64,000 bases of DNA from Oscillatoria sp. FACHB-1407 (GTDB lineage: Bacteria > Cyanobacteriota > Cyanobacteriia > Elainellales > Elainellaceae): positions 1 to 64,000 of the forward strand of contig NZ_JACJSA010000024.1 of assembly GCF_014697545.1 (NCBI RefSeq), in the 5' to 3' direction. A model generated the notes under the pieces. That model saw only the letters and a program-made list of their open reading frames with translations, had not been told where the DNA came from and did no database searches. Made by a program: the position numbers and the translations under genes. Within the stretch, counting starts at the first letter, position 1, and each line of letters starts with the position of its first letter. Shown here one piece after another: positions 1 through 64,000 of the stretch.

Positions 1-66
1 ATTCGTGACTGGAAACCTGCTCTCAATCGCTTCGCGATTGAATTCGGCGATCGCTTTCCAACTTGA
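1..66 (+). CDS. C-terminal tail of an unidentified protein (5' end outside window)
   Basis: The first frame is open from base 1 to a TGA at 64-66 and encodes 21 residues ending in a protein-like stretch (ALNRFAIEFGDRFPT). Tails of this kind occur at the end of some transposases, but the fragment is too short to assign. It could also be a chance reading frame of intergenic DNA. Confidence 0.22.
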   Translation: MRDWKPALNRFAIEFGDRFPT

Positions 67-104
67 GTTTTTACCCTTGACACAATCTATTTGACATACC
101 CCTT

Positions 105-302
105 TTAACCAATCTCATCCAATCGATCCAGGTTGAATTTCTCAATAATTTCCTGTTGTTCTGATTCCTCTAACTACCGATCGATCGCCTCATTCACGAT
201 CGCATTTACAGATGAGTCTTTAATTCCAGCGATCGCTTTGAGCAAACGATCCTTTTCTTCTGTGATGTAAACCCTGATTTGTGGTTTAGCTGGCTTTGGC
301 AC
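105..302 (-). pseudogene. Ribbon-helix-helix-like gene interrupted by one nonsense codon
   Basis: Read from a GTG at 302, the frame begins MPKPAKPQIRVYITEEKDRL and continues through 42 codons to a TAG at 176-174. It then stays open for 22 more codons (LEESEQQEIIEK...) to a TAA at 107-105. Counted through the TAG, the gene is exactly as long as the intact neighbour at 359-556 (198 bp each). The two share the pattern R-x-Y-I-T-x3-D-R-L-L-K-x3-G and a later I-V motif, so they are tandem paralogues. The family looks like a small CopG/Arc-type DNA-binding protein, often an antitoxin; this is inferred from the beta-strand-then-helix pattern. The simplest reading is an amber mutation. A truncated 42-residue protein or readthrough cannot be excluded. 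Confidence 0.6.
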
Positions 303-358
303 GTTTTTAGCAATTATCTAAAGCAGTTCACTCATAATCCTGTTTCGGCTCTACAAAT

Positions 359-556
359 CTACTCCTCATCTTCTAAGAGCTTTCCAAGATTGTGCGTATC
401 CATCAAGTCTTTGTATTGATTCGGCAGGCTTGCTCTTAGCGTGTCCTCAACAATGCTGCTGACCGTTTGATCGCTAAGACCAGATAGCGTCTTCAACAGC
501 CTATCCAGGTTAGGCGTGATATACAGACGCAATTCTGTTTTCTTTTTCTTAGCCAT
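359..556 (-). CDS. Small ribbon-helix-helix-like protein
   Basis: This 65-residue protein starts with a lysine-rich tail (MAKKKKTELRLYITPNLDRL). A predicted short strand (LRLYIT) is followed by two helices, resembling CopG/MetJ-Arc DNA-binding proteins and many type II antitoxins. Residue pattern and length match the interrupted gene directly downstream. No recognisable toxin gene lies beside either copy, so a toxin-antitoxin role is only a possibility. It might instead be an orphan regulator or the remnant of a mobile region whose end lies at the window edge. Confidence 0.6.
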   Translation of the reverse strand: MAKKKKTELRLYITPNLDRLLKTLSGLSDQTVSSIVEDTLRASLPNQYKDLMDTHNLGKLLEDEE

Positions 557-735
557 CGATATTCTTAACGCTTACCAAACCGTTGCGACTCAATAATCGT
601 AACGAGGTTTAAGGGTCATTCTTTATTTTTGGATTTTCTACATTGCTCGAATTGCCGAAATATCTTATATTGAGTTCACATTCAAACGTCCAGAAGCTTG
701 ATGGAATCTGGGCTACCTTTTTATGGAGTTACCCG

Positions 736-888
736 ATGACTACTCTGACCGATGATGAAATTGCCCTGATCAAATCCCTTCTAATCGCCCTGCGAGGCAT
801 TAAGACCCAAGACTTGGATAAAGCTCTCGCCATTCTCAGCAAAGAGAACCGCCTCAAACCCTTAGCGAGACGCGAAGATGAGGAGTAA
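736..888 (+). CDS. Small hypothetical protein (50 aa)
   Basis: The ATG at 736 (MTTLTDDEIALIKSLLIALR) has a GGAG at 725-728 as a plausible ribosome binding site. An upstream start at 643 is a TTG without such a site. The product is helical and charged, ends in RREDEE and has no motif I recognise. It lies just before the TIGR03643 gene on the same strand, about 100 bp apart. It is probably real given its ribosome binding site and amino-acid composition, but its function is unknown. Confidence 0.45.
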   Translation: MTTLTDDEIALIKSLLIALRGIKTQDLDKALAILSKENRLKPLARREDEE

Positions 889-988
889 AAAGCCTGTGAA
901 ACAAGTCCTGGTTGGGGCGATCGCGTAGACAACTGCTTTAGAATACGAATATGTAAAGATTTATTGCAGTATCTTTAACGAAGTAGCT

Positions 989-1246
989 ATGGACTTGCCA
1001 GAACTGGATACTCAAACGATTGATCGTGTGATTGAAATGGCATGGGAAGACCGCACCCCGTTTGAGGCGATCGCCCTTCAGTACGGGCTACAAGAAAAAC
1101 AGGTGATAGCTCTAATGCGGCGAGAGATGCAACCATCCAGTTTCAAAATGTGGCGTAAGCGAGTCACTGGACGCAAGACAAAGCACCTGAAACAGCGTGA
1201 CTTTTTAGCCGGACGCTTTCGCTCACAGAATCAAAAAGGGTCTTAA
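989..1246 (+). CDS. TIGR03643/DUF2805 family protein
   Basis: This 85-residue protein has a helix-turn-helix-like N-terminal half (IDRVIEMAWEDRTPFEAIAL, then YGL.E.QVIALMR). A basic C-terminal half follows, with FKMWRKRVTGRKTKH. This pattern identifies the TIGR03643 family, widespread in cyanobacteria and other bacteria and of unknown biochemical role. The helix-turn-helix resemblance and basic tail suggest nucleic-acid binding (inference). The length is normal for the family and the ATG start fits. Confidence 0.8.
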   Translation: MDLPELDTQTIDRVIEMAWEDRTPFEAIALQYGLQEKQVIALMRREMQPSSFKMWRKRVTGRKTKHLKQRDFLAGRFRSQNQKGS

Positions 1247-1326
1247 TCAGGATTGCTCAAATCTCACGTTTTGAGGCAATGAGGCAAAATCATAAATACA
1301 CCCTGACTAACGCTTGATTGAACCCT

Positions 1327-2142
1327 ATGTCTGTTGAAACTTGTTCTATTCCTGTTGCTCTGACGATCGCTGGCTCCGATAGCGGTGGCGGTGCCGGAAT
1401 TCAGGCTGACTTACGCACCTTTTCCTTTCACAAAGTGCACGGCACCAGTGCGCTCACCTGCATCACCGCTCAGAACACATTGGGGGTAACGCGAGTTGAT
1501 GCCCTGCCACCGGAATCGGTTGTGGCTCAGATCGAAGCTGTGGTCAGCGATATTGGCGTGCAAGCCACCAAAACAGGCATGTTGTTGAATCAGGAAATTA
1601 TTGTAGCGGTAGCGCAACAAGCAAAGACTCTCGATTTAGGGCAATTGGTAGTTGATCCGGTGATGGTGTCCCGTACGGGAGCCCAACTCATTGCCGACGA
1701 AGCGATCGCCACCCTACGAAGTGACCTGATTCCTCTAGCCACCTTACTCACCCCGAACCGCTATGAGGCACAGATGCTCAGTGGCTTAGAGATTACAACA
1801 TTGGCAGAGATGCAAACTGCGGCTCAAAAGATTTACTCGCTTGGGGCAACCGCTGTGTTAGTCAAAGGCGGTGGCATGGGCGGCGAATTGCGCGGAGTGG
1901 ATGTGTTTTTTGATGGCGATCGCTTAGAAACCCTGCAAACCGAAACGGTAGATACCACTGACACGCATGGTACGGGATGTACCCTATCAGCGGCGATCGC
2001 CGCAAATCTCGCCCAGGGACAAGACCTGTTGACTGCCGTGAAGAATGGCAAACAGTACGTCACCACCGCTCTCAAATACGCTCTCCGCATCGGCAAAGGA
2101 CAGGGGCCAGTCGGGCATTTCTTTCCGTTATTGGGGGAGTAG
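1327..2142 (+). CDS. thiD: Hydroxymethylpyrimidine/phosphomethylpyrimidine kinase
   Basis: ThiD phosphorylates 4-amino-5-hydroxymethyl-2-methylpyrimidine twice to give the pyrophosphate used in thiamine synthesis. The N-terminus has the ribokinase-like signature TIAGSDSGGGAGIQADLRTF. It is followed by the VVDPVMVSRTG segment, TPNRYEAQML, VLVKGGG, and the C-terminal anion hole and catalytic base segment DTHGTGCTLSAAIAA. The protein has 271 residues, normal for ThiD. I chose the ATG at 1327 over an upstream in-frame TTG at 1318. No other thi gene is nearby, so it appears to be a single-gene unit. It ends directly at a block of tandem repeats. Confidence 0.95.
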   Translation: MSVETCSIPVALTIAGSDSGGGAGIQADLRTFSFHKVHGTSALTCITAQNTLGVTRVDALPPESVVAQIEAVVSDIGVQATKTGMLLNQEIIVAVAQQAKTLDLGQLVVDPVMVSRTGAQLIADEAIATLRSDLIPLATLLTPNRYEAQMLSGLEITTLAEMQTAAQKIYSLGATAVLVKGGGMGGELRGVDVFFDGDRLETLQTETVDTTDTHGTGCTLSAAIAANLAQGQDLLTAVKNGKQYVTTALKYALRIGKGQGPVGHFFPLLGE

Positions 2143-2290
2143 GGAATAGTGAGTGGGGAGTAGGGAATGGTGAGTGGGGAGTGGGCAGAAGGATTAAACT
2201 AATGACTATGGGCAAATGACCACTGACCATTGACCATTGACTATTGACGAATGACCGACCACTGACCACTGACGAATCATCCATCCCCGT
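2143..2290. repeat. Short tandem repeats (GGGGAGT and TGACCA types)
   Basis: Just after thiD there are imperfect units of GTGAGTGGGGAGTAGGGAATG (about 2143-2190). A run of TGACCATTGACCACTGAC-type heptamer variants follows (about 2216-2275). Such degenerate heptameric repeats are typical of filamentous cyanobacterial intergenic DNA. Confidence 0.8.
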
Positions 2291-2316
2291 TTCTCCCCAC
2301 TCCTCACCGTGCTGTC

Positions 2317-2814
2317 ATGAAAAACCTAAATCGCAGCAGAAACCAAGTCTCGCCACAACAGGTTGAGTATTTCAATCAGGGGCGGATACTTCAAGAGAAT
2401 GAGGATCTGCGAAAACAGGTTGACCACGCATGGCAACAGTTTGAAGCGGTAAATGCTCAGGGTGAAGAGTTGCAAAAAGCGGTTGAGGAAGCCACCGCGA
2501 TCGCCCACCGAGAGCAACAGGAAAAGCAGACCTTGATGCAAAGACTTCAGGATGCGATCGCCTCTCGCAACTCGATGCGCGGCAGGTTGGGCAACATGAC
2601 CGCTCAACGTAACAAGATGTTTCAGGCATTGAAAACCAATATCGATCGCCTCACTGAGGCTCACCAGCGAATCAGCCAATTGCAACAGGAATATGACAGC
2701 GACATGGCAGAATTTGCCAGGGTTTATCGGGAGATCACTCCAGAACAGCGACGGGCACTCCCTCCCAAGTTAAGACGACTATTAGAACAAGTCGCCCGCG
2801 ATTATCGAGAATAA
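2317..2814 (+). CDS. Coiled-coil hypothetical protein (165 aa)
   Basis: The whole 165-residue sequence is rich in Q, E, R and K with heptad-like leucine/alanine spacing (for example QVDHAWQQFEAVNAQGEELQ, and later HQRISQLQQEYDSDMAEFAR). It is therefore predicted to be almost entirely alpha-helical coiled coil. There is no signal peptide or membrane segment. It lies 19 bp upstream of another helical gene (2834-3376), suggesting co-transcription. No enzymatic motif is visible; a structural or scaffold role is conceivable but unproven. Confidence 0.65.
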   Translation: MKNLNRSRNQVSPQQVEYFNQGRILQENEDLRKQVDHAWQQFEAVNAQGEELQKAVEEATAIAHREQQEKQTLMQRLQDAIASRNSMRGRLGNMTAQRNKMFQALKTNIDRLTEAHQRISQLQQEYDSDMAEFARVYREITPEQRRALPPKLRRLLEQVARDYRE

Positions 2815-2833
2815 CGTCATTGAGAACAGAGCC

Positions 2834-3376
2834 ATGAGAAGCCGAGCCGAACGTAATCAAGACTTTGAAGCCATTAAAGCAGACCTGTTTGATGCTGGAG
2901 TCGCTGCCCTGCAAGCCGCTCAAGCTGGCGAACAACTGTTTGACCGCTCAATCGAGGCGATCGCTGAAGCCATGGACATTCCCCAAGGGGGCACTGAAAC
3001 TTCTAACAAACCTGTGCTCACGGAAGTCAATTTGGTTTACGAGATTGTATTGGCTGAGAAACAAGATGCAGAGGCGATCGGCAACTATGATGCCTATGTC
3101 ACCGCTAGCCGCAAACTGCAAACCCTGGAAGACCTAGACGTTGAGCGACTAGAGCGGGAAGCCCGCAAACTCGAAGCTCAACTCCGCATCGCCAACGCTC
3201 AGCGTCAGTTAACCCAGCTCTCTCAATCACCTTCGCAATCCTCGGCTGAACCCTCCTCATCCCCCTGGACAGAAAGCCGACTGAAGCGAGAATTTAAGAC
3301 GCTAGAAGCCGTTCGCAGTGGCTTGGGCATCGAAGCTCGCACCTGGAAAAAAGCCGTGGAAGAAGCAAATCAGTAG
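2834..3376 (+). CDS. Helical hypothetical protein (180 aa)
   Basis: The 180-residue product is mostly helical and alanine/glutamate-rich. Residues about 100-130 form a coiled coil (LEDLDVERLEREARKLEAQL), followed by a Ser/Pro-rich linker (SQSPSQSSAEPSSSPW) and a C-terminal helical segment (LKTLEAVRSGLGIEARTW-like). It starts 19 bp after the preceding coiled-coil gene, so the pair is likely an operon and the products may interact (inference). I do not recognise the family. Confidence 0.65.
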   Translation: MRSRAERNQDFEAIKADLFDAGVAALQAAQAGEQLFDRSIEAIAEAMDIPQGGTETSNKPVLTEVNLVYEIVLAEKQDAEAIGNYDAYVTASRKLQTLEDLDVERLEREARKLEAQLRIANAQRQLTQLSQSPSQSSAEPSSSPWTESRLKREFKTLEAVRSGLGIEARTWKKAVEEANQ

Positions 3377-3649
3377 AAGAAATAGCAGGTGTTGCTAATC
3401 CAATATGCAAATTTCGTAGGGACGTTTCGCGAAATGCCCGTACAGCGGTGATTAGTATTTGAGAATCATACCTGCATTCAGCAACGCCAGATAACAAATG
3501 GGTTTGATAGAAGTGCGGCTAGACTGAGCGATCGCCCAATATCTCAGTTCAAGGTGAGTAAACAGAAATAGCAACTGCATAAAAGATTAGACCTAAACAT
3601 ATTGACATTGAACAGCCAATAATAAAATTGTCAGTCTATTTAGCCAATT
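3377..3649. other. Gene-free stretch with a dispersed repeat copy
   Basis: Bases about 3395-3487 match, with changes, the sequence at 22808-22900. Their centre is the palindrome at 3416-3443 (core TTTCGCGAAA), a degenerate copy of the element also found near 18035, 22830 and 42913. The remaining bases up to 3649 are AT-rich and hold nothing else I recognise. Confidence 0.7.
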
Positions 3650-3720
3650 TTGGATACTAGACAAAAATTTTCCGCATATCTGCCCGATTCCAATATTAGA
3701 CAAAAACTTTCAATTTACCA
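3642..3720. repeat. Imperfect 37-bp direct repeat upstream of the HEPN-like gene
   Basis: Two successive segments share the pattern ATT-(TT/CC)-x-ATAxTAGACAAAAA, then C-TTT-C. They begin about 3647 and 3686. They precede the preferred start of the following gene and could be part of its control region, or of its N-terminus if translation begins at the TTG at 3650. Confidence 0.4.
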
Positions 3721-3754
3721 GATGCCAAATTGCTATATAAAACAGGCGAACCAT

Positions 3755-4468
3755 ATGGAGAATCGGCTTATAAAGGTTAAAGAATATACACAAGCTGCAT
3801 TGGATACTTTACTGATTACAAAGAGTCAGTTTGCTCTTTTAGAGCCACTGATGAAAAGCGAAGCTCTTGCAAATCGTTTTAATGCAGGTTTAAGAGTTCA
3901 GGCAAGAAATATAATGATTAGCACTTTATATGTGAATTGTTCACTTAGTTTGCTGGCGATATCATTAGATTCAGATAAAAGAGCTGCATCGATTTGCAAC
4001 ATTCTTCGTATGCTAGAAGCTCAAGATCTTGGGTGTTTCTTACGCGATAAGTTTTCCAAAACTCGTACCATTTATGATCTTTCAGATATTTGCGAAAGCG
4101 AGAGAGAACAGTTGGCGAGGAGATTGGAGAAGCAAGAAAGTTCGATTCTTAAACAAAATTTTGATGAGATATATGAGCATGTGAAAAAAAGGTTTAACGA
4201 GCTTAAGGATGGAGATGTCTGCCAACGATTGAAAGATGTTCGCGATAAAGTTCATGCTCACAAAGAAATGGTCTTGGATCAAGGTTACCCTCGCTTACGC
4301 ACATTGGAAGAATTTGGAGTTAAAGTTGGTGATTTGAGAATATTTGTGGATGCAGTTGAGGAACTCCTAATTAAGTTAGGGATAATCATAAACGAGTCAA
4401 GTACTTCACTACACATCATGGACAAGCAAAATAAGATTATGGCAGAGGAGTTTTGGGAATTAGGCTAA
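3755..4468 (+). CDS. HEPN/AbiU2-like protein
   Basis: The product is an all-helical protein of about 238 residues from the ATG at 3755 (MENRLIKVKEYTQAALDTLL). A second possible start is the ATG at 3722, and the frame is open back to a TTG at 3650. The C-terminal half contains the segment RDKVHAHKEMVL, a Arg-x4-6-His arrangement typical of HEPN-type RNase folds and of AbiU2-like abortive-infection proteins. Upstream helices (LRVQARNIMISTLYVNCSLSLL) fit the same fold. Codon use is AT-richer than in flanking housekeeping genes, consistent with transfer. It is followed 112 bp downstream by an HNH nuclease gene, suggesting a small defence-type cluster. The family call rests on motif resemblance and is tentative. 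Confidence 0.5.
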   Translation: MENRLIKVKEYTQAALDTLLITKSQFALLEPLMKSEALANRFNAGLRVQARNIMISTLYVNCSLSLLAISLDSDKRAASICNILRMLEAQDLGCFLRDKFSKTRTIYDLSDICESEREQLARRLEKQESSILKQNFDEIYEHVKKRFNELKDGDVCQRLKDVRDKVHAHKEMVLDQGYPRLRTLEEFGVKVGDLRIFVDAVEELLIKLGIIINESSTSLHIMDKQNKIMAEEFWELG

Positions 4469-4580
4469 ATATTACATTGGAGCAGCAAACAAAACGCTCC
4501 TGTCCTGACTCTAAGGTTATCTATCACTGCTTAACTTCGTTATTAAAGGTTTTCTACTAATTAGCTGTGAGGAAATGTAG

Positions 4581-5516
4581 ATGACAGAAGTCGAAGAGCC
4601 TAGAGGGATTACCTTTATTAAAGATGCCCTTGCTGAAAGGTTGGGACGACCAGCAGCAACTCGCGTAGCTAAGAGCAACTCATCAGAATGGTACATTTTT
4701 GACCCATGCTTTTCTGTAATTCAGCGGGGTGTTGGAAGTGCCATTCGGGGATATAGATCGGGAATTCAAGTTCACAATGAGGAGATTTCCTTCTTCAACG
4801 TTCACTCTCGTACTCCTGCAAAACTATTGCGTACTAACCTAAAACAACGTCCTGAAGCTCTTATAAATGCCGCAGAGGGTTGCCTGCACTTAAGGGACTA
4901 CCATTATCTGCATTATTCTTCTCGGAAGGTTTGTCGTCAAACTGGAGCAAAGAAATGGGTAGACACTGTCAGAATTATTGAATCCCCAACTTGGAAAGAT
5001 TTCAAGAGGGAACTTGAAGCAGACCTGAGCGGCATTGCTAACGATTTATTTCCTGAACTTCCGAGCGCAGGAAAGGTGGGTACAGGTGAGTCCATTAGGG
5101 GAAGCGACTTTTGTCTTCTTTTGGCTAACTACCATCAAATTGAGTTTGCTAGGACTGACGAAATAGCAGCGCAGCGAGCTGCTGAAGTTATTGATGCCGC
5201 CTGGCATCTCTTCTCGTGTCTTTATCCGTGGGAGTCACCCAAGAAACGCGATGCATCCCTTCGACGTGCAATGCTCTCCAATCCAGGATTATGCAACTGT
5301 GAATATAGCCAAATTGTTGGTGCTCCAACGTCGGACTGCGACGGCTCAGCCGTTGAAGCGGCTCACATCATTCCTTATGCACGAGGTGGCAGCGATCGAT
5401 CTTGGAATGGAATTTGGTTATGTGCCAAGCATCATCGCATGACAGAAGGAAGACTGGTAGGGTGCCGTGATCACTCAAATCTGTCAGTAGTGCGAGTTAG
5501 ATTTCTTGTTCATTAA
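4581..5516 (+). CDS. HNH endonuclease with an uncharacterised N-terminal region
   Basis: The C-terminal region (about residues 235-295) carries the HNH signature. It has paired cysteines (LCNCEYSQIV and SDCDG), then VEAAHIIPYARGGSDRSWNG, then WLCAKHHRMTEGRLVG. These are the two catalytic or metal-binding His positions and the central Asn of the beta-beta-alpha-metal fold. The first 230 residues resemble no domain I know and may recognise target or ligand. The start at 4581 has TGAGGA at 4568-4573. Its last 33 bp overlap, on the opposite strand, the tail of the frameshifted PIN gene. Such HNH proteins occur in restriction or defence loci, and its neighbour is HEPN-like. A defence role is an inference. 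Confidence 0.75.
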   Translation: MTEVEEPRGITFIKDALAERLGRPAATRVAKSNSSEWYIFDPCFSVIQRGVGSAIRGYRSGIQVHNEEISFFNVHSRTPAKLLRTNLKQRPEALINAAEGCLHLRDYHYLHYSSRKVCRQTGAKKWVDTVRIIESPTWKDFKRELEADLSGIANDLFPELPSAGKVGTGESIRGSDFCLLLANYHQIEFARTDEIAAQRAAEVIDAAWHLFSCLYPWESPKKRDASLRRAMLSNPGLCNCEYSQIVGAPTSDCDGSAVEAAHIIPYARGGSDRSWNGIWLCAKHHRMTEGRLVGCRDHSNLSVVRVRFLVH

Positions 5517-5986
5517 AATGGCCTCTAACAATTCTGGTGCAATCCGGAATCCAGCTTTGTTTATCAACTCATCGATAACAGGTTGTAAAGATTCAATCTC
5601 ACCTATCTGTTTGGCGCGCAGTAAGACTCCCAGAACTCCCGTTACTTTCAGACCTAGAGATTTAGCAACTTTCTACCTTCACGTTCATCTAGAAGTATCC
5701 AGTTTGCCGTAAGTTCAACACCAAGAGCGATCGCCTCAGCCTCTCCTCGATCGAGTGTTTGCTTCAACAGTTTGGCAAGCGGTTCATTACTTACCGCTTG
5801 AGCTTGAATCCATCCAGATGCGATTGCTCCACGAATTACTTGAGAGCCAGGTCGTTCTTCATCAATTTTCAATTCATCTAATACTGCATTAGGAATCCGA
5901 ATTTCGCCGAATTGCCGACGCAGGAGTTCAAGCTGATCTACAATTGCCAAATTGAGAATTGGTGAAGTGTTACTCACTACGGGCAT
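5484..5986 (-). pseudogene. DUF3368/PIN-family toxin with a -1 frameshift
   Basis: The frame from 5986 begins MPVVSNTSPILNLAIVDQLE, with the conserved SNTSPI motif of DUF3368 PIN-like nucleases. It runs to DEREGRKLLNL and a stop at 5654. Shifting one base after the lysine codon near 5665 restores the family's expected tail (VAKSLGLKVTGVLGVLLRAK, then IGEIESLQPVIDELINKAGF) to a TGA at 5484. The restored length, about 167 residues, is normal for the family. One base, probably an A in an A run, is therefore missing. Either the toxin is inactivated or the assembly has an error. The upstream UPF0175 gene overlaps its start by 17 bp, as expected for an antitoxin-toxin pair. Confidence 0.82.
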
Positions 5987-6224
5987 AGCTTAAGTCATCA
6001 TCCAATTCTTCAAAACCATAATGCCGCAACACACCACGACGAGAGAGCAACTGCCCAAATTCGTATTTATCCATCTCAGCGAGTTCCCGTGCTTTGCCTA
6101 AGGAGAGAATGTCCTGTGCATAAAGAGCAACGGCAAGTTCCCTGCGTAATTCCTGCTCAATCCGCTGCTCAGGTAGGCGCAGGGCTTGAACTATGGAGTC
6201 GGAGATCGAGATCTGTAGTCCCAT
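5970..6224 (-). CDS. UPF0175 family antitoxin
   Basis: The 84-residue product from the ATG at 6224 (MGLQISISDSIVQALRLPEQ) continues with ELRRELAVALYAQDILSLGK, then ARELAEMDKYEFGQLLSRRG. This is the classic UPF0175 pattern. These proteins are usually encoded directly before DUF3368 PIN-domain proteins and act as their antitoxins or transcriptional autoregulators. Here the last codons overlap the start of the DUF3368 gene, implying translational coupling. Longer in-frame starts up to 6329 exist, but the MGLQ start fits the family length. Since the toxin frame is broken, this may be an orphan antitoxin. Confidence 0.85.
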   Translation of the reverse strand: MGLQISISDSIVQALRLPEQRIEQELRRELAVALYAQDILSLGKARELAEMDKYEFGQLLSRRGVLRHYGFEELDDDLSYARSE

Positions 6225-6789
6225 CTTCACTTCAAGCCGTAACGGTTTATTTATACCTATCATGGTACACTCAGCGACCAAAGTTGAGAGCTTAACGCGG
6301 TTTAGCAACTCTGTACACCCAGATGCCAAGAGTTGGAGTTACACCTTGTAAATTGTTGGCAGGATACTGATGTTGAGCGATCGCCTCTAGAATAAACTTC
6401 CTTCGTCAACCAAACGCCTCTCTAGCACCTCACTTCACCTGCTTGGGCGATCGCTAGCTAATCCTTGCATATCATTAACCATGCTTCACTAAATCTAGGG
6501 TTCATTAAGCTGAACCAGTACTTCTTGCTCAACAGTCCTAGAAGGGAGAATATCTAGAACATCTTGATCTGCAAGTTCGATAATCTCTACGTGGCATCGC
6601 CTTATCTGTTCAACAATTGCAGGTTGCCATTGACGAAATTTGATATCAAGTCCTTGAATCAGGGCATCGATAGCAAGTCACAACAAATACTACTTTTTAT
6701 CCTAATCTCCATAATAGGGAGATGGGTGACAGGAACTGCTTCACTCCTGCATTCCCCACTCCCTACTTCCGATTCCCCACTCCCTTCAG
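6225..6789. other. Spacer with decayed coding sequence and tandem repeats
   Basis: Between the antitoxin and metH the minus strand holds an open but startless frame (6495-6677, listed separately). The 6400-6490 stretch looks like broken continuations of coding sequence with stops in every frame. Bases about 6750-6785 are a short run of CCCCACTCCC-type repeats. No complete gene is visible. Confidence 0.5.
6495..6677 (-). pseudogene. Remnant of a small conserved-looking protein lacking a start
   Basis: Directly after a TGA at 6680-6678 the minus strand is open for 60 codons (LAIDALIQGLDIKFRQWQPA, later ADQDVLDILPSRTVEQEVL, ending QLNEP). The composition is strongly protein-like, but no ATG, GTG or TTG lies at the head of the frame. 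The upstream TGA or a lost start has probably inactivated it. The family is not recognised. It adjoins the toxin-antitoxin remnants, so it may belong to the same decaying accessory patch. Confidence 0.5.
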
Positions 6790-9700
6790 CTATGCACTAA
6801 AGTACTTCGCCGCCGGGTGATAAGCGATGATCGCCGTAGTGGATTGCTCTGGATAGAGTTGTTCGCTCTCATCCATGTGCAAGCCCACCCGATTTGCCTC
6901 CAACAATTCCAACAAGGTGTATTGGTCTTGGATATTGGGGCACGCCGGATAGCCGAAGCTATAGCGGGAGCCTTGATAGCGTTGCGCTAGAATGTCTCGA
7001 ATCGAATCGGGGTCCTTGTCACCAAAGCCCAACTCACGGCGAATTCGGGCATGAGTCCACTCAGCGAGTGCCTCTGCCATCTGCACGGCTAACCCGTGGA
7101 AGTAGAGGTAATCGGTATACTGGTTTGCCTCAAACAGGGATTTAGCAAACTCGGTAGCGATCTCTCCCACTGTTACAGCCTGCATCGGGAAGACATCAAA
7201 GGCTTTGTGGGGATTGGCTTCCGCATCCTTGGGTAGGTAGAAGTCAGAGATGCAGTAGCGACGCATAGATCGTTGGCGGGGGAAGTGGAACGTGGCGATC
7301 GCTGCATCCAAATGCGCGTCGTGCTCATCCGTGGCGATCGCTGGACTGTACAGATACAGCGAGTTCCCCTCTGACAAGCAAGGGAAGTAACCATACACCA
7401 CCTGCGGATGTAACAGGTTCTCGCTAACAACTCGCTGCTTCCACTGTTCCAAAATGGGGTAGACCTTGTCTGCCAGAAACGCGTCGTACTCCTCGCGTGA
7501 TTGCTCTTTGGGCTTACGGAATTGCCACTGCCCCGCAATCAACGCCTGCAAGTCGAGGTAAGCAAACACCTCTTCGATCGGGATGTCGGCGGGTTCCAGG
7601 ATCTTCGTGCCCCAGAAAGGAGGTTTGGGGCGATCGATATCGAGGGCGATCGCTTCCGATCGCTGTGTGTCTTCTGAAGACTGAGCGCTAACGGATGAAG
7701 GCTCAGGTTGCATTTCTATGGGTTGGCTTTCATCCTTTATCCCTAATCCTTTATCCTTCTCTTCTTCATCTAAAAACCCGTTCAGGTCATCCCAGTTGTT
7801 AGCCGTTTTGGCTGCCATCAACTTATCCATGAAATGCAGATCCGAGAAGGCGTCTTTGCCGTAGACTACCTTACCCTTGTAGGCATTCTGGCAGTCTTCG
7901 TAGACGAATTTAGGCGTTAACGCCGCACCTCCCAAAATCACGGGAACTGTGATTCCCCGCTCATTAAAAGTTTCTAGATTCTCCTTCATGAAGGCAGTCG
8001 ATTTCACCAGCAAACCACTCATGGCAATGCAGTCTGCTTTGTGCTCCATATACGCGTCGATGATGTTATCGACGGGTTGCTTGATGCCCAGGTTGATGAC
8101 GCGATAGCCATTATTGGTGAGGATGATATCCACCAGGTTTTTACCAATATCGTGTACGTCGCCCTTCACCGTAGCGATGATGAACGTGCCTTTGGCGTTA
8201 TCCCCGGATTCCTCCTTCTCCATGTAGGGTTCCAGGTAGGCAACCGCCGCTTTCATGGTTTCCGCCGACTGCAATACAAAGGGCAACTGCATCTGTCCAG
8301 AGCCAAACAGATCACCCACCACCTTCATGCCATCCAGCAAAAAGGTGTTGATGATTTCCAGTGGCGCATAGATTTCCAATGCTTTAGCCAGTGCGTCATC
8401 CAGTCCAATCCGCTCACCGTCAATGATGTGGCGTTTGAGCCGTTCTTCAATGGGAAGATCTTCCGTAGCCACCCGATTGGCAGCATCCTTGCTGGACTTC
8501 CCTTCAAATAGCTTGGTCAACTCCGTCAGCGGATCGTAAACGCAGATATCGCCTTCAAATTGGCGTTCGTCAAAGATCAGCTTGCGACAAATTTCCTGAT
8601 GTTCCGGGTCAATCTTAGACAGCGGCAGAATCTTAGCCGCACTGACGATCGCCCCATCCATGCCCGCTTCCATCGCCAGATGCAGGAACATCGAGTTGAG
8701 GACAATCCGCGCTGCCGGGTTGAGTCCGAAGGAAACGTTAGAAATTCCCAGCAGAATATGGACTCCGGGGAGGTTTTGCCGGATCATCCGAATCGCTTCG
8801 ATGGTGGCTTTGCCGTTGGCGCGATCTTCCTCAATCCCCGTGGAGATGGGCAACGCCAGCGGATCGTAGAAGATCTCGTACGCAGGAATGCCATACTCCA
8901 GCGCATCTCGATAAGCCCGTTGGGCGATCGCAAATTTCCGTTCAGCGGTACGTGCCATCCCGTCTTCGTCGATGGTTCCCACAACCACCCCGGCACCGTA
9001 GCGTTTCGCCAGTTCCAACACCTTAAGGAACCGCTCATCGCCATCTTCGTAGTTGGTGGAGTTGAGCAGGCACTTACCTCCCGCGACCTTCAGCCCTGCC
9101 TCCATCTTTTGCCACTCGGTAGAATCGAGCATCAGCGGCAGGGTGACGTTGGTGACAAGACGAGACACCAACTCGCGCATATCGCGCACGCCATCACGTC
9201 CGACGTAATCGACGTTGACATCAAGAACGTGTGCCCCTTCTTTGACCTGCGATCGCGCCAGGGACACTAACCCATCCCAGTCTTCGGCGTTGAGCATATC
9301 CCGGCATTTCTTGGAACCGCTGGCATTCAACCGTTCCCCAATGATCAGGAAAGAGTTGTCCTGGTCGTAGGGTTGTGCCGAGTAAATAGATGCTGCTGAG
9401 GGGACGTAGTTCAGTGGTTCTCGTGCGATCGCCTCAGAATGTCCGTTGAGTTCGGATGGAACGCGCACCGGACGCTCTTTGGGTTTGAGGGTTGTCGTAA
9501 TTTCGGTCAGGGCTTTGATGTGATCCGGACGAGTGCCACAGCAACCGCCAATCACCTGCACACCCAGGTCTTCCACAAAGTGCATCAACGCCATTTTGAG
9601 TTCCAGGGGAGTCAGCTTGTAGTGGGCATGTCCTCCAATGTTTTCGGGGATGCCTGCGTTGGGGATGCAGGAAATCACAAAAGGCGAGTGCTGCGACAGA

Positions 9701-10422
9701 TAGCGAATGTGGTCTGCCATGCGATCGGGACCTGTGGCGCAGTTCAGCCCCAAAATGTCGATGGGATAGGGTTCCAGAATGGTCAGCATAGCCGATACAT
9801 CGGAGCCAACCAGCATCGTTCCCTGAATCTCCATCGTCACCGACACCATCAACGGACGGCGATCGCCCTTCTTCGCAAAAACTTCCTCAATGCCATCCAG
9901 TGCTGCCTTAATTTGCAGCACATCCTGGCAGGTTTCCACGATAAACAGATCCACCCCTCCGTCATACAGCCCTTCTGCCTGCTCTGCAAAGGCTGCCTTC
10001 ATCGTGTCGTAGTCGATATGCCCCAATGTGGGAAGTTTCGTCGTGGGACCCATCGAACCCGCCACAAATCGCGGCTTTTCAGGAGTGGAATACTCGGCAG
10101 CACAGCGTTTGGCGATTTCAGCAGCACGCTTGTTCAGTTCATACGCCCGATCCGCCAGATCATATTCAGCGAGAACAATGGACGCGGCACCAAAGGTGTC
10201 GGTTTCAATCACATCGGCTCCCACTTCCAGGAAGCCCCGATGCACTTTCTCAACTGCCTCCGGTTTCGTCACAACCAGATATTCGTTACAGCCTTCATAC
10301 TCAGCTCCGCCAAAGTCTTCAGCCGTCAGGTTTTGGGTTTGCAACGATGTACCTGTCGCGCCATCAAACACAATAACGGGGCGATCGGGACTGTGGAGAC
10401 GAGCCAAAAAGGGGTGAGTCAT
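6790..10422 (-). CDS. metH: Cobalamin-dependent methionine synthase
   Basis: MetH transfers a methyl group from methyltetrahydrofolate through cobalamin to homocysteine. The 1210 residues contain the four expected modules. First is the homocysteine-binding domain with zinc ligands ([11 protein letters not shown] about 230, and [16 protein letters not shown] about 315-330). Next is the pterin-binding domain ([20 protein letters not shown] from about 360). Then comes the B12 domain with the DxHxxG motif ([15 protein letters not shown]), whose cobalt-ligating histidine is His757. Last is the C-terminal reactivation domain (about 960-1200) with the [11 protein letters not shown] adenosylmethionine-binding motif. 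An acidic Ser/Glu-rich linker (about 895-945) joins B12 and reactivation domains. It stands alone on the minus strand. Cyanobacterial metH is often riboswitch-controlled, but I see no convincing element in the short upstream region. Confidence 0.97.
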
Positions 10423-10611
10423 AGTCGCAGACGAGCAGATGAAGTTAAGTGAAGTTCTTCTAGATTATCAACCTAATGGGGAGATGGGGAATGGAGAGCA
10501 GGGAATCAAGAAAAGACCCTATGTAACTCCAGCTTCCCTTCAACCCTGAAACCAGGCTTTCTCACGATTTTCTCCTAACAGGAAGGAATTCGGCAGCACC
10601 CTGCCCAAGGG

Positions 10612-11184
10612 TCACGAGCCTGCCACCCTGACTTCGTCGATCATCGTCACCAATTTATAGATGCCGTCCTCAAACAGCTGTGTGGTGCGAACTCGATGCG
10701 TAGACGCATTGTTGCGCTGTGGGTCGCGATCGCTCAAGGTAATGATCTCATGGTAGTGGGTCTTACAACCCTGCACCGTACGGCTCCCGCAGTAGACAAT
10801 AATCTCATCGGTGACTGACCAGGCAACACCGGAAAATGCTGACGCTTTTTCACCGCCCAGTGTGTACACCTCATCCGTGAGCGGAAACACCAGTTTCCCA
10901 TCCTGAAAGTTGCCAAAGTATTTTGCCACCACCTCTCTGGGGGTGCCAATACGAACGGTGTTGGTCTGGACGTAATCTGTTCCGGCGATCGCAATCTCAA
11001 CCCGCACCAGATGTTCGTCCATCAGCTCTCCAGTCGTCGAGACTCGTCTTGCCGTGCCTTCCCAGGTGCCGCAATTTCTCAAAAAGGCGATCGGCACCCC
11101 AAATTCATCACAGGTAATACTGGAAACCCTAGCTTCCCCAGTGTCGGAGGTAAAGAAAGGCAACACGGTGTAGTGGTTAGACAT
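10612..11184 (-). CDS. Hypothetical protein (190 aa), possibly lipocalin-like
   Basis: This 190-residue protein is predicted to be mostly beta-strand (MSNHYTVLPFFTSDTGEARV, then an LRNCGTWEGTARRV segment, many short hydrophobic strands, and a KTHYHEIITLSDRDP segment). The GTWEG motif near residue 40 resembles the start of lipocalin or DUF3598-type barrels. It lies 9 bp downstream of the FAD monooxygenase gene on the same strand, so the two are very likely one operon and may share a substrate (inference). No catalytic motif is evident. Confidence 0.65.
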   Translation of the reverse strand: MSNHYTVLPFFTSDTGEARVSSITCDEFGVPIAFLRNCGTWEGTARRVSTTGELMDEHLVRVEIAIAGTDYVQTNTVRIGTPREVVAKYFGNFQDGKLVFPLTDEVYTLGGEKASAFSGVAWSVTDEIIVYCGSRTVQGCKTHYHEIITLSDRDPQRNNASTHRVRTTQLFEDGIYKLVTMIDEVRVAGS

Positions 11185-11193
11185 CCTATCCTC

Positions 11194-12279
11194 CTAAGCC
11201 GCTTGCTTTCGTTGACGACCAATGGTTTGGCTCATCTCGCGACTGGTGCGCTGATACTCATGCACAATCGGTAGCCGTTCCGTCTCAAAGGCGGCGAGTG
11301 CAGCTTTCACATCATCGTGGTGGATCATGTGTCGCATCAAAGCCACCGCATCCTCAAACCCTGCCGTCATGCCCCGTGCCCGTGTAGAACTCTTGGCATG
11401 ACCCGCATCTCCAAGCAACACGACACGGTTGTCATGCAAGCGAGGCAGGGGGTCAATATCGTAGGAATAGCGCGTGATGACCTGCTCCAATGGAGTTGAT
11501 TCAATCACGGCTCGTGCATCATCGGGAAGCTTTTCCAGAGCCTCTGGAGGAATGGATTGATCCTGAGGCACGAGAGCACCAACCTCACCGTCGGGTTGTT
11601 CTTGCTCCACAAAGAAGCCCCAATGAGTGCGTCCATTGCCCATGTCAAAGAAGTTGGCGTAAATGCCCCGACCTCTGGCGTATACGATAAACGTGCCATC
11701 GGGACAGAAGCTTTCATCCGCCACTACCCCGCGCCAGACCAGATCACCCAGATAGCACAGAGGCACATCGGGCACAACCGACTGACGGACTTTTGAGACG
11801 ATGCCATCGGCTCCGATCAACACATCTCCCTCCCACTGGCTACCGTCTTTGAAGTGCGCCACCACCTGGCGATCGCTCTGAGTGAGGGATTGCAGAGATG
11901 CGTTGGTGTGCAGTCGCTCCGATGGAAAGCCCGCCAACAAAGCTTCCAGAATCAAGCGGCGATGAATCAGGATGCCGGGTAATTCGGCTTCAGCGTAGGT
12001 GACATCCTCCGCATTGATCAACTCACCCTTCAAATTGCGAAACTCAAACCGAGTCACGGGCACCCCTGCCCGAATGATGGCTTGACAGACCTCTGGATCG
12101 CCTTCGTTGAGGGCTTTCATTCCCGCCTGCACTAACAAAATTCCGCAACCCTCCGTTCGAGGTTGGGGGGCCTTCTCAAACAAATCCACCTGAAACCCTT
12201 GCTGAAGTAGTAACCTCGCCAGATAAACGCCTGTTGTTCCAGCACCAACAATACCCACTCGGCAGTTTGAAGCCATCAT
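11194..12279 (-). CDS. FAD-dependent monooxygenase (PHBH type)
   Basis: The 361-residue product has all three hallmarks of the para-hydroxybenzoate hydroxylase family. These are an N-terminal dinucleotide fold (RVGIVGAGTTGVYLARLLLQ), the DG motif (DVLIGADGIVSKVRQSV, about 155-170) and the GD FAD-ribityl motif (NRVVLLGDAGHAKSSTRARG, about 285-305). Such enzymes hydroxylate aromatic or related substrates using NAD(P)H, FAD and oxygen. The substrate cannot be read from sequence. AAGGAG lies 8 bp before the first ATG. The gene is followed after 9 bp by the unknown beta-rich protein, suggesting a two-gene operon. Confidence 0.88.
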   Translation of the reverse strand: MMASNCRVGIVGAGTTGVYLARLLLQQGFQVDLFEKAPQPRTEGCGILLVQAGMKALNEGDPEVCQAIIRAGVPVTRFEFRNLKGELINAEDVTYAEAELPGILIHRRLILEALLAGFPSERLHTNASLQSLTQSDRQVVAHFKDGSQWEGDVLIGADGIVSKVRQSVVPDVPLCYLGDLVWRGVVADESFCPDGTFIVYARGRGIYANFFDMGNGRTHWGFFVEQEQPDGEVGALVPQDQSIPPEALEKLPDDARAVIESTPLEQVITRYSYDIDPLPRLHDNRVVLLGDAGHAKSSTRARGMTAGFEDAVALMRHMIHHDDVKAALAAFETERLPIVHEYQRTSREMSQTIGRQRKQAA

Positions 12280-12624
12280 TTGCGGTACTCCTTCTTTTCA
12301 GCGTGGATTGGCTATGAATGGCAGAGCGCAGGAGATGACGACATAGCAACCAAAGGATTGGTTAGGACGGGGTGCAGGAGTGGAACCCCTGGCTTGGGGC
12401 GCAGCCCCACACCCCCTTGTATTAACTGCCTCAACAGTTGCTATATACAGGCAACTCGTCTACGTCAACCTTCACGGCAATAGCTACAGCTATCCTATCG
12501 AATTGTATTCCAATGTAGGAAAGTACCCAGCGAGGGAAATTTTGAAAAAGTTCGAGCGCAGGGTTTTGGCGGTTGAAACCGCAGACCATGGAAGCGGCGA
12601 AGCCTCGACCTCACTCCCGATTGC
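12280..12624. repeat. Intergenic stretch with dispersed repeat (GGTGCAGG...CCCACACC type)
   Basis: Bases about 12340-12440 contain a TAGCAACC...GGTTAGGACGGGGTGCAGGAGTGGAACC segment followed by a palindrome-forming GGGGC-GCAG-CCCC part. Related copies lie at about 42757-42805 and, inverted, at about 59260-59350. The rest up to 12624 has no gene I can support. Bases 12568-12600 carry a short GGCGGTTGAAACCGC fragment of a second dispersed repeat. Confidence 0.65.
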
Positions 12625-13446
12625 CTACTCCCCACTGCTACTGACTTGAGTCATCGTTGAAGCCAACTCTCGATAGCGACGCGGATCCCCCTCTGCTAAG
12701 ACCAACCGCTCTTGTCCTTTGCGCTCGTAGAGTTTGTCGAGAATCATCTGCCAATCGGTTGCGGTGAGTGGCGACGGTTGGTCTGTGTGGTCCGATTGCG
12801 CCATTGGCTCAGTTTGCAGTTGTTGTTGTGCCAGAGAGGCACGAGCCCGCACCGCCCAACTGTCATCATTTGCAACCAGTTGCTCTAGTTGAGATTGAAT
12901 TTGCGATCGCCACTCTGGATAGGTCGTCCGCACCGCATTTGCCAGTGCCTCTAACCCAACTACGGCTGAATAGCGCACGATCCACTCGTCGTCCTGTTGC
13001 GCGACAAACAGCAATGCTTCCAGGGCTTCTTCCTGGGCAATTTCCAGCAATTCCTCTGGAAACCAGTGCCACTTCATCATGCCCAAACCCTTAGCCGCAG
13101 CACGCCGCACACTCAGCGCAAAGTCAGCGGTCGCAGCTCCCAACAAGGTCACCAATCCTCTCGGATCACCGATGCCAGCCAATGCCCGAATTGCCCACGC
13201 TCTGGCGGTGTAGTTGTGTAGATCCAGTTGCTCCAGCAGCGCAGGAACGGCAGGTTCGCCCAGATGAATCAGCCCATCTACCGCCGCGACAGCGGCTCCC
13301 GGATTGTTGTAACCCAGGGCAGCAATTAGCGTTGGAATGGCTCCTTCGTGCCGACTGGCTGCCAAATTTTGAACCGCTTCGGCGAGGCGACTGGAAGAAT
13401 CTGCTTTTTCGACCGCTTGAATCAGAGAGGAAAGTTGATCCGACAT
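12625..13446 (-). CDS. cpcF: Phycocyanobilin lyase subunit CpcF, with C-terminal extension
   Basis: CpcE and CpcF form the lyase that attaches phycocyanobilin to Cys84 of CpcA. This 273-residue protein consists of HEAT-like repeats (AIPTLIAALGYNNPGAAVAA, LGEPAVPALLEQLDLHNYTA, WAIRALAGIGDPRGLVTLLG), which place it in the E/F lyase family. It follows cpcE by 49 bp in cpcB-A-E-F order. Typical CpcF has about 200-220 residues. Here the last about 65 residues add a Pro/Gln/Ser linker and a segment containing DWQMILDKLYERKGQERLVL, then AEGDPRRYRELA. I do not recognise that segment. The ATG at 13446 is the natural start. Confidence 0.85.
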   Translation of the reverse strand: MSDQLSSLIQAVEKADSSSRLAEAVQNLAASRHEGAIPTLIAALGYNNPGAAVAAVDGLIHLGEPAVPALLEQLDLHNYTARAWAIRALAGIGDPRGLVTLLGAATADFALSVRRAAAKGLGMMKWHWFPEELLEIAQEEALEALLFVAQQDDEWIVRYSAVVGLEALANAVRTTYPEWRSQIQSQLEQLVANDDSWAVRARASLAQQQLQTEPMAQSDHTDQPSPLTATDWQMILDKLYERKGQERLVLAEGDPRRYRELASTMTQVSSSGE

Positions 13447-13494
13447 GGGGAGGAAGATCCGTCTGTTCTAACCCCTATATTTTCTCGTGTTTTG

Positions 13495-14316
13495 CTACAA
13501 CAAGTCATCCATCAGGGTCATAACTTTCACCGCTCCCTCTGAAAGTTCAGGCAATTGTGTTTGCTGAAGTTGCTTTTCCAGCAATCCCTTCAGAGAAATG
13601 AGTTTGAGGCTATTTTCTGCCAGAGTTTGAGCGATCGCCTCTGCGGCAGGCAAGTAACCAATCGCCCCCAAATCCGCCAGCACTGCCCGTCGTAGTTGCA
13701 GGTCTGGGTGGGTGAGAGCCTGCACTAAGCGATCGCCATAGTGATTTGCTTCAGCATGAGGCGAAAGCTGGTACATCGCTCGCGCCGCCGAATAACGAAT
13801 GCGGGGGATGGCGTGATCAAGAAATGGCAGGATATCGGCAATAGCATCCATCGCTCCCAACGTACCCAACGCTTCTAAAATGGCGTCAAAGGGTTGAGCC
13901 AGTTGGGGGGGTTCTGGCGCGGGCAACGTTCCGGGCACCTGATCCTTCAACAGTTCCACCAGTCGGGAAATAGCAGCCTTGTCGCCTAACATCTCTAGTG
14001 ACTGCGCTGCCGCCTCCCGGACGTAGAAATCAGAACAACTGAGCGACTCAATCAACGCTGGAATAGCACGGCGATCGCCCAACTTTCCCAGCGCTCGTGC
14101 CGCATTGCGCCGCAGGGGATAGCCGCCCGCTTTCGTGCGATCATCCTCATCATTCAGAGCCGCAATCAACACATCGATCGCCTCTGGGGCATCCACTCGA
14201 AATCGACCAAGCCACCATGCCGCGTAGATCCGTAACCCCAGGTCTTCACCTTGCAAATTGGCGATCGCCTGTTCCACAGTCAGGGAACTGCTCTGGATAT
14301 CTGATTCCTGATCCAT
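13495..14316 (-). CDS. cpcE: Phycocyanobilin lyase subunit CpcE
   Basis: This is the partner of CpcF in the heterodimeric lyase for the CpcA chromophore. The 273 residues contain several HEAT-type repeats (AIDVLIAALNDEDDRTKAGG; ARALGKLGDRRAIPALIESL; PRIRYSAARAMYQLSPHAEA). The protein begins MDQESD at 14316, followed by LRIYAAWWLGRFRVDAPEAI, which is characteristic of CpcE N-termini. A GTG three codons upstream (14325) is the alternative start. It lies downstream of cpcB-cpcA, separated by a hairpin at 14366-14418 that probably lowers expression of the lyase genes relative to the abundant antenna subunits. Confidence 0.93.
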   Translation of the reverse strand: MDQESDIQSSSLTVEQAIANLQGEDLGLRIYAAWWLGRFRVDAPEAIDVLIAALNDEDDRTKAGGYPLRRNAARALGKLGDRRAIPALIESLSCSDFYVREAAAQSLEMLGDKAAISRLVELLKDQVPGTLPAPEPPQLAQPFDAILEALGTLGAMDAIADILPFLDHAIPRIRYSAARAMYQLSPHAEANHYGDRLVQALTHPDLQLRRAVLADLGAIGYLPAAEAIAQTLAENSLKLISLKGLLEKQLQQTQLPELSEGAVKVMTLMDDLL

Positions 14317-14365
14317 ACACGTCACTCAACAAAAGCTCATCCTCTACTTTATAAAGAAAGCAATA

Positions 14366-14418
14366 CCCGGAGAGGGCAGCAACAACTAACGTCATTAGTC
14401 ATTGCAACCCTCTCCGGG
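14366..14418 (-). terminator. Attenuating hairpin between cpcA and cpcE
   Basis: CCCGGAGAGGG (14366-14376) and CCCTCTCCGGG (14408-14418) form a perfect 11-bp stem with a 31-base loop. In the minus direction it is followed by a T-rich TATTGCTTTCTTT. Such hairpins after cpcA stabilise the cpcBA message and let only part of transcription continue into cpcE-cpcF. Confidence 0.8.
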
Positions 14419-14434
14419 CAAACCTAACAAAAGA

Positions 14435-14923
14435 CTAGCTCAATGCGTTGATGGCGTAGTCGATGTAGGAGTTTGCTTCAACAGCAGGGTCGCCGCTCAA
14501 GCCATGGTTTGCTTTGATGTACTTCAGAGCTTCCACGTACCAGCTAGGAGACAGGTCGAAGGTGCGGTTGATTTCAGCCAAACCACCGATCAGGTAGTCA
14601 TCCATGGGACCAGTGCCACCCACAACGAGGCAGTAGGTGATCATCCGCAAGTAGTAGCCGATGTCACGCACGCACTTGTCCTTACCACGCTGATCTGCCG
14701 CGAAGTTAGGTCCTTGCATTTGAGTGGTGTAAGGAAACTTTTGGTATACCGCATTAGCAGCACCTTGAGTCAAGCTAGAAGCCTTCTCAGTCAAAGCTTT
14801 TGCAGCTTGCAAGCTAGCACTGGCTTGACGAAAACGACCGAAAGCAACCTGGATCTCAGTAGAGCTGAGGAAACGTCCTTGAGAATCAGCAGCAGCTACA
14901 GCTTCGGTTAGAGGGGTTTTCAT
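14435..14923 (-). CDS. cpcA: Phycocyanin alpha subunit (cpcB-A-E-F copy)
   Basis: This 162-residue protein is a standard C-phycocyanin alpha subunit ([20 protein letters not shown]). The chromophore cysteine lies in [16 protein letters not shown] (about Cys84) and the conserved tail is [18 protein letters not shown]. The ATG at 14923 is preferred over a TTG six bases upstream. It follows a cpcB gene by 97 bp. The second alpha gene in this window (20733-21221) differs at scattered sites (for example [20 protein letters not shown] here against [20 protein letters not shown] there), so the two encode distinct isoforms. Confidence 0.97.
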
Positions 14924-15020
14924 TGTCAATAAATCTCCAAAATATTTTTGTTTTGTTCGTGAGTCTGGTAACTCCTTCCTGAGTCACCAGACTCAAATTA
15001 AAAAGAGGTCATGCGTAAGC

Positions 15021-15539
15021 TTATGCAACCGCAGCAGCAGCCTTATCGAAGTAGCTGCCCACTTCGCTCATCAAGCTAGCGCAGTCACCTTTGGTAACAC
15101 CATTGGGGTCGCCAGCGATCGCCAGAGCGGCATCCTTCATCTTCTGCACACCAACTGCTACGGAACCACCAGGAACACCCAGTGCCAGGTAGGTTTCGCG
15201 CAAACCGTTGAGGCAGCGATCTTCCAGAACGCTAGCATCACCCGCGAAGATAGCGTAGGTGATATAGCGCAGGATGATTTCCATGTCGCGCAAGCAAGCA
15301 GCCATGCGACGGTTGGTGTAAGCGTTTCCACCAGGTGCAATCAATCCAGGCTGTTCTTCAAACAATGCGCGAGCAGCATTCGCTACGATCGCAGAAGAGT
15401 TACCCGTAATCCGGTTAACAACATCCATGCGCTTGTTGCCGTCTGCAACCATTGCGCTCAAGGCATCCAGTTGAGAAGCACTGAGATAATCGCCCCGTGC
15501 ATCAGCCTGAGAAACCACTTTTGCAAATGCGTCGAACAT
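15021..15539 (-). CDS. cpcB: Phycocyanin beta subunit (cpcB-A-E-F copy)
   Basis: This 172-residue phycocyanin beta subunit begins [20 protein letters not shown]. It has the two chromophore cysteines, in [16 protein letters not shown] (about Cys82-84) and [14 protein letters not shown] (about Cys153-155). The asparagine-containing stretch [20 protein letters not shown] is also typical. It is the first gene of cpcB-A-E-F. Its leader is unusually long, about 800 bp to the upstream terminator. No L box is found in that leader, suggesting different light control from the cpcB at 21302. Confidence 0.97.
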
Positions 15540-16353
15540 AAACTTTAAATCTCCTAATGTGTTTAGTCGAGAATGGCTCAGGTCGCAACCAGACTAGGTT
15601 CAGCTCAGCCATCAATCTGCCCAGGCAGAACGAAACAGGCAAAACCAGTGGATACAGACCGATGAAATGTGTCCTCACTTACCCATGCAGGAAGCTTGGA
15701 AAATTTACATTTCTTAAAACGATAAAAGGACTTTACTCAAGCGAGATGACCAGAAACCTGCATCTGTCTTGCATGTCAGTTCCCTAACTTCTTTGTTTAT
15801 ACTATGTCGTTGAATCGTTGATTATTAAAAATTGCTAACGTCTGTTTCAAAGTAGGGCACTAAATCACCTGAGACACAGCAATTTTTAGGGGCAAATTGA
15901 GCCTTGCAATACCGAATTTAACGTGATTTGGGCGATCGGTGTACCTTGTTTGAGCACGTCAAATTTATTCTCTGAAATCTGAGCAGCAATTGTTAAGGAA
16001 GGTTACAAATCTGAGCCGATACCCCTTGGTGCTTCCTGATGGGGTTTCAACCGCCGCTATCGGAGCAAACCAACCTGCATCAGTTCGCCTCCTTTTGATT
16101 TCCGGTAGTCTGCAAGGGTAAACTTGGCTCCGGTAGCCGCGAATCTATTCGCCAGGCTCTTAAACCCAAATTATGTGATCAAGGCAGATGTCAGTAGGGG
16201 TGGTTTTAGCGGTTGACTAACGGCAACCTCAAGAACTGATCTGCCAAACCCGCCCTACAAGCATCCACATTTGCACTGGAAACCGTTTAAATCGGTATGA
16301 CGTTAAATTAAACAGATTTGCTATTAAACCTGACTGTGTCCCCACAGTTCTGA
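15540..16353. other. Leader of cpcB-A-E-F with a dispersed repeat
   Basis: This 814-bp stretch has no gene. The promoter of the downstream cpcB should lie here. I see no L box; an AT-rich TTTATACTATG stretch near 15795 is one possible -10 region. Bases about 16042-16170 are a diverged copy of a dispersed repeat (GGTTTCAACCGCCGCTA... GGTAGCCGCGAATCTATTCG). Related copies lie at 17831, 28183 and 58840. Confidence 0.6.
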
Positions 16354-16386
16354 CGCAAAAAGAGGGGTATGGCAACACCATACCCC
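16354..16386 (-). terminator. Rho-independent terminator after the phycobilisome linker gene
   Basis: GGGGTATGG (16364-16372) and CCATACCCC (16378-16386) form a 9-bp stem with a 5-base loop. On the minus strand it is followed by TCTTTTT. It lies 37 bp after the linker stop codon and separates that gene from cpcB-A-E-F. Confidence 0.88.
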
Positions 16387-16422
16387 TATCACTTCAACAA
16401 ATTAGGAGTTTCGGAACACGTT

Positions 16423-17163
16423 TTAATGACGCAGAGCTACACTCAATTCCTGACGTTGGCTCGAAGACAGGTTGGCAACGATCGCCTTAGCAGTCGTTAC
16501 ATCACTGGTTTTGAGCAGTTCTAATAAGTCGTTAGTCGAGAGGCTTTGAATTTCCTTGGAGGTCGTCTTAGGTGCAGTATTCAGAACCTCATTGACTTCA
16601 GGATGACGACACACTCCATTAGTGCAAGTCCATCCCAATTGCCGCCAATACATGGTTGGAATAGAGTTGCCCCGCTGACCAATGTGCTCCTCGTTCAGGA
16701 ATTTTGACTCCAGGAAGGCTTCAGGCGATGGGTAGAAGTTATCCTTGCGAGGGTAGGGCACGGTAAAACAACCAAACGTCTTGCGATATTCTTCTGAATC
16801 CAAGATGGCTGTAATCAATCCATGCACCCCCTGCTTCGTCAGGATGGTGTTGTAGAACTTCATTTCCTGGTGGTCAGAAATGGCACGTCCCAAGAAGTGC
16901 TTGAAGCACACATCCATGAACTTGACATTGGAGAGGCTGTAATAAAACTGATTGAGGTAGATATCGGTGCAGGCAAATTGTTTTAGAAAGCGGCGCACAC
17001 CAATCTTATCTTTCAAGAAATCTTTTTCTAACGAAGCAATAGTTTTCCGTTCTGATTCGTAGGGCTGTCGTTCCAGAACTTGACGATAAATCTGCGTCAA
17101 GGCAAATTGCCGTTCTTCTAAAGAAGAGTGCCGGTTGACCGTCACGGGTGTAAAGTCGAGCAT
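16423..17163 (-). CDS. Phycobilisome linker with one PBS-linker domain (rod-core or ApcE-like)
   Basis: The 246-residue protein starts MLDFTPVTVNRHSSLEERQF at the ATG at 17163. It holds one PBS_linker_poly domain (about residues 15-165: IYRQVLERQPYESERKTIAS; FKHFLGRAISDHQEMKFYN; LDSEEYRKTFGCFTVPYPRK). A C-terminal extension follows with HIGQRGNSIPTMYWRQLGWT and a Cys pair (TCTNGVCRHPE). It lacks a CpcD-type tail, so it is not a normal rod linker. The domain wording is closest to the linker repeats of ApcE and CpcG-like rod-core linkers; the exact attachment site cannot be told from sequence. It lies between the two cpc operons and has its own terminator. Confidence 0.8.
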   Translation of the reverse strand: MLDFTPVTVNRHSSLEERQFALTQIYRQVLERQPYESERKTIASLEKDFLKDKIGVRRFLKQFACTDIYLNQFYYSLSNVKFMDVCFKHFLGRAISDHQEMKFYNTILTKQGVHGLITAILDSEEYRKTFGCFTVPYPRKDNFYPSPEAFLESKFLNEEHIGQRGNSIPTMYWRQLGWTCTNGVCRHPEVNEVLNTAPKTTSKEIQSLSTNDLLELLKTSDVTTAKAIVANLSSSQRQELSVALRH

Positions 17164-17403
17164 CAAAAGTTCCTCTAAGCTTAAGGTGGAGATCTATCTC
17201 ACCTGAGGACACCAGTCGGACATCGTAATCGCTGCCTCAGCGTGAGAAAAAGGTGGCGCACCCTCTTGGGGGAGATATCAATCCGTTAGGCTTATGGTCT
17301 CAGAATGCCCTTGGCTATCACAAAATGCGATCGCCAGCACAATTCTTTACACGGCAATTATTGGGGCAAATTGACTTTTGCCCCTGCCCTGAATCGGCAC
17401 TAA

Positions 17404-17610
17404 TCAAGTCTTACTCGCTGTCCAGCCTTTTTTCAGCAGTGCCAGGAAGGTTGCAATTCCCTTGGAAAACCCTTCTGGCTCAGGCAAGACGTATTCAGGA
17501 AACTCCTCATAGTGACGCCACGGCTCTAAGTCGTTATGGCGCAAATGCAAGACGCGATCGTCGCCCTCTAACTTCCAGAGCATTTGACCGCCGGTGGGAA
17601 TATCAGCCAT
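17404..17610 (-). CDS. Small hypothetical protein (68 aa) near phycobilisome genes
   Basis: A 68-residue soluble protein (MADIPTGGQMLWKLEGDDRV; LHLRHNDLEPWRHYEEFPEY; VLPEPEGFSKGIATFLALLK). GAGGAGAACC just before the ATG acts as a good ribosome binding site. Many Trp, His and acidic residues and the ordered composition suggest a real protein. No family is recognised. It lies 240 bp upstream of the linker gene on the same strand and could share its promoter. Confidence 0.55.
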   Translation of the reverse strand: MADIPTGGQMLWKLEGDDRVLHLRHNDLEPWRHYEEFPEYVLPEPEGFSKGIATFLALLKKGWTASKT

Positions 17611-18167
17611 GAGGTTCTCCTCTTGAATAAGTAATAATACTCAGTAACAGTGATTTCTCTCAATTCTGCCAGTCTAGTTATTAAATTCTGTAAACTTTGC
17701 TACGTTAATTCTAGACAATTGCGTCGAATTGATATAGGAATAACTCCACTATAGACGCGCCTATTTCAGGACGCCATACTCTAGAGGGGTACTTCTTCAG
17801 CGGGAAAACTTTGGCAGCAAAATAAGGTTAACCTGAGTCTGGGATAAGGATCTTGGCGATTAAAACCACCGCTACAAGCGCAAAACCAACCTGCATCGGT
17901 TCGGCAAACCTTGATTTCCTATAGTTTGCGCAGGCGGACTTTGCTCCCATAGCCGCAATTGATTCGCCAGGTGTTTAACCCGAATTGACGTTAAGGTTAT
18001 ACCAATTTGAATTGGCTTCGCTGCACAGGATTTCGTAAGGGCGTTTCGCGAAACGCCCCTACCCAGTGATCCGCCACAATCAAACATTAAATCGGTATTA
18101 AAAATTGATTCGTCAAAACCCGCATCTTTTAGAGTCCGCGTCGCCAGACTTGGCTCTACAAATACCC
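17611..18167. repeat. Spacer containing two dispersed repeat elements
   Basis: Bases about 17831-17995 are a copy of the repeat with TCTTGGCGATTAAAACC... GCGCAGGCGGACTTTGCTCC... GATTCGCCAGGTGTTTAA, very similar to the copy at 58840-59003. Bases 18001-18062 begin ACCAATTTGAATTGGCTTCG and end in the TTTCGCGAAA palindrome (18035-18062). They match the copy at 42880-42940 over more than 60 bp. The bases 17611-17830 are the leader of the small gene at 17404-17610. Confidence 0.75.
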
Positions 18168-18207
18168 AATAAAAAACAGGTGCAAGGCAACAAAAATGCC
18201 TCACACC
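18168..18207 (-). terminator. Terminator after cpcD
   Basis: On the minus strand GGTGTGAGGCA and TGCCTTGCACC (spanning 18179-18207) pair with a T-rich loop and are followed by TGTTTTTTATT. It lies 22 bp after the cpcD stop and closes the cpcB-A-C-C-D operon. Confidence 0.88.
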
Positions 18208-18228
18208 CGGAAAGGTTTAGAACTGAGC

Positions 18229-18477
18229 TTAACCTTCAGACGTTTCTTGAGCCGTCAGAGGACGAATGTTAACAATTTTGCCTCCCAAACGAGTGATGCG
18301 ACGCATCTCCTCATTCATACGGCGATAGGGAACTTGCAGTAGAATCGTGCTGCTATTCCGAACCGGGTAACTCTGATTTTGAGTTTGGTCGTTTTGCCGC
18401 AACCCTTCGACTTCATAGACAAAGATTCGATTGTCTGCACTGGAAACTGAGTTTCGCATCAAGGCGGACCCTAACAT
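18229..18477 (-). CDS. cpcD: Phycobilisome rod-capping linker CpcD
   Basis: CpcD (82 residues) caps the distal end of phycocyanin rods and limits their length. The sequence is a lone CpcD domain: NRIFVYEVEGLRQNDQTQNQ, then STILLQVPYRRMNEEMRRIT, then RLGGKIVNIRPL. The size is normal. It is the last gene of the operon cpcB-A-C-C-D, 339 bp after the second rod-linker gene and ahead of a strong terminator. This corresponds to cpcD2 in the Fremyella cpc2 operon. Confidence 0.93.
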   Translation of the reverse strand: MLGSALMRNSVSSADNRIFVYEVEGLRQNDQTQNQSYPVRNSSTILLQVPYRRMNEEMRRITRLGGKIVNIRPLTAQETSEG

Positions 18478-18816
18478 AGTGTTTTTTTCTCCTACTGATT
18501 AGGCTTTGGGTAATGATGGGAATGAATGCTTTGATGGATATAGCTTAGGATTGTGAATTTAATAAATCCGCAAACTGTACGGGCGGGTTTAGCAGACCTA
18601 TCTGTGCCCTGTTATAGATTTGACAGCAAAACCCGCCCCTACCCAATACCGAACTTATTTAATTTCCATTCCTTAGGTCTACACTCCATCAAAACATTGC
18701 CTGTTTAAGACAATCAGGCTTGAATTAACTTGAACTTGACGGGCAGTTAAGCCCTAAACACGAGTTTGGGCTAAGGTTTGAGGGGATTAAGACCCATCAA
18801 AATTGTCCCAAAAACA
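18478..18816. other. Leader between the rod linker and cpcD
   Basis: A 339-bp spacer within the cpc operon. Bases about 18570-18645 show a GGGCGGGTTT... AACCCGCCCC inverted pair (18579-18588 with 18629-18638) that could form a processing or attenuating hairpin before cpcD. No gene is seen. Confidence 0.5.
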
Positions 18817-19689
18817 CTATTGTGCAAGGGTAATGCTGGCTACCTTACCACCCAATTTGTTGATTTGCTGGAGGGTATTGGAGAGTTGCTCGTAAGGAAC
18901 AATAAATTCCTTATTGCTGCGACGCACTTTGGGATAGCGAGGCAGGTTGATGCCTGCGACTTCAATCCGATAGAGGCGATCGCTTGACCCTTGAGAGGAG
19001 CGACCAAAGGTGCGAGTCGGTGCAGTGCCCTGCTTAGCGGGTTGGTATGCAAACCCTTCACCCCCACCAGAGGGAGCAACGATCGCCGATGCACTGTTTT
19101 TAGCCAAATCGGTTGCCAGACGAGAGTTCGATCCTGCTAGCTGAGCGCGATCGCTATTAGCATAACCGCGATAGAGGCGGAACATGCGGGTGAAGCCCAC
19201 GGTTCTCTGTCCTACGCCAGTGGTTACTAGATCGCGGTAGTAAGGCACGATCGCATCGCCAAATTTGACATCGTATTCTTCCGAGTCGATATAGGAATCG
19301 ATGTCTGCTTCAAAGCCTTCGTTTTGATAGCGATCGAGGTGTTCGATCACTTCTGCTTCGTCATAGGGTGCCCGTCCCAACAGGTGCTTGAAGTTGAGTT
19401 CAATCACACGAGTTTGGAAGTGGGGATAGAGAAACTTTTTCTTATAAAGCTCAGATTTAGCAACGGCCCGAACAAAGTCCCGCACGGTCAATTGACCATT
19501 GGTTAACAGAGACTCCAACCCGGTGAGACGCTCGGACTCCATCAAGTAGTCATTGCCTAAGACCTGGCGATAGACCGCTCGAATCACTTGCTTAGCATCT
19601 TCCGGAGTCCAATTGGCACGCAATTCAATCGGACGTGCTTCACTAAAAGCCGTGGTTCCCAGACGAGAGGCTGCGGTGGTAATTGGCAC
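18817..19689 (-). CDS. cpcC: Phycocyanin rod linker (CpcC type)
   Basis: This 290-residue rod linker joins phycocyanin hexamers. It has an N-terminal PBS_linker_poly domain (about 20-155: [60 protein letters not shown]). A Gly/Ser-rich linker follows, then a C-terminal CpcD domain (about 235-288: [40 protein letters not shown]). It lies 107 bp after a paralogue, as cpcH2 and cpcI2 do in Fremyella. The TGTGCAAGG near its stop codon is a single L-box-like half site and not a promoter element. Confidence 0.93.
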
Positions 19690-19796
19690 GAAAACTCTCC
19701 TTATCTTCAGTACTATGCAAAATTTAGGTAGGGAGAGAGCGGGTGAAGAAGCTATAACGCTGCATCACCCCCTCACTCCCTGACTCCCAACTCATC

Positions 19797-20612
19797 TCAG
19801 GCAGGAGAGACATTGACGACTCGACTGCCACGTTGATTCAACCGTTGCAGAGTCGGTGTTAGTTGGTCGTAAGCAACGAGATACTCCCGAACACTGCGTC
19901 TGATTTGAGGGGAATTGCCCTGGTTAGCTTGGGTGACACGCACGCGATACAGTTGTCCGCGATCGCCCCCCACTGTACCCACCAGACCCCGACCATTGGA
20001 GGGGGTTTGAATCGGGCTTGCCGCATTACGGGCTAACTCTTGGGTTAACCAGGCAGACTTGTTTTTCCCTTGAGCGCGATCGCTATTGGCATATCCCCGG
20101 TAAATCTGAAACATACGGCTGAAGCCTACTGTTTTTTGACCCCGTTGCGTGGCAAAGCCCCGGTAATAGGGAACAATGGCTTCTCCAAAATTTGTTTCAT
20201 ATTCTAGAGAATCAATATAGGAATTGATTTCTGCCTCGTAGCCCTGTTGGGTATAGAGATCGACGTGGAAGGCAATCTCTGATTCATCGTAAGGAGCACG
20301 TCCCAACAGATGTTTATAATTCAACTCAATAAAGCGGACTTGAGGTGTCGAGTAAAAAAACTTTTGTCGATATAACTCTGATTGTGCAAGAGTTCGGACA
20401 AACTCTCGAATAGTAATATCACCTCGACGCAAAAGCGACTCTGCACTGGTTAAGCGTTCGCTTTGCATCAGGTGATCATTACCAAACACTTGTCGATAAG
20501 CAGCACGAATGGCGGCTTGAACATCCCCTTCTGTCCAGTTGGTTCGCAGTTCTACAGGGGCAGTTCCTACAAATGGCTCAATCCCTAACTGTCTGGCTGC
20601 TACACTCGTCAT
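19797..20612 (-). CDS. cpcC: Phycocyanin rod linker, second paralogue
   Basis: A 271-residue rod linker paralogous to the next gene, with a PBS_linker_poly domain ([40 protein letters not shown]) and a C-terminal CpcD domain ([40 protein letters not shown]). The start is taken at [10 protein letters not shown] (20612), where family members begin. A longer frame to 20699 runs into the intercistronic hairpin. It is the first linker after cpcB-cpcA and probably binds the core-proximal rod disc, with the second linker further out (inference from gene order). Confidence 0.92.
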
Positions 20613-20655
20613 GACTTCTCCTCCATGTCGATGAAATTTCAACGAGAAAAAGCGT

Positions 20656-20719
20656 GCCCAGAACCCCAAAAACTGTCTATGCCGGAATCCAGCATTCACC
20701 AGCCTTCGTTGTTCTGGGC
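20656..20719 (-). terminator. Intercistronic hairpin after cpcA
   Basis: GCCCAGAAC (20656-20664) pairs with GTTCTGGGC (20711-20719). It lies 14 bp after the cpcA stop codon and probably stabilises the cpcBA transcript while reducing transcription into the linker genes, as in other cpc operons. Confidence 0.7.
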
Positions 20720-20732
20720 AAATCAGAAACCC

Positions 20733-21221
20733 TTAGCTCAGGGCGTTGATAGCGTAGTCGATGTAAGAGTTAGCTTCAACAGCAGGGTCACCACTCAAAC
20801 CGTGGTTTGCTTTGATGTACTTCAGAGCTTCAACGTACCAGCTAGGAGATAGGTCGAAGGTGCGGTTGATTTCAGCCAAGCCGCTGATCAGGTAGTCATC
20901 AATAGGACCAGTACCACCAGCGATTAAGCAGTAAGTGACCATACGGATGTAGTAGCCGATGTCACGTACACACTTGCTCTTACCACGAGAGTCAGAAGCG
21001 TAGTTAGCACCTTGCATCTGAGTGGTGTAGGGGAACTTTTGATAGACTGCGTTAGCTGCACCTTCAGCCAGGCTTTGAGCTTTGCTGCTCAATGCTTTTG
21101 CTGCATCCAAGCTAGCTGCGGCTTGACGGAAGCGACCGAAAGCAACTTGGAGTTCGGTGGAGCTGAGAAACCGTCCTTGAGAATCGGCGGTTGCGACGGC
21201 TTCTGTTAAAGGGGTTTTCAT
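20733..21221 (-). CDS. cpcA: Phycocyanin alpha subunit (cpcB-A-C-C-D copy)
   Basis: A 162-residue alpha subunit beginning [20 protein letters not shown], with the chromophore cysteine in [16 protein letters not shown] and the usual C-terminus. It differs from the other cpcA at several internal positions (for example [15 protein letters not shown] here against [15 protein letters not shown]). It follows its cpcB by 80 bp and is cotranscribed with two rod linkers and cpcD. The L box upstream of the operon suggests red-light-dependent expression. Confidence 0.97.
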
Positions 21222-21301
21222 GTGACTTATTCTCCCAACACGTGTACAAATTTAGACAGCAAATAATGAAAACGAACAAAACAATTCGAGCCAGCTAAGC
21301 C

Positions 21302-21820
21302 TTAGCCCACAGCTGCCGCAGCTTGATCAAAGTAGCTGCTAACTTCAGCCATCAGGGAGCTGCAATCACCACGGGTAACACCATTGGGATCGTTAGCGAT
21401 CGCAATAGCGGCTTCTTTCATCTTTTGCACGCCAGTAGCAACGGAACCACCGGGAACGCCCAGTGCCAAGTAGGTTTCACGCAGACCATTGAGGCAGCGA
21501 TCGTTGAGAACGCTAGCGTCACCCGCGAAGATGGCATAGGTCACGTAACGCAGGATGATTTCCATGTCGCGCAAGCAAGCAGCCATGCGACGGTTGGTGT
21601 AAGCATTTCCGCCCGGTTGAATCAACTGGGGTTGCTCTTCGAACAATGCACGAGCTGCATTAGCAACGATTGTGGATGCGTTGCCAGTAATGCGGTTAAC
21701 AACATCCATGCGCTTGCTGCCATCAGATACGAGCTTTTTCAATGCATCGATTTCAGCATCGCTGACATAAGCACCACGGGTATCTGCTTGAGAGACTACT
21801 TTAGTAAAAGCGTCGAGCAT
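21302..21820 (-). CDS. cpcB: Phycocyanin beta subunit, first gene of the L-box operon
   Basis: This 172-residue beta subunit starts [20 protein letters not shown] at 21820; longer in-frame extensions up to 21895 do not match the family. Chromophore cysteines lie in [16 protein letters not shown] and [14 protein letters not shown]. It differs from the 15021-15539 copy in the N-terminal helices ([20 protein letters not shown] here). Its long leader (about 440 nt from the predicted start) and an upstream L box mark it as the counterpart of cpcB2 in Fremyella. Confidence 0.97.
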
Positions 21821-22264
21821 TCCAGCATCTCCTAATAATTTTGAGATTATTGAGTACACATGGTTCTCAAAGCGTGACTGAATTGATTTACTCACCGTTA
21901 AGTGACCACTTTGACAGGCTAAAGGAGCAGATCAATTCGCCTTTAGTCAGGTTGATAAACTTGACCAAAGTTTAGGAAGAACTCCCAGCGAACTATCTGA
22001 TTTCGATTAGTTATCAGTTAGTCAATCAATATTGTGAATACTCAAGACAGTCTTTCAAAATTCACAGTGCAGTCCAATCAAATCTGCTTTAGAAAATCTC
22101 AATTTTCAGAACAGATTTGCGATCGCCTTAAAGTTTTTTTACTATTCAAAGCGGTTTAGTCGGACTACTAAAACCAGTGAAATGGTATGCAATGAATTTT
22201 GAAAAAATTGAACCTTTGTTCATTAAAGAATCAATGGTTTCTGTGCTTTGTGAACTTGATTTTG

Positions 22265-22298
22265 ATTAAAGCAACCTTAATGTGCAAATTTTGTGCAA
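22265..22298 (-). promoter_or_regulatory. RcaC L box and -10 element of the cpc operon
   Basis: Reading the minus strand, TTGCACA (22298-22292), AAAT, TTGCACA (22287-22281) exactly fits the L box TTGCACA-N4-TTGCACA bound by RcaC in Fremyella diplosiphon upstream of its red-light genes. Ten bases downstream is TTTAAT (22270-22265), a fair -10 element. That is the spacing seen when an OmpR-type activator replaces the -35 box. No other perfect L box was found in the intergenic regions I checked. An RcaC-like gene lies 2 kb away. Confidence 0.88.
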
Positions 22299-22648
22299 AT
22301 TTGCAGCGGGAATCTGAATAGTAAGTTACGAAATATTAAAGGATGCCTCTATCCCAGGTACGATACATATTTCGGCGGCGTTACGTTCCTGGTTTTTACG
22401 GTAACAACTGTTAACAAGTGTTACTTTAGTTTACATTTGTTCAATTATAGTACGCTCAAATCACCCACGAGATGGATGATGCTTACAAATCGCTTGGACT
22501 GGCGATAGGCAGTGCTTATATAAATGAGTAACTATACCTAAAAGGCTTTAGTTTACTAATCAGGTTTAGAGCGTGAAATGCTGACTCATTTCAGTGACTC
22601 GCAACGGGTCAGTCAATCAGAATTGTTTCAATTCTTAAGGTTTATTTT

Positions 22649-22786
22649 ATGAGTTTGCCGCTCGAAAATTGGTATAGAGTGCTACACACAAAGCTAGAAA
22701 CAAGCACGTGGGGGCTGCATCCCGTCTTAACTTCTGAGAGTACTGCTACACAACAATTTGCAGACCAATTTGATTGTGGCGGCTGA
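22649..22786 (+). CDS. Possible 45-residue hypothetical protein
   Basis: From an ATG at 22649, preceded by TTAAGG at 22635-22640, the plus strand encodes 45 residues (MSLPLENWYRVLHTKLETST, then WGLHPVLTSESTATQQFADQ) to a TGA. The composition looks protein-like and there is a fair ribosome binding site. The region is otherwise repeat-rich and no family is recognised, so it may be spurious. Confidence 0.33.
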   Translation: MSLPLENWYRVLHTKLETSTWGLHPVLTSESTATQQFADQFDCGG

Positions 22787-22829
22787 AACCATCAAAATCC
22801 TGGTGTTTCTGATCCAATCTATGAATTTC

Positions 22830-22857
22830 GTAGGGGCGTTTCGCGAAACGCCCCTAC
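22830..22857. repeat. Dispersed palindrome with TTTCGCGAAA core
   Basis: A perfect 28-bp palindrome (arms GTAGGGGCGTTTCG) with flanking sequence shared with 3395-3487 (CAACGGTGATTAGT and GAGAATCAT...CAGCAACG). Other copies of the core are at 18035-18062 and 42913-42940. Confidence 0.85.
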
Positions 22858-22955
22858 AACGGTGATTAGTTTTTGAGAATCATATCGGCACTCAGCAACG
22901 TCAAAATCCTTATCCCGAATTCACCAGGCTCGACGCAGTTATAGCAACCCTAAAT

Positions 22956-23000
22956 GATTTGTGAAAGTGCCCGCCCGATGGGTGGGCACTTTCACAAATC
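22956..23000. repeat. Long hairpin, 21-bp stem
   Basis: GATTTGTGAAAGTGCCCGCC... pairs with ...GGCACTTTCACAAATC over 21 bp, with one mismatch and a 3-base loop. A partial second TTTCACAAATC follows at 23009-23019. It may be a small palindromic mobile element or act as a terminator for transcripts reaching this region. Confidence 0.75.
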
Positions 23001-23272
23001 ACCTTTTTCACAAATCAGATAGGACTGCTATATACCAATCAAATGGGGGGATGCATCAAATCAGATACCCCCTTATAGCCCCCCTTGGTAAGGACGACAA
23101 CAGCCAGGGGTTCAATAAAACACATCTTCATATAAAAACGGTATTAGATACCCCAAACCCTCTAAAAAAGGAGATTTCCAGAATTTCCTTCTTTTCAAGG
23201 CTACGGTAGCAACACAAGTCTTCACAGCCCCCTACATCCCCAAAAATGGATTCATGTTCTTCAGAGGTTGGT

Positions 23273-24007
23273 TCAAACCGTTACGTAATCAAACAACATG
23301 GTTGTCATATAACGCTCAGTCCACTCTGTACCAAAAGACTTTTCCAGGACTCGTCGCGTCTTGTCATTTTGTTGTTGTTTGGTGCAATAGTTTTGTTGCC
23401 CGACAAGCACATTTTTGATATCGGGCTGTGCTGTCAGCGGTGTTTCCGTTGTCGCGATTTGACAATGAAGTATCAGGAACTGACGCACTCGATTGAGAAA
23501 CTGATCTTCCTCTTCAGTGTTCATCGGACGGATAAACAAACAAAATTCTGAGAAGATGTCGCCCCATTCCGGCAGAGCACGGGGCTGAGAAAAGTGTGGT
23601 TTGGGTAACTCGGATAACCCTTGGTGATAGCGATGGGGCAGGGTGCGATCGCGGCTGATAGGAGATAGATCGGCGATCGCCGCACTAATTCCTCCTCGCT
23701 GACTGCCAACCAAATCAGTCCCAAAGATAGGGATGGCGTATTCGGGCTTGGGAAACATGACACAGTGTAAGATATCAAGCCCATTACCCACCTGAGCCAG
23801 TTCTAAATGCAACTTGCGAAATTGGGGAGTTTGATAACAGTGGTTTTCGATCGTTAACCGTTCGCCTTCAAGACTGCCTTCGATATATCCCAGGTCTTCT
23901 GGTACGACATAGGGTGAGAGATCCAGATATTGGTGCCAAACCTCTTCGATACAATCCGCCAGTCGGTGAATCAGAGGATGTTGGTTATTTCTTATTGACC
24001 CTTGCAT
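23273..24007 (-). CDS. pcyA: Phycocyanobilin:ferredoxin oxidoreductase
   Basis: PcyA reduces biliverdin IXalpha by four electrons, with ferredoxin, to phycocyanobilin, the chromophore attached to the phycocyanins encoded nearby. The 244-residue sequence has all core motifs: CYQTPQFRKLHLELAQVGNG, LDILHCVMFPKPEYAIPIFG, ISAAIADLSP, FSQPRALPEWGDIFSEFCLF and KQQQNDKTRRVLEKSFGTEW. The catalytic residues are Glu69, His81 and Asp98, each shifted by seven from Glu76/His88/Asp105 of the Synechocystis enzyme (numbers recalled). It lies between the RcaC-like gene and the cpc operon. In Fremyella pcyA is also under RcaC control, but I see no L box directly upstream here. Confidence 0.96.
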   Translation of the reverse strand: MQGSIRNNQHPLIHRLADCIEEVWHQYLDLSPYVVPEDLGYIEGSLEGERLTIENHCYQTPQFRKLHLELAQVGNGLDILHCVMFPKPEYAIPIFGTDLVGSQRGGISAAIADLSPISRDRTLPHRYHQGLSELPKPHFSQPRALPEWGDIFSEFCLFIRPMNTEEEDQFLNRVRQFLILHCQIATTETPLTAQPDIKNVLVGQQNYCTKQQQNDKTRRVLEKSFGTEWTERYMTTMLFDYVTV

Positions 24008-24286
24008 GGTGATAAATAGCTTTGATGAAGTGATTTGATGGAGTGATTTATAGGTGCTTCTAACTTCCCTGGACTTGGAGACTTTAAAGTTCGGAAGCCT
24101 TCAGATTTAGGGGTTTGAAAATTATAGCCTTGGTCAGAAAGCTTAAGACAAAGGCAATGACTCAACCCCGGATGCTGGGCAAGCTTCCTGACTCACCTCC
24201 GCTCCATCGAATGTGGCTACGGCTATAAAACAGAGAATGGGGTTATCAGTTCACACTCTGATTTGTCTCTGGTTTGTCAGTGAGCC

Positions 24287-26272
24287 TCAACCTGCCCAGG
24301 CTTTAACCCGTTGTAAGCGGCTTAGAATTCGATTTGCCAGTTCGCCTCCCATCAACGGCTTACACAGATAGTCATCGGCACCAGCAGCAAACGCTTGTTG
24401 CTGATGGGTTGAGTCGGTTAAGACACTTAGAAATAATACAGGTAATCGTTGCCAGTGGGGGTCATTGCGAATCATCTGACACAGTTCAAACCCATTGATC
24501 TCTGGCAGGTTGACATCTAAAACCAGTACATCTGGCACAACCGCTTGTAAGACCGTCCAGAATTGTTGTGGATCGGCAAGGGTTGTGACCTTAAACCCCC
24601 AGGGTTTCAACAACGTTGGTAGGGTGCGTAACCAATGCTGATCGTCGTCAACAATCATGACCTTGGGAGCTAACTTCGATCGCCTCATTAAGTTGACCGC
24701 AGCGGTCATCGCTTGCTCTGGTGACGTTGAGTGGTCTAAAAAGAGTTTGCCTCCACGTCGCGCCACCTCCAGACGATCGCCAGTCCTTAGGCGATCGCCC
24801 ATCACCACAATTGGCACCGTTGGATATCGCTGAGTGCAAGGTTGCACATACTGCAAGAACGGATGGGGTTGAGACACCTCACCGATCTCACTGGGCTTGG
24901 TTAAATGGTCAGGCAGACGCAACAGGAGCAGATCGGGCGGTTGTCCCGCGACATCGATCGCCATTTCTAAAGCTGTCAACGTGCTATCCAGTTCTAGCGG
25001 AGACACGATCTCGACCTGGATGCCGCGACTGCTGGCGATCGCCCCCATTGCCTGGTTAAAGGCATCTTCTGCGCTAACAAGTAGAAGCAGCGGCGAGTGT
25101 CCTTGGGGCACTTGGGATAATTGAATTTGAGTTGCAGATTGAATCACCTGCTGCAACTCAACCATGAGATGATGCATCAGAGGTGCCTGGTTTGGGTGCA
25201 GCGCATCCTGGCTGCCCAGCCAGTGTTCGAGTTGACGAGCCAGATGGACTGCCTTGTGCAAACCAAAGATGCTCAATGTTCCTGCCAGTTTGTGTGCCAG
25301 TTGTTGAGCCTGAGCTTGATGATGGGGAGCAAGGCGATCGGCATGGAGGGCTTGAATCGCTTCAAACAGAGCTTTGACCTGTTCCAGGCTGGTGGGTTTG
25401 GTTGTGCTCCAAACGTCATTGAGAAATGCCACGTATTGCTGTTGGGCATCGGCTGAGTAGGGATCAACCAGAGGAGCCGTGTCCTCTGTCGCTGAAGAAT
25501 CTGTTCCTAGCTGCGAGGAAGATGCCCAGTTGGAGTCAGGGTGGGGCGATCGCGAAGATGGCTCCGTTGCCGCAGGAGATGAAGCCGAGGCATCAGGTTG
25601 AATCGCCTTGAGGTAATAACCCCGCCCATGCATGGTGGCGATGAAATCATGGGGCGCACCGACTGCCACTAACTTGTTGCGAACTCGTCGAATGTGCGAT
25701 CGCACCGTTGCCTCCGAAGGAAACGCCTCCGACGACCACAGGTGATCCAAAATCTCCTCCGTGCTAAACACATGCTGGCTATCCCGCAACATCAGCTCTA
25801 GCAGTTCATATTCTTTGGTTGTCAGAGCCAGCGGTTGCCCCTTGTAAGTCACCTCACACGTACTGGGATTCAAAATCAAATCGCCCCAGGTCAGCAACGG
25901 AAAGGGATTGTTACTCCCCCGTCGCAACAACGCCCGAATCCGAGCGGTTAACTCAGTTTGGTCACAGGTTTTCACCACATAGTCATCAGCACCCGCATCC
26001 AACCCCTGCACCTTAGCGGTATTAGTATCCTGCGCCGTGAGCAACATAATTGGGGTTGCGTAGCCCTCCGTCCGAAATCGTTTGCACAAACTGATGCCAT
26101 CTACTTTGGGCAATACGACATCCATCAGCATCAAGTCATATTCAAAGGTGGAGCCATACGTCCAACCCATCTCGCCATCCTTGACGCTGTCAACGATATA
26201 TTGCTGAGCTTTCAACATTCTGGTGAGCACTTTAATGAAAGCATCATCATCTTCAATCAGCAAAATTTTCAT
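24287..26272 (-). CDS. rcaC: RcaC-like response regulator (receiver-DNA binding-HPt-receiver)
   Basis: The 661-residue protein from MKILLIEDDDAF (26272) has four modules. An N-terminal receiver has Asp51 in YDLMLMDVVLPK. An OmpR-type winged helix follows (about 125-222: LTTKEYELLELMLRDSQHVF; ATVRSHIRRVRNKLVAVGAP; IATMHGRGYYLK). Next is a Pro/Ser linker and an HPt domain with His327 in QLAHKLAGTLSIFG. A C-terminal receiver has Asp586 in DVLVLDVNLPEINGFE. This is the architecture and approximate length of RcaC, the type III chromatic acclimation regulator that binds the L box; Asp51 is also its known phosphorylation site. It starts 8 bp after the rcaF-like stop codon in a three-gene operon. The adjacent L box and pcyA support the assignment. 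Confidence 0.9.
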   Translation of the reverse strand: MKILLIEDDDAFIKVLTRMLKAQQYIVDSVKDGEMGWTYGSTFEYDLMLMDVVLPKVDGISLCKRFRTEGYATPIMLLTAQDTNTAKVQGLDAGADDYVVKTCDQTELTARIRALLRRGSNNPFPLLTWGDLILNPSTCEVTYKGQPLALTTKEYELLELMLRDSQHVFSTEEILDHLWSSEAFPSEATVRSHIRRVRNKLVAVGAPHDFIATMHGRGYYLKAIQPDASASSPAATEPSSRSPHPDSNWASSSQLGTDSSATEDTAPLVDPYSADAQQQYVAFLNDVWSTTKPTSLEQVKALFEAIQALHADRLAPHHQAQAQQLAHKLAGTLSIFGLHKAVHLARQLEHWLGSQDALHPNQAPLMHHLMVELQQVIQSATQIQLSQVPQGHSPLLLLVSAEDAFNQAMGAIASSRGIQVEIVSPLELDSTLTALEMAIDVAGQPPDLLLLRLPDHLTKPSEIGEVSQPHPFLQYVQPCTQRYPTVPIVVMGDRLRTGDRLEVARRGGKLFLDHSTSPEQAMTAAVNLMRRSKLAPKVMIVDDDQHWLRTLPTLLKPWGFKVTTLADPQQFWTVLQAVVPDVLVLDVNLPEINGFELCQMIRNDPHWQRLPVLFLSVLTDSTHQQQAFAAGADDYLCKPLMGGELANRILSRLQRVKAWAG

Positions 26273-26279
26273 CGCTCGG

Positions 26280-26651
26280 CTACCACTGGAGAATTCGGGC
26301 AATTTGCTCAGAGAGATGCAGCGAATTAAAGGGCTTGGTAATCACGCCCCTCACGCCTCTGGCGTGATCAGAGTGCCCTGTGAGTTGTGCCTTAGCCGTT
26401 AACAAAATCACGGGAATGTGTGCCGTGGCATCGTCAGATTGGAGGGTCTTCAAAGCTGTCATACCACTCATATCAGGCATCACTACATCTAACAAAATTA
26501 CATCGGGTTGCTCTTGTTGAGCCAGTTGAATTCCCTGCCTGCCCGATGTGGCAACCAACACCTGCCAACCTGCCGTCATTCTGATACCAAACTGCACCAC
26601 CGTTTGAATCGTTTCCTCATCATCAATAATCAGGATGCGTTTATTAGACAT
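26280..26651 (-). CDS. rcaF: RcaF-like single-domain response regulator
   Basis: A 123-residue lone receiver domain (KRILIIDDEETIQTVVQFGI; Asp55 in PDVILLDVVMPDMSGM; Lys in GVITKPFNSLHL) without output domain. Size and position match RcaF, which relays phosphate between the sensor kinase and the HPt or receivers of RcaC. The ATG at 26651 overlaps the kinase stop codon (TGATG), so the genes are translationally coupled. RcaF identity rests on context, because single receivers are hard to tell apart by sequence. Confidence 0.8.
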   Translation of the reverse strand: MSNKRILIIDDEETIQTVVQFGIRMTAGWQVLVATSGRQGIQLAQQEQPDVILLDVVMPDMSGMTALKTLQSDDATAHIPVILLTAKAQLTGHSDHARGVRGVITKPFNSLHLSEQIARILQW

Positions 26652-28027
26652 CAATCCTGCTCCGATTTGGGATTGGCTTGCGCCAAAGGCAAGGTAAGGG
26701 CAAAGGTACTGCCATTGCCGGGAGTGCTCTCAGCCCAGATTCTGCCGTTGTGTTGCTCTACAATCTTGCGACAAATGGCAAGCCCTAAGCCTGTTCCACC
26801 TCGTCTGTGGGAGTCAGCCGGATCGACCTGTTGAAACCAGTCAAAGATGCGTTCCAATTGATTGGCGGGAATGCCCTGTCCCTGGTCGCGAACCTGGAAG
26901 AGGGCTGACAGGAGGTGTGGGGTGTGGGTAACGGTCAGCCAGACCTTTCCACCAACAGGGGAAAATTTGATGGCGTTACTGAGCAGGTTCGTGAGGGCTT
27001 GCAAAATGTAATCGGCATCCGCCCACACGGCAATGGCTTCAGGTTGGGTGATGAGGGTAATGCCGTGCTGTTGTGCCATCGGTTGCATCACCAGAGCAGC
27101 CTGGGTGATTAGATCAGCGGCGTTGCATTCCCGGTAGTTCATCACAACGTTGCCAGATTCCATACGTTGCAGATCGAGGACATGGTTGACCAACCGCATG
27201 AGCCGTTCGGTACTTTCATCGGCGATCGCCAACATCTGGTGTCCCTCGCTGGAGAGATTGCCCAAACGCCCTGTCCCCAGAATCTTGAGAGCACTGTGCA
27301 GTGAGGTCAGTGATGTCCGCACATCGTGACTCATCACAGCGATCAACTCATCCTTGGTCTGGCGATCGCGTTGTTCCTGCTGCAATGCGGCTTGTAAGTG
27401 TTCCACATATTGCGCTTGCGAGAGTGCAAGGCTGATTTGAGCCGCCAGTTTTTGCAGGAGTTCCAACTCAACCTCAACCCACGATCGCACACTCTGACAC
27501 TGATGAGCGATTAATAATCCCCACAGTTGGGGCAACAAAAGGCTATCTTGAGCCTGATTGTTTAGCGTTTGCACGATTGGCACCACAAGCTTGGCTTTGA
27601 TGCCAAACTGATCGACAAACTTCACCAAACACTCGGCTAACCCCGATGCGGGGTGATGCACATCGGCGATCGCCTGCACTCGTCCCTGAGCGTAAAGCTG
27701 CTGATAGTCAGCCGGAAACACCTCTTCAGCAAACTCTTGATGGATCAGTGGCGGATATTCCGGCGACACAGACTCGTCCACAATTTTGCCCCTGCCGTCG
27801 GGTAAAACGTGGTAAATCAGAACGCGATCGGCTTGCAGAATCCGTTGCACCTCAGTCACGGTCGTGTGCAGGATATCCTTCAGGTACAGCGATTGGTGAA
27901 GCTTGAGGGCAACATCCGAAAACAACTCCACTTCCGATTGTTGTTGGCGCAACTCAGTCGGTGTTGCATTCTGCTGTTGATCATCGCGATCGCCAGGTGA
28001 AGATTGTTGGGAAGACCGCTCTACCAC
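26651..28027 (-). CDS. GAF-domain histidine kinase in the rcaF-rcaC operon (RcaE-position kinase)
   Basis: The 458-residue protein has a GAF domain (about 45-208: LHTTVTEVQRILQADRVLIY; LVVPIVQ; LWGLLIAHQC), a HisKA domain with His234 in VMSHDVRTSLTSLHSALKIL, and an ATPase domain (NLLSNAIKFSP; VRDQGQGIPANQLERIF; GGTGLGLAICRKIVEQHNG). The GAF resembles cyanobacteriochrome GAFs. Cys133 lies at the usual bilin-cysteine position 16 residues before VVPI's V. However, there is no PAS domain and the protein is about 200 residues shorter than Fremyella RcaE (about 655). Val152 stands where, by ungapped count, RcaE is recalled to have its protochromic Glu. Translation appears to start at the GTG at 28027, the first start codon after an in-frame TGA. 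It could be an RcaE variant or another sensor feeding the pathway. Confidence 0.85.
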   Translation of the reverse strand: MVERSSQQSSPGDRDDQQQNATPTELRQQQSEVELFSDVALKLHQSLYLKDILHTTVTEVQRILQADRVLIYHVLPDGRGKIVDESVSPEYPPLIHQEFAEEVFPADYQQLYAQGRVQAIADVHHPASGLAECLVKFVDQFGIKAKLVVPIVQTLNNQAQDSLLLPQLWGLLIAHQCQSVRSWVEVELELLQKLAAQISLALSQAQYVEHLQAALQQEQRDRQTKDELIAVMSHDVRTSLTSLHSALKILGTGRLGNLSSEGHQMLAIADESTERLMRLVNHVLDLQRMESGNVVMNYRECNAADLITQAALVMQPMAQQHGITLITQPEAIAVWADADYILQALTNLLSNAIKFSPVGGKVWLTVTHTPHLLSALFQVRDQGQGIPANQLERIFDWFQQVDPADSHRRGGTGLGLAICRKIVEQHNGRIWAESTPGNGSTFALTLPLAQANPKSEQD

Positions 28028-28419
28028 AAACTCAAACCGCCATCCAAAAGAACATCTTCAATTGTTTACGAAACACCCTTAAAACTTCAAATTGAAAAAA
28101 ACCAATGTTGTAAATCTTTATAGGAAAGGACAGCCGTGTGCCAGTTGATTCAGTACAGCGGGGGTGTATCTGACGGTTAGGGGAGTGGCGGTTGAAACCG
28201 CAGCTACCAGAACAAAACCTGCCTACACTGGTTCAAAACCTCAGTCCGCGTCGGCGGACTCCGCTCCAATCGCCGCGAATTCATTCGCTGGGTTCAGTTC
28301 TCCAATCACTAGACACACCCTACAGCGGGTACCGTCCTGTTGAACGAGTGAATTACAACTGCGTGAAATACTAGAACATTCGTATTAAATTCATATGTAT
28401 TAGTTCATTGGCTCCCCCT
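28028..28419. repeat. Divergent spacer with a dispersed repeat
   Basis: Bases about 28183-28303 are a copy of the repeat also at 16042, 17831 and 58840 (GGCGGTTGAAACCGCAGCTA ... GTCGGCGGACTCCGCTCC ... CGCGAATTCATTCGCTGGG). Promoters of the kinase operon and nurA must lie in this stretch; no L box is seen. Confidence 0.7.
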
Positions 28420-29724
28420 ATGCTCGATCTGACCAAACTTGCCCGCCAAATGCAAGGCATCAGCCAACACCTGAGCCAGGAAGCGATCGCCAGTCGGCAG
28501 CGATTAGAATTAGCCGAGCGGCTTTTGCGCCAAGCCAGCGATCGCCAAGCCGATCTGGTCACCCTGCAACACACCTGGCGCGATCGTCTGGGATTCACCG
28601 CAGCGGAGCCTGTCGAGCCGTTAGATACTCGTGTGGCAATTTCCGCTGCACCCAATCTACATACCGTTTTAGCAACCGATGGCTCACAAATTGCCCCCAG
28701 TCATCACGAAATTGCCTACTGTTATCTGATTAACGTGGGGCGAGTAGCATTGCACTATGGGCAAAACCGCCATCCCCTGCTGGATAGCCTGCCAGAGGTG
28801 TTTTACCGTCCTGAAGACCTGTACCAATCGCGGCAGTGGGGCATTCGCACAGAGGAGTGGATGGGCTATTGCCGCACGGTGTCTGAAGCGACGGCATTGG
28901 CAGAGTTGGCGGAAGAGAAGAATGGCGGGGACGCGATTAATCAAAATGGCGGGGACGCGATTAATCAAAATGGCGGGGACGCGATTAATCAAAATGGCGG
29001 GGACGCGATTAATCAAAATGGCGGGGACGCGATTAATCGCGTCCCCGCATTGAGGGAACAACCCACATTGGCGATGGTAGATGGGTCGCTGATTCACTGG
29101 TTTTTAGAGCCATTGCCTCTGGAAGCCCGCGATCGCATCCTTCCCCCAATTCTGGAGGCATGGCAACGGTTGCAACGGTTGCGCATTCCATTGGTGGGCT
29201 ATCTCAGCGCGGCTCGTAGCGGGGAGTCGCTAAACTTTTTAAGACTTCAGACCTGTCCCTATGAGGCTCCCGATTGCCAGAGCCACTGCCCCGGTCAGAC
29301 CGAACAGGCTCCCTGTCAGGTGTTTGCCCCCTTACGCGATACGGCATTGTGGTCGCTAGTGCTGGAACCCGGACAGCGAGGGGCATTGTGGCGCAGTTCT
29401 GCCAAGATTTTGGAGTGGTATGGCGACCAAACAATTTACTTTTGCTATGTGAATGTGGGAGCAGAGATTGCACGAGTTGAGTTTCCGGCATGGGTCGCTG
29501 AGGATGCTGATCTGCTTGAAACCGCCCTTAGTCTCACCCTGACTCAAGTGCAAAAGGGTTATGGCTATCCCGTAGCGTTAGCAGAGGCGCACAATCAAGC
29601 CGTTGTCCGAGGGGGCGATCGCGCTCGGTTTTTTGCGCTCCTCGAACGAGAAATGATCCGGGCTGGGTTGCAAAACATCGGTACGTCTTACAAAGAAGCC
29701 CGCAAGCGAGGAAGCATTGCATAA
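28420..29724 (+). CDS. nurA: NurA-domain nuclease with an in-frame repeat insertion
   Basis: The 434-residue protein from the ATG at 28420 is a NurA-type nuclease. NurA enzymes resect DNA ends in double-strand-break repair, usually with the HerA helicase. The conserved acidic motifs are visible in HTVLATDGSQIAPSHHEIAY and LAMVDGSLIHWFLEPL, and near the C-terminus AEAHNQAVV and FALLEREM. Between them, residues 168-207 are five units of NGGDAIN(Q/R) encoded by an inserted 24-bp DNA repeat. The insertion keeps the frame, so the protein is likely made with a low-complexity loop. Family members without this loop are correspondingly shorter. No herA gene is near. Confidence 0.85.
   Translation: MLDLTKLARQMQGISQHLSQEAIASRQRLELAERLLRQASDRQADLVTLQHTWRDRLGFTAAEPVEPLDTRVAISAAPNLHTVLATDGSQIAPSHHEIAYCYLINVGRVALHYGQNRHPLLDSLPEVFYRPEDLYQSRQWGIRTEEWMGYCRTVSEATALAELAEEKNGGDAINQNGGDAINQNGGDAINQNGGDAINQNGGDAINRVPALREQPTLAMVDGSLIHWFLEPLPLEARDRILPPILEAWQRLQRLRIPLVGYLSAARSGESLNFLRLQTCPYEAPDCQSHCPGQTEQAPCQVFAPLRDTALWSLVLEPGQRGALWRSSAKILEWYGDQTIYFCYVNVGAEIARVEFPAWVAEDADLLETALSLTLTQVQKGYGYPVALAEAHNQAVVRGGDRARFFALLEREMIRAGLQNIGTSYKEARKRGSIA
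28921..29052. repeat. 24-bp tandem repeat ending in a palindrome, inside nurA
   Basis: Four identical 24-bp units (each AATGGCGGGGACGCG followed by ATTAATCAA) at 28921-29016 precede a fifth copy. The fifth completes the palindrome GGGGACGCGATTAATCGCGTCCCC (29022-29045) and ends at about 29052. It looks like a small palindromic element that inserted in frame, after which its left half was expanded by slippage. Confidence 0.92.
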
Positions 29725-30079
29725 GGAAGGATAAAGGATGAAGGATGAAGGATAAAGGATGAAGGATGAAGGATAAAGAAGAAGGATGAAGGATAAAGGA
29801 TGAAGGATGAAGGATAAAGAAGAAGGATAAAGAAGAAGGAAGAAGGAAAAACGAAAAAGGAAGAAGGAAAAGTGAGACTTAGATCCCTGGCTGCTCTCTC
29901 AGCTAAAAGCATGACCTATGCCACTACCATCAGAAGCCGGGAATCTGAGTCAACAGATATCCACTCCCCACTCCCCACTCCCCACTCCCCACTCCCACCC
30001 CCAATTGGTGAGCTTGTCGAACTACTCCCCATACCCTGTTTCTGATGTTAAAACTGGCTTAGTTTCAGGTTCATGACTC
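29725..30079. repeat. Tandem short repeats (AAGGATGA and CCCCACT types)
   Basis: Bases about 29727-29870 are AAGGATGAAGGATAAAG-type 7-8-bp units with variants. Bases about 29958-29998 are a run of CCCACTCC heptamers. No gene is visible before 30080. Both repeat types are frequent in filamentous cyanobacteria. Confidence 0.85.
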
Positions 30080-33000
30080 ATGCGATCGCCACTCTCCCAC
30101 TTCCATCGCTTCACTCCCGCTTTTTTGCTATCCCTGGCTTTAGTGCCAATCGTCTCCGCTGCATCGTGGGGTTATGAAACACGAGGGCAGATGCAGTGGC
30201 GATCGCACTCTTCACCTTTGCAGGAGCATTCTGCTGACATCCGGCTCCAAAAGGGAAGCAGAGGAGATCTCGCACAGGCGAATCCAGACATCCTGTTCAG
30301 CACCGATGGGATGTTAGCCGATGGCGATCCGGTTTTGGATGATGGCAGTGTTTACGATTCCTACCGCTTCAACGGGCAAGCGGGGCAGGTGCTGACCATT
30401 CACCTCAACAGCACCGAGTTTGATGCCTATTTACTGGTCATCGATCCAACAGGCAAAATCATTGCGGAGAACGACAACGCCAGTCCAAATAACGGCAATG
30501 CTCGGCTTACGGTCACACTGCCTGAAAATTCGGGTTACGCCATCATCGCCAATAGCCGCACTGCCGGAGAACGGGGACGCTACACGCTGGTTGTCACCGC
30601 AGGAGAAGGAGAGCTAAGCCCAACGGCAACACGGCAGGCAGAAGGCGATCGCCTCCTGGTTCAAGGACAAGATCACTACCGTAATGGACGACTGCGAGAG
30701 GCACTGCCACCCCTGCAACAGGCACTCACCATCTTTCAAGAATTAGGCGATCGCCCCAGTGAAGGCACTACGATTAACACGATCGGACTGGTCTATCGCG
30801 GGTTGGGGCAACCCATCCAATCCGTAGAGGCATATCAACAGGGACTCACGATTTTTCAAACACTGCGTCAGGCAGCAGACAGCCAACGTCTGCGCGAGGG
30901 AGAAGGAGCCGCATTGATTGGGTTAGGCGCAGGTAATCGGGTCTTAGGGCAATACGAAGAAGCGTTGGACTACTATCAGCAAGCTCTACTCATCTATCGG
31001 CTCCCGGCTAACACCCCCCAAGAGCAACGCTCTCAACGTTATGGCGAAGGGGTTCTGCTGGACAATATCGGGGTGGTCTACATCAGCATGGGGCAGTTTT
31101 CACGCGCATTAGAGCAACACCGACAAGCCCGTGAGATTTTTCAGGAGATTGGCAACCGTCCTGCTGAAAGCATTGCCCTTAACAACATCGCCGCTGCGTA
31201 TGAATGGTTGGGGCAATATCCCCAGGCACTTGAGCATTACGAGCAATCTTTAGCCATTAGACAAGAGGCAAATGACCCCATTGGACAAGGCAGCACCCTC
31301 GACAATATTGGCTTGGTCTACTCCCGGTTGGGGCAATATCGGGAATCGTTGAATTATCGCCAGCAAGCACTTGAGCTATTTCGGCAAGCGGGCGATCGCA
31401 CTCAAGAAGCCATCGCTCTCAACAACATCGGCGTTACCTATGGCGATTTGGGCGACGATGACCGGGCATTAGAGGCATTGCAACAAGCCCTGACCCTGTC
31501 AGTTGAAACGGGCGATCGCGCTGGACAATCCGTGACCCTCAGCAATCTCGGCTTGTACTATTCGGGTCAGGGAGATTACGCTAAGGCATTAGAGACGTAT
31601 CAGCAATCGGTAGCAATCGCCCGTGAGGTGGGCAACTTAGCCAACGAAGGGATTGCCCTCAACAATATGGGTTTGGCGTATACCTATCTGGAGCAACCCA
31701 CTGAAGCGTTGGAATATTTTCAGCAGGCGTTGGCGATCGCCAGAGAGACAGATGACCCCCGTGCAGAGGCGCAAACCCTGTCTAATCTGGGTTATCTCAC
31801 TCGAGAAACTCAACCGGAACTGGCGATCGTTTTCTACAAGCAATCGATCAACATCACCGAAAGCATTCGGGAGCAGTTGCGCGTGTTGCCTCAAGAACAG
31901 CAGGCATCCTTTACAGAAACCGTCGCGGATACCTATCGTCGTCTGGCAGATCTGCTCCTGCAACAGGATCGAGTGTTGGAGGCACAACAAGTCCTGGATC
32001 TCCTCAAAATTCAGGAATTGGAAGAATACCTGAACGATATTCGGGGCAATGAGCAAGGGGCGATCGGGCTGGAATATTGGCAAGCCGAGCAGACCATTAC
32101 AGACCTGCACACCCAAACCCTGGCTCCTGTACAAGAATATTTTCGACTGCAAGCCATCCTCCCAACGGAGCGCACCCCGGAGCAACAGGCGCGACTGGCG
32201 GAACTGGGAGAAAGGCTAGAGGTGCAACATAGCTTTAGCCAATTTATCAATACGCCAACGGTAACCCGCCAGATTCAACAACTCCAACGGGTCGCTAAGG
32301 GGCAAAACCTCAACCCCGACCAGCTTTATCGCCTGCAAGACGATTTGCGATCGCTCGAACAAAGCACAGTCCTGCTCTATCCTCTCATCCTGGACGATCG
32401 CCTGGAACTAGTGCTGATCACGCCTAATGCTCCACCCGTTCGGCGCAGTGTGACCGTGAGCCGAGAGCAACTCAACGCTGTGATTACAGACTTTCGAGGG
32501 GATATCACCAACCGCACCCGCAGTTCAACCGATGCAGCGCAACAACTCTATCAATGGTTAATTCAGCCGATTGAAGCTGACCTCCAACAGGCACAGGCAG
32601 AAACCATTCTTTATGCTGCTGATGGCACCTTGCGCTACGTTCCTCTCGCGGCTCTTTATGATGGCGATGAGTGGTTGATTCAGCGATTTACGATTAACCA
32701 CATCACAGCGGCTTCCCTGACCGATTTTTCTTCCAGTCGGCGACTCACCTCTGACTCCATTCGCGTGTTAGCTGCTGCCTTTAGTGACGCCGAGCGACGC
32801 TACAACTTTCAGGTCGGGACACGAGACTTTAGCTTCAATGGTTTACCCTACGCCGGAACCGAAGTGGAAAACATTGCTGCCGCTGTTCCCGATACGACGG
32901 AACTCTTCAACGACTCCTTTAGCCGTCGCACTGTTGAGCCGCAGTTAAATAACTACACCATTGTTCATCTGGCGACTCATGCGGAGTTTGTCTCCGGTCT

Positions 33001-33415
33001 GCCAGAGGAGTCGTTTATCTTGTTTGGCAATGGCGATCGCGTCACTCTGCGGGATGTCTCCAACTGGACACTCGAAAATGTTGATCTGGTTGTGCTGAGT
33101 GCTTGCAAAACGGCTGTGGGTGGGCAATTGGGAAATGGAGAAGAAATTCTCGGATTTGGTTACCAAATGCAACGCACCGGAGCACGAGCGGCGATCGCCT
33201 CCCTCTGGTCAGTGGATGATGGAGGCACCCAAATCCTGATGAACCGCTTCTACGCTGGATTAGAACAGGGGTTAACCAAAGCCGAGGCATTGCGGCAGGC
33301 ACAAATTGCCCTGATTACGGGCGACATTCCAACATCCGCACCCAATCAAACCCGTCCCCCCTTTCACCGTCCCTACTATTGGGCACCCTTTATCCTCATT
33401 GGTAATGGCTTATAA
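30080..33415 (+). CDS. Secreted TPR-CHAT protein with a pre-peptidase domain
   Basis: A 1111-residue protein. Residues 1-28 form a signal peptide (FHRFTPAFLLSLALVPIVSA). Residues about 70-172 resemble a bacterial pre-peptidase C-terminal domain (GSVYDSYRFNGQAGQVLTIH; STEFDAYLLVIDPTGK). Residues about 195-610 are about ten TPR units (NNIGVTYGDLGDDDRALEAL; LSNLGLYYSGQGDYAKALET). The C-terminal 300 residues are a CHAT (caspase-like) domain with the catalytic pair His967 (IVHLATHAEF) and Cys1009 (VVLSACKTAVGG). CHAT proteases cleave partner proteins after sensing through their repeats. Here export suggests a periplasmic or cell-surface role. No obvious substrate gene is adjacent. Confidence 0.9.
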   Translation: MRSPLSHFHRFTPAFLLSLALVPIVSAASWGYETRGQMQWRSHSSPLQEHSADIRLQKGSRGDLAQANPDILFSTDGMLADGDPVLDDGSVYDSYRFNGQAGQVLTIHLNSTEFDAYLLVIDPTGKIIAENDNASPNNGNARLTVTLPENSGYAIIANSRTAGERGRYTLVVTAGEGELSPTATRQAEGDRLLVQGQDHYRNGRLREALPPLQQALTIFQELGDRPSEGTTINTIGLVYRGLGQPIQSVEAYQQGLTIFQTLRQAADSQRLREGEGAALIGLGAGNRVLGQYEEALDYYQQALLIYRLPANTPQEQRSQRYGEGVLLDNIGVVYISMGQFSRALEQHRQAREIFQEIGNRPAESIALNNIAAAYEWLGQYPQALEHYEQSLAIRQEANDPIGQGSTLDNIGLVYSRLGQYRESLNYRQQALELFRQAGDRTQEAIALNNIGVTYGDLGDDDRALEALQQALTLSVETGDRAGQSVTLSNLGLYYSGQGDYAKALETYQQSVAIAREVGNLANEGIALNNMGLAYTYLEQPTEALEYFQQALAIARETDDPRAEAQTLSNLGYLTRETQPELAIVFYKQSINITESIREQLRVLPQEQQASFTETVADTYRRLADLLLQQDRVLEAQQVLDLLKIQELEEYLNDIRGNEQGAIGLEYWQAEQTITDLHTQTLAPVQEYFRLQAILPTERTPEQQARLAELGERLEVQHSFSQFINTPTVTRQIQQLQRVAKGQNLNPDQLYRLQDDLRSLEQSTVLLYPLILDDRLELVLITPNAPPVRRSVTVSREQLNAVITDFRGDITNRTRSSTDAAQQLYQWLIQPIEADLQQAQAETILYAADGTLRYVPLAALYDGDEWLIQRFTINHITAASLTDFSSSRRLTSDSIRVLAAAFSDAERRYNFQVGTRDFSFNGLPYAGTEVENIAAAVPDTTELFNDSFSRRTVEPQLNNYTIVHLATHAEFVSGLPEESFILFGNGDRVTLRDVSNWTLENVDLVVLSACKTAVGGQLGNGEEILGFGYQMQRTGARAAIASLWSVDDGGTQILMNRFYAGLEQGLTKAEALRQAQIALITGDIPTSAPNQTRPPFHRPYYWAPFILIGNGL

Positions 33416-33583
33416 GCCGTTTCAGATCTCCCGCTTCTACGAGCCACCGCAAGATGCTTGAAAGAAGCCGGGGATCGACGCTGAGTGTTGAAAATCACTG
33501 GTCAATCTTCAGTAGTAGGGTGTGTGCTCTTACAATAAAGAATTATCGTTCTCATCAAATCGGCTTAATCAGGAGTAAACGGC

Positions 33584-34672
33584 GTGCCAAAGTCCGTAAA
33601 GCATCTGTTGATCGGCTCACCAGAAGCCTATAGTGGTAAATCAGCAATCATTCTGGGAATTGCCCATCGGCTTCAACAACAAGGCTTAAGCATTGCCTAC
33701 GGTAAACCTTTGGGAACCTGCCTGAGTGAGTCCGAATGTGATGCGATCGACGAAGATGTGCGCTTCATCGCAGAAACCCTAAATCTGACAGACGATCACC
33801 TCCGCCCTACCCTGATCTCGCTGGACGAAGCCACCATCAATCGCCGCCTCTCCGGGGAGGACAAAACGGATTATCACACTGCACTGCGAGACTATGCTCA
33901 ATTGCTTGAAGGCGATCTGGTTTTGCTCGAAGGACCAGGCACTTTAAGCGAAGGTAAGCTGTTTGAGTTGTCCTTGCTGCAAGTCGCTCAGGCGATCGAT
34001 GCGGCTGTTGTGCTGGTTACCCGATTTCAGTCAGGGCTAGTGGTAGATGCGCTGTTAACGGCTAAAGAGTCACTGGGCGATCGCCTGGTTGGTGTGCTCA
34101 TCAACGACGTACCCACTGAGCAGTTTGAGTTAGCCAATCGTGACATTAAGGCTTTTTTAGAAGAACATGACATCCCTGTACTAGGCATTCTGCCGCGCAA
34201 TGACCTGCTGCGAAGTGTCAGCGTTCGAGAACTGGTGCATCAACTCAATGCTGAAGTGCTCTGCCGTCCCGATCGCCTTGATTTAATGGTCGAGAGCCTC
34301 AAAATTGGGGCAATGAACGTTAACGCGGCTCTCAAGTATTTCCGCACTTCCTACAACATGGCAGTCGTCACTGGGGGCGATCGCACCGATATTCAAGTCG
34401 CGGCTCTCGAAACCTCCACCCATTGCCTCATCCTCACCGGACAAATTCCCCCATTACCCACCGTCGTCAATCGCGCTGAAGAATTGGAGATTCCCATTCT
34501 CTCGGTCGATCTCGATACCCTCACCACCGTCGAAATTATCGATCGCACTTTTGGGCGAGTCCGCTTGCATGAACCCGTTAAGGTGCAGTGCATTCGTCAA
34601 CTCATGGAAAAACATTTTGATAGCGATCGCCTCTTGTCCCAACTCGGGTTAGAAGCCTTTGTCAAAGCCTAG
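33584..34672 (+). CDS. Phosphotransacetylase-like protein with BioD-like and DRTGG domains
   Basis: A 362-residue protein starting at a GTG (33584). The N-terminal half is a dethiobiotin-synthetase-like P-loop domain ([50 protein letters not shown]). It is followed by a DRTGG domain (about 215-330: [40 protein letters not shown]). The same two domains occur in the front part of long phosphate acetyltransferases, but the acetyltransferase domain itself is absent. Free-standing versions are common in cyanobacteria and are annotated as phosphotransacetylase family; their function is uncertain. DRTGG domains are often linked to nucleotide sensing. Confidence 0.88.
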
Positions 34673-34792
34673 TTTTACAAAACCATGGAATGGGAAAACT
34701 CAGTTCATCAGTTAAAACTGAGTAACCTTTGCCTATCCACGTATGCTTGTCCACATTCGGGTTTCCCCTCAAGGTTTTCTTGCTCTTAAATT

Positions 34793-34990
34793 TTGGGTTG
34801 TTTTGTAGATACTTATCTCAAATACTACAGTGTTTACATTCCGTTACTTAAGGAAACGCCCTACCATTACCACGGTAACTGGAACACCAACTATCAAGAC
34901 TGGGATGCGATCGTAGAGCAGATGGACATGATGCTCATCCCTTCAAACTGGGAGTATGTTGACCGGAAAGTGCCTAAGCTGGTCACATAG
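34793..34990 (+). CDS. Small hypothetical protein, start uncertain
   Basis: A protein-like 65-residue frame (DTYLKYYSVYIPLLKETPYH; YHGNWNTNYQDWDAIVEQMD; MMLIPSNWEYVDRKVPKLVT) that can begin only at a TTG (34793), because a TAA lies just upstream. A second frame just before it (from the ATG at 34743: MLVHIRVSPQGFLALKFWVV) ends where this one begins. The original gene may have been one reading frame now broken by an indel near 34800. The aromatic-rich composition supports real coding origin. Confidence 0.45.
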   Translation: MGCFVDTYLKYYSVYIPLLKETPYHYHGNWNTNYQDWDAIVEQMDMMLIPSNWEYVDRKVPKLVT

Positions 34991-34994
34991 CAAA

Positions 34995-35030
34995 GAAGTC
35001 GGGGTTTCTAGAAAACTCCGACTTCTTCAA
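34995..35030. terminator. Bidirectional hairpin between convergent genes
   Basis: GAAGTCGG (34995-35002) and CCGACTTC (35018-35025), with inner pairing around TTTCTAGAAA, form a hairpin. It lies between the small plus-strand gene and recA, which converge here. Confidence 0.65.
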
Positions 35031-35067
35031 ACGACATCTATAAAGCAGCCTAGTAGGCTAGACAGGC

Positions 35068-36147
35068 TTATGCTTCTTCGTCAAACTCCTCGTCTTCTTC
35101 AAAGTCTGCATCCGCTTGAGTGACCGAGTTCGCCGAGACAACGGCTCCCATCTCTAGCTTCTGCCGCACTTTTTGCTCAATTTCCTTGGCAAATTCTGGC
35201 TTCTCTTCAAAGTATTTGATGCCGTTATCTCGACCCTGGCTAAAGTTTTCGCCGTTATAGCTATACCAGGCTCCCTTCCGGACAATCACACCCGTCTCTT
35301 CTGCCATATCGATGAGGCAACCCAATGAAGAAATGCCCTTACCGAAAATGACATCAAACTCAGCAACCCGGAAGGGAGGAGCTACTTTGTTTTTGGCTAC
35401 CTTCACCTTGGCGCGGATTCCATACTCTTCGGTGCCCTTTTTCAGGGTTTGAATCCGACGAATATCGAGACGGACGGATGCATAGAATTTCAGGGCATTA
35501 CCTCCCGTCGTGGTTTCCGGGTTGCCGTAGGACACCCCAATCTTTTGCCGCAACTGGTTGAGGAAGATCACACTACAACCCGTCTTACCAATATTTCCGG
35601 TAATCTTTCGCAGTGCTTGGCTCATCAATCGCGCTTGTAGACCGACGTGAGCATCGCCCATCTCCCCCTCGATCTCAGCGCGAGGCACCAGTGCCGCTAC
35701 CGAGTCAACTACGACAATGTCGATCGCATTCGATCGCACCAGTTGATCTACAATCTCTAACGCCGCTTCCCCAGTATCAGGCTGAGACACCAACAAATTC
35801 TCAATATCGACCCCCAGAGCCGCAGAATAGGTAGGGTCAAGCGCGTGTTCTGCATCAACGAAGGCAGCCACACCACCCGCTTTTTGTACTTCGGCGATCG
35901 CATGGAGTGCCAGTGTTGTCTTACCTGAACTTTCAGGACCGTAGATCTCGATGACACGACCTTTGGGCAAGCCACCACCCAACGCCAGATCCAGGGTCAA
36001 TGCTCCCGTGGGGACTGTCTCCACCTTCATTCGAGTCGCATCACCCAGGCGCATAATCGTACCTTTACCAAAGGTGCGATCGATCTGGTTGAGCACCAAA
36101 TTTAGGGCTTTTTCTTTTTCAGAACTTTCATTGCTCGCTTTAGCCAT
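35068..36147 (-). CDS. recA: Recombinase RecA
   Basis: RecA forms filaments on single-stranded DNA, drives strand exchange and stimulates LexA self-cleavage. The 359-residue protein contains Walker A ([20 protein letters not shown]), the [19 protein letters not shown] segment, Walker B ([20 protein letters not shown]), the L2-region motif ([37 protein letters not shown]) and an acidic tail ([13 protein letters not shown]). The size and order are standard. It is monocistronic. A LexA-box-like sequence lies about 310 bp upstream. Confidence 0.98.
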
Positions 36148-36657
36148 TCGCGCCTCAAAAAACTTTTCTAGTTGAGTAGATGGACTGATCTCTCAGGAGG
36201 AAACCGACAGATTGAGCCAGAACCAGAGGATATCGCTAACAATACATTACAGCCTAGCTTGAAAACCATTGAGTAAATACAGTTGACACACCCCGTCAGG
36301 GCAAGCCGATCCAAAAAGCTGTTAGTAACTCCACGCAGGAGGCACCTCCATCAAGATTGGTGTAATGCAATCAAGCTTACTGTCAGATTTGAGAAAGTCT
36401 GGTTACTCTATAAACAGTTGCCTCTTATCCATTGTAAATTCTTTGCAGCCAATTTGCATACAAATGTACTATGCACAGGAGGTAAAATACCGAAAGTTTT
36501 TATTTTGTAGCAATTGAAGCTCTGAGGATGTGGGGAGTAGGGCGAAACCCTTAGCCAGAAGCGCAGCTTCCACACCTCCCTGTTCTGTCCCTCCTGACGG
36601 TTGCTATACACTTCAGAATGAACGGTCGATGATGAACCTTGCGATGCGATCTGAAGC
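36148..36657. other. Divergent spacer between recA and xseA
   Basis: A 510-bp region with the promoters of both DNA-repair genes. AGTACATTTGTATG (36470-36457, minus strand) fits the recalled cyanobacterial LexA consensus RGTACNNNDGTWCB except for one base. No gene is seen. Confidence 0.45.
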
Positions 36658-37923
36658 ATGACTCTCAACCTCCCCAATGTCCTATTTCCCGATACGTCGC
36701 TCTCTGTGGCAGGGTTAACAGCCTACATTCAAGCCTTGCTAGAGCACGACGACCAATTGCGGCAGGTTTGGGTGACTGGTGAGGTGTCGAGTGCGACCCG
36801 TTACCGCAGCGGCTTGTTCTTCACGTTGCAAGATCCGGACGCACAAGCCTCCATCAGCTGTGTGGTGTGGAGTAGTCAGATCAATAAGCTGGCAACGCTT
36901 CCAGCTCAGGGTGAACAATTGATTATTCTGGGCAGGATTCATGTCCATCCCCAACGGGGCAGTTATCAATTAATGGTGTGGCAGGCACTGCCAGCGGGAG
37001 AAGGCTTGCGGGCACTGCGCTATCGTCAATTGCGCCAACAACTGGAAAGAGAGGGGTTGTTTGACCCCAACCGCAAGCGTCCTCTGCCCAGACATCCCCA
37101 GACGATCGCGGTGGTGACATCGCCACAAGCGGCTGCCTGGGGTGACATTCAACGAACACTCAAACGCCGCTATCCAGGGTTGCATGTCCTGTTTTCTCCG
37201 GCTCTTGTGCAGGGGGATCAAGCCCCTGTCTCGATTGTCAGTGCAATTCGGCGGGTAGAACGGGACGGGCGAGCAGAGGTGTTGATTGTCTCACGGGGGG
37301 GCGGCGCAATCGAAGATATGGCGTGTTTCAATGATGAGCGAGTCGTCCGGGCGATCGCCTCCTGTTCCATTCCCGTTGTGGCAGGCATTGGACACCAGCG
37401 CGATGAGTCGCTGTCGGATCTGGCGGCAGATGTCTGTGCCCATACCCCAACGGCAGCGGCTGAACAAGCGGTTCCCGGTTTAATGGATTTGGTAGCTGAG
37501 CATCAGGAACGCCTGGATGCCTTACATCAAGCGGTGCAGCAGAACCTGAATGACTGTTTTGACCAGTGCGATCGCCTGCGAACACGCCTGCAACGACTCA
37601 CCCCCGATCGCCAAATTCGCCAACGGATGCAAGCGATCGCCTGGATGCGTCAACGCCTGACCCAGAGCACTCAACAACGCTTGCAACACGCCAGACAATA
37701 CTGCGATTTACTCAAACAAAAACTCACAACACTTGCCCCCCAGGCTGTGCTTCAGCGGGGATATGCGGTGGTGACGCAAGAGGATGGGGCGATCGTGCGA
37801 GCGGCAGCGGATCTTCTGCCTGGGCAAGACGTAACCATCCAATTGGCACAGGGAAGCGTCAAAGCCCAAGTCTCTGAAATCCTCAATACCCAACCTATCC
37901 AGCTTGTGGACAAGCCATTATGA
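36658..37923 (+). CDS. xseA: Exodeoxyribonuclease VII large subunit
   Basis: XseA is the catalytic subunit of the single-strand-specific exonuclease VII. The 421-residue sequence has the N-terminal OB fold ([30 protein letters not shown]), the catalytic core ([80 protein letters not shown]) and the long helical C-terminal region ([20 protein letters not shown]). The ATG is at 36658. The stop overlaps the xseB start by four bases (ATGA), as expected for stoichiometric production. Confidence 0.97.
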
Positions 37924-38171
37924 CTCATTCCCCCAGTGATCCCCGTCTTTCTCCAGCCCTGCCAGATAACTGGAATTATGAAGCTAAGGTGGCGGAGGTC
38001 GAAGCAATTATTAATCGCATCGAAATGGGCGACCTGGAACTGGCAGAGGTGTTTGACCAGTTTGCGATCGCCGTGACTCACCTGCACGAGTGCGAAACCT
38101 TCCTAAACCATAAAAAATCCCAAATGGATTTGCTGATTGAAACGCTGGTAGACAATTCTGAAGCTTTTTAA
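37920..38171 (+). CDS. xseB: Exodeoxyribonuclease VII small subunit
   Basis: This 83-residue helical protein has the XseB core ([40 protein letters not shown]). It binds the helical arms of XseA. Translation is coupled to xseA through a four-base overlap. The N-terminal [14 protein letters not shown] extension is common in cyanobacterial versions. Confidence 0.94.
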
Positions 38172-38255
38172 GGGACAAATCTTTTGAACCGATCAACCAT
38201 GATAGAAAAAGGAGTCGATTGTTCCTAAAAGCCTAAATTTTCAGGAGAGCTTACT

Positions 38256-39104
38256 TTGAAGGCACAATATACGCAAAACGTGTCCAGCCTGGTGCTAGGG
38301 TCGCTCATTGCCGCATTGCTGTTTCTGAGCCTCAACTCGTTTATCATCATTAACCCCGGACAAGCGGGTGTGATTAGCATCCTCGGCAAAGCCAGGGATG
38401 GAGCCTTACTCGAAGGTATTCATTTCAAGCCTCCGTTGATCGCCCAGGTAGATGTCTACGACGTCACGGTGCAAAAATTTGAAGTCCCTGCCCAAAGCCT
38501 GACTAAAGATTTACAAAACTTAGAAGCCAGCTTTGCCATTAACTTTCGGCTTGATCCTACCCAAGTTGTAGAAGTGCGCCGCAAGCAGGGAACACTGCAA
38601 AACCTGGTTTCCAAGGTGATCGCCCCACAAACTCAGGAATCATTCAAAATCGCAGCGGCTCGACGTACTGCTGAGGAGGCCATCACTCAACGCAGTGAGC
38701 TTAAACAAGACTTTGACTCGGCTCTAAGCCAGCGGTTAGAAAAATATGCGGTGATTGTGCTGGATACCAGCGTGGTTGATCTCAACTTTACCCGCGAGTT
38801 TTCTAACGCGGTCGAAGAAAAGCAAATCGCCGAACAACGAGCACAGCGTGCCGTTTACATCGCCCAGGAAGCTGCTCAAGAAGCACAAGCCGAGATTAAC
38901 CGGGCACAGGGTAAAGCTGAGGCACAACGCCTTTTAGCCGAAACCTTGAAAGCGGCAGGAGGTCAACTCGTGCTACAAAAAGAGGCGATCGAGGCTTGGC
39001 GTGAGGGGGGTGCTCAAATGCCCAATGTGTTGGTATTGGGCGATGACGCTGGCGGAGTACCGTTCTTGTTTAACCTCAATAACCTGGGGGTTCAGGCTCA
39101 ATAA
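38256..39104 (+). CDS. Prohibitin/SPFH-family membrane protein
   Basis: A 282-residue protein with one N-terminal membrane anchor (SLVLGSLIAALLFLSLNSFI) and a prohibitin/band-7 domain (NPGQAGVISILGKARDGALL; EGIHFKPPLIAQVDVYDVTV; about 30-200). An alanine/glutamate-rich coiled coil follows (EEKQIAEQRAQRAVYIAQEA; AQEAQAEINRAQGKAEAQRL). Prohibitin homologues form ring complexes in thylakoid or plasma membranes and modulate FtsH-type proteases. It begins at a TTG (38256) supported by AGGAGA 9 bp upstream. A good terminator follows at 39109. Confidence 0.93.
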   Translation: MKAQYTQNVSSLVLGSLIAALLFLSLNSFIIINPGQAGVISILGKARDGALLEGIHFKPPLIAQVDVYDVTVQKFEVPAQSLTKDLQNLEASFAINFRLDPTQVVEVRRKQGTLQNLVSKVIAPQTQESFKIAAARRTAEEAITQRSELKQDFDSALSQRLEKYAVIVLDTSVVDLNFTREFSNAVEEKQIAEQRAQRAVYIAQEAAQEAQAEINRAQGKAEAQRLLAETLKAAGGQLVLQKEAIEAWREGGAQMPNVLVLGDDAGGVPFLFNLNNLGVQAQ

Positions 39105-39108
39105 AAGG

Positions 39109-39143
39109 GAACCGATCGCCCTACAAAGCGATCGGTTCTCTTT
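39109..39143 (+). terminator. Terminator of the prohibitin-like gene
   Basis: GAACCGATCGC (39109-39119) and GCGATCGGTTC (39128-39138) form an 11-bp stem with an 8-base loop, followed by TCTTTAAG. The stem contains a HIP1-like core. Confidence 0.82.
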
Positions 39144-39187
39144 AAGTATGTTTAGAACAAAATGGGCTTAGAACGAAACGGGTTGCG

Positions 39188-39307
39188 TTATTTACTCAAA
39201 AAGCCTTGCACCTGCTTTAGGGCAGCCTGTCCGATGTTGTAAACTGCCCAGCCACCAGCCAACAGCACAGGCGACAGCACCACGAGAATGCGCCAATCGA
39301 AATCCAT
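39188..39307 (-). CDS. psbY: Photosystem II protein Y
   Basis: A 39-residue membrane protein ([20 protein letters not shown], then [19 protein letters not shown]) matching PsbY, a low-mass single-helix subunit at the periphery of photosystem II near cytochrome b559. The diagnostic WR[20 protein letters not shown] motif is complete. AGGATCTTCAG precedes the ATG. It is too short for most automatic ORF cut-offs. It is an independent unit on the minus strand, converging with the prohibitin-like gene. Confidence 0.95.
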
Positions 39308-39404
39308 CTGAAGATCCTCCCTAAAGATTTATGAATAACTCTCATCTTTATTTCTTATTTTGCGATCAGGTGGCGCAATTATCCAGATCTGTCTTCACAT
39401 TTTT

Positions 39405-39929
39405 TTACACAGTTCCGGTGAAGCCTAGATCAGCTCCTTTCCCGGCGTGAACCAGTGCTAACTTTTCATATCGACGGGCGTGTTCGATCAGGTCAACTGC
39501 TTCCTCATCCGAGATCTGGCGTGCTATCTTCCCTGGAATGCCAACCACAAGCGATCGTGCCGGAACATCCTTTGTCACCACCGATCCCGCCCCAACAATG
39601 CTCCCTGCCCCCACTCGCACCCCGTCTAAAACGATCGCCCCAATGCCAATCAAACTGCCCTGCTCAATGTGGGCACTGTGAATTACGGCTCGGTGCCCTA
39701 CCGTCACATAATCTTCTAAAACCGTTGGTTTACCCGGATCACCGTGCAACACAGCCCCATCCTGAATGTTGGTGCATTGCCCAATCACAATCCGCTCAAC
39801 ATCTCCTCGTACCACTGCTCCGTACCAGATGCTTGCTCCCAGTGCAACCTCCACCTGACCCATAACGGTGGCATTAGCAGCAACAAAAGCAGCTTGAGAC
39901 AAATCTGGAGAACACCAATACAAGGACAT
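39405..39929 (-). CDS. Gamma-carbonic-anhydrase-like protein
   Basis: The 174-residue protein folds as a left-handed beta-helix of hexapeptide repeats (IWYGAVVRGDVERIVIGQCT; NIQDGAVLHGDPGKPTVLED; YVTVGHRAVIHSAHIEQGSL; IGIGAIVLDGVRVGAGSIVG). The three metal-binding histidines are present in VLHGD and VGHRAVIHSA. It belongs to the YrdA/PaaY/CcmM-like family. Whether it hydrates CO2 or acts as an acyltransferase-like protein is unclear. It stands alone upstream of no carboxysome genes. The size is normal and the ATG at 39929 fits. Confidence 0.9.
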   Translation of the reverse strand: MSLYWCSPDLSQAAFVAANATVMGQVEVALGASIWYGAVVRGDVERIVIGQCTNIQDGAVLHGDPGKPTVLEDYVTVGHRAVIHSAHIEQGSLIGIGAIVLDGVRVGAGSIVGAGSVVTKDVPARSLVVGIPGKIARQISDEEAVDLIEHARRYEKLALVHAGKGADLGFTGTV

Positions 39930-40013
39930 AAGAAAAACAGTGTGGGCTAAACATCCCGGTTATAATAAAGCAACTTGGTGGTACATGGAGATGGTACTGA
40001 TCACAACGATTGA

Positions 40014-40523
40014 ATGATGAATCCAGCCCTACAGTATCCTATCTTCGGACCGGAGATTCAATGTCCTCATTGTCATCAAATGATCCCGGCACTGACGCTG
40101 ACTGATACCTATCTCTGTCAGCGACACGGTGCATTTGAGGCTGATCCCAAAACCGCAGAACTCATTCATCTGCAATCAGGACGGCACTGGCGGCAGTGGA
40201 ATAACGAGTGGTATCGACAACATACGCACCCCGATGGCATCCGCTTTGAGATCCATGAGGCACTCGATCGCCTCTATACTCAAGGCTATCGAGCCACACG
40301 GGTGATCATCGCGAAGCGATATCAAGAGCTCATTAGCACCTATTTAGAGCGCAGCACCCCTTGGCGGGGGCAATCGGAATCATCGCGACCCCGGCTATAC
40401 GGGTTGCCGGTCGAGTTTAGCCCCGACCCTGAAGAAGAACCTTGTTGGGATGTGATTAACTTTGACCTGGATAAGGAACCCGGTGCCCCGGTGCGCTATC
40501 CTTACTTCCGGCTGTTTGAGTAG
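40014..40523 (+). CDS. TIGR02652 family cyanobacterial protein
   Basis: A 169-residue protein with an N-terminal zinc-ribbon-like segment (IQCPHCHQMIPALTLTDTYL, CQRHGAFEADPKT). A conserved body follows (LIHLQSGRHWRQWNNEWYRQ; HTHPDGIRFEIHEALDRLYT) with the tail CWDVINFDLDKEP and YPYFRLFE. This pattern is the TIGR02652 family, found essentially only in cyanobacteria and without known function. The paired cysteines suggest metal binding. Confidence 0.88.
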   Translation: MMNPALQYPIFGPEIQCPHCHQMIPALTLTDTYLCQRHGAFEADPKTAELIHLQSGRHWRQWNNEWYRQHTHPDGIRFEIHEALDRLYTQGYRATRVIIAKRYQELISTYLERSTPWRGQSESSRPRLYGLPVEFSPDPEEEPCWDVINFDLDKEPGAPVRYPYFRLFE

Positions 40524-40568
40524 CTTATCAATTTTGAGTAACTTATCAATTCTTTACTCAAGCAGTCT

Positions 40569-41267
40569 TTACTCAACCAGATGATGTTCCATCGCAAAGC
40601 GGACGAGTTCGGCTCGATTGTTTGAGTTGGCTTTGCGAAGTAAGCTGCTCACATATTTTTCAACTGTGCGAGGGCTAAGGTGCAAGCGATCGCCAATTTG
40701 GGCGTTGGAAAGGCCATCGGTGAGCAGATCCAACACATCTTTTTCCCGTGGAGTCAGATCTACACTGCCCGCGATCGATTTCACTCGAAACTCAGAAGCG
40801 GCTAACTCATCGTCTAAGCGATGCTCCGACTCAACAGTCTCATTTTTTTGAGCGTCTGTGCTCTGGGCTCGTAACCGCCACTCTGACTGAATTAACTGCG
40901 ATCGCTCTAATAAATTGCGAATCACCGCCCCCAACTCATCCAAATCAAAGGGTTTGGGCAGATAGAGATCGCAGCCCAACTGGTAACCCCGAATACGCTC
41001 CTCAGTGTTGGTCCGAGCAGTTAGAAAAATCACTGGCAACAATCGAAAAGCGGGCTGCCGACGAACTTGTCTGACCAACTCATAGCCATCCATCTCAGGC
41101 ATTGTAATGTCGGTCACAATCAGGTGAGGCTGATATTGCTCTACAAGAGACAGTGCCTTTTGACCATTTTCTGCCACAACCACAATATAGCCAGAGAGTT
41201 CGAGATAGTCACCGATTGAAAGCCGAGTGCCAGGGTCATCATCAACGACAAGAATGGTCAGAGGCAT
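40569..41267 (-). CDS. NarL/LuxR-type response regulator (Rre1/Ycf29-like)
   Basis: A 232-residue regulator. The receiver domain has Asp53 in HLIVTDITMPEMDGYE and a lysine in LYLPKPFDLDEL. A C-terminal LuxR helix-turn-helix follows (about 168-228: LTPREKDVLDLLTDGLSNAQ; IGDRLHLSPRTVEKYVSSLL). The HTH wording resembles the conserved cyanobacterial regulator Rre1 (Ycf29 in plastids), which with Hik34/Hik2 adjusts redox and stress responses. That equivalence is from memory. No kinase gene is adjacent. The gene is monocistronic with a 360-bp upstream spacer shared with the oxidoreductase gene. Confidence 0.88.
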   Translation of the reverse strand: MPLTILVVDDDPGTRLSIGDYLELSGYIVVVAENGQKALSLVEQYQPHLIVTDITMPEMDGYELVRQVRRQPAFRLLPVIFLTARTNTEERIRGYQLGCDLYLPKPFDLDELGAVIRNLLERSQLIQSEWRLRAQSTDAQKNETVESEHRLDDELAASEFRVKSIAGSVDLTPREKDVLDLLTDGLSNAQIGDRLHLSPRTVEKYVSSLLRKANSNNRAELVRFAMEHHLVE

Positions 41268-41634
41268 GAGGCTTACAACATTTACGTAGAAATTACTGTC
41301 ACTTTATAAGTTAAGCGAATATCGCTCGAAAGTAGTCCGTGTATTGACTGTATCTCAGTAATTTTTCGCTTGATAAACAATAAGTATTTAAAACTTTATT
41401 TTCTGTGACACACCTCCAGTCTAACAAACGCATTCCTGTTCATGGACAGGTGGAGAACTGCCACATCAGATGTAACCGCATTTGAAGAGAACTCTCAAAA
41501 TATGAAGTCGAGTCACTGGTATGATGAGCTTGACCGAGCTTTAAAATTCTTTATAAACGTGATTACGGTATTACATCTAAATCTTAAGATAGCGACGATT
41601 TTCGTCTTGACTTCATGGTGCAGGAGATAGAGGA
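41268..41634. other. Divergent spacer
   Basis: The promoters of the NarL-type regulator (minus) and the oxidoreductase (plus) lie in this AT-rich stretch. I see no gene, hairpin or repeat in it. Confidence 0.5.
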
Positions 41635-42723
41635 GTGCAAGAGAGTTCATTGCTTGAGCAGACCCACAGTCACACACAACGAAACCCTATAGAACCCATC
41701 CGCGTTGGTGTGATTGGTGTTGGCAATATGGGTCAACATCACACTCGCGTGCTGAGCCTTTTGAAGGATGTAGAACTGGTTGGAATCGCAGATGTCAACG
41801 TCGATCGAGGGCTAGATACTGCCAGCAAATACCGAGTCCGCTTTTTTGAAAATTATCACGACTTGCTGGGGCTCGTAGACGCCGTCTGTATCGCCGTCCC
41901 GACTCGATTGCACTACTCAGTAGGCATGACGTGTTTGCAAGCAGGTGTCCATGTTCTCATCGAAAAGCCGATCGCTGCCAACATTGCTGAAGCTGAATCT
42001 TTAGTCAATGCTGCTGCCGAATCGCATTGCATTCTTCAAGTTGGGCATATCGAACGCTTTAATCCTGCTTTTCAAGAGTTGAGTAAAGTCCTTAAAACAG
42101 AAGAGTTATTGGCATTAGAGGCGCATCGGATGAGCCCCTATTCCGATCGCGCCAATGATGTCTCGGTCGTGCTGGACTTGATGATCCACGACATTGACCT
42201 GCTACTCGAATTGGCAGGTGCACCCGTCAGTAAGCTGACCGCCAGTGGTAGTCGTGCCTCTGACTCCGGCTATCTCGACTACGTCACCGCGACCCTGGGC
42301 TTTACGAATGGCATCGTTGCTACGCTAACCGCTAGCAAAGTCACCCACCGTAAGATTCGCCGGATTGCAGCCCACTGCAAAAACTCCTTGACCGAGGCTG
42401 ACTTCCTCAACAATGAGATTTTGATTCATCGGCAAACCACGGCAAATTGCCTGACAGACTATGGGCAGGTGCTCTATCGGCAAGATGGGTTGATCGAAAA
42501 GGTTTACACCAGCAATATTGAGCCACTCCATGCTGAGCTAGACCACTTTGTTAACTGTGTACGCGGTGGCAACCAACCCTCTGTTGGTGGAGAGCAAGCC
42601 CTGAAAGCGCTGCGCCTCGCCAGTTTGATCGAACAAATGGCACTGGATGGGCAAGTCTGGGAGCCTTGCAACCCCAACATCACCCTTGCTGATCCGTCGG
42701 CACCTCATGGGCTGAAGTACTAA
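41635..42723 (+). CDS. Gfo/Idh/MocA family oxidoreductase
   Basis: A 362-residue NAD(P)-dependent oxidoreductase. Its Rossmann fold (IRVGVIGVGNMGQHHTRVLS) is followed by the EKP motif of this family (GVHVLIEKPIAANIAEAESL) and the HIERFNPAFQEL segment. HIERFNPA is typical of sugar-nucleotide 3-dehydrogenases in cell-surface polysaccharide synthesis. The start is the GTG at 41635 with AGGAGATAGAGGA upstream. It precedes, in convergent orientation, a glycosyltransferase gene, so a role in polysaccharide synthesis is plausible but not proven. Confidence 0.88.
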   Translation: MQESSLLEQTHSHTQRNPIEPIRVGVIGVGNMGQHHTRVLSLLKDVELVGIADVNVDRGLDTASKYRVRFFENYHDLLGLVDAVCIAVPTRLHYSVGMTCLQAGVHVLIEKPIAANIAEAESLVNAAAESHCILQVGHIERFNPAFQELSKVLKTEELLALEAHRMSPYSDRANDVSVVLDLMIHDIDLLLELAGAPVSKLTASGSRASDSGYLDYVTATLGFTNGIVATLTASKVTHRKIRRIAAHCKNSLTEADFLNNEILIHRQTTANCLTDYGQVLYRQDGLIEKVYTSNIEPLHAELDHFVNCVRGGNQPSVGGEQALKALRLASLIEQMALDGQVWEPCNPNITLADPSAPHGLKY

Positions 42724-43051
42724 GTACAACTCGTCATAAATAAGGGGGGAAATTTGGGGTGCAGGGGTGGAACCCTGGCTAGGGGCAACGCCCCACACGC
42801 CCCTGATTTTATTGCCAAGCCCTATCTGTGAATAGCAGTACTAAGGATCACGGATTAAAAAGATTTCCAAGAACTAATACCAATTTGAATTGGCTTCGCT
42901 GCACATGATTCCGTAAGGGCGTTTCGCGAAACGCCCCTACCGAAACCCGATTGGTAAATTCTTTCTCAGAAATCTCCTTAATCAATCGGCAAACGGTGCA
43001 GGCGGGTTTCGTAGACCAGGGCTTTGCAATGGATTTGACGGCTTTTAGCCT
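42724..43051. repeat. Spacer with two dispersed repeats
   Basis: Bases about 42757-42805 carry the GGGGTGCAGG...TGGAACCCTGGC / CCCCACACGCCCC repeat also found at 12378 and 59265. Bases about 42880-42940 carry the ACCAATTTGAATTGGCTTCG element with the TTTCGCGAAA palindrome (42913-42940), matching 18001-18062. The genes on both sides converge here. Confidence 0.75.
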
Positions 43052-44152
43052 TCATCCTTCCACCTCGCCCAGCACATCGCGCAACCAGGCTTCTACTCGA
43101 TCGCCCATTGCTGCCATTGAGTACTGTTGCTCTGCTTGTTGGCGACAGGTGTGTCGGTCAATGTCTCTAAGACGTGCGATCGCCTCGACCAATCCATCAA
43201 TGCTATCGGGTTCGACCAACCATCCTGTTTTGCCGTGTTCTACAATCTCGGCGGGTCCACCCCGACGGTAGGTGATTACCGGAACACCACAGGCAAGAGC
43301 CTCGATCGCCACATTGCCAAATGCTTCAACCCACTTAGGGGTCATCAGCAATCCCTGGCAGGTTCCCAGGCTGCGTTGCAGTTGTTCCGTCGGCAGAAAG
43401 CCTCCATATTGAACGACAGCGTTGGGATAGATTTGGCGGATGGTTTGCCAGTAGGCTTCATCTTGAATCGCCCCCCAAATCTGGAGGGGCAGTGAGGCTT
43501 GATAGGCAGCCGCGATCGCATCCTCCAGTCCTTTTTCAGGAGCGATGCGCCCAACCCAGGCGAGTCGCTCTTCCGGCACTTCACAAAAATCGTAGAGCAC
43601 GAGATCCAGCCCATTTCCTAAAGAACGGCATTGATCTGCAAAGGCAAATGTCTCTGCCTGGGCACGGCTATGAACCCCGATCGTTCCTGGAAATTGATTT
43701 GCAACCTGCTGAATGACCTGATCCATCGCATTCGTCAATGACCCCATACTGACCAAATGAGCGATTGGGCGATCGAAGAAGGATGTGAGATAAAAGGGCA
43801 ACCAATCATAGGCGAAGTTAATCAACACATCATAGTCCTGTTGGACTTGATGGGCATACTGCCACATATTGGCTATCACCGCATCTTCTGGGATGGCGAT
43901 CGCCGCGGTGCGGTCTTGCGTCTGGGCAGCGACCTGCAATTGTCCGGCAATTTCGATCAGAGGCACATGAGTCAGGACAGAGCCAGTGGGGGCAACCACT
44001 TGCACCCGATGACCTCGTTGTTGTAGCTCAACTGCGATGTTGCGGAGAGTTAATTCGACCCCACCCCCCAAGCCAGAGCCGAGAGCACCTACCGAGGTCG
44101 AGAGCATTAGTATGTTAAGTGGTTGAGCGATCGCGGTTACTCCCGATTCCAT
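43052..44152 (-). CDS. Glycosyltransferase family 4 protein
   Basis: A GT-B glycosyltransferase of 366 residues from the ATG at 44152 (MESGVTAIAQPLNILMLSTS); a longer frame to 44215 would overlap the upstream gene. The nucleotide-sugar binding region shows the GT4 signature (MTPKWVEAFGNVAIEALACG; VPVITYRRGGPAEIVEHGKT; WVGRIAPEKGLEDAIAAA). The N-terminal acceptor domain has the SxGGGVELTLRNIAVELQQR glycine loop. The donor and acceptor are unknown. It starts 11 bp after the peptidoglycan-binding/HEAT gene, so the two are an operon. Confidence 0.88.
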   Translation of the reverse strand: MESGVTAIAQPLNILMLSTSVGALGSGLGGGVELTLRNIAVELQQRGHRVQVVAPTGSVLTHVPLIEIAGQLQVAAQTQDRTAAIAIPEDAVIANMWQYAHQVQQDYDVLINFAYDWLPFYLTSFFDRPIAHLVSMGSLTNAMDQVIQQVANQFPGTIGVHSRAQAETFAFADQCRSLGNGLDLVLYDFCEVPEERLAWVGRIAPEKGLEDAIAAAYQASLPLQIWGAIQDEAYWQTIRQIYPNAVVQYGGFLPTEQLQRSLGTCQGLLMTPKWVEAFGNVAIEALACGVPVITYRRGGPAEIVEHGKTGWLVEPDSIDGLVEAIARLRDIDRHTCRQQAEQQYSMAAMGDRVEAWLRDVLGEVEG

Positions 44153-44162
44153 GCGTTGAGGG

Positions 44163-45542
44163 CTACACGTCTCCTGGCAGATGCTCAGGCGTTCTGTTAG
44201 AGAGGCTTGCTCCACTACTCAGTTCAGGCACAGAGCGGATTCGCCCTAATTGCCCCAATGCCCACCGTGCTGTTTCCTGCACTTCCGCATCAGGATCACT
44301 GGCAGCATGAGCCAACAACTCACTCATCTGACTGATCAAATCATAGACGCGGGTAACATCGCGAATTGCATTTTTCCGAACGTCAGAGCTGTGATCCTGC
44401 AAAGACAGCAATAGGGCACGATTCATCGGTTTGAGGGTGCGCACTCCAATCTCTGAGATCGCCGCCAGAATAAGACTGCGTTGGCTGGAGTCAGCATCCA
44501 TCATGAGATCAACTAACGGCTGAACTGCTTTAGAATCGCCAACCTGTCCCAACTCCCAGATAGCTTTGCGTCGCTTGACCGGGTCAGGGCTTCGCAAATC
44601 ATCAATTAGTTCGTCAACAATATCAACTTTAGCTAAGCGAGTAGTTTCGTTAACTGGAGAAATTTCTGCCGGAATCGCCTCCGATGCCAGATGAAGGGTG
44701 ACGCCTGCCGTTCCGTTAGTGGAGACTCCGTTAGCAGACACGCCATTGGTCGGTGCTTCCTCCCTCGTTACAGGCTGAACTTCGGTTAGCTCTGAGACGA
44801 CCTGAGTCGGGGTAGCCACGGGTTCATCAGGCGATCGCTCTGAGTTAGATTCCTTCACAGCGGAAGGTGCCATCTTTGAGGGAGCCAAACGCTTGATCCG
44901 GGGGCGAGTATAGCGATAAAGCGCAAACCCCACCACGGCAGAGGCAGCCAGGATGACCGCTATCCAACCCTGTCCGCTGCGCTCGGATGTCCCTGCAACA
45001 TTGGCTGTATCGCTTGTTGTTTCAGGTTCTGTCTCGCCTGTTGGGGTTGGAGGTGCTTCGGGAGTTGCTGATGGGGTTGGTTGAGGTGCGGTGTCAGGAT
45101 TGGTTTCTGAACTGGAGGCGATCGCTTCCTGTAACTGCTGGAGGGTAGACTCACCCACTTGTCCATCTACCGGCAAATTGGCTTGCCGTTGAAATTCAAT
45201 CACCGCCGATTTCGTCTGATCTCCAAAAATGCCATCCGGCTTGCTCTCGTAGTACCCCAGTTTTTGTAAGATTGCTTGCAGTTCAGAGACGCGCTCTCCA
45301 CGACTGCCAAGTTTGAGAATAGAGGTGTCTTCATCAGGAGAGGCAGTAGAAGATGCTTCAGACTCATCTGTAGCCGTGGCATCTGTTGAAGCTTGGGCAA
45401 TCAGTTCACGCGAGACAGGATGGTAACCTCCTAAAGGTGACGTGGCATAGGCACGAGCCTCAACAGGTGTAACGCCCAGGATAGAAGTAACGCTTAAACC
45501 TGTGAGATAGGAAATGAATACGATATTGATGCGGTGGGACAT
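44163..45542 (-). CDS. Membrane protein with peptidoglycan-binding and HEAT domains
   Basis: A 459-residue protein. It has an N-terminal signal segment (RINIVFISYLTGLSVTSILG), an acidic Ser/Thr linker and a PG_binding_1 domain (about 76-140: ILKLGSRGERVSELQAILQK; LGYYESKPDGIFGDQTKSAV; GESTLQQL). A Pro/Thr-rich linker and a transmembrane helix follow (GWIAVILAASAVVGFALYRY, about 195). The cytoplasmic C-terminus holds HEAT repeats (LIDDLRSPDPVKRRKAIWEL; VQPLVDLMMDADSSQRSLIL). The layout would link the cell wall to a cytoplasmic protein-interaction module. It is followed by the glycosyltransferase gene in an operon. Confidence 0.82.
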   Translation of the reverse strand: MSHRINIVFISYLTGLSVTSILGVTPVEARAYATSPLGGYHPVSRELIAQASTDATATDESEASSTASPDEDTSILKLGSRGERVSELQAILQKLGYYESKPDGIFGDQTKSAVIEFQRQANLPVDGQVGESTLQQLQEAIASSSETNPDTAPQPTPSATPEAPPTPTGETEPETTSDTANVAGTSERSGQGWIAVILAASAVVGFALYRYTRPRIKRLAPSKMAPSAVKESNSERSPDEPVATPTQVVSELTEVQPVTREEAPTNGVSANGVSTNGTAGVTLHLASEAIPAEISPVNETTRLAKVDIVDELIDDLRSPDPVKRRKAIWELGQVGDSKAVQPLVDLMMDADSSQRSLILAAISEIGVRTLKPMNRALLLSLQDHSSDVRKNAIRDVTRVYDLISQMSELLAHAASDPDAEVQETARWALGQLGRIRSVPELSSGASLSNRTPEHLPGDV

Positions 45543-46102
45543 GATTATATGAGTTCGAGAATTACATCTGGACTGATTAAGTTTCAGGTGAACTCAATTG
45601 GTTTCAATCCGAGTGATTGTAGATGTAAATGCTGACCTTACTTTTAGAGCCTCACACAAAAATCAAGACTGATACTGCGATCGCAGATCAATCGCTATCG
45701 CCTATCCATAAAGGTTAGAACGGCGTTCAGGGATAACTTTCCCCATGAGCAGCATAGCCCATACCCTCACAAAACCTTTATGCAAGCGACGGATTGCAAT
45801 GCCCCTGTGCTCCTTAAATACTATAAATCTCTTGCAAGCGAGATTTTTCCCCTACCTCAAGATAGGTTAGTAGAAAGTACTAACTACTCCCTGAGAGGAC
45901 AAATGCTTAAGGATTGTTAATTATTCTAGTCTGTCTAATGCCAGCTCAGTATGACAAACCGTTGATCTGTAAGAAATATTATTTTGTTCTCAGTAACCCC
46001 CTGATTACCCTGGTTCACACCATTTTAGGTATCACAACCCAGTAGCCAATCAGAGAAGTCTGACGGAGTACTAACCGCGCCAGCCATTCTCCAGCTTTCG
46101 AG
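45543..46102. other. Gene-free stretch of 560 bp
   Basis: This region lies upstream of the peptidoglycan-binding/HEAT gene and downstream of the EamA gene. It holds a small inverted pair around 45829-45855 (CTCTTGCAAG.. CGAGA) and no repeat family copy or credible reading frame that I can see. Confidence 0.4.
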
Positions 46103-47197
46103 CTAACCCTCAGGCTCAATCTCTGAGAGCACCAACTGTGCAGATGCCTCTCCAGATTTGGAACCAAGCTGAGTAACTTCTGAAACAGCCGCATTCTCTG
46201 GCTGGGAAGTAACGCGCTGACTGAACTTAGTCTGGAACAGTCGCGATAGTACCTCTCGTTGATTGATGAGATAGATACTGACCAGCGTTAGCCCAACCCC
46301 AACCCACTGCACTGAAGTCAGCACCTCAGACAACACCAAATTGCCAAACAGCAGAGCAAAAACTGGAGTCAAAAACGTGAGCGAACTCAGACTCGTCAGA
46401 TTACCGCTTGCTGCGAAATAAAAGAACAATCCATAGGCGATCGCACTACCAAACACGGTCGCGTAGCTTAATGCCAACCAATCATAACCAGTGAGGTGAG
46501 TCCACTGCTGAGCTTCAAAAACACCTGACAACACAAACAGCGGCACACCCCCAAAAATCATGTGCCAACCCGTCGCCACTACAGGGTCAACGTGCTGACA
46601 CACATAGCGCACCAGCACAGTACCCACCGCCATCGACAGAGCCGCCAACAGCATCAGCCACTCACCACTCTGAAACAACTGCTGCACCACGTTGACACTG
46701 GATTGTCCGGCGATCGCCCCCCACTGACCATGCAACGCTGCCAGCACCCAATCATCTGGCAGACCAATCAAGCTAATGCCCACAATACCAAACGCCAGCC
46801 CCAGCCAACCCCACAAACCGACCTGCTCGGCAAACAGAAATCGCGCCATCAGAGCCACTGCCAGGGGCTGAGAGTCAATCATGACGGAACCCAGTCCGGC
46901 TCCAGTTCTCATTAAGCCTTCCGCCAGAAATCCCTGGAACAATGCCCCATCCACGAATCCAAACAGCGCGATCCAGAGCCATGCAATGCCAGTCTTTGGC
47001 TGAGTCCTGCCCATCGCGATCGCGGCAATCAGGATAATGATGCCTGCGGGAACCAGCCGCACTCCTGCCATAAATAAAGGAGTGGTGTGATCAATCGTTC
47101 CCTTCATCGCAACCATTGCCGTTCCCCAAAGAAAAAAGGGAGCCACCAATAGCAGAGGGGCGACGGTCAGTTTGGACTCAGTTAGCTTTGATTGCAT
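46103..47197 (-). CDS. EamA/DMT-family transporter
   Basis: A 364-residue membrane protein with ten predicted helices in two EamA halves (VAPLLLVAPFFLWGTAMVAM; AGVRLVPAGIIILIAAIAMG; SLSSLTFLTPVFALLFGNLV; LTSVQWVGVGLTLVSIYLIN). A hydrophilic C-terminal tail of about 55 residues follows. DMT transporters export or import small metabolites such as amino acids; the substrate cannot be inferred. The gene is a single unit. The ATG at 47197 (MQSKLTESKL) gives a short cytoplasmic N-terminus. Confidence 0.9.
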   Translation of the reverse strand: MQSKLTESKLTVAPLLLVAPFFLWGTAMVAMKGTIDHTTPLFMAGVRLVPAGIIILIAAIAMGRTQPKTGIAWLWIALFGFVDGALFQGFLAEGLMRTGAGLGSVMIDSQPLAVALMARFLFAEQVGLWGWLGLAFGIVGISLIGLPDDWVLAALHGQWGAIAGQSSVNVVQQLFQSGEWLMLLAALSMAVGTVLVRYVCQHVDPVVATGWHMIFGGVPLFVLSGVFEAQQWTHLTGYDWLALSYATVFGSAIAYGLFFYFAASGNLTSLSSLTFLTPVFALLFGNLVLSEVLTSVQWVGVGLTLVSIYLINQREVLSRLFQTKFSQRVTSQPENAAVSEVTQLGSKSGEASAQLVLSEIEPEG

Positions 47198-47466
47198 CAG
47201 CAGTTGTCCATAATCTATGTATTGATATTAAAGCAATCTATGTAGTTTTGTTAAGGCAAAAATGAGGAAGAGGGTGAGATAGCCCTACAGAATCTAATTC
47301 ACCAACCCAGACAAAATAAGGCAAACTAGAATTCAGCCTTATTGACAAGCTCACTTCATAATTTAGTAATCTTGCAAGGTGATGTTTTTGCGGGGTCGTC
47401 AATGTTTGCACCCTACATAACCCACTCCACTACCCACAATTTTTGATATCGAGTCTTTAAATTGCT

Positions 47467-48300
47467 ATGATTTGGCCCTTTAAGCCACGCTTTCGTAAAC
47501 AAATTGCCCGAATTGAAGTTAATGGTGCGATCGCAGGAGCAACTCGTAAACGAGTATTAGAGGCTCTCAAAACCATTGAAGAACGTAAGTTTCCAGCATT
47601 ATTGCTGCGAATTGATAGCCCTGGCGGTACAGTTGGCGACTCCCAAGAGATTTACAGTGCTCTGAAGAAGTTAGGAGAAAAAATTAAAATTGTCGCCAGT
47701 TTTGGCAATATCTCTGCCTCTGGTGGTGTCTATATCGGTATGGGTGCCAGTCACATCGTTGCTAATCCCGGCACGATTACAGGTAGCATTGGCGTGATTT
47801 TGCGCGGCAACAACTTAGAGCGGTTGCTTGAAAAAGTGGGTGTTTCCTTCAAAGTCATCAAATCCGGTCCCTACAAAGACATCCTGGCATTTGATCGGGA
47901 GTTGACCGACCCAGAAAAACACATCCTGCAAGAATTAATTGATGTCAGCTATAGCCAGTTTGTGCAAACGGTCGCTGAAGCCCGCCATCTGTCCGTTGAA
48001 ACCGTCAGAAGTTTTGCCGATGGGCGCATCTTTACAGGTCAACAAGCCCTGGCATTGGGAGTGGTCGATCGCCTTGGCACCGAGGAAGATGCTCGCCGAT
48101 GGGCAGCCGAGTTAGTTGGGTTAGATCCAGATAAGACTGAGTGTTATACCTTTGAAGAGAAGAAGAGCGTTGTCAATCGATTTCTCTCAGGGAATGATCG
48201 CTTACAAAATTCATTGGAAACTCGCCTATCTTCGACCACCGAATGGTTAGAGTTTGAACTATCAACGAGTGGCTTACCACTGTGGTTATATCGACCCTAG
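47467..48300 (+). CDS. sppA: Signal peptide peptidase SppA
   Basis: A short-form SppA serine protease of 277 residues. It has the ClpP-like crotonase fold with ALLLRIDSPGGTVGDSQEIY, the catalytic serine in SFGNISASGGVYIGMGASHI and the catalytic lysine in VIKSGPYKDIL. The tail GRIFTGQQALALGVVDRLG is also conserved. SppA degrades leftover signal peptides and, in cyanobacteria, helps in acclimation to light. A single hydrophobic N-terminal region (MIWPFKPRFRKQIARIEVNG) is weak, so this short form may be peripheral. It lies just upstream of aroH on the same strand. Confidence 0.93.
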   Translation: MIWPFKPRFRKQIARIEVNGAIAGATRKRVLEALKTIEERKFPALLLRIDSPGGTVGDSQEIYSALKKLGEKIKIVASFGNISASGGVYIGMGASHIVANPGTITGSIGVILRGNNLERLLEKVGVSFKVIKSGPYKDILAFDRELTDPEKHILQELIDVSYSQFVQTVAEARHLSVETVRSFADGRIFTGQQALALGVVDRLGTEEDARRWAAELVGLDPDKTECYTFEEKKSVVNRFLSGNDRLQNSLETRLSSTTEWLEFELSTSGLPLWLYRP

Positions 48301-48468
48301 CGTTGCTATCAATATTAAAGATGTGAACGTTAGGTCAACTAAACTGGGTGAATCCTAAAGAATTCGCAATTAGCGCATAAAACGTTGTATCAATTGGGTG
48401 CAACGATTAATTTGGGAAATATTAATTCAGTACCCATCTGAACCGTGAAAGCTAAGGAGGACGATTAC

Positions 48469-48846
48469 GTGGGCTGGCGAGTGCAAGCAATTCGAGGGGC
48501 AACAACTGTTTCAGAAAATTCAGTTGAAGCGATTAGAGAAGCCGTAACCGAGTTATTGGATGAGCTAGAAAGCTGCAACCAACTCGACCCGAATGACATC
48601 ATCAGTGCCACGTTTTCGGTGACTCGTGATCTCGATGCGATCTTCCCAGCCGCGATCGCCCGCCAACGACCTAAATGGGATAACGTCCCTCTCCTGGACG
48701 TACAACAGATGCATGTTGAGGGCAGTCTAGAGCGTTGCATTCGCTTCCTGATTCATGTCAACGCTGACCCTTTGATGAAGATTCACCACCCTTACCTGCG
48801 GCAGGCAAAAGCCCTGCGCCCAGATTGGAGTATGGCATCTCTGTAA
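48469..48846 (+). CDS. aroH: Chorismate mutase AroH
   Basis: AroH-type chorismate mutase (125 residues) converts chorismate to prephenate for Phe and Tyr synthesis. The family signature is complete: WRVQAIRGATTVSENSVEAI at the N-terminus, ISATFSVTRDLDAIFPAAIA, and RCIRFLIHVNADP near the C-terminus. The start is set at the GTG at 48469, which has a perfect AAGGAGG 8 bp upstream (48454-48460); an earlier GTG at 48445 lacks one. The window also holds tyrA, the next enzyme toward tyrosine, 9 kb away. Confidence 0.95.
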   Translation: MGWRVQAIRGATTVSENSVEAIREAVTELLDELESCNQLDPNDIISATFSVTRDLDAIFPAAIARQRPKWDNVPLLDVQQMHVEGSLERCIRFLIHVNADPLMKIHHPYLRQAKALRPDWSMASL

Positions 48847-48849
48847 GAG

Positions 48850-48935
48850 AAGGATAAATGATAAGGGATAAAGGATAAAAGCTTCATCCAGTTATCTTTT
48901 CCTCTTCAGCCTTCATCCTTTATCCTTTCCCCTAA
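48850..48935. terminator. Repeat-derived hairpin between convergent genes
   Basis: AAGGATAAATGATAAGGGAT... (48851 onwards) and ...TTCATCCTTTATCCTTTCCC (ending 48932) are inverted AAGGATAAA-type repeats that can pair. They lie between aroH and the DUF2358 gene, which converge, and may serve as a shared terminator. Confidence 0.55.
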
Positions 48936-49371
48936 AGAACTGTCCCAAAATTTCTCTGGGCGATCGATCCCAGGTGTCAATGTGCTGGTAGATCAACGCC
49001 TCTGAATTGAGGGAATAGGTCGAAGTGCCGTTGAAGAAGATTTTGGCTTTCCAGGGGACTCGCAACGTGCCACGCACTGTCCACGTTGCCAGGATTTCTG
49101 CTGGAGTAGACTGGTCAATCGTGTGCAGATCAAAATAAATTTCGGTGAAAAACAGGCGAGCGTGAAACCGCAGCGTCCAGAAGATAATCCGGTAGTTAAA
49201 TTTGCCCTTGAAGGTATTGACCGGATCCCGAAAGAAGATATCTGATGTGTAGATATCGTAGGAGATATCACGCTCAAACAGGGTTGGCAGGTCAGCCCAC
49301 AGCGTTTTAATCACCAATTCGACTGGCGGTTGAGCGGGTTCTACTTCCGGCATCTGTTCTGGCTGACTCAT
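48913..49371 (-). CDS. DUF2358 family protein
   Basis: A 152-residue NTF2-like protein (LWADLPTLFERDISYDIYTS; DIFFRDPVNTFKGKFNYRII; FWTLRFHARLFFTEIYFDLH; LRVPWKAKIFFNGTSTYSLN). This matches DUF2358, common in cyanobacteria and plastids and of unknown function. Its ATG overlaps the stop codon of the ATP-grasp-like gene by four bases (49368-49371), so the two are cotranslated. The acidic, proline-rich N-terminus (MSQPEQMPEVEPAQPPVELV) may be disordered. Confidence 0.88.
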   Translation of the reverse strand: MSQPEQMPEVEPAQPPVELVIKTLWADLPTLFERDISYDIYTSDIFFRDPVNTFKGKFNYRIIFWTLRFHARLFFTEIYFDLHTIDQSTPAEILATWTVRGTLRVPWKAKIFFNGTSTYSLNSEALIYQHIDTWDRSPREILGQFFRGKDKG

Positions 49372-50237
49372 CTGGACGTGATCTCCCGCATACTACCCCA
49401 AAATTGAATCCAGGGAATTTCTGGAGTGGCTGTAAACTGCGGATCGCCCATCCCTAAGACAACCCACTTGCCATCTTCCAACTGCCCCACATCAAGCGAC
49501 ACAAACGGTACCTCGATCTGGGCGATCGCCCGAAACACAAGTTCCATCAAGGCTTCCTCTTCGGGGGTTGAGAGATAGCGACCTGGGTGATCCCCTGCCC
49601 AGGCATAGCCGTAGGTGATTAAGGTTTGGCGATACAACACAATGCGAAAGACCCGCCCAAACCCCATGCCAATGGGGCTTTTGTGCGATCGCAAAGAAAC
49701 CGCAGCTTGCAAAATCACGCTATTGTGCGCTCTCCTGGGCTGTTGCAGGAGCGGTGTGACTAGCTGTTGCAGTTCTTCTAAAGTAGTGGCACGAGGACTG
49801 AGGAGATTGAAGGGAGCTTCGCCTCGTACAGCAATGGGTAAGCCTAACTGGGCGATCGCTGCCTCACACTGAGCCACGTCCCTCAGCAAAAAACTGGTAG
49901 GGATCACGTCTTGCAAACGCTGATAAATCTGCCCAAAATCATAAACTGCTCGGTGTTCTTCAGGTGAATTTAAGAGCCGAATGCTTTTCTGCAATGCCTG
50001 TTGATAGATAGCCGCATACTGGTCAGCGGTAGGTGTCTCACCAATCCACACCGCCACTGTTTCAACTGGCTGATGCGGCACCTGATCCAGTGTAAGGTTG
50101 GTAGTTTGAGCTCCAGATGCCCGTTGAATCGAATAGACGGGTAACTCCAAAAGCTTAGCGATCTCGACAGAGGCATACAGCCCTTGATTTCGAGTCGGTG
50201 CTGGAGGGGTGTCAACAACATCGCTGAGAACAATCAT
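49368..50237 (-). CDS. ATP-grasp-like protein
   Basis: A 289-residue protein from the ATG at 50237 (MIVLSDVVDTPPAPTRNQGL); upstream frame is rejected because it overlaps the divergent promoter and gene. The central and C-terminal parts resemble ATP-grasp domains of the DUF4343 type (IAVRGEAPFNLLSPRATTLE; SLRSHKSPIGMGFGRVFRIV; PFVSLDVGQLEDGKWVVLGM). Such proteins ligate carboxylates to amines using ATP, but no substrate is evident. It forms an overlapping operon with the DUF2358 gene, suggesting a shared role. Confidence 0.72.
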   Translation of the reverse strand: MIVLSDVVDTPPAPTRNQGLYASVEIAKLLELPVYSIQRASGAQTTNLTLDQVPHQPVETVAVWIGETPTADQYAAIYQQALQKSIRLLNSPEEHRAVYDFGQIYQRLQDVIPTSFLLRDVAQCEAAIAQLGLPIAVRGEAPFNLLSPRATTLEELQQLVTPLLQQPRRAHNSVILQAAVSLRSHKSPIGMGFGRVFRIVLYRQTLITYGYAWAGDHPGRYLSTPEEEALMELVFRAIAQIEVPFVSLDVGQLEDGKWVVLGMGDPQFTATPEIPWIQFWGSMREITSR

Positions 50238-50299
50238 GAAATGAAAGAGGGCAGTACACTGGAAGAATCCGCTGAGTTCTAGAAGATTGTCACACAAAT

Positions 50300-52375
50300 A
50301 TGGGTCAGCAAGCCTACCTGGAAACCAAGCTGTCTCCTCCCGTTGCAGAGAAGCATCCTCACATCCTGAGCATCCACGAAGATGAGCGCGTTGATCCCTA
50401 CTACTGGATGCGCGATCGCAACGATTCAAATGTCATCGCCTATTTAGAAGCCGAAAACGCTTACACTCAAGCCGTGATGCAGCACACAGAAGGGCTGCAA
50501 AAAGCTCTCTATGACGAGATGTTGGGGCGAATTAAGGAAACTGACCTCTCCGTCCCCTATCGCAAAGATAACTTTTATTACTACACCCGCACCGAAGAGG
50601 GCAAAGCCTACCCCATCTATTGCCGCAAAAAAGGCAGTTTAGAAGGCGAAGAAGAAGTCATTTTGGATCAAAACGTCTTAGCTGAAGGTCATGAATTCCT
50701 GACCTTGGGAGTCGTCCAGGTTAGCCCAGACCATCGCCTGTTGGCGTATTCGGTAGACACCGCAGGCAACGAGCTTTACACCTTATATTTCTTAGACCTG
50801 ACCACACGAGAGCGATACCCAGAGGCGATCGCGGAGACGTACTATTCTCTGGAGTGGGCAAACGATAGCCGCACCGTGTTTTACACCCAGGTAGATAGCA
50901 CCAATCGCCCCTACAAGCTGTTTCGTCATGTGGTCGGTACGCCTGCCAGTGAAGATGTACTGGTGTATCACGAGACAGATGAGTCTTATTTTCTGGGAGT
51001 TGAGAAAACCCGCAGCGAAGCATACCTGCTCATGAGCCTGGGGAGCAAGATCACCTCAGAGGTTCATTACCTCAAGGCAGACGATCCCTTGGGTGAGTTT
51101 CAGGTGATTCAGCCGCGATCGCACGGGATGGAATACAGCGTTGATCATCATGGCGACCACTTCTACATCGTCACCAATAACAATGCCATCAACTTCAAGC
51201 TAGTCAAAACCCCCGTAACTACGCCTGACCAACCTCATTGGGAAACCATCATTCCCCATCGCGAGGATGTGCTGCTGTCAGGCATCAGCGTCTTTACCGA
51301 TCACCTGGTGATTTACGAGCGGCAGGGTGGGTTACCTACAGTGCGGGTGCAAAAGCTATCCACAGGTGAAGAACACAGCCTTTCTTTTCCAGAACCAACC
51401 TACTCGGTACGAGAGGGCAGTAACCCAGAATTTAACACCAATATTCTGCGGTTCAGCTATTCGTCGATGATCACCCCCTCCTCCGTATTCGACTACAACC
51501 TGGATACGCAGGAGCGGGAACTGAAGAAAGAAACGGAAGTCTTGGGCGGATACGATCGCACCCAATACGCCAGCGAGTGGATCAGTGCTACAGCACCCGA
51601 TGGGGTACAGGTGCCCATCTCCATTGTTTACAAACGGGGCACGCTGAAAGATGGCAGCAATCCCCTGCTGCTTACGGGATACGGTTCCTATGGCGTGAGC
51701 TATCCTGTCACGTTCTCCTCCAATCGGTTATCTCTGCTCGATCGCGGAGTCGTGATTGCCCTTGCCCATATCCGGGGTGGCAGTGAGTTGGGGCGCAAGT
51801 GGTATGACAACGGCAAATTCCTCAACAAAAAGAACACATTCACTGATTTCATTGCCTGTGCTGAGCATCTGATTCAGGAAGGATGGACGAGCCGCGATCG
51901 CCTCGCGATTAACGGTGGCAGCGCAGGAGGATTGTTGATGGGAGCGGTGATCAACCTGCGTCCCGATCTGTTTAAGGCGGTAGTTGCCGATGTGCCCTTT
52001 GTCGATGTGGTGACAACGATTCTCGATCCCACATTGCCCCTGTCAGTGTTGGAGTGGGAGGAATGGGGCAATCCCAACGACAAGACCTACTACGACTACA
52101 TGAAGTCCTATTCCCCTTACGACAACGTCACCGCTAAAGACTATCCCGCCCTGCTGATCACCGCTGGCTTAAATGACTCGCGTGTGTCGTACTGGGAACC
52201 TGCCAAGTGGACGGCTAAGCTGCGCGATCTCAAGACCGACAACAACGTTTTATTGCTCAAAACCAATATGGGTGCAGGGCATGGCGGTGCCTCTGGTCGC
52301 TATGAAAGCCTCAAAGAAATTGCCTTTGAATACGCTTTTCTATTAGACCAATGGGGGATAGCTAAACCTCAGTAA
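50300..52375 (+). CDS. ptrB: Oligopeptidase B-like S9 peptidase
   Basis: A 691-residue serine oligopeptidase. The N-terminal region and seven-bladed propeller (about 1-420: DERVDPYYWMRDRNDSNVIA; VQVSPDHRLLAYSVDTAGNE) gate a C-terminal alpha/beta-hydrolase domain. The catalytic triad is Ser541 (INGGSAGGLLMGAV), Asp626 (ITAGLNDSRV) and His661 (MGAGHGGASGRY). GGSAGG is the family signature. It cleaves peptides after basic residues in the cytoplasm, because there is no signal peptide. The length is typical. It is transcribed divergently from the ATP-grasp-like gene. Confidence 0.95.
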   Translation: MGQQAYLETKLSPPVAEKHPHILSIHEDERVDPYYWMRDRNDSNVIAYLEAENAYTQAVMQHTEGLQKALYDEMLGRIKETDLSVPYRKDNFYYYTRTEEGKAYPIYCRKKGSLEGEEEVILDQNVLAEGHEFLTLGVVQVSPDHRLLAYSVDTAGNELYTLYFLDLTTRERYPEAIAETYYSLEWANDSRTVFYTQVDSTNRPYKLFRHVVGTPASEDVLVYHETDESYFLGVEKTRSEAYLLMSLGSKITSEVHYLKADDPLGEFQVIQPRSHGMEYSVDHHGDHFYIVTNNNAINFKLVKTPVTTPDQPHWETIIPHREDVLLSGISVFTDHLVIYERQGGLPTVRVQKLSTGEEHSLSFPEPTYSVREGSNPEFNTNILRFSYSSMITPSSVFDYNLDTQERELKKETEVLGGYDRTQYASEWISATAPDGVQVPISIVYKRGTLKDGSNPLLLTGYGSYGVSYPVTFSSNRLSLLDRGVVIALAHIRGGSELGRKWYDNGKFLNKKNTFTDFIACAEHLIQEGWTSRDRLAINGGSAGGLLMGAVINLRPDLFKAVVADVPFVDVVTTILDPTLPLSVLEWEEWGNPNDKTYYDYMKSYSPYDNVTAKDYPALLITAGLNDSRVSYWEPAKWTAKLRDLKTDNNVLLLKTNMGAGHGGASGRYESLKEIAFEYAFLLDQWGIAKPQ

Positions 52376-52465
52376 ACAACGTTACAAGTAAAAGCGTTAG
52401 TAGGTGCGAAAGAGATTTCACCCGGATGTGTCCATCACCCAACTCAACAGTTTGGGATAGTTACC

Positions 52466-52894
52466 ATGCAGCCATTTACGACTGAATTGCGAGTCCGCCA
52501 TTACGAGATGGATGCGCTGGGGCACGTCAACAATGCTGTCTATCAGCACTATTTAGAACAGGCCGCGATCGAACACTCAGAACATCTCGGCTTTACGCCC
52601 GCTCGTTATCGAGAACTGGGTGGCTTGTTCGTGATGCGGCGAGTGGAGATTGAATACCTGCGTCCGGCGATCGCAGGCGATGTCCTCTCCATCCAGACCT
52701 GGGTTCAGGAAATGCGGGGTCCACGGGCCGTGCGGTCCTACGAGATTCGCAAAGGCAGTAATTCTGAGTCACTCGTCACTGCAACAGCATTATGGGTTTG
52801 GGTGGAAGTCGCCACCATGCGTCCGCGCCCGATTCCCAATGAGATTCTGGCGACGTTTGGACAACTAACCAGCAAGGGGAGGATATCACCATGA
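52466..52894 (+). CDS. Acyl-CoA thioesterase (4HBT/YbgC type)
   Basis: A 142-residue hotdog-fold thioesterase (TTELRVRHYEMDALGHVNNA; VYQHYLEQAAIEHSEHLGFT; IEYLRPAIAGDVLSIQTWVQ). The DALGHVNNAVYQHYLE active-site loop with its acidic residue and HVNN is diagnostic. Family members hydrolyse acyl- or aroyl-CoA, including 1,4-dihydroxynaphthoyl-CoA in phylloquinone synthesis. The exact substrate is unknown. It overlaps the alpha/beta hydrolase gene by four bases. Confidence 0.88.
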   Translation: MQPFTTELRVRHYEMDALGHVNNAVYQHYLEQAAIEHSEHLGFTPARYRELGGLFVMRRVEIEYLRPAIAGDVLSIQTWVQEMRGPRAVRSYEIRKGSNSESLVTATALWVWVEVATMRPRPIPNEILATFGQLTSKGRISP

Positions 52895-53760
52895 CCGCGA
52901 TCGCAGAAACCTGGCAACACGAATACCTCATAACAAATGGAGTACGCCTGCATTACGTGACTCAAGGGGAAGGACCGCTGATGCTGATGCTACACGGCTT
53001 CCCCGACTTCTGGTACTCCTGGCGACACCAGATTCCCGAATTTGCTCGCGATCATAAAGTCGTCGCAGTGGATCTCCGGGGCTACAACGACAGCGATAAA
53101 CCTGCCGAAAAATCCGCTTACACAATTCCGATCCTGGTCGAAGATGTCGCCGGAATTGTTCGAGGCTTGGGGTATGACCGTTGCGTTTTAGTTGGTCACG
53201 ACTGGGGAGGGGCGATCGCCTGGAACGTGGCTTACACCCATCCTGACCTCATCGATCGCCTGATTATCCTCAATCTGCCCCATCCTGCCAAGTTTCAACA
53301 GGGCTTGCTCACCCCCCAACAGTTGCTCCGCAGTTCCTACATTTTCTTCTTTCAACTGCCATGGCTCCCCGAAGCCGTCCTCCAGTGGGATAACTACCGG
53401 GCGATCGCCGCTGCCTATCAAGGTATGGCTGTCGATAAAACCGCCTTTACTAGCGAGGATCTCGAAGCCTACAAAACAGCCGCTGCCAAACCAGGAGCAC
53501 TCACCAGTATGCTCAACTACTACCGCAATCTGTTTCAAAACGGAGTCAAAATGACGGGCAAGCAATGGAGCCTTCTTAAAGTTCCCACGCTGTTGATCTG
53601 GGGCGAGAAAGATATTGCCCTGGGCAAAGAGCTAACCTACGGCACTGAGAAATACGTTGAAAACTTACAAATCCGCTATTTCCCGAACTGTAGTCACTGG
53701 GTTCACCACGAACAACCCCATCAGGTCAATCAAGCCCTGCGTGAGTTTTTAGCAACCTGA
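52891..53760 (+). CDS. Alpha/beta hydrolase (epoxide hydrolase or haloalkane dehalogenase type)
   Basis: A 289-residue alpha/beta hydrolase. It has an HGFPDFWYSW oxyanion segment, the nucleophile elbow VLVGHDWGGAIAWNVA with Asp as nucleophile, and the catalytic histidine in CSHWVHHEQP. An Asp nucleophile with HGFPDFW is typical of epoxide hydrolases and dehalogenases. The cap region (about 140-215) is hydrophobic and variable. The start overlaps the thioesterase stop (ATGA), so the pair is an operon, perhaps acting on related acyl or lipid substrates (inference). Confidence 0.9.
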   Translation: MTAIAETWQHEYLITNGVRLHYVTQGEGPLMLMLHGFPDFWYSWRHQIPEFARDHKVVAVDLRGYNDSDKPAEKSAYTIPILVEDVAGIVRGLGYDRCVLVGHDWGGAIAWNVAYTHPDLIDRLIILNLPHPAKFQQGLLTPQQLLRSSYIFFFQLPWLPEAVLQWDNYRAIAAAYQGMAVDKTAFTSEDLEAYKTAAAKPGALTSMLNYYRNLFQNGVKMTGKQWSLLKVPTLLIWGEKDIALGKELTYGTEKYVENLQIRYFPNCSHWVHHEQPHQVNQALREFLAT

Positions 53761-53845
53761 AACCGAGGGAACAGGGAACAGAGAGGAATGAATAAAGTTT
53801 GATACGATACAATCAAAAACAATCGCAACTTATTCGCAACCTGTC

Positions 53846-54064
53846 ATGCCCGAAAGCGGAGTCAATGTTTGCCCCATTTGTGGTGTCAAAATCATTGCAA
53901 TGGTTGGAGGAGATCGAGTCCTGTTTTCAGTCGGTCCCCCCGGCACCAGAGCGACCCTGTGGGCAAGAGTCTGTCGCTATACTCAAAAACCGGGCTGCAT
54001 TAATAGCAATCCGCAGGCGGGCAGTGGTGGTTCCTCAAATGACTCCTATCAATCTCCACGGTAG
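53846..54064 (+). CDS. Small zinc-ribbon-like hypothetical protein
   Basis: A 72-residue protein beginning MPESGVNVCPICGVKIIAMV, with a CPICG knuckle, then GGDRVLFSVGPPGTRATLWA, RVCRYTQKPGCIN and a glycine/serine-rich tail. Two Cys pairs suggest a zinc site. The conserved-looking central GPPGTRATLWARVC stretch supports a real gene, but I cannot name the family. Overlapping frames on the same strand (from 53799) are less protein-like. Confidence 0.55.
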   Translation: MPESGVNVCPICGVKIIAMVGGDRVLFSVGPPGTRATLWARVCRYTQKPGCINSNPQAGSGGSSNDSYQSPR

Positions 54065-54156
54065 CGTGAGAAACCGCGATCGCATTTCAAATGGATAGTT
54101 GCATATGGGTAGTTGCCTGAACTGTTTTGTAATGATGGCAATACCATAATGGGATT

Positions 54157-54957
54157 ATGCAAAAGTTACTTTTTACTGACCGAGAAACCGTTAAGGGGCG
54201 CGCTATTTTCCTAGGTGAGAGCCTCGACTTAAAGGCATTAGAGAGGGCAGACTGCCTGGCTAAAACCCCTCTCGTTGTTACGGCTGGAGAAAATGGTTGT
54301 GCAGTGCTGTTTCGCTACGGCGCGATCGTGCTCTTTGGTTTAGGACCTGTCGAGGAAGTTTCTTTTCTTTCCTATTTAAAGCCACTCGTTATTCAACCTT
54401 TCTCCTCCCCTGAGACGGAAGAAGCCTCACTCAACCTTGATCCTGCGGCGGCAGGTCGAGTCGAAAACGGCATTATCTGGATTCAAGAATTTAGTATTGC
54501 TTGTCTGCAAATCGTTGCTGATGTCTTAGCCAAGAGTGTTGTACTGGCTCATTATGAAGCGGGCACAGCAAATGTGTTTGACCAGATTGAACCCTTTGCC
54601 GACGAATTACAGCGGACAACTAAAAATGAACGGTGGGGCAAGGAACTGTTACGCCAGTTAGGCACGACCCTCTCCATTCAACACAAAATTGTGGGTCGGG
54701 TTGAAATTATCGATAAACCAGATCTGCTATGGGATATGCCCGATTTAGAACGGCTCTACGCCCGTTTGGAGAACGAATATGAAATCCGAGAACGGCACAT
54801 GGCACTGGAGCGCAAGTTAGATCTCATCTCCCGTACAGCCGAAACTGTGCTTGATCTCTTACAGCACAACAGCGGCCTACGGGTAGAGTGGTATGTCGTA
54901 ATCTTGATCGTGGTCGAGATTTTACTTTCGCTGTACGATCTCTTCTTCCAGGGATAA
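54157..54957 (+). CDS. RMD1/DUF155 family protein
   Basis: A 266-residue protein with the DUF155 domain (GCAVLFRYGAIVLFGLGPVE; FSIACLQIVADVLAKSVVLA; HYEAGTANVFDQIEPFADEL). It ends in a coiled coil (LENEYEIRERHMALERKLDL; ISRTAETVLDLLQHNSGLRV) and a C-terminal membrane anchor (WYVVILIVVEILLSLYDLFF). The family includes yeast RMD1/RMD8 and mitochondrial RMND1. In bacteria its role is not established. It is tail-anchored, so probably membrane-bound facing the cytoplasm. Confidence 0.88.
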   Translation: MQKLLFTDRETVKGRAIFLGESLDLKALERADCLAKTPLVVTAGENGCAVLFRYGAIVLFGLGPVEEVSFLSYLKPLVIQPFSSPETEEASLNLDPAAAGRVENGIIWIQEFSIACLQIVADVLAKSVVLAHYEAGTANVFDQIEPFADELQRTTKNERWGKELLRQLGTTLSIQHKIVGRVEIIDKPDLLWDMPDLERLYARLENEYEIRERHMALERKLDLISRTAETVLDLLQHNSGLRVEWYVVILIVVEILLSLYDLFFQG

Positions 54958-55019
54958 GGCTTTGGCTGCGATCAATTTTAGCTCTAGAACGACCCAGCCA
55001 CCAATGCCAGAGAAATCAA

Positions 55020-55367
55020 TTAGCTCGCTAGTTTCGCTAATGCTGGACGATATTCAGCAGGCTTGACTTGATTTTTAACCAGATTAGCAAGCTCCTGAAG
55101 CTGGCTGATCGCTTCAGCTCCTTCCAACTTCATCAATTCTCGGTCGTCCCGCATTTCAGTCCAGGTAATGCCGTAGTCAGACACGAGAAAACGGATCAGA
55201 TGGTTGTCCCCAAGACTAACCATAAACGAGGCACTATTCATTTGACCGCCACAGGTGTAACAAGATGCGAGATAGCCCCTCCGCTCAAGCACGGTTGCCA
55301 GAGCCTGAAGATTCATGACTAAGTCTTGTACAAATTGACGATGTTGTTCTGCAAGTCTTACAAACAC
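55020..55367 (-). CDS. Conserved-looking hypothetical protein (115 aa)
   Basis: A 115-residue protein (MFVRLAEQHRQFVQDLVMNL; ATVLERRGYLASCYTCGGQM; FMVSLGDNHLIRFLVSDYGI; TWTEMRDDRELMKLEG). A CYTCGG knuckle near residue 37 and an alternating helix/strand pattern are visible. I do not recognise a family. GAGGTCAAG just upstream of the ATG is a reasonable ribosome binding site. Confidence 0.6.
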   Translation of the reverse strand: MFVRLAEQHRQFVQDLVMNLQALATVLERRGYLASCYTCGGQMNSASFMVSLGDNHLIRFLVSDYGITWTEMRDDRELMKLEGAEAISQLQELANLVKNQVKPAEYRPALAKLAS

Positions 55368-55907
55368 GCTTGACCTCCTATCACCACACTCAATTCTAGC
55401 CTTTTTAAGAATTTATTAAGGATCTCATTCAATTTAGTGGTGCAGTTTCCAGCTAAGATCTCCCAAGCGACGGATAAAACGAAAGAAATATTAAAATCAG
55501 ACAAACTAAAATTCATCACGACCTGCATACGATAACTAAATCGTTATCATCGCAAAGTATCTAGGGCAACAAACAGCATTAAAATTCGGAATTTGGGCTA
55601 TCTTGCTGGATATCCTTATCTCTACATTAGCCCTAATTTTAAGATTCCGCTTGTATCAAAGAATATTCTACTCACAGTCAACGAATACTCCTGTTTAACG
55701 CAGACGGATCGATCGCACCCAGATTAACGGCGCATCAACGTTTTCTCTATCTAGACGTGTATTCACCGTCTATTCGCTCAGTTCAGGATAACTGAAAAAG
55801 CTTTACAAAAATTTGATATTTAGCAGTCCATCGGTCTGAATTAGATGACTTAGGACTGCTGTCATGTAACTAATTTCAATCACTGAGATAAGCAATTTTA
55901 ATTTGCT
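55368..55907. other. Gene-free stretch of 540 bp
   Basis: AT-rich spacer between two minus-strand genes. I see no repeat family copy, long palindrome or plausible reading frame in it. The control region of the 115-residue gene should lie in its first part. Confidence 0.4.
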
Positions 55908-56120
55908 TTAATTGGCTTGCCACCAACCCAAACTCGGACCGAGCAACCGTACAACAACCCAGTAGGCAACTAATAAACCAATCCCAACCCAAGCTCCACG
56001 ATTACTCAGCTTAACAAACTGTTGAGCCTGGCTCTTTTTAACTGGCAACCAGGGCAGAATGTTTTCTTCTTGACCGTATTTTTCACCTAAGATTTCTTTG
56101 CGTCGTTTTGCGTCGCCCAT
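55908..56120 (-). CDS. DUF2839 family membrane protein
   Basis: A 70-residue protein with a conserved basic N-terminus (MGDAKRRKEILGEKYGQEEN), the LPWLPVKKSQAQQFVK motif and one membrane helix (GAWVGIGLLVAYWVVVRLLG) ending PSLGWWQAN. This is the DUF2839 family, present throughout cyanobacteria and without known function. The size is normal. Confidence 0.88.
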   Translation of the reverse strand: MGDAKRRKEILGEKYGQEENILPWLPVKKSQAQQFVKLSNRGAWVGIGLLVAYWVVVRLLGPSLGWWQAN

Positions 56121-56223
56121 ATTTGACTCCTAGAACGCACTAGCAACCTGATCATAGCGTTTATAGCGATCGCCTTTTGCACTTCAATTTGTCCAACAAT
56201 GCAGAGGCGAGTGGATGAAATCC

Positions 56224-57771
56224 CTAATCAAGAATCGAGTAATCAAATTGATTAAACAGATCGGAGTCGATGTAATTGATGCGAGCTAACGGGCTGAGTG
56301 CCGATAAGACCTGTTGCCCATAGGAACGGTGATTGACCCGGTTATCCAGCAAAGCCACTATGCCCTGAGAGTCACGCACAGGTGCAACGGCTCGCTGCAT
56401 CTCGCTCAATGCCTCTGGCAACAGATAGAGTCGGAACCAATCCTGGCGCGATCGCTTGTAATGGGCAACCCGTCCCGCTACTAATGGGTCTTCGAGCGAG
56501 GGGATCGGCAATGTCGCAATCACCAGCAGCGAGGGGGAGGGTAAAACAGTTTGATGGTTGCGCCAAAACTGCCATCCCGTCACCAGGATGCCCTGTTCAT
56601 CCAGGCACGTCTTTTCGACTTGAACTCGTGACCCGTATTCTGCCGCCAGAACAGAGCCAACCTGTGCCTTGAGCGGCACATCTCCCACAATCACCACCGT
56701 TAGCCCCCGGTGATCGTAACTGGCGTTAATCAATAACCGCAGTTGCTCCATCAAGGCCGCCTGAAACTGAGGAGTATTCGGCAGGGGTAAGCGATCGGGC
56801 AGGTAGAGCTGAATCAGTTCATGTTGGCGATCGGGGGAGAATTTGAGGCAGGTCATATCACCCAGCCCTAACCGTTGCCGATAAATCGGAGCTTCTGCCT
56901 CTAGATCCAGAGCACCTCCAATCAACACAACGGGTTGTTGCTGCCACACCTGTTGCAAGACACCAGACACATCCGCAGGACCGCAGTGCAGCGAAAACTG
57001 CCCCTGGCGTCGGGTCACTTCTGTCCAGGTGAGTTGGGCGTCCTGTTGCAGATGGTGCCAAAATTTTCGCCAATTGTCGGGCAGCACGCTCTCCGCCTGT
57101 TCACCCGTCGTAAAGTGCAGAATTTGCCCCAAGTGCGTCAGAATGTCCTGCTCATCCGGTTGAATAAGATAGCAATCATAGGGATTGGCGGGATGCTGAA
57201 AGATGGAGCGAGTTAACTGCACCCGTGCATCTCGAATGGTGTCTGCCTGATGTGGACATGCCAGCATCAACTCTTCCCAATCGCGGGAGTTAATGTTGAC
57301 CGTTAACTGGTCGCGCACCCACGTCTCTAAATCATCTACGCCATCGAGAATCGTGGGAATCTCTGCTGGAAATCTGCCCTGGTTGAACAGGCGATCGCTC
57401 AGCCACGCCTGCGGTGTCGTGAGCAGTAATCCTTGAAAATCGTCGTCAACCCAGCGATCGCCCGTCCGAATAGCTTTGTGCGTCGAGATCCATTGGCGTA
57501 GACGGGGAATCTCGACCATCAGCAATCGCTGTTGCACAGCCTCAGGAACAACTAAAACAGCCGATCCCTGCCAGATCAGCAGAGGCATCAAATAGCTGAG
57601 GCGGTAGTGTCCGTGATAACCCGATGGTGCTCCTGCTTGAATCAGAGCACTGCGCCCCAACCGTAGAGCACGCGCAACCAGTCGCGCCATTGTCAAATGG
57701 TGTGACCAGTAGGGTTCGCCCTGCTCTCGTAGAAAGGCGCGGAGTTGTTGATGGACTTCTACCTCAATCAC
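56224..57771 (-). CDS. DinG-like helicase with degenerate ATPase motifs
   Basis: A 515-residue protein from the GTG at 57771 (VIEVEVHQQLRAFLREQGEP); the frame is open to a TTG at 57816. It has the outline of XPD/DinG-type helicases, with the C-terminal motif DSQGIVALLDNRVNHRSYGQ matching DinG motif VI. The Walker A position reads LIQAGAPSGYHGHYRLSYLM, without the GKT of active enzymes. The Walker B/DEAH position reads ILDGVDDLE. It therefore probably cannot hydrolyse ATP normally. Similar degenerate DinG relatives occur in other cyanobacteria (recalled). Its role is unknown, perhaps nucleic-acid binding or regulation. Confidence 0.78.
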   Translation of the reverse strand: MIEVEVHQQLRAFLREQGEPYWSHHLTMARLVARALRLGRSALIQAGAPSGYHGHYRLSYLMPLLIWQGSAVLVVPEAVQQRLLMVEIPRLRQWISTHKAIRTGDRWVDDDFQGLLLTTPQAWLSDRLFNQGRFPAEIPTILDGVDDLETWVRDQLTVNINSRDWEELMLACPHQADTIRDARVQLTRSIFQHPANPYDCYLIQPDEQDILTHLGQILHFTTGEQAESVLPDNWRKFWHHLQQDAQLTWTEVTRRQGQFSLHCGPADVSGVLQQVWQQQPVVLIGGALDLEAEAPIYRQRLGLGDMTCLKFSPDRQHELIQLYLPDRLPLPNTPQFQAALMEQLRLLINASYDHRGLTVVIVGDVPLKAQVGSVLAAEYGSRVQVEKTCLDEQGILVTGWQFWRNHQTVLPSPSLLVIATLPIPSLEDPLVAGRVAHYKRSRQDWFRLYLLPEALSEMQRAVAPVRDSQGIVALLDNRVNHRSYGQQVLSALSPLARINYIDSDLFNQFDYSILD

Positions 57772-57906
57772 GATCTGAAAGCGTTGGTGTAACGAATGAA
57801 CTTCATTGTGACACAAACCTGAATAGACCTCTGTGACGATTGTCAGAATAGACGAGGCTACAAATCTTGCTGTATCGTTGATAGCACTTAAAATCTCCCA
57901 GATGAA

Positions 57907-58749
57907 ATGAAGATCGGCATTGTTGGACTAGGACTGATTGGCGGTTCGATCGCCCTTGATTTGAGGCAGTTACCGGGTTACACCCTGTTGGGCGTGAGCC
58001 GACGACCTGAAACTTGCCAGCAGGCAGTTGCCCGTGGAGTTGTAGACGATGCCAGCACCGAGTTCGCCCTTTTATCAGCCGCAGATGTGGTGTTTCTCTG
58101 CCCCCCGTTAGGCGCGATCGCCCAAACTGTAGAAGCCTTACTACCCCACCTGACTCCCAAAACGGTGCTAACCGATGTTGGCTCAGTAAAACAGCCAATT
58201 GTCGAGGCGATCGCTCCCCTCTGGAAAAACTTTGTTGGCGGTCATCCCATGGCAGGCACAGCGGATAGTGGCTTAGACGCTGCCCAAAAAGATTTGTTTG
58301 TCAACCGGGCTTACGTCCTCACCCCCATCGACACAACTCCTCCAGAGGCGGTGGAGACAGTGGCAGGAATTGCGCGATCGCTACGGGCACATGTCTACCA
58401 ATGCGACCCCTCAGCCCACGATCAGGCTGTTGCCTGGATTTCTCATCTGCCTGTGATGGTCAGTTCCAGTCTGATCGCGGCTTGCCTCCAGGAATCGGAT
58501 GCCACTATTTTAGAGTTAGCCAAAACCTTTGCAAGCTCTGGCTTTCGGGATACCAGTCGAGTGGGAGGCGGCAACCCTGAACTGGGGCTAATGATGGCGA
58601 AATATAATCAGCAAGCCCTACTGCGATCGCTGCAAACCTATCGTAACCAGCTTGATCACACCATTGCGCTCATTGAGCAAGCCGACTGGAACGCTCTGGA
58701 AACCCGATTACAGCAAACCCAACAGACCCGTCCTTCTTTTGTCGATTAA
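57907..58749 (+). CDS. tyrA: Prephenate/arogenate dehydrogenase
   Basis: A 280-residue TyrA dehydrogenase of the tyrosine pathway. It has a Rossmann fold (KIGIVGLGLIGGSIALDLRQ) and the family motifs VFLCPPLGAIAQTVEALLPH, VLTDVGSVKQPIVEAIAPLW and FVGGHPMAGTADSGLDAAQK with its catalytic His. The helical dimerisation domain follows (SAHDQAVAWISHLPVMVSSS; FRDTSRVGGGNPELGLMMAK). Cyanobacterial enzymes usually prefer arogenate with NADP. It is divergent from the DinG-like gene; its own promoter lies in the 135-bp gap. Confidence 0.96.
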   Translation: MKIGIVGLGLIGGSIALDLRQLPGYTLLGVSRRPETCQQAVARGVVDDASTEFALLSAADVVFLCPPLGAIAQTVEALLPHLTPKTVLTDVGSVKQPIVEAIAPLWKNFVGGHPMAGTADSGLDAAQKDLFVNRAYVLTPIDTTPPEAVETVAGIARSLRAHVYQCDPSAHDQAVAWISHLPVMVSSSLIAACLQESDATILELAKTFASSGFRDTSRVGGGNPELGLMMAKYNQQALLRSLQTYRNQLDHTIALIEQADWNALETRLQQTQQTRPSFVD

Positions 58750-59434
58750 AAAGTTCCGATTATTGGTCGATTAAAAGTTAAGTTCCCCGGTTTCTTGCCT
58801 ACTGTGTACACAGATCTCTGTTTCCTTCCAAGGAAACCTGAGTTCGGGATCAGGATCTTGGCGGTTAAAACCGCTGCTACAAGCGCAAAACCGACCTGCG
58901 TCGGTTCGGCAAACCTTGATTTTCTGTAGTCCGCGCAGGCGGGACTTTGCTCCCATAGCCGCGAATTGATTCGCCAGGTGTTTAACCGGAATTGACGTTA
59001 AGTTAGGTGCAGGGTTGTTTCAAGCGTGTGAGAACCAGGCATTGGGAGAGATTCCCCCAGACCTCCATTGGGCGACGCCACTGCCTCCCCCAAACCCCTA
59101 GCAGAAGGTGTTTCGGTTTATCCAAAGGCGCGCTTTACATTGGTTCCAAGTACGGGTGTTTCTGGTGGGGCAAGACCTCTGACAAAGGCTCAAATTCCCC
59201 CAGAGTTAGGGGATTTAGGGGTCTGAGAGGACATGTGTGTATACCGTAGGATTTCTTGCTGGGACAGACTTCAAGTGGAGGCTGTGCCCCCAGCCAGGGG
59301 TTCCACTCCTGCACCCCATTCTGAGCAACCCCTCGGTTGCTATAGCTGCGGTTTCAACCGCCCAGATCCTGAATCCTGAACTCAGGTTACCTTCCAAAAC
59401 CAGGGATCTCGGAAATCACAGTTGTTGTCTCGAT
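58750..59434. repeat. Repeat-rich spacer
   Basis: Bases about 58840-59003 match the repeat at 17831-17995 over most of its length (TCTTGGCGGTTAAAACC ... GTCCGCGCAGGCGGGACTTT ... GATTCGCCAGGTGTTTAA). Bases about 59085-59225 contain degraded CCCCCA/GGGG-rich pieces. Bases about 59265-59350 are an inverted copy of the GGTGCAGG repeat of 12340-12440, with an adjacent GGTTTCAACCGCC fragment (59348-59362). No gene is seen. Confidence 0.75.
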
Positions 59435-59638
59435 TTATTCCTCTGGCAAAATCCACTGGGGTGGTGCCATCATCTTTTTACGAACCGCTTCATCTGCAAT
59501 CGCCAACATCTCATCCAGCGATTTTTCTTTGATAAATTGTGAGGCTTGCTCACGATATTGCAAATTAGGGCAGCGATCGCCTAAAACGCAACCATTGACA
59601 CACGCCTCAGCACAATTAATATTTGCTTCGGGATTCAT
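59435..59638 (-). CDS. Small cysteine-rich hypothetical protein
   Basis: A 67-residue protein (MNPEANINCAEACVNGCVLG; DRCPNLQYREQASQFIKEKS; LDEMLAIADEAVRKKMMAPP). Four cysteines in C-x3-C-x3-C-x5-C order near the N-terminus suggest a metal or iron-sulfur site. The C-terminal half is helical. GGGAGAGCCG before the ATG supports the start. The family is not recognised, but similar short CVxGCVxGD proteins are known to me from cyanobacteria. Confidence 0.65.
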   Translation of the reverse strand: MNPEANINCAEACVNGCVLGDRCPNLQYREQASQFIKEKSLDEMLAIADEAVRKKMMAPPQWILPEE

Positions 59639-59743
59639 AGCGGCTCTCCCTGGATCTCTTTCTCTGAAAATAAGTCAGCTACAACTCCACTTAATCTATC
59701 CGTGGAAAGTATTCAACTTTACAAATCATAACACTAGAGAATA

Positions 59744-61987
59744 TCAGGTTTGATTCTGATAGATGTCCCACATTTGGATATAAGCTCTTTCTAGCTCACA
59801 CGTAAATTTTTGCCCATTCCAGAGGGGTGCTGTCTGGCGCGATCGCCACAGTTGCCAGGAGATTTGCTCCCGCAGAGCCGCATCTTTCCCCAGGCGAATG
59901 CCCCAGTCTACGTATTCCTCATCCGTCCAGGCAATCCCCGCTTCAATCCCTGCGTTTACGAGCATCGTGTAGCTGTTGCGGGCAGCAAACTGATCCCCTA
60001 CCCGTGTGACCAGGGGAATCCCCATCCACAGCGTTTCCAAGGTGGTCGTCGCACCGTTATAGGGAAAGGTATCCAGCACCACATCCGCTATTTTCAGATT
60101 GGCGCGATGGTTTTCCTCATAAGCCTCATGGGGTAAAAACTTCAGGCGATCGCTCTCCACACCTTCCTCAGCCGCAATCTGTCGGAAAAAGGCTTGCAAT
60201 CCTTGCTGATCCCCCGATCCCTTCACCAGAAAATAGGCATTGGGAACAGCTTTGATAATCTGCATCTGTAGCCGAATGGTCGCCGGGTGACGCTTATAGG
60301 CAGATTGAGCACTGAGATACACGATCGCCTCTTCTGGAATGCCCAGATCACCCCGACGCAGGCTGGGAACCCCTACCTCAAACCCATCCACCGCAATATA
60401 AGTCTCTGGCAATCGCCAGATCCGCTCGGCATAGTATTCCTGAGCCGAGTCAGGCAATACATAAGGATCTGCCAGAAAATAATCGATCGCAGGTAATCCA
60501 GAGGCATCTAGCCCCAACCAGGTCACTTGAATGGGAGCCGGTTTGAGTGCCATCACTCCGCAGGTGTAGTCGGCAGTGATGCTGTCTAAATCTACTAAAA
60601 TGTCGATTTCATCGTCTTGAATAGCTTTAGCAATCCCCAAAGGGTCGCCATCAAAACAACAGGCATGGGTCGCCTGACTGGCAAACCATTGCCGAGAAAA
60701 ATCATCAATGCGGCTTTGATGGTTGAAGTAGGCATACACCTCAAAGCGATCGCGGTCATAGTGTTGAAACACCCAACGGCTCAACCAGCCCACGGAATGT
60801 CGCCAGAGACAGCGTGACAGGTAGCCAATTCGCAATTTGTCGTGGGCAGGACGACGAGGCGTTGTTGCAGAAAAGGGCTGATAGTCCTTGACGTGTTTCT
60901 GGACATAAGCTGTGACGCTGTCTTGATAGAGCCGAGAGAGCTGATTTTGCAGGGGACGGTTTAATGCGGGGCGATCGCCAAAATAGGGGTAAAAGAACAC
61001 TGGAGTACACATGATGGAGGCATCCAGGAACTGATCCGGCTCAATTTTGTATTCCGCCAAAAAAGAACGTAATAAAGCCGTACCCCGATCCTGTGCCATT
61101 TCTGCTTCTTGCCACTGTGCCCCAGCCGTCATCAACCCCCGTAACACTACTGCATTGCCCATGACTTTTTGGATGGCAGTTTGACAACCCGCAAAGTATC
61201 GCTTTGCCAGCTCAATTCCCTCGCCATATCGACCTGCATCCTGATAGAACGAGGCGAGCCGTAGCAGCACTTCTGCGTGGTGAGGATCAAGCGTCAGACA
61301 TAGCTCACCATAGCGACAGGCTAATGCCGTTTGCCGTAACAGCTTGGCAAGAATAACGGCTTTAGACAACAACAACTCAATCCAACTGGAGCGATTACCC
61401 ATATAGGGCACACTTGCCTGCACGAGATCAAACACCCGTGGATGCTCTAACGCCTGATTTAAGACTTGCTCGACGACTGATTGCAGGAACGTGGGATCAA
61501 GATCCACAGGTTCAGCCTGTAGGTGCTCAACCAGACCCAGATCATCAATCACCGACGGGGTAAATTGCTCTAACTGAAGCGTTAGCTGCAATAGGTGCAA
61601 CAGATTATGGCTATCCGTGGGATCAAGCTCACGGCAATATTGTCGAATCCCCCACGCTAGCTGCCATTCCTGCCGAGAGGCTCGTTGTTCTGCCTCTGTT
61701 TTCAGAATGGTGAGTAATTCTTGAGTCCATTGCTCAACGTGATCGGCGTCTCCCTCTGCCATTGTGGTGAGCCAGATCACCTGTGCCTCGGCTTCTTGTT
61801 CTTGCAACAGGTGAGTCAGTCCTAAATACCAATAGGCCAACTTAAAATTTGGGGAAATTTCGAGTGCCTGTTCACACAGAACTGTAGCAGAGGCATAGTC
61901 ATTTGCAGCGATATGACTGATGGCTTGCTGCACGAGTTGTTCAGAAGATGGCGCACTAGATGGCGGAAATGAAGCCTGAAAATTCAC
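59744..61987 (-). CDS. SPINDLY-type O-GlcNAc transferase-like protein (GT41)
   Basis: A 747-residue protein. The N-terminal about 370 residues are TPR-like helices (HIAANDYASATVLCEQALEI; SPNFKLAYWYLGLTHLLQEQ). The C-terminal half is a GT41 catalytic region (KLRIGYLSRCLWRHSVGWLS; IQVTWLGLDASGLPAIDYFL; NLKIADVVLDTFPYNGATTT; LETLWMGIPLVTRVGDQFAA). GT41 enzymes transfer GlcNAc or fucose to Ser/Thr of proteins. It follows pilA on the same strand by 268 bp and a glycan-modified pilin is a reasonable hypothesis, but no substrate is shown by the sequence. Confidence 0.92.
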   Translation of the reverse strand: MNFQASFPPSSAPSSEQLVQQAISHIAANDYASATVLCEQALEISPNFKLAYWYLGLTHLLQEQEAEAQVIWLTTMAEGDADHVEQWTQELLTILKTEAEQRASRQEWQLAWGIRQYCRELDPTDSHNLLHLLQLTLQLEQFTPSVIDDLGLVEHLQAEPVDLDPTFLQSVVEQVLNQALEHPRVFDLVQASVPYMGNRSSWIELLLSKAVILAKLLRQTALACRYGELCLTLDPHHAEVLLRLASFYQDAGRYGEGIELAKRYFAGCQTAIQKVMGNAVVLRGLMTAGAQWQEAEMAQDRGTALLRSFLAEYKIEPDQFLDASIMCTPVFFYPYFGDRPALNRPLQNQLSRLYQDSVTAYVQKHVKDYQPFSATTPRRPAHDKLRIGYLSRCLWRHSVGWLSRWVFQHYDRDRFEVYAYFNHQSRIDDFSRQWFASQATHACCFDGDPLGIAKAIQDDEIDILVDLDSITADYTCGVMALKPAPIQVTWLGLDASGLPAIDYFLADPYVLPDSAQEYYAERIWRLPETYIAVDGFEVGVPSLRRGDLGIPEEAIVYLSAQSAYKRHPATIRLQMQIIKAVPNAYFLVKGSGDQQGLQAFFRQIAAEEGVESDRLKFLPHEAYEENHRANLKIADVVLDTFPYNGATTTLETLWMGIPLVTRVGDQFAARNSYTMLVNAGIEAGIAWTDEEYVDWGIRLGKDAALREQISWQLWRSRQTAPLWNGQKFTCELERAYIQMWDIYQNQT

Positions 61988-62078
61988 AGTTCATTAAAAT
62001 TGAAGCTACACTGGAATTATCTAAAACTTGAGTGCGGGGACAGGGGCTAAATACCAGCTCTTAAGCTCCCTTACTATA

Positions 62079-62128
62079 AACAGGGTGAAAGCTACCAGGA
62101 GACTTTAATGCGCCTGGTAGCTTTTTAT
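62079..62128 (+). terminator. Strong hairpin with T-tract on the plus strand
   Basis: AGCTACCAGG (62091-62100) and CCTGGTAGCT (62112-62121) form a 10-bp stem followed by TTTTATTT. On the minus strand (downstream of pilA) only TTTC follows. The stronger direction is plus, where no coding gene precedes it. Confidence 0.65.
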
Positions 62129-62254
62129 TTGGCTTAAATTTGCTAGAAAAGCTGCGAATTGGTGAGGCGGGGCGATTACCCAATCGGGAAAAGGCTTTGC
62201 GTCGCGTTTGCCTGGCAGATGCAACGTCGTCCCACCAATTAACAGTTTCAGAAA

Positions 62255-62743
62255 CTATGGGCAAGCAGTCTTACCAGATACGGTAGGAGTCAAGGAAGGA
62301 GAAGTACCTTCACAGAGGATTGCCAGTGTAGTAGCCGTGTTGTCGCTACCAACGCCAACCCATACACGACCTGCATAGCCCTTCAGAGTTGCGATGGGGC
62401 TAGCTGTGGTAACTGCTTCAGAAGTTGTACCAGATCCACCGGGCTTAGAAGCATAGGTGTAGTTCTTGGTATCGCTGATACCCAGTTCCAGGTTAGACAG
62501 GTTACCAAATTGGTTCTTTTCAAGGAAGTAAGCTTGCTGACCCCGGTTGATGGAACCAACATAGGTGGAAGCTTCAGATTGACGAGCTTTGTTTGCCTGG
62601 TTCAAGAAGGAAGGCAGAGCGATCGCTGAGAGAATACCGATGATGATGATAACAACGAGCAGTTCAATCAGAGTGAAACCTTTGTCACCTTCTTTACGCT
62701 CAATCAAGTGCTGAAGGAACTTCGCTTTCAATTCGGTTTTCAT
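62255..62743 (-). CDS. pilA: Type IV pilin-like protein (PilA)
   Basis: A 162-residue prepilin. Its basic leader (MKTELKAKFLQHLIERKEGD) is cut by PilD before FTLIELLVVIIIIGILSAIA, leaving N-terminal Phe and Glu5, the hallmark of type IVa pilins. The globular part has PSFLNQANKARQSEASTYVG, SINRGQQAYFLEKNQFGNL and a disulfide-ready pair of cysteines near the C-terminus (ILCEGTSPSL; KTACP). PilA forms surface pili for phototaxis, adhesion and DNA uptake. It is followed by the GT41 gene. Confidence 0.95.
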   Translation of the reverse strand: MKTELKAKFLQHLIERKEGDKGFTLIELLVVIIIIGILSAIALPSFLNQANKARQSEASTYVGSINRGQQAYFLEKNQFGNLSNLELGISDTKNYTYASKPGGSGTTSEAVTTASPIATLKGYAGRVWVGVGSDNTATTLAILCEGTSPSLTPTVSGKTACP

Positions 62744-62869
62744 GGAACGTTTCTCCTTGAGTTGCGGGAATGTTTGGATTGCTAAATCCTGGATATAACT
62801 TGCCCAGCTTTTATGGAATTCATATCACCTGCGGCAAAAAATCTATCTCTTTTTTTCCTAAAACGAACG

Positions 62870-64000
62870 TCATTTGGGCTCTAGCAGGACATAGCAAAAC
62901 GCCTCCAGTTGTTCTAGCAGTTGCTTCACCTCCTGGAAGGCTGTTTGTTCGGCTACAGGCTCCAACGTAGCTGGATGCAGCGGGCGGATCTGAAGATAGC
63001 GGTGAACAAGAGCCTGTATGGGTTGGGGTTGCTCCCAGAGGGGTAACAGCGTGGCAGCCAAAGGACTATCCAGCATGACTGCACCCGGAGCCGAGAGTTT
63101 GATATATCGACTGATTTCAAACGCTGTTGAAGCGTCGATACAAGCCTTCAAGTGCTCTCTCACAGGGTCAATGCGTAAAAGAGGATGGAGGTGAACCGTG
63201 CAGCGTTGCCAGGTTGCCTCATCCCATTGAGCGACTGGAGTTGGAGGATTACTTTGCCGGGGATGGCCACACCAAAAATCAAACAGTCGATTGACCGGAT
63301 GTAACAATTCAAACAGGTGTAACTGTTCGGCGACGGATGTTTTGTCGAGCAGAGCTTGCCAGCGGGGAGGCAACTGAGTGGGATCTTTAAACAGACTTGG
63401 CAGTTGCCATTGCAGCCAATTCACCATGCTGATGAACTCCAAGCCTGCCTCCGCAAACATGGCAAATAATTGAGGAATCGTGAAGCCTTTGTCTTCCAGG
63501 AGCAGATGGTTTGCCAGAATTTCTGCCATGACCTGATCGGGATGGTCGCCTGCCTCGTAGCGCGGTCCCCATGCCTGAACTTTGAGCCGAATGTCATTTT
63601 TGAGAGTTTTCATGGTTTCAGTGACAATCCCAATTTCAAACTCTTCGGGGTTACCGTCCATTAACCCCATCATTCTGAACAGGTCTTGAGCCTGGTAAAA
63701 GTTTTCTCGTTGAAAGTAACTATGCAGGTTACCCCGAATGATGCCATCAGGTTTGAGCACCGATCGCAGAGCGGTCAACCCTAATGTGGGATTGGGTAAT
63801 AGATACAGCGTTTCGTCACAGTTAATGAAATCAAACTTTAGCCCCAACTCCGGTAGATCTTCGAGGGCGATCGCGTGAAATTCGGCATTGGTGATACCGT
63901 GGTGTTTCAAGCGCAGATCTGCCAGTTCAACCGATGCGGGGGATAGATCCACCCCGACCACACGCGCCCCAGGGTTGGACAACGCCAACGTCAATGCTTT
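62870..64000 (-). CDS. Class I SAM-dependent methyltransferase, 5' end outside window
   Basis: The frame is open to the window edge and encodes at least 376 residues. The visible N-terminus (LALSNPGARVVGVDLSPASV) is the middle of a Rossmann-like methyltransferase fold; the GxGxG motif should lie beyond base 64000. Further motifs are AIALEDLPELGLKFDFINCD and LRSVLKPDGIIRGNLHSYFQ. The long C-terminal part (about 200 residues: GFTIPQLFAMFAEAGLEFIS; LLHPVNRLFDFWCGHP) resembles methyltransferase regulatory domains. The substrate is unknown. It is on the same strand as pilA and ends 127 bp upstream of it. Confidence 0.88.
   Translation of the reverse strand, partial: KALTLALSNPGARVVGVDLSPASVELADLRLKHHGITNAEFHAIALEDLPELGLKFDFINCDETLYLLPNPTLGLTALRSVLKPDGIIRGNLHSYFQRENFYQAQDLFRMMGLMDGNPEEFEIGIVTETMKTLKNDIRLKVQAWGPRYEAGDHPDQVMAEILANHLLLEDKGFTIPQLFAMFAEAGLEFISMVNWLQWQLPSLFKDPTQLPPRWQALLDKTSVAEQLHLFELLHPVNRLFDFWCGHPRQSNPPTPVAQWDEATWQRCTVHLHPLLRIDPVREHLKACIDASTAFEISRYIKLSAPGAVMLDSPLAATLLPLWEQPQPIQALVHRYLQIRPLHPATLEPVAEQTAFQEVKQLLEQLEAFCYVLLEPK

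Follow-up and report, generated by a model that had tools for sequence, protein, structure and literature searches.

Red/green relays of the RcaE type usually exchange a red antenna pigment for a blue one and back, and the locus described here raises the question of how such a colour switch functions once only the red-absorbing antenna remains, for which it offers a natural test. In the window, by which we mean the whole 64-kb stretch of DNA that was analysed, the minus strand of NZ_JACJSA010000024.1 carries an RcaE-type kinase, RcaF, a four-domain RcaC, pcyA and an L-box-bearing cpcB2A2 operon. We consider it likely that these genes form a phycoerythrin-free, red-light-induced, phycocyanin-only RcaEFC switch with a shortened, fast-evolving sensor. 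The open reading frames and coordinates of the original prediction were re-derived and agree; the features are as follows.

26651..28027, minus strand: rcaE-type sensor kinase, 458 aa, GAF, HisKA and HATPase domains without PAS (Pfam; GAF compared with PDB)
27422..27883, minus strand: GAF domain of the kinase, residues 49-202, with Cys133, Leu134, Glu102 and Lys146 (Pfam, residue check)
26280..26651, minus strand: rcaF, single receiver (Pfam REC at 26280-26654), likely phospho-acceptor Asp56, numbered from the TTG at 26654
24287..26272, minus strand: rcaC, REC, OmpR-type DNA-binding, HPt and REC domains, with Asp51, His327 and Asp586 (Pfam, tree)
23273..24007, minus strand: pcyA, bilin reductase by Pfam, 354 bits against an NCBIfam PcyA cut-off of 206; the genome search returned no other bilin reductase gene
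22281..22298, minus strand: L box in direct orientation relative to cpc2, predicted site of RcaC binding (exact pattern match)
22265..22273, minus strand: extended -10-like motif TGCTTTAAT, 7 nt past the L box (motif comparison)
21302..21820, minus strand: cpcB2, 172 aa, start codon ATG at 21820 (NCBIfam TIGR01339, 317.7 against a cut-off of 279.3)
20733..21221, minus strand: cpcA2 (NCBIfam TIGR01338, 307.7 against a cut-off of 269.45)
19797..20699, minus strand: rod linker with CpcD domain (Pfam); true start, by eye, probably about 20612
18817..19689, minus strand: second rod linker, CpcD domain (Pfam)
18229..18477, minus strand: cpcD rod-capping linker (NCBIfam NF058509, 118.9 against 80)
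14435..15539, minus strand: cpcB1A1, second phycocyanin operon, presumed constitutive, without L box (CpcB1 83% identical to CpcB2)
12625..14325, minus strand: two HEAT-repeat-like proteins behind cpcB1A1 (position and sequence character), which we take to be the lyases CpcE and CpcF

The proposal of an RcaC-like regulator, an RcaF-like receiver and a GAF kinase in one overlapping operon is confirmed in its domains, residues and overlap: Asp51, His327 and Asp586 of RcaC lie where they had been placed, the kinase stop and the rcaF start share a TGATG overlap, and 7 nt separate the rcaF stop from the rcaC start. Upstream of the kinase, the in-frame search reached a stop codon without any earlier start codon. 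A position of the regulator outside the RcaC clade had been named as the outcome that would speak against this assignment; in a tree of 50 RcaC clade rows and 10 paralogs, built without a named Fremyella RcaC, it falls inside the clade (SH-aLRT 100). Clade placement and the REC-OmpR-HPt-REC layout with its Asp, His and Asp residues both identify RcaC, and the relay beside an L-box cpc2 operon is supported. The view that such clustering is unusual did not hold, since the order rcaC-pcyA-L box-cpcB2 recurs in 20 of the 52 RcaC loci read, several of which end at contig ends (families f1, f7, f11, f16, f24, f32), and we rejected the arrangement as a rare feature. One of these 20 loci (L053) encodes an RcaE whose GAF domain is 92% identical to PDB 8k9o.

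The exact L box TTGCACAAAATTTGCACA at 22298-22281 lies upstream of cpcB2A2. A search of the window's genome with the reversed pattern gave no match. Across 388 genomes the pattern matches in 61, against 3 for the backwards-read control, and an exact L box occurs in 35 of 49 genomes with an RcaC ortholog compared with 26 of 339 others (Fisher p 3.5e-22), an enrichment that is not due to chance. Before cpc2, the L box is followed after 7 nt by TGNTT[T/A]AAT, and this spacing is kept in the loci read at all 32 L boxes (at most 1 mismatch) with a cpcB-type gene behind them. The composite promoter also precedes a cpc operon in 7/7 strictly phycoerythrin-less RcaC genomes (completeness at least 95%), a count in which one copy in G276 runs into a contig end and the second cpcB of G276 shares only 72% identity with CpcB1. 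A point against the proposed promoter is that a generic sigma-70 scan returned nothing at the L box; it gave one hit elsewhere in 2.7 kb, where 5.7 were expected.

In the window's genome the composite site was found solely before cpc2, and the -10-like motif was not found at the six other L-box-like sites of that genome; the relay therefore looks single-target, with one blue-antenna operon apparently under its control via one conserved promoter. Four one-mismatch sites were rejected as targets, as each is without the -10 motif. Also rejected, as a probable accident, was C16:59579-59607 with its three TTGCACA copies, an 11-bp tandem repeat that adjoins a second short repeat, has no correctly placed -10 motif and is oriented in reverse to the neighbouring REC-GGDEF gene. 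No L box was found for cpcB1A1 at up to 2 mismatches, with one 3-mismatch site at the operon start, and none for pcyA of the window at up to 3 mismatches. Among relatives, an L box at pcyA is present in 17/26 genomes with phycoerythrin (PE+) and 2/9 without it (PE-; p 0.0498), or 1/8 (p 0.014) when G015, whose pcyA bears an exact L box, is left out. With PE+ genomes such as G129 also lacking this site, a coupling of its loss to phycoerythrin loss is weak.

For the sensor, the GAF domain shares 72% identity with PDB 8k9o across 187 aa; in the aligned part, 8k9o looks identical to 7ckv, which is named RcaE. In the tree, the kinase groups with the RcaE rows. Cys133, Leu134, Glu102 and Lys146 are invariant across 22 aligned RcaE proteins, and His234 is also present. 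Glu102 and Lys146 are presumably members of the protochromic triad, their positions and colour-tuning role being taken from the RcaE literature. The chromophore cysteine and the residues presumed to tune colour are thus preserved, with the Cys-Leu, Glu and Lys combination of a green/red GAF domain; leucine after the cysteine is described for RcaE and CcaS (PMC9415938).

Between GAF and kinase core, Pfam finds no PAS domain in the window kinase. This absence had gone unnoticed in the original prediction. PAS is also missing from three other RcaE-group kinases, and we therefore treat it as typical of RcaE rather than defining. It probably was lost more than once, as a single clade of the four is rejected (AU test p 5.6e-05), in a test with a long branch for G138 and with a group picked after inspection of the sequences. 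PAS loss affects 3/7 strictly phycoerythrin-less rows versus 1/23 PE+ rows (p 0.03) and 3/12 of all PE- rows (p 0.11), with PAS checked by Pfam in 9 of 35 rows and deduced elsewhere from alignment and linker length; the rows are not independent of descent, and we do not claim a tie to phycoerythrin loss. Three of 242 genomes matched in a congener search (that of the window, G224 and G138), none of them a congener, at a threshold that misses PAS-bearing RcaE, probably since the match splits.

Could the relay be a decaying relic, in which the sensor came under relaxed selection after phycoerythrin loss and no longer switches, RcaC is stuck in one state or receives its phosphate from a different kinase, and cpc2 does not respond to colour? 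The acceleration is kinase-specific: the window kinase is changed at 22/192 otherwise conserved positions (median of 34 RcaE 0.9%), including E235D, L236V and P239S in the H-box and R397W, whereas RcaC (2/162), PcyA (0/112) and CpcB2 (0/101) do not stand out and RcaF (3/51, median 0) lies between. Together with the PAS loss, these changes may mean that the kinase is impaired, re-tuned or inverted. The ratio of RcaE to RcaC end branches exceeds 1.0 solely in three phycoerythrin-less genomes (window 1.42, G237 1.67, G138 1.46). The seven strictly phycoerythrin-less genomes differ from 22 PE+ genomes in this ratio (Mann-Whitney p 0.014) and in RcaE end branches alone (p 0.002), but not in RcaC end branches alone (p 0.28), in a test in which G173 (0.45), G239 (0.95) and G185 (both branches zero) belong to neither group and which covers neither G219, G023, G254, G279 and G270 nor PE+ genomes missing either row. 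A paralogous RcaC, kinase and RcaF-like set on C3 also fits a relic. However, four of the seven phycoerythrin-less kinases (G224, G015, G204, G276) stay within the PE+ range of 0.22-1.0, and reading frame, operon, phospho-acceptors, chromophore cysteine and presumed triad are all intact, as are the -10 motif and the exact L box, which makes a relic unlikely.

Less likely still is a working relay in which PAS loss changed the GAF-kinase coiled-coil register, so that it now responds to light intensity, or to green rather than red. The linker from GAF to the histidine indeed shrank from the 169 residues of 24/31 PAS-bearing rows to 26 in the window and 47 in G224, which are equal modulo 7, and to 51 in G190 and 44 in G138 (hand count), where the register differs from that pair. 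Linker edits in engineered photoreceptor kinases can invert the red response, yet the inverted variants described covered several registers (PMC11164954), so that the register by itself is no predictor of polarity, and there are just four natural cases. The locus also offers a natural test of what deletion of the inner PAS domain does to a photoreceptor kinase.

The original prediction saw no phycoerythrin gene in the window, and this extends to the whole genome, which has no CpeB above cut-off, one bilin reductase (PcyA) and two CpcB copies, compatible with its suggestion that only phycocyanin may be controlled. That ordinary CA3 with phycoerythrin genes missed in a draft of 66 contigs explains this is hardly credible, as completeness is 100%, cpeBA, pebA and pebB would all need to be missing, and six further good RcaC genomes likewise have no CpeB and one reductase each. 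The RcaE-without-phycoerythrin state is thus real and recurrent in near-complete genomes, where a cryoconite study attributed it to possibly incomplete ones (PMC8941735). It contrasts with the reported ability of all 27 RcaE strains among 65 surveyed genomes to make phycoerythrobilin (Wang and Chen, 2022; PMC9415938). RcaE is taken as a marker of phycoerythrin-changing strains.

The phycocyanin-only switch that we favour builds on the gene content, orthology, promoter motif and intact photochemical and phospho-acceptor residues observed, and on the absence of phycoerythrin and PAS. How light polarity and phosphate flow run, that cpc2 is activated, and when the losses took place we infer by analogy with the described relay, in which red light acts through RcaE, RcaF and RcaC on L boxes to activate cpc2 and pcyA (PMC8256508). 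In red light, the GAF photosensor would turn the shortened RcaE into a net kinase, and phosphate would pass via RcaF to Asp51 of RcaC, which on the single L box with its extended -10 motif 7 nt behind would switch on cpcB2A2 and the rod linkers. In green light this operon would fall back and rods would come from cpcB1A1, so that the output would be the amount of phycocyanin rods, not a phycoerythrin/phycocyanin swap. The sole remaining bilin reductase gene, pcyA without L box, would lie outside the circuit. The PAS domain would have been lost during or after phycoerythrin loss, and in a fast-evolving sensor the set-point may have moved.

Compared with CA3 of Fremyella diplosiphon and Synechococcus PCC 7335, the window shares the three proteins, the phospho-acceptor layout and a directly oriented L box ahead of cpc2; pcyA adjoins the relay genes, as in many relatives read. 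It differs in having no phycoerythrin or pebAB to repress, a pcyA without L box, an RcaE without inner PAS and a single recognisable target promoter. With no CpeB over cut-off and no second bilin reductase for reciprocal phycoerythrin/phycocyanin control, we do not file it as CA3. The CcaS-CcaR systems (CA1, CA2, CA7) likewise govern antenna genes by a green/red bilin GAF kinase, but with another regulator and DNA site in place of RcaF, RcaC and the L box. The genome shows no pec operon as in CA7, its only CpcB-like genes at E 1e-40 being CpcB2, over the CpcB cut-off, and CpcB1. CA1 is also described from a phycocyanin-only strain (PMC12461855). The window's genome does contain cpcL (L041); in the 11 kb around it, inspection by eye gave no recognisable sensor gene, and no G-box-like site was found there. 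A G box was found neither before cpcL at up to 4 mismatches nor in the window at up to 3. Tentatively, phycocyanin-only RcaEFC acclimation could be a recurrent type of its own outside CA1-CA7, with repeated phycoerythrin loss, a relay reduced to the cpc2 promoter and a sensor rebuilt in several lineages, in some by a PAS excision that would shift colour set-point or even polarity.

Elsewhere in the same genome, at C3:442654 (L101), lies the paralogous set, whose RcaC-like protein is only 42% identical to the window RcaC and falls in a separate clade. No L box at up to 2 mismatches was found there; as in the window, an RcaC-like regulator, a kinase, here with PAS, and a small RcaF-like receiver stand close together.

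The RcaEFC system of the window is real and well conserved, in a reduced form, and its genes are arranged as follows:

28027-26651, minus strand: RcaE-like kinase gene
ending at 26280, minus strand: RcaF gene, after the kinase gene
26272-24287, minus strand: RcaC gene
24007-23273, minus strand: pcyA
22298-22281, minus strand: exact L box
from 21820, minus strand: cpcB2, then cpcA2, two CpcD-domain rod linkers and cpcD
16423-17166, minus strand: single-domain phycobilisome linker without CpcD domain, between cpc2 and cpc1

Downstream of the single-domain linker lies cpcB1A1, the second operon, and behind it two proteins that we took as CpcE and CpcF. This linker shares about 29-37% identity with the linker repeats of the genome's own ApcE and with CpcL, CpcG and the rod linkers, has CpcN as its best PDB match, and has homologs in the same slot in genome G015 (locus L189, 75%) and near cpc2 in G006 (L058, 67%). 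Besides, an inverted repeat with a 20-pair stem and a T-rich tail, either terminator-like or a mobile repeat, lies between pcyA and the L box (22955-23001), and a plus-strand ORF (28408-29724) carries five near-identical 8-residue units (NGGDAINQ) mid-sequence.

The original prediction had staked the identity of the regulator on its phylogeny, and a 60-row tree places it within a 50-row RcaC clade (SH-aLRT 100), outside which fall ten RcaC-like paralogs, one of them from the window's own genome; the positions of Asp51, His327 and Asp586 were confirmed as well. The RcaC search covered 388 genomes of the class, 93 of which matched at E 1e-110, and orthologs were accepted in 49 genomes at a full-length identity of at least 54%, or at roughly 50% and above where the RcaC was shorter or a fragment. 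Also counted among them are G183, G010 and G093 (45-48% identity), which fall in the RcaC clade; G156 and G233 (the latter with RcaC split over two frames) are not in the tree. Twenty of the 50 RcaC rows (L077, L079-L084, L086-L095, L098-L100; 17 from family f24) are proteins of about 507-535 aa matching the window RcaC over REC-OmpR-HPt only, and judging from these alignments they seem to miss the second receiver; three further short rows end at contig ends.

The GAF domain of the kinase shares 72% identity with PDB 8k9o across 187 residues, and over the aligned part 8k9o looks identical to 7ckv, which bears the name RcaE. The kinase itself groups among the RcaE rows of a tree that holds 35 such rows and two outgroup kinases (support 88 for the outgroup split; nine RcaE rows in the smallest starred set with the window kinase). 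Its Cys133, Leu134, Glu102 and Lys146 are invariant across 22 aligned RcaE, and we take them to correspond to RcaE's chromophore cysteine and protochromic triad. The Leu adjoining the Cys is given in PMC9415938. A paralogous set of RcaC-like regulator, kinase frame and small RcaF-like receiver was seen elsewhere in the genome (L101 9907-15189, contig C3:442606-447888), where the kinase part of an 818-aa frame shares 52% identity with the window kinase.

The clustering is common rather than unusual: the order rcaC-pcyA-L box-cpcB2 was found at 20 of the 52 loci read (51 around RcaC orthologs and the window), in families f1, f7, f11, f16, f24 and f32. These 20 include L053, whose genome encodes an RcaE with a GAF 92% identical to the PDB sequence. 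At 24 of the 52 loci a same-strand cpcB follows rcaC within 9 kb, with several of the remaining loci ending at contig ends.

The absence of a visible phycoerythrin gene extends from the window to the whole genome, in which nothing exceeds the cut-off of the CpeB model and PcyA is the single member of the bilin reductase family. A CpcB1 query returned two genes, cpcB1 and cpcB2, and the 15 Phycobilisome-family matches comprise four Cpc genes, ApcE (two matches), five of allophycocyanin type and four weak ones, those outside Cpc being typed by eye. CpeB exceeds the cut-off in 34 of the 49 RcaC genomes and stays below it in 15, of which seven (G000, the window's own, G224, G237, G015, G204, G138 and G276) are at least 95% complete with one bilin reductase, which is PcyA-like in the six where it lies within the loci read (all but G276). 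The remaining eight give a less clear picture: in G173 a fragment of a broken reductase adjoins a cpcB, two reductases are present in G185 and in G219, three in G239 and four in G270, G023 lacks any yet has RcaE and cpc2, and completeness is 78% in G254 and 72% in G279. Additional CpcB-like genes of unassigned type (71-76% identity) occur in G015 (two) and in G138, G224 and G270 (one each), with none of that kind in G000, G237 and G204; G276 has one full CpcB-like gene (72%) and a second interrupted by a contig end. On the RcaE tree, the phycoerythrin label (12 rows without, 23 with) needs seven changes, at least six by starred branches.

An exact L box is present in 35/49 RcaC genomes vs 26/339 others (p 3.5e-22), some of which may hold RcaC versions below the ortholog threshold; among RcaC genomes it occurs in 23/34 with and 12/15 without phycoerythrin. 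Scanning 24 nt after each of 58 L boxes (at most one mismatch) from the window and its relatives' loci, we found the -10-like motif TGNTT[T/A]AAT exactly 7 nt after the box in 34, and at no other distance within that range. The 34 comprise every one of the 32 boxes ahead of a cpcB-type gene, one ahead of a rod linker (L063) and one ahead of cpeBA (L065), and most of the 24 boxes without it precede pcyA or face phycoerythrin linker genes. The window copy reads TGCTTTAAT, and box and motif occur together in all seven strictly phycoerythrin-less genomes (window, L066, L187, L188, L189, L190, and L098 and L191, both from G276). The motif is absent at all six other L-box-like sites (0 or 1 mismatch) of the own genome, and at the window L box a generic sigma-70 scan passed over it. 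At L065 (11012-12820, genome G122), rcaEFC and a pcyA interrupted by an in-frame stop are followed, in the cpc2 place, by cpeBA. Ahead of this cpeBA is an L box with one mismatch and, after 7 nt, the cpc2-type motif, an arrangement that would predict red-light-activated phycoerythrin. Elsewhere in the own genome, two adjoining short tandem repeats, one reading as a triple L box, lie upstream of a REC-GGDEF gene (L001 1490-1625, contig C16), and a CpcL-type linker with hydrophobic C-terminus (L041 5236-6000, contig C1) has no sensor gene recognised by eye and no G-box-like site in the 11 kb around it.

In the known relay, as described in PMC8256508, red light acts through RcaE, RcaF and RcaC to activate cpc2 and pcyA at the L box, and pebAB is repressed through a reversed L box. 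Of this relay, the window system retains the cpc2 arm only. On the inferred polarity and set-point, red light would bring more cpc2 phycocyanin, and in green light the rods would come from cpcB1A1. PMC12461855 places RcaEFC under CA3, the control of both phycoerythrin and phycocyanin; since the phycoerythrin half is missing, the window system is outside CA3 by definition. In the open-access literature searched for RcaE, RcaC or the L box we found no report of a phycoerythrin-less RcaEFC system; Wang and Chen 2022 (PMC9415938) give RcaE in 27/65 genomes, all able to make phycoerythrobilin, and PMC8941735 describes rcaE without phycoerythrin in cryoconite MAGs, with incompleteness suggested.

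The sensor itself is shortened, with no PAS between GAF and HisKA. In the 28 of 31 PAS-bearing RcaE rows where it was measured, the GAF-to-His linker has 169 residues (24 rows) or 148-168 (four rows); without PAS at this place it has 26 in the window, 47 in G224, 51 in G190 (a phycoerythrin-bearing genome with another PAS at the kinase N-terminus) and 44 in G138 (counted by hand). Repeated loss of PAS is probable, because the leftover linker pieces differ and a single origin of the four PAS-less kinases is rejected by an AU test. Among columns in which 95% of the other rows agree, the window kinase departs at 22/192 and that of G237, which retains PAS, at 22/238 (median 0.9%), and RcaE end branches relative to RcaC are longest in three phycoerythrin-less genomes and normal-looking in four others. 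By the same count, the window RcaF differs at 3/51 (median 0), RcaC at 2/162, PcyA at 0/112 and CpcB2 at 0/101; counts of this kind go up where sampling near a row is sparse. Kinases of this type can be inverted by changes in the linker (PMC11164954), so the switch may be altered in the window kinase. Its catalytic motifs are retained, and its H box reads HDVRTSL vs HELRTPL in the ten other rows shown.
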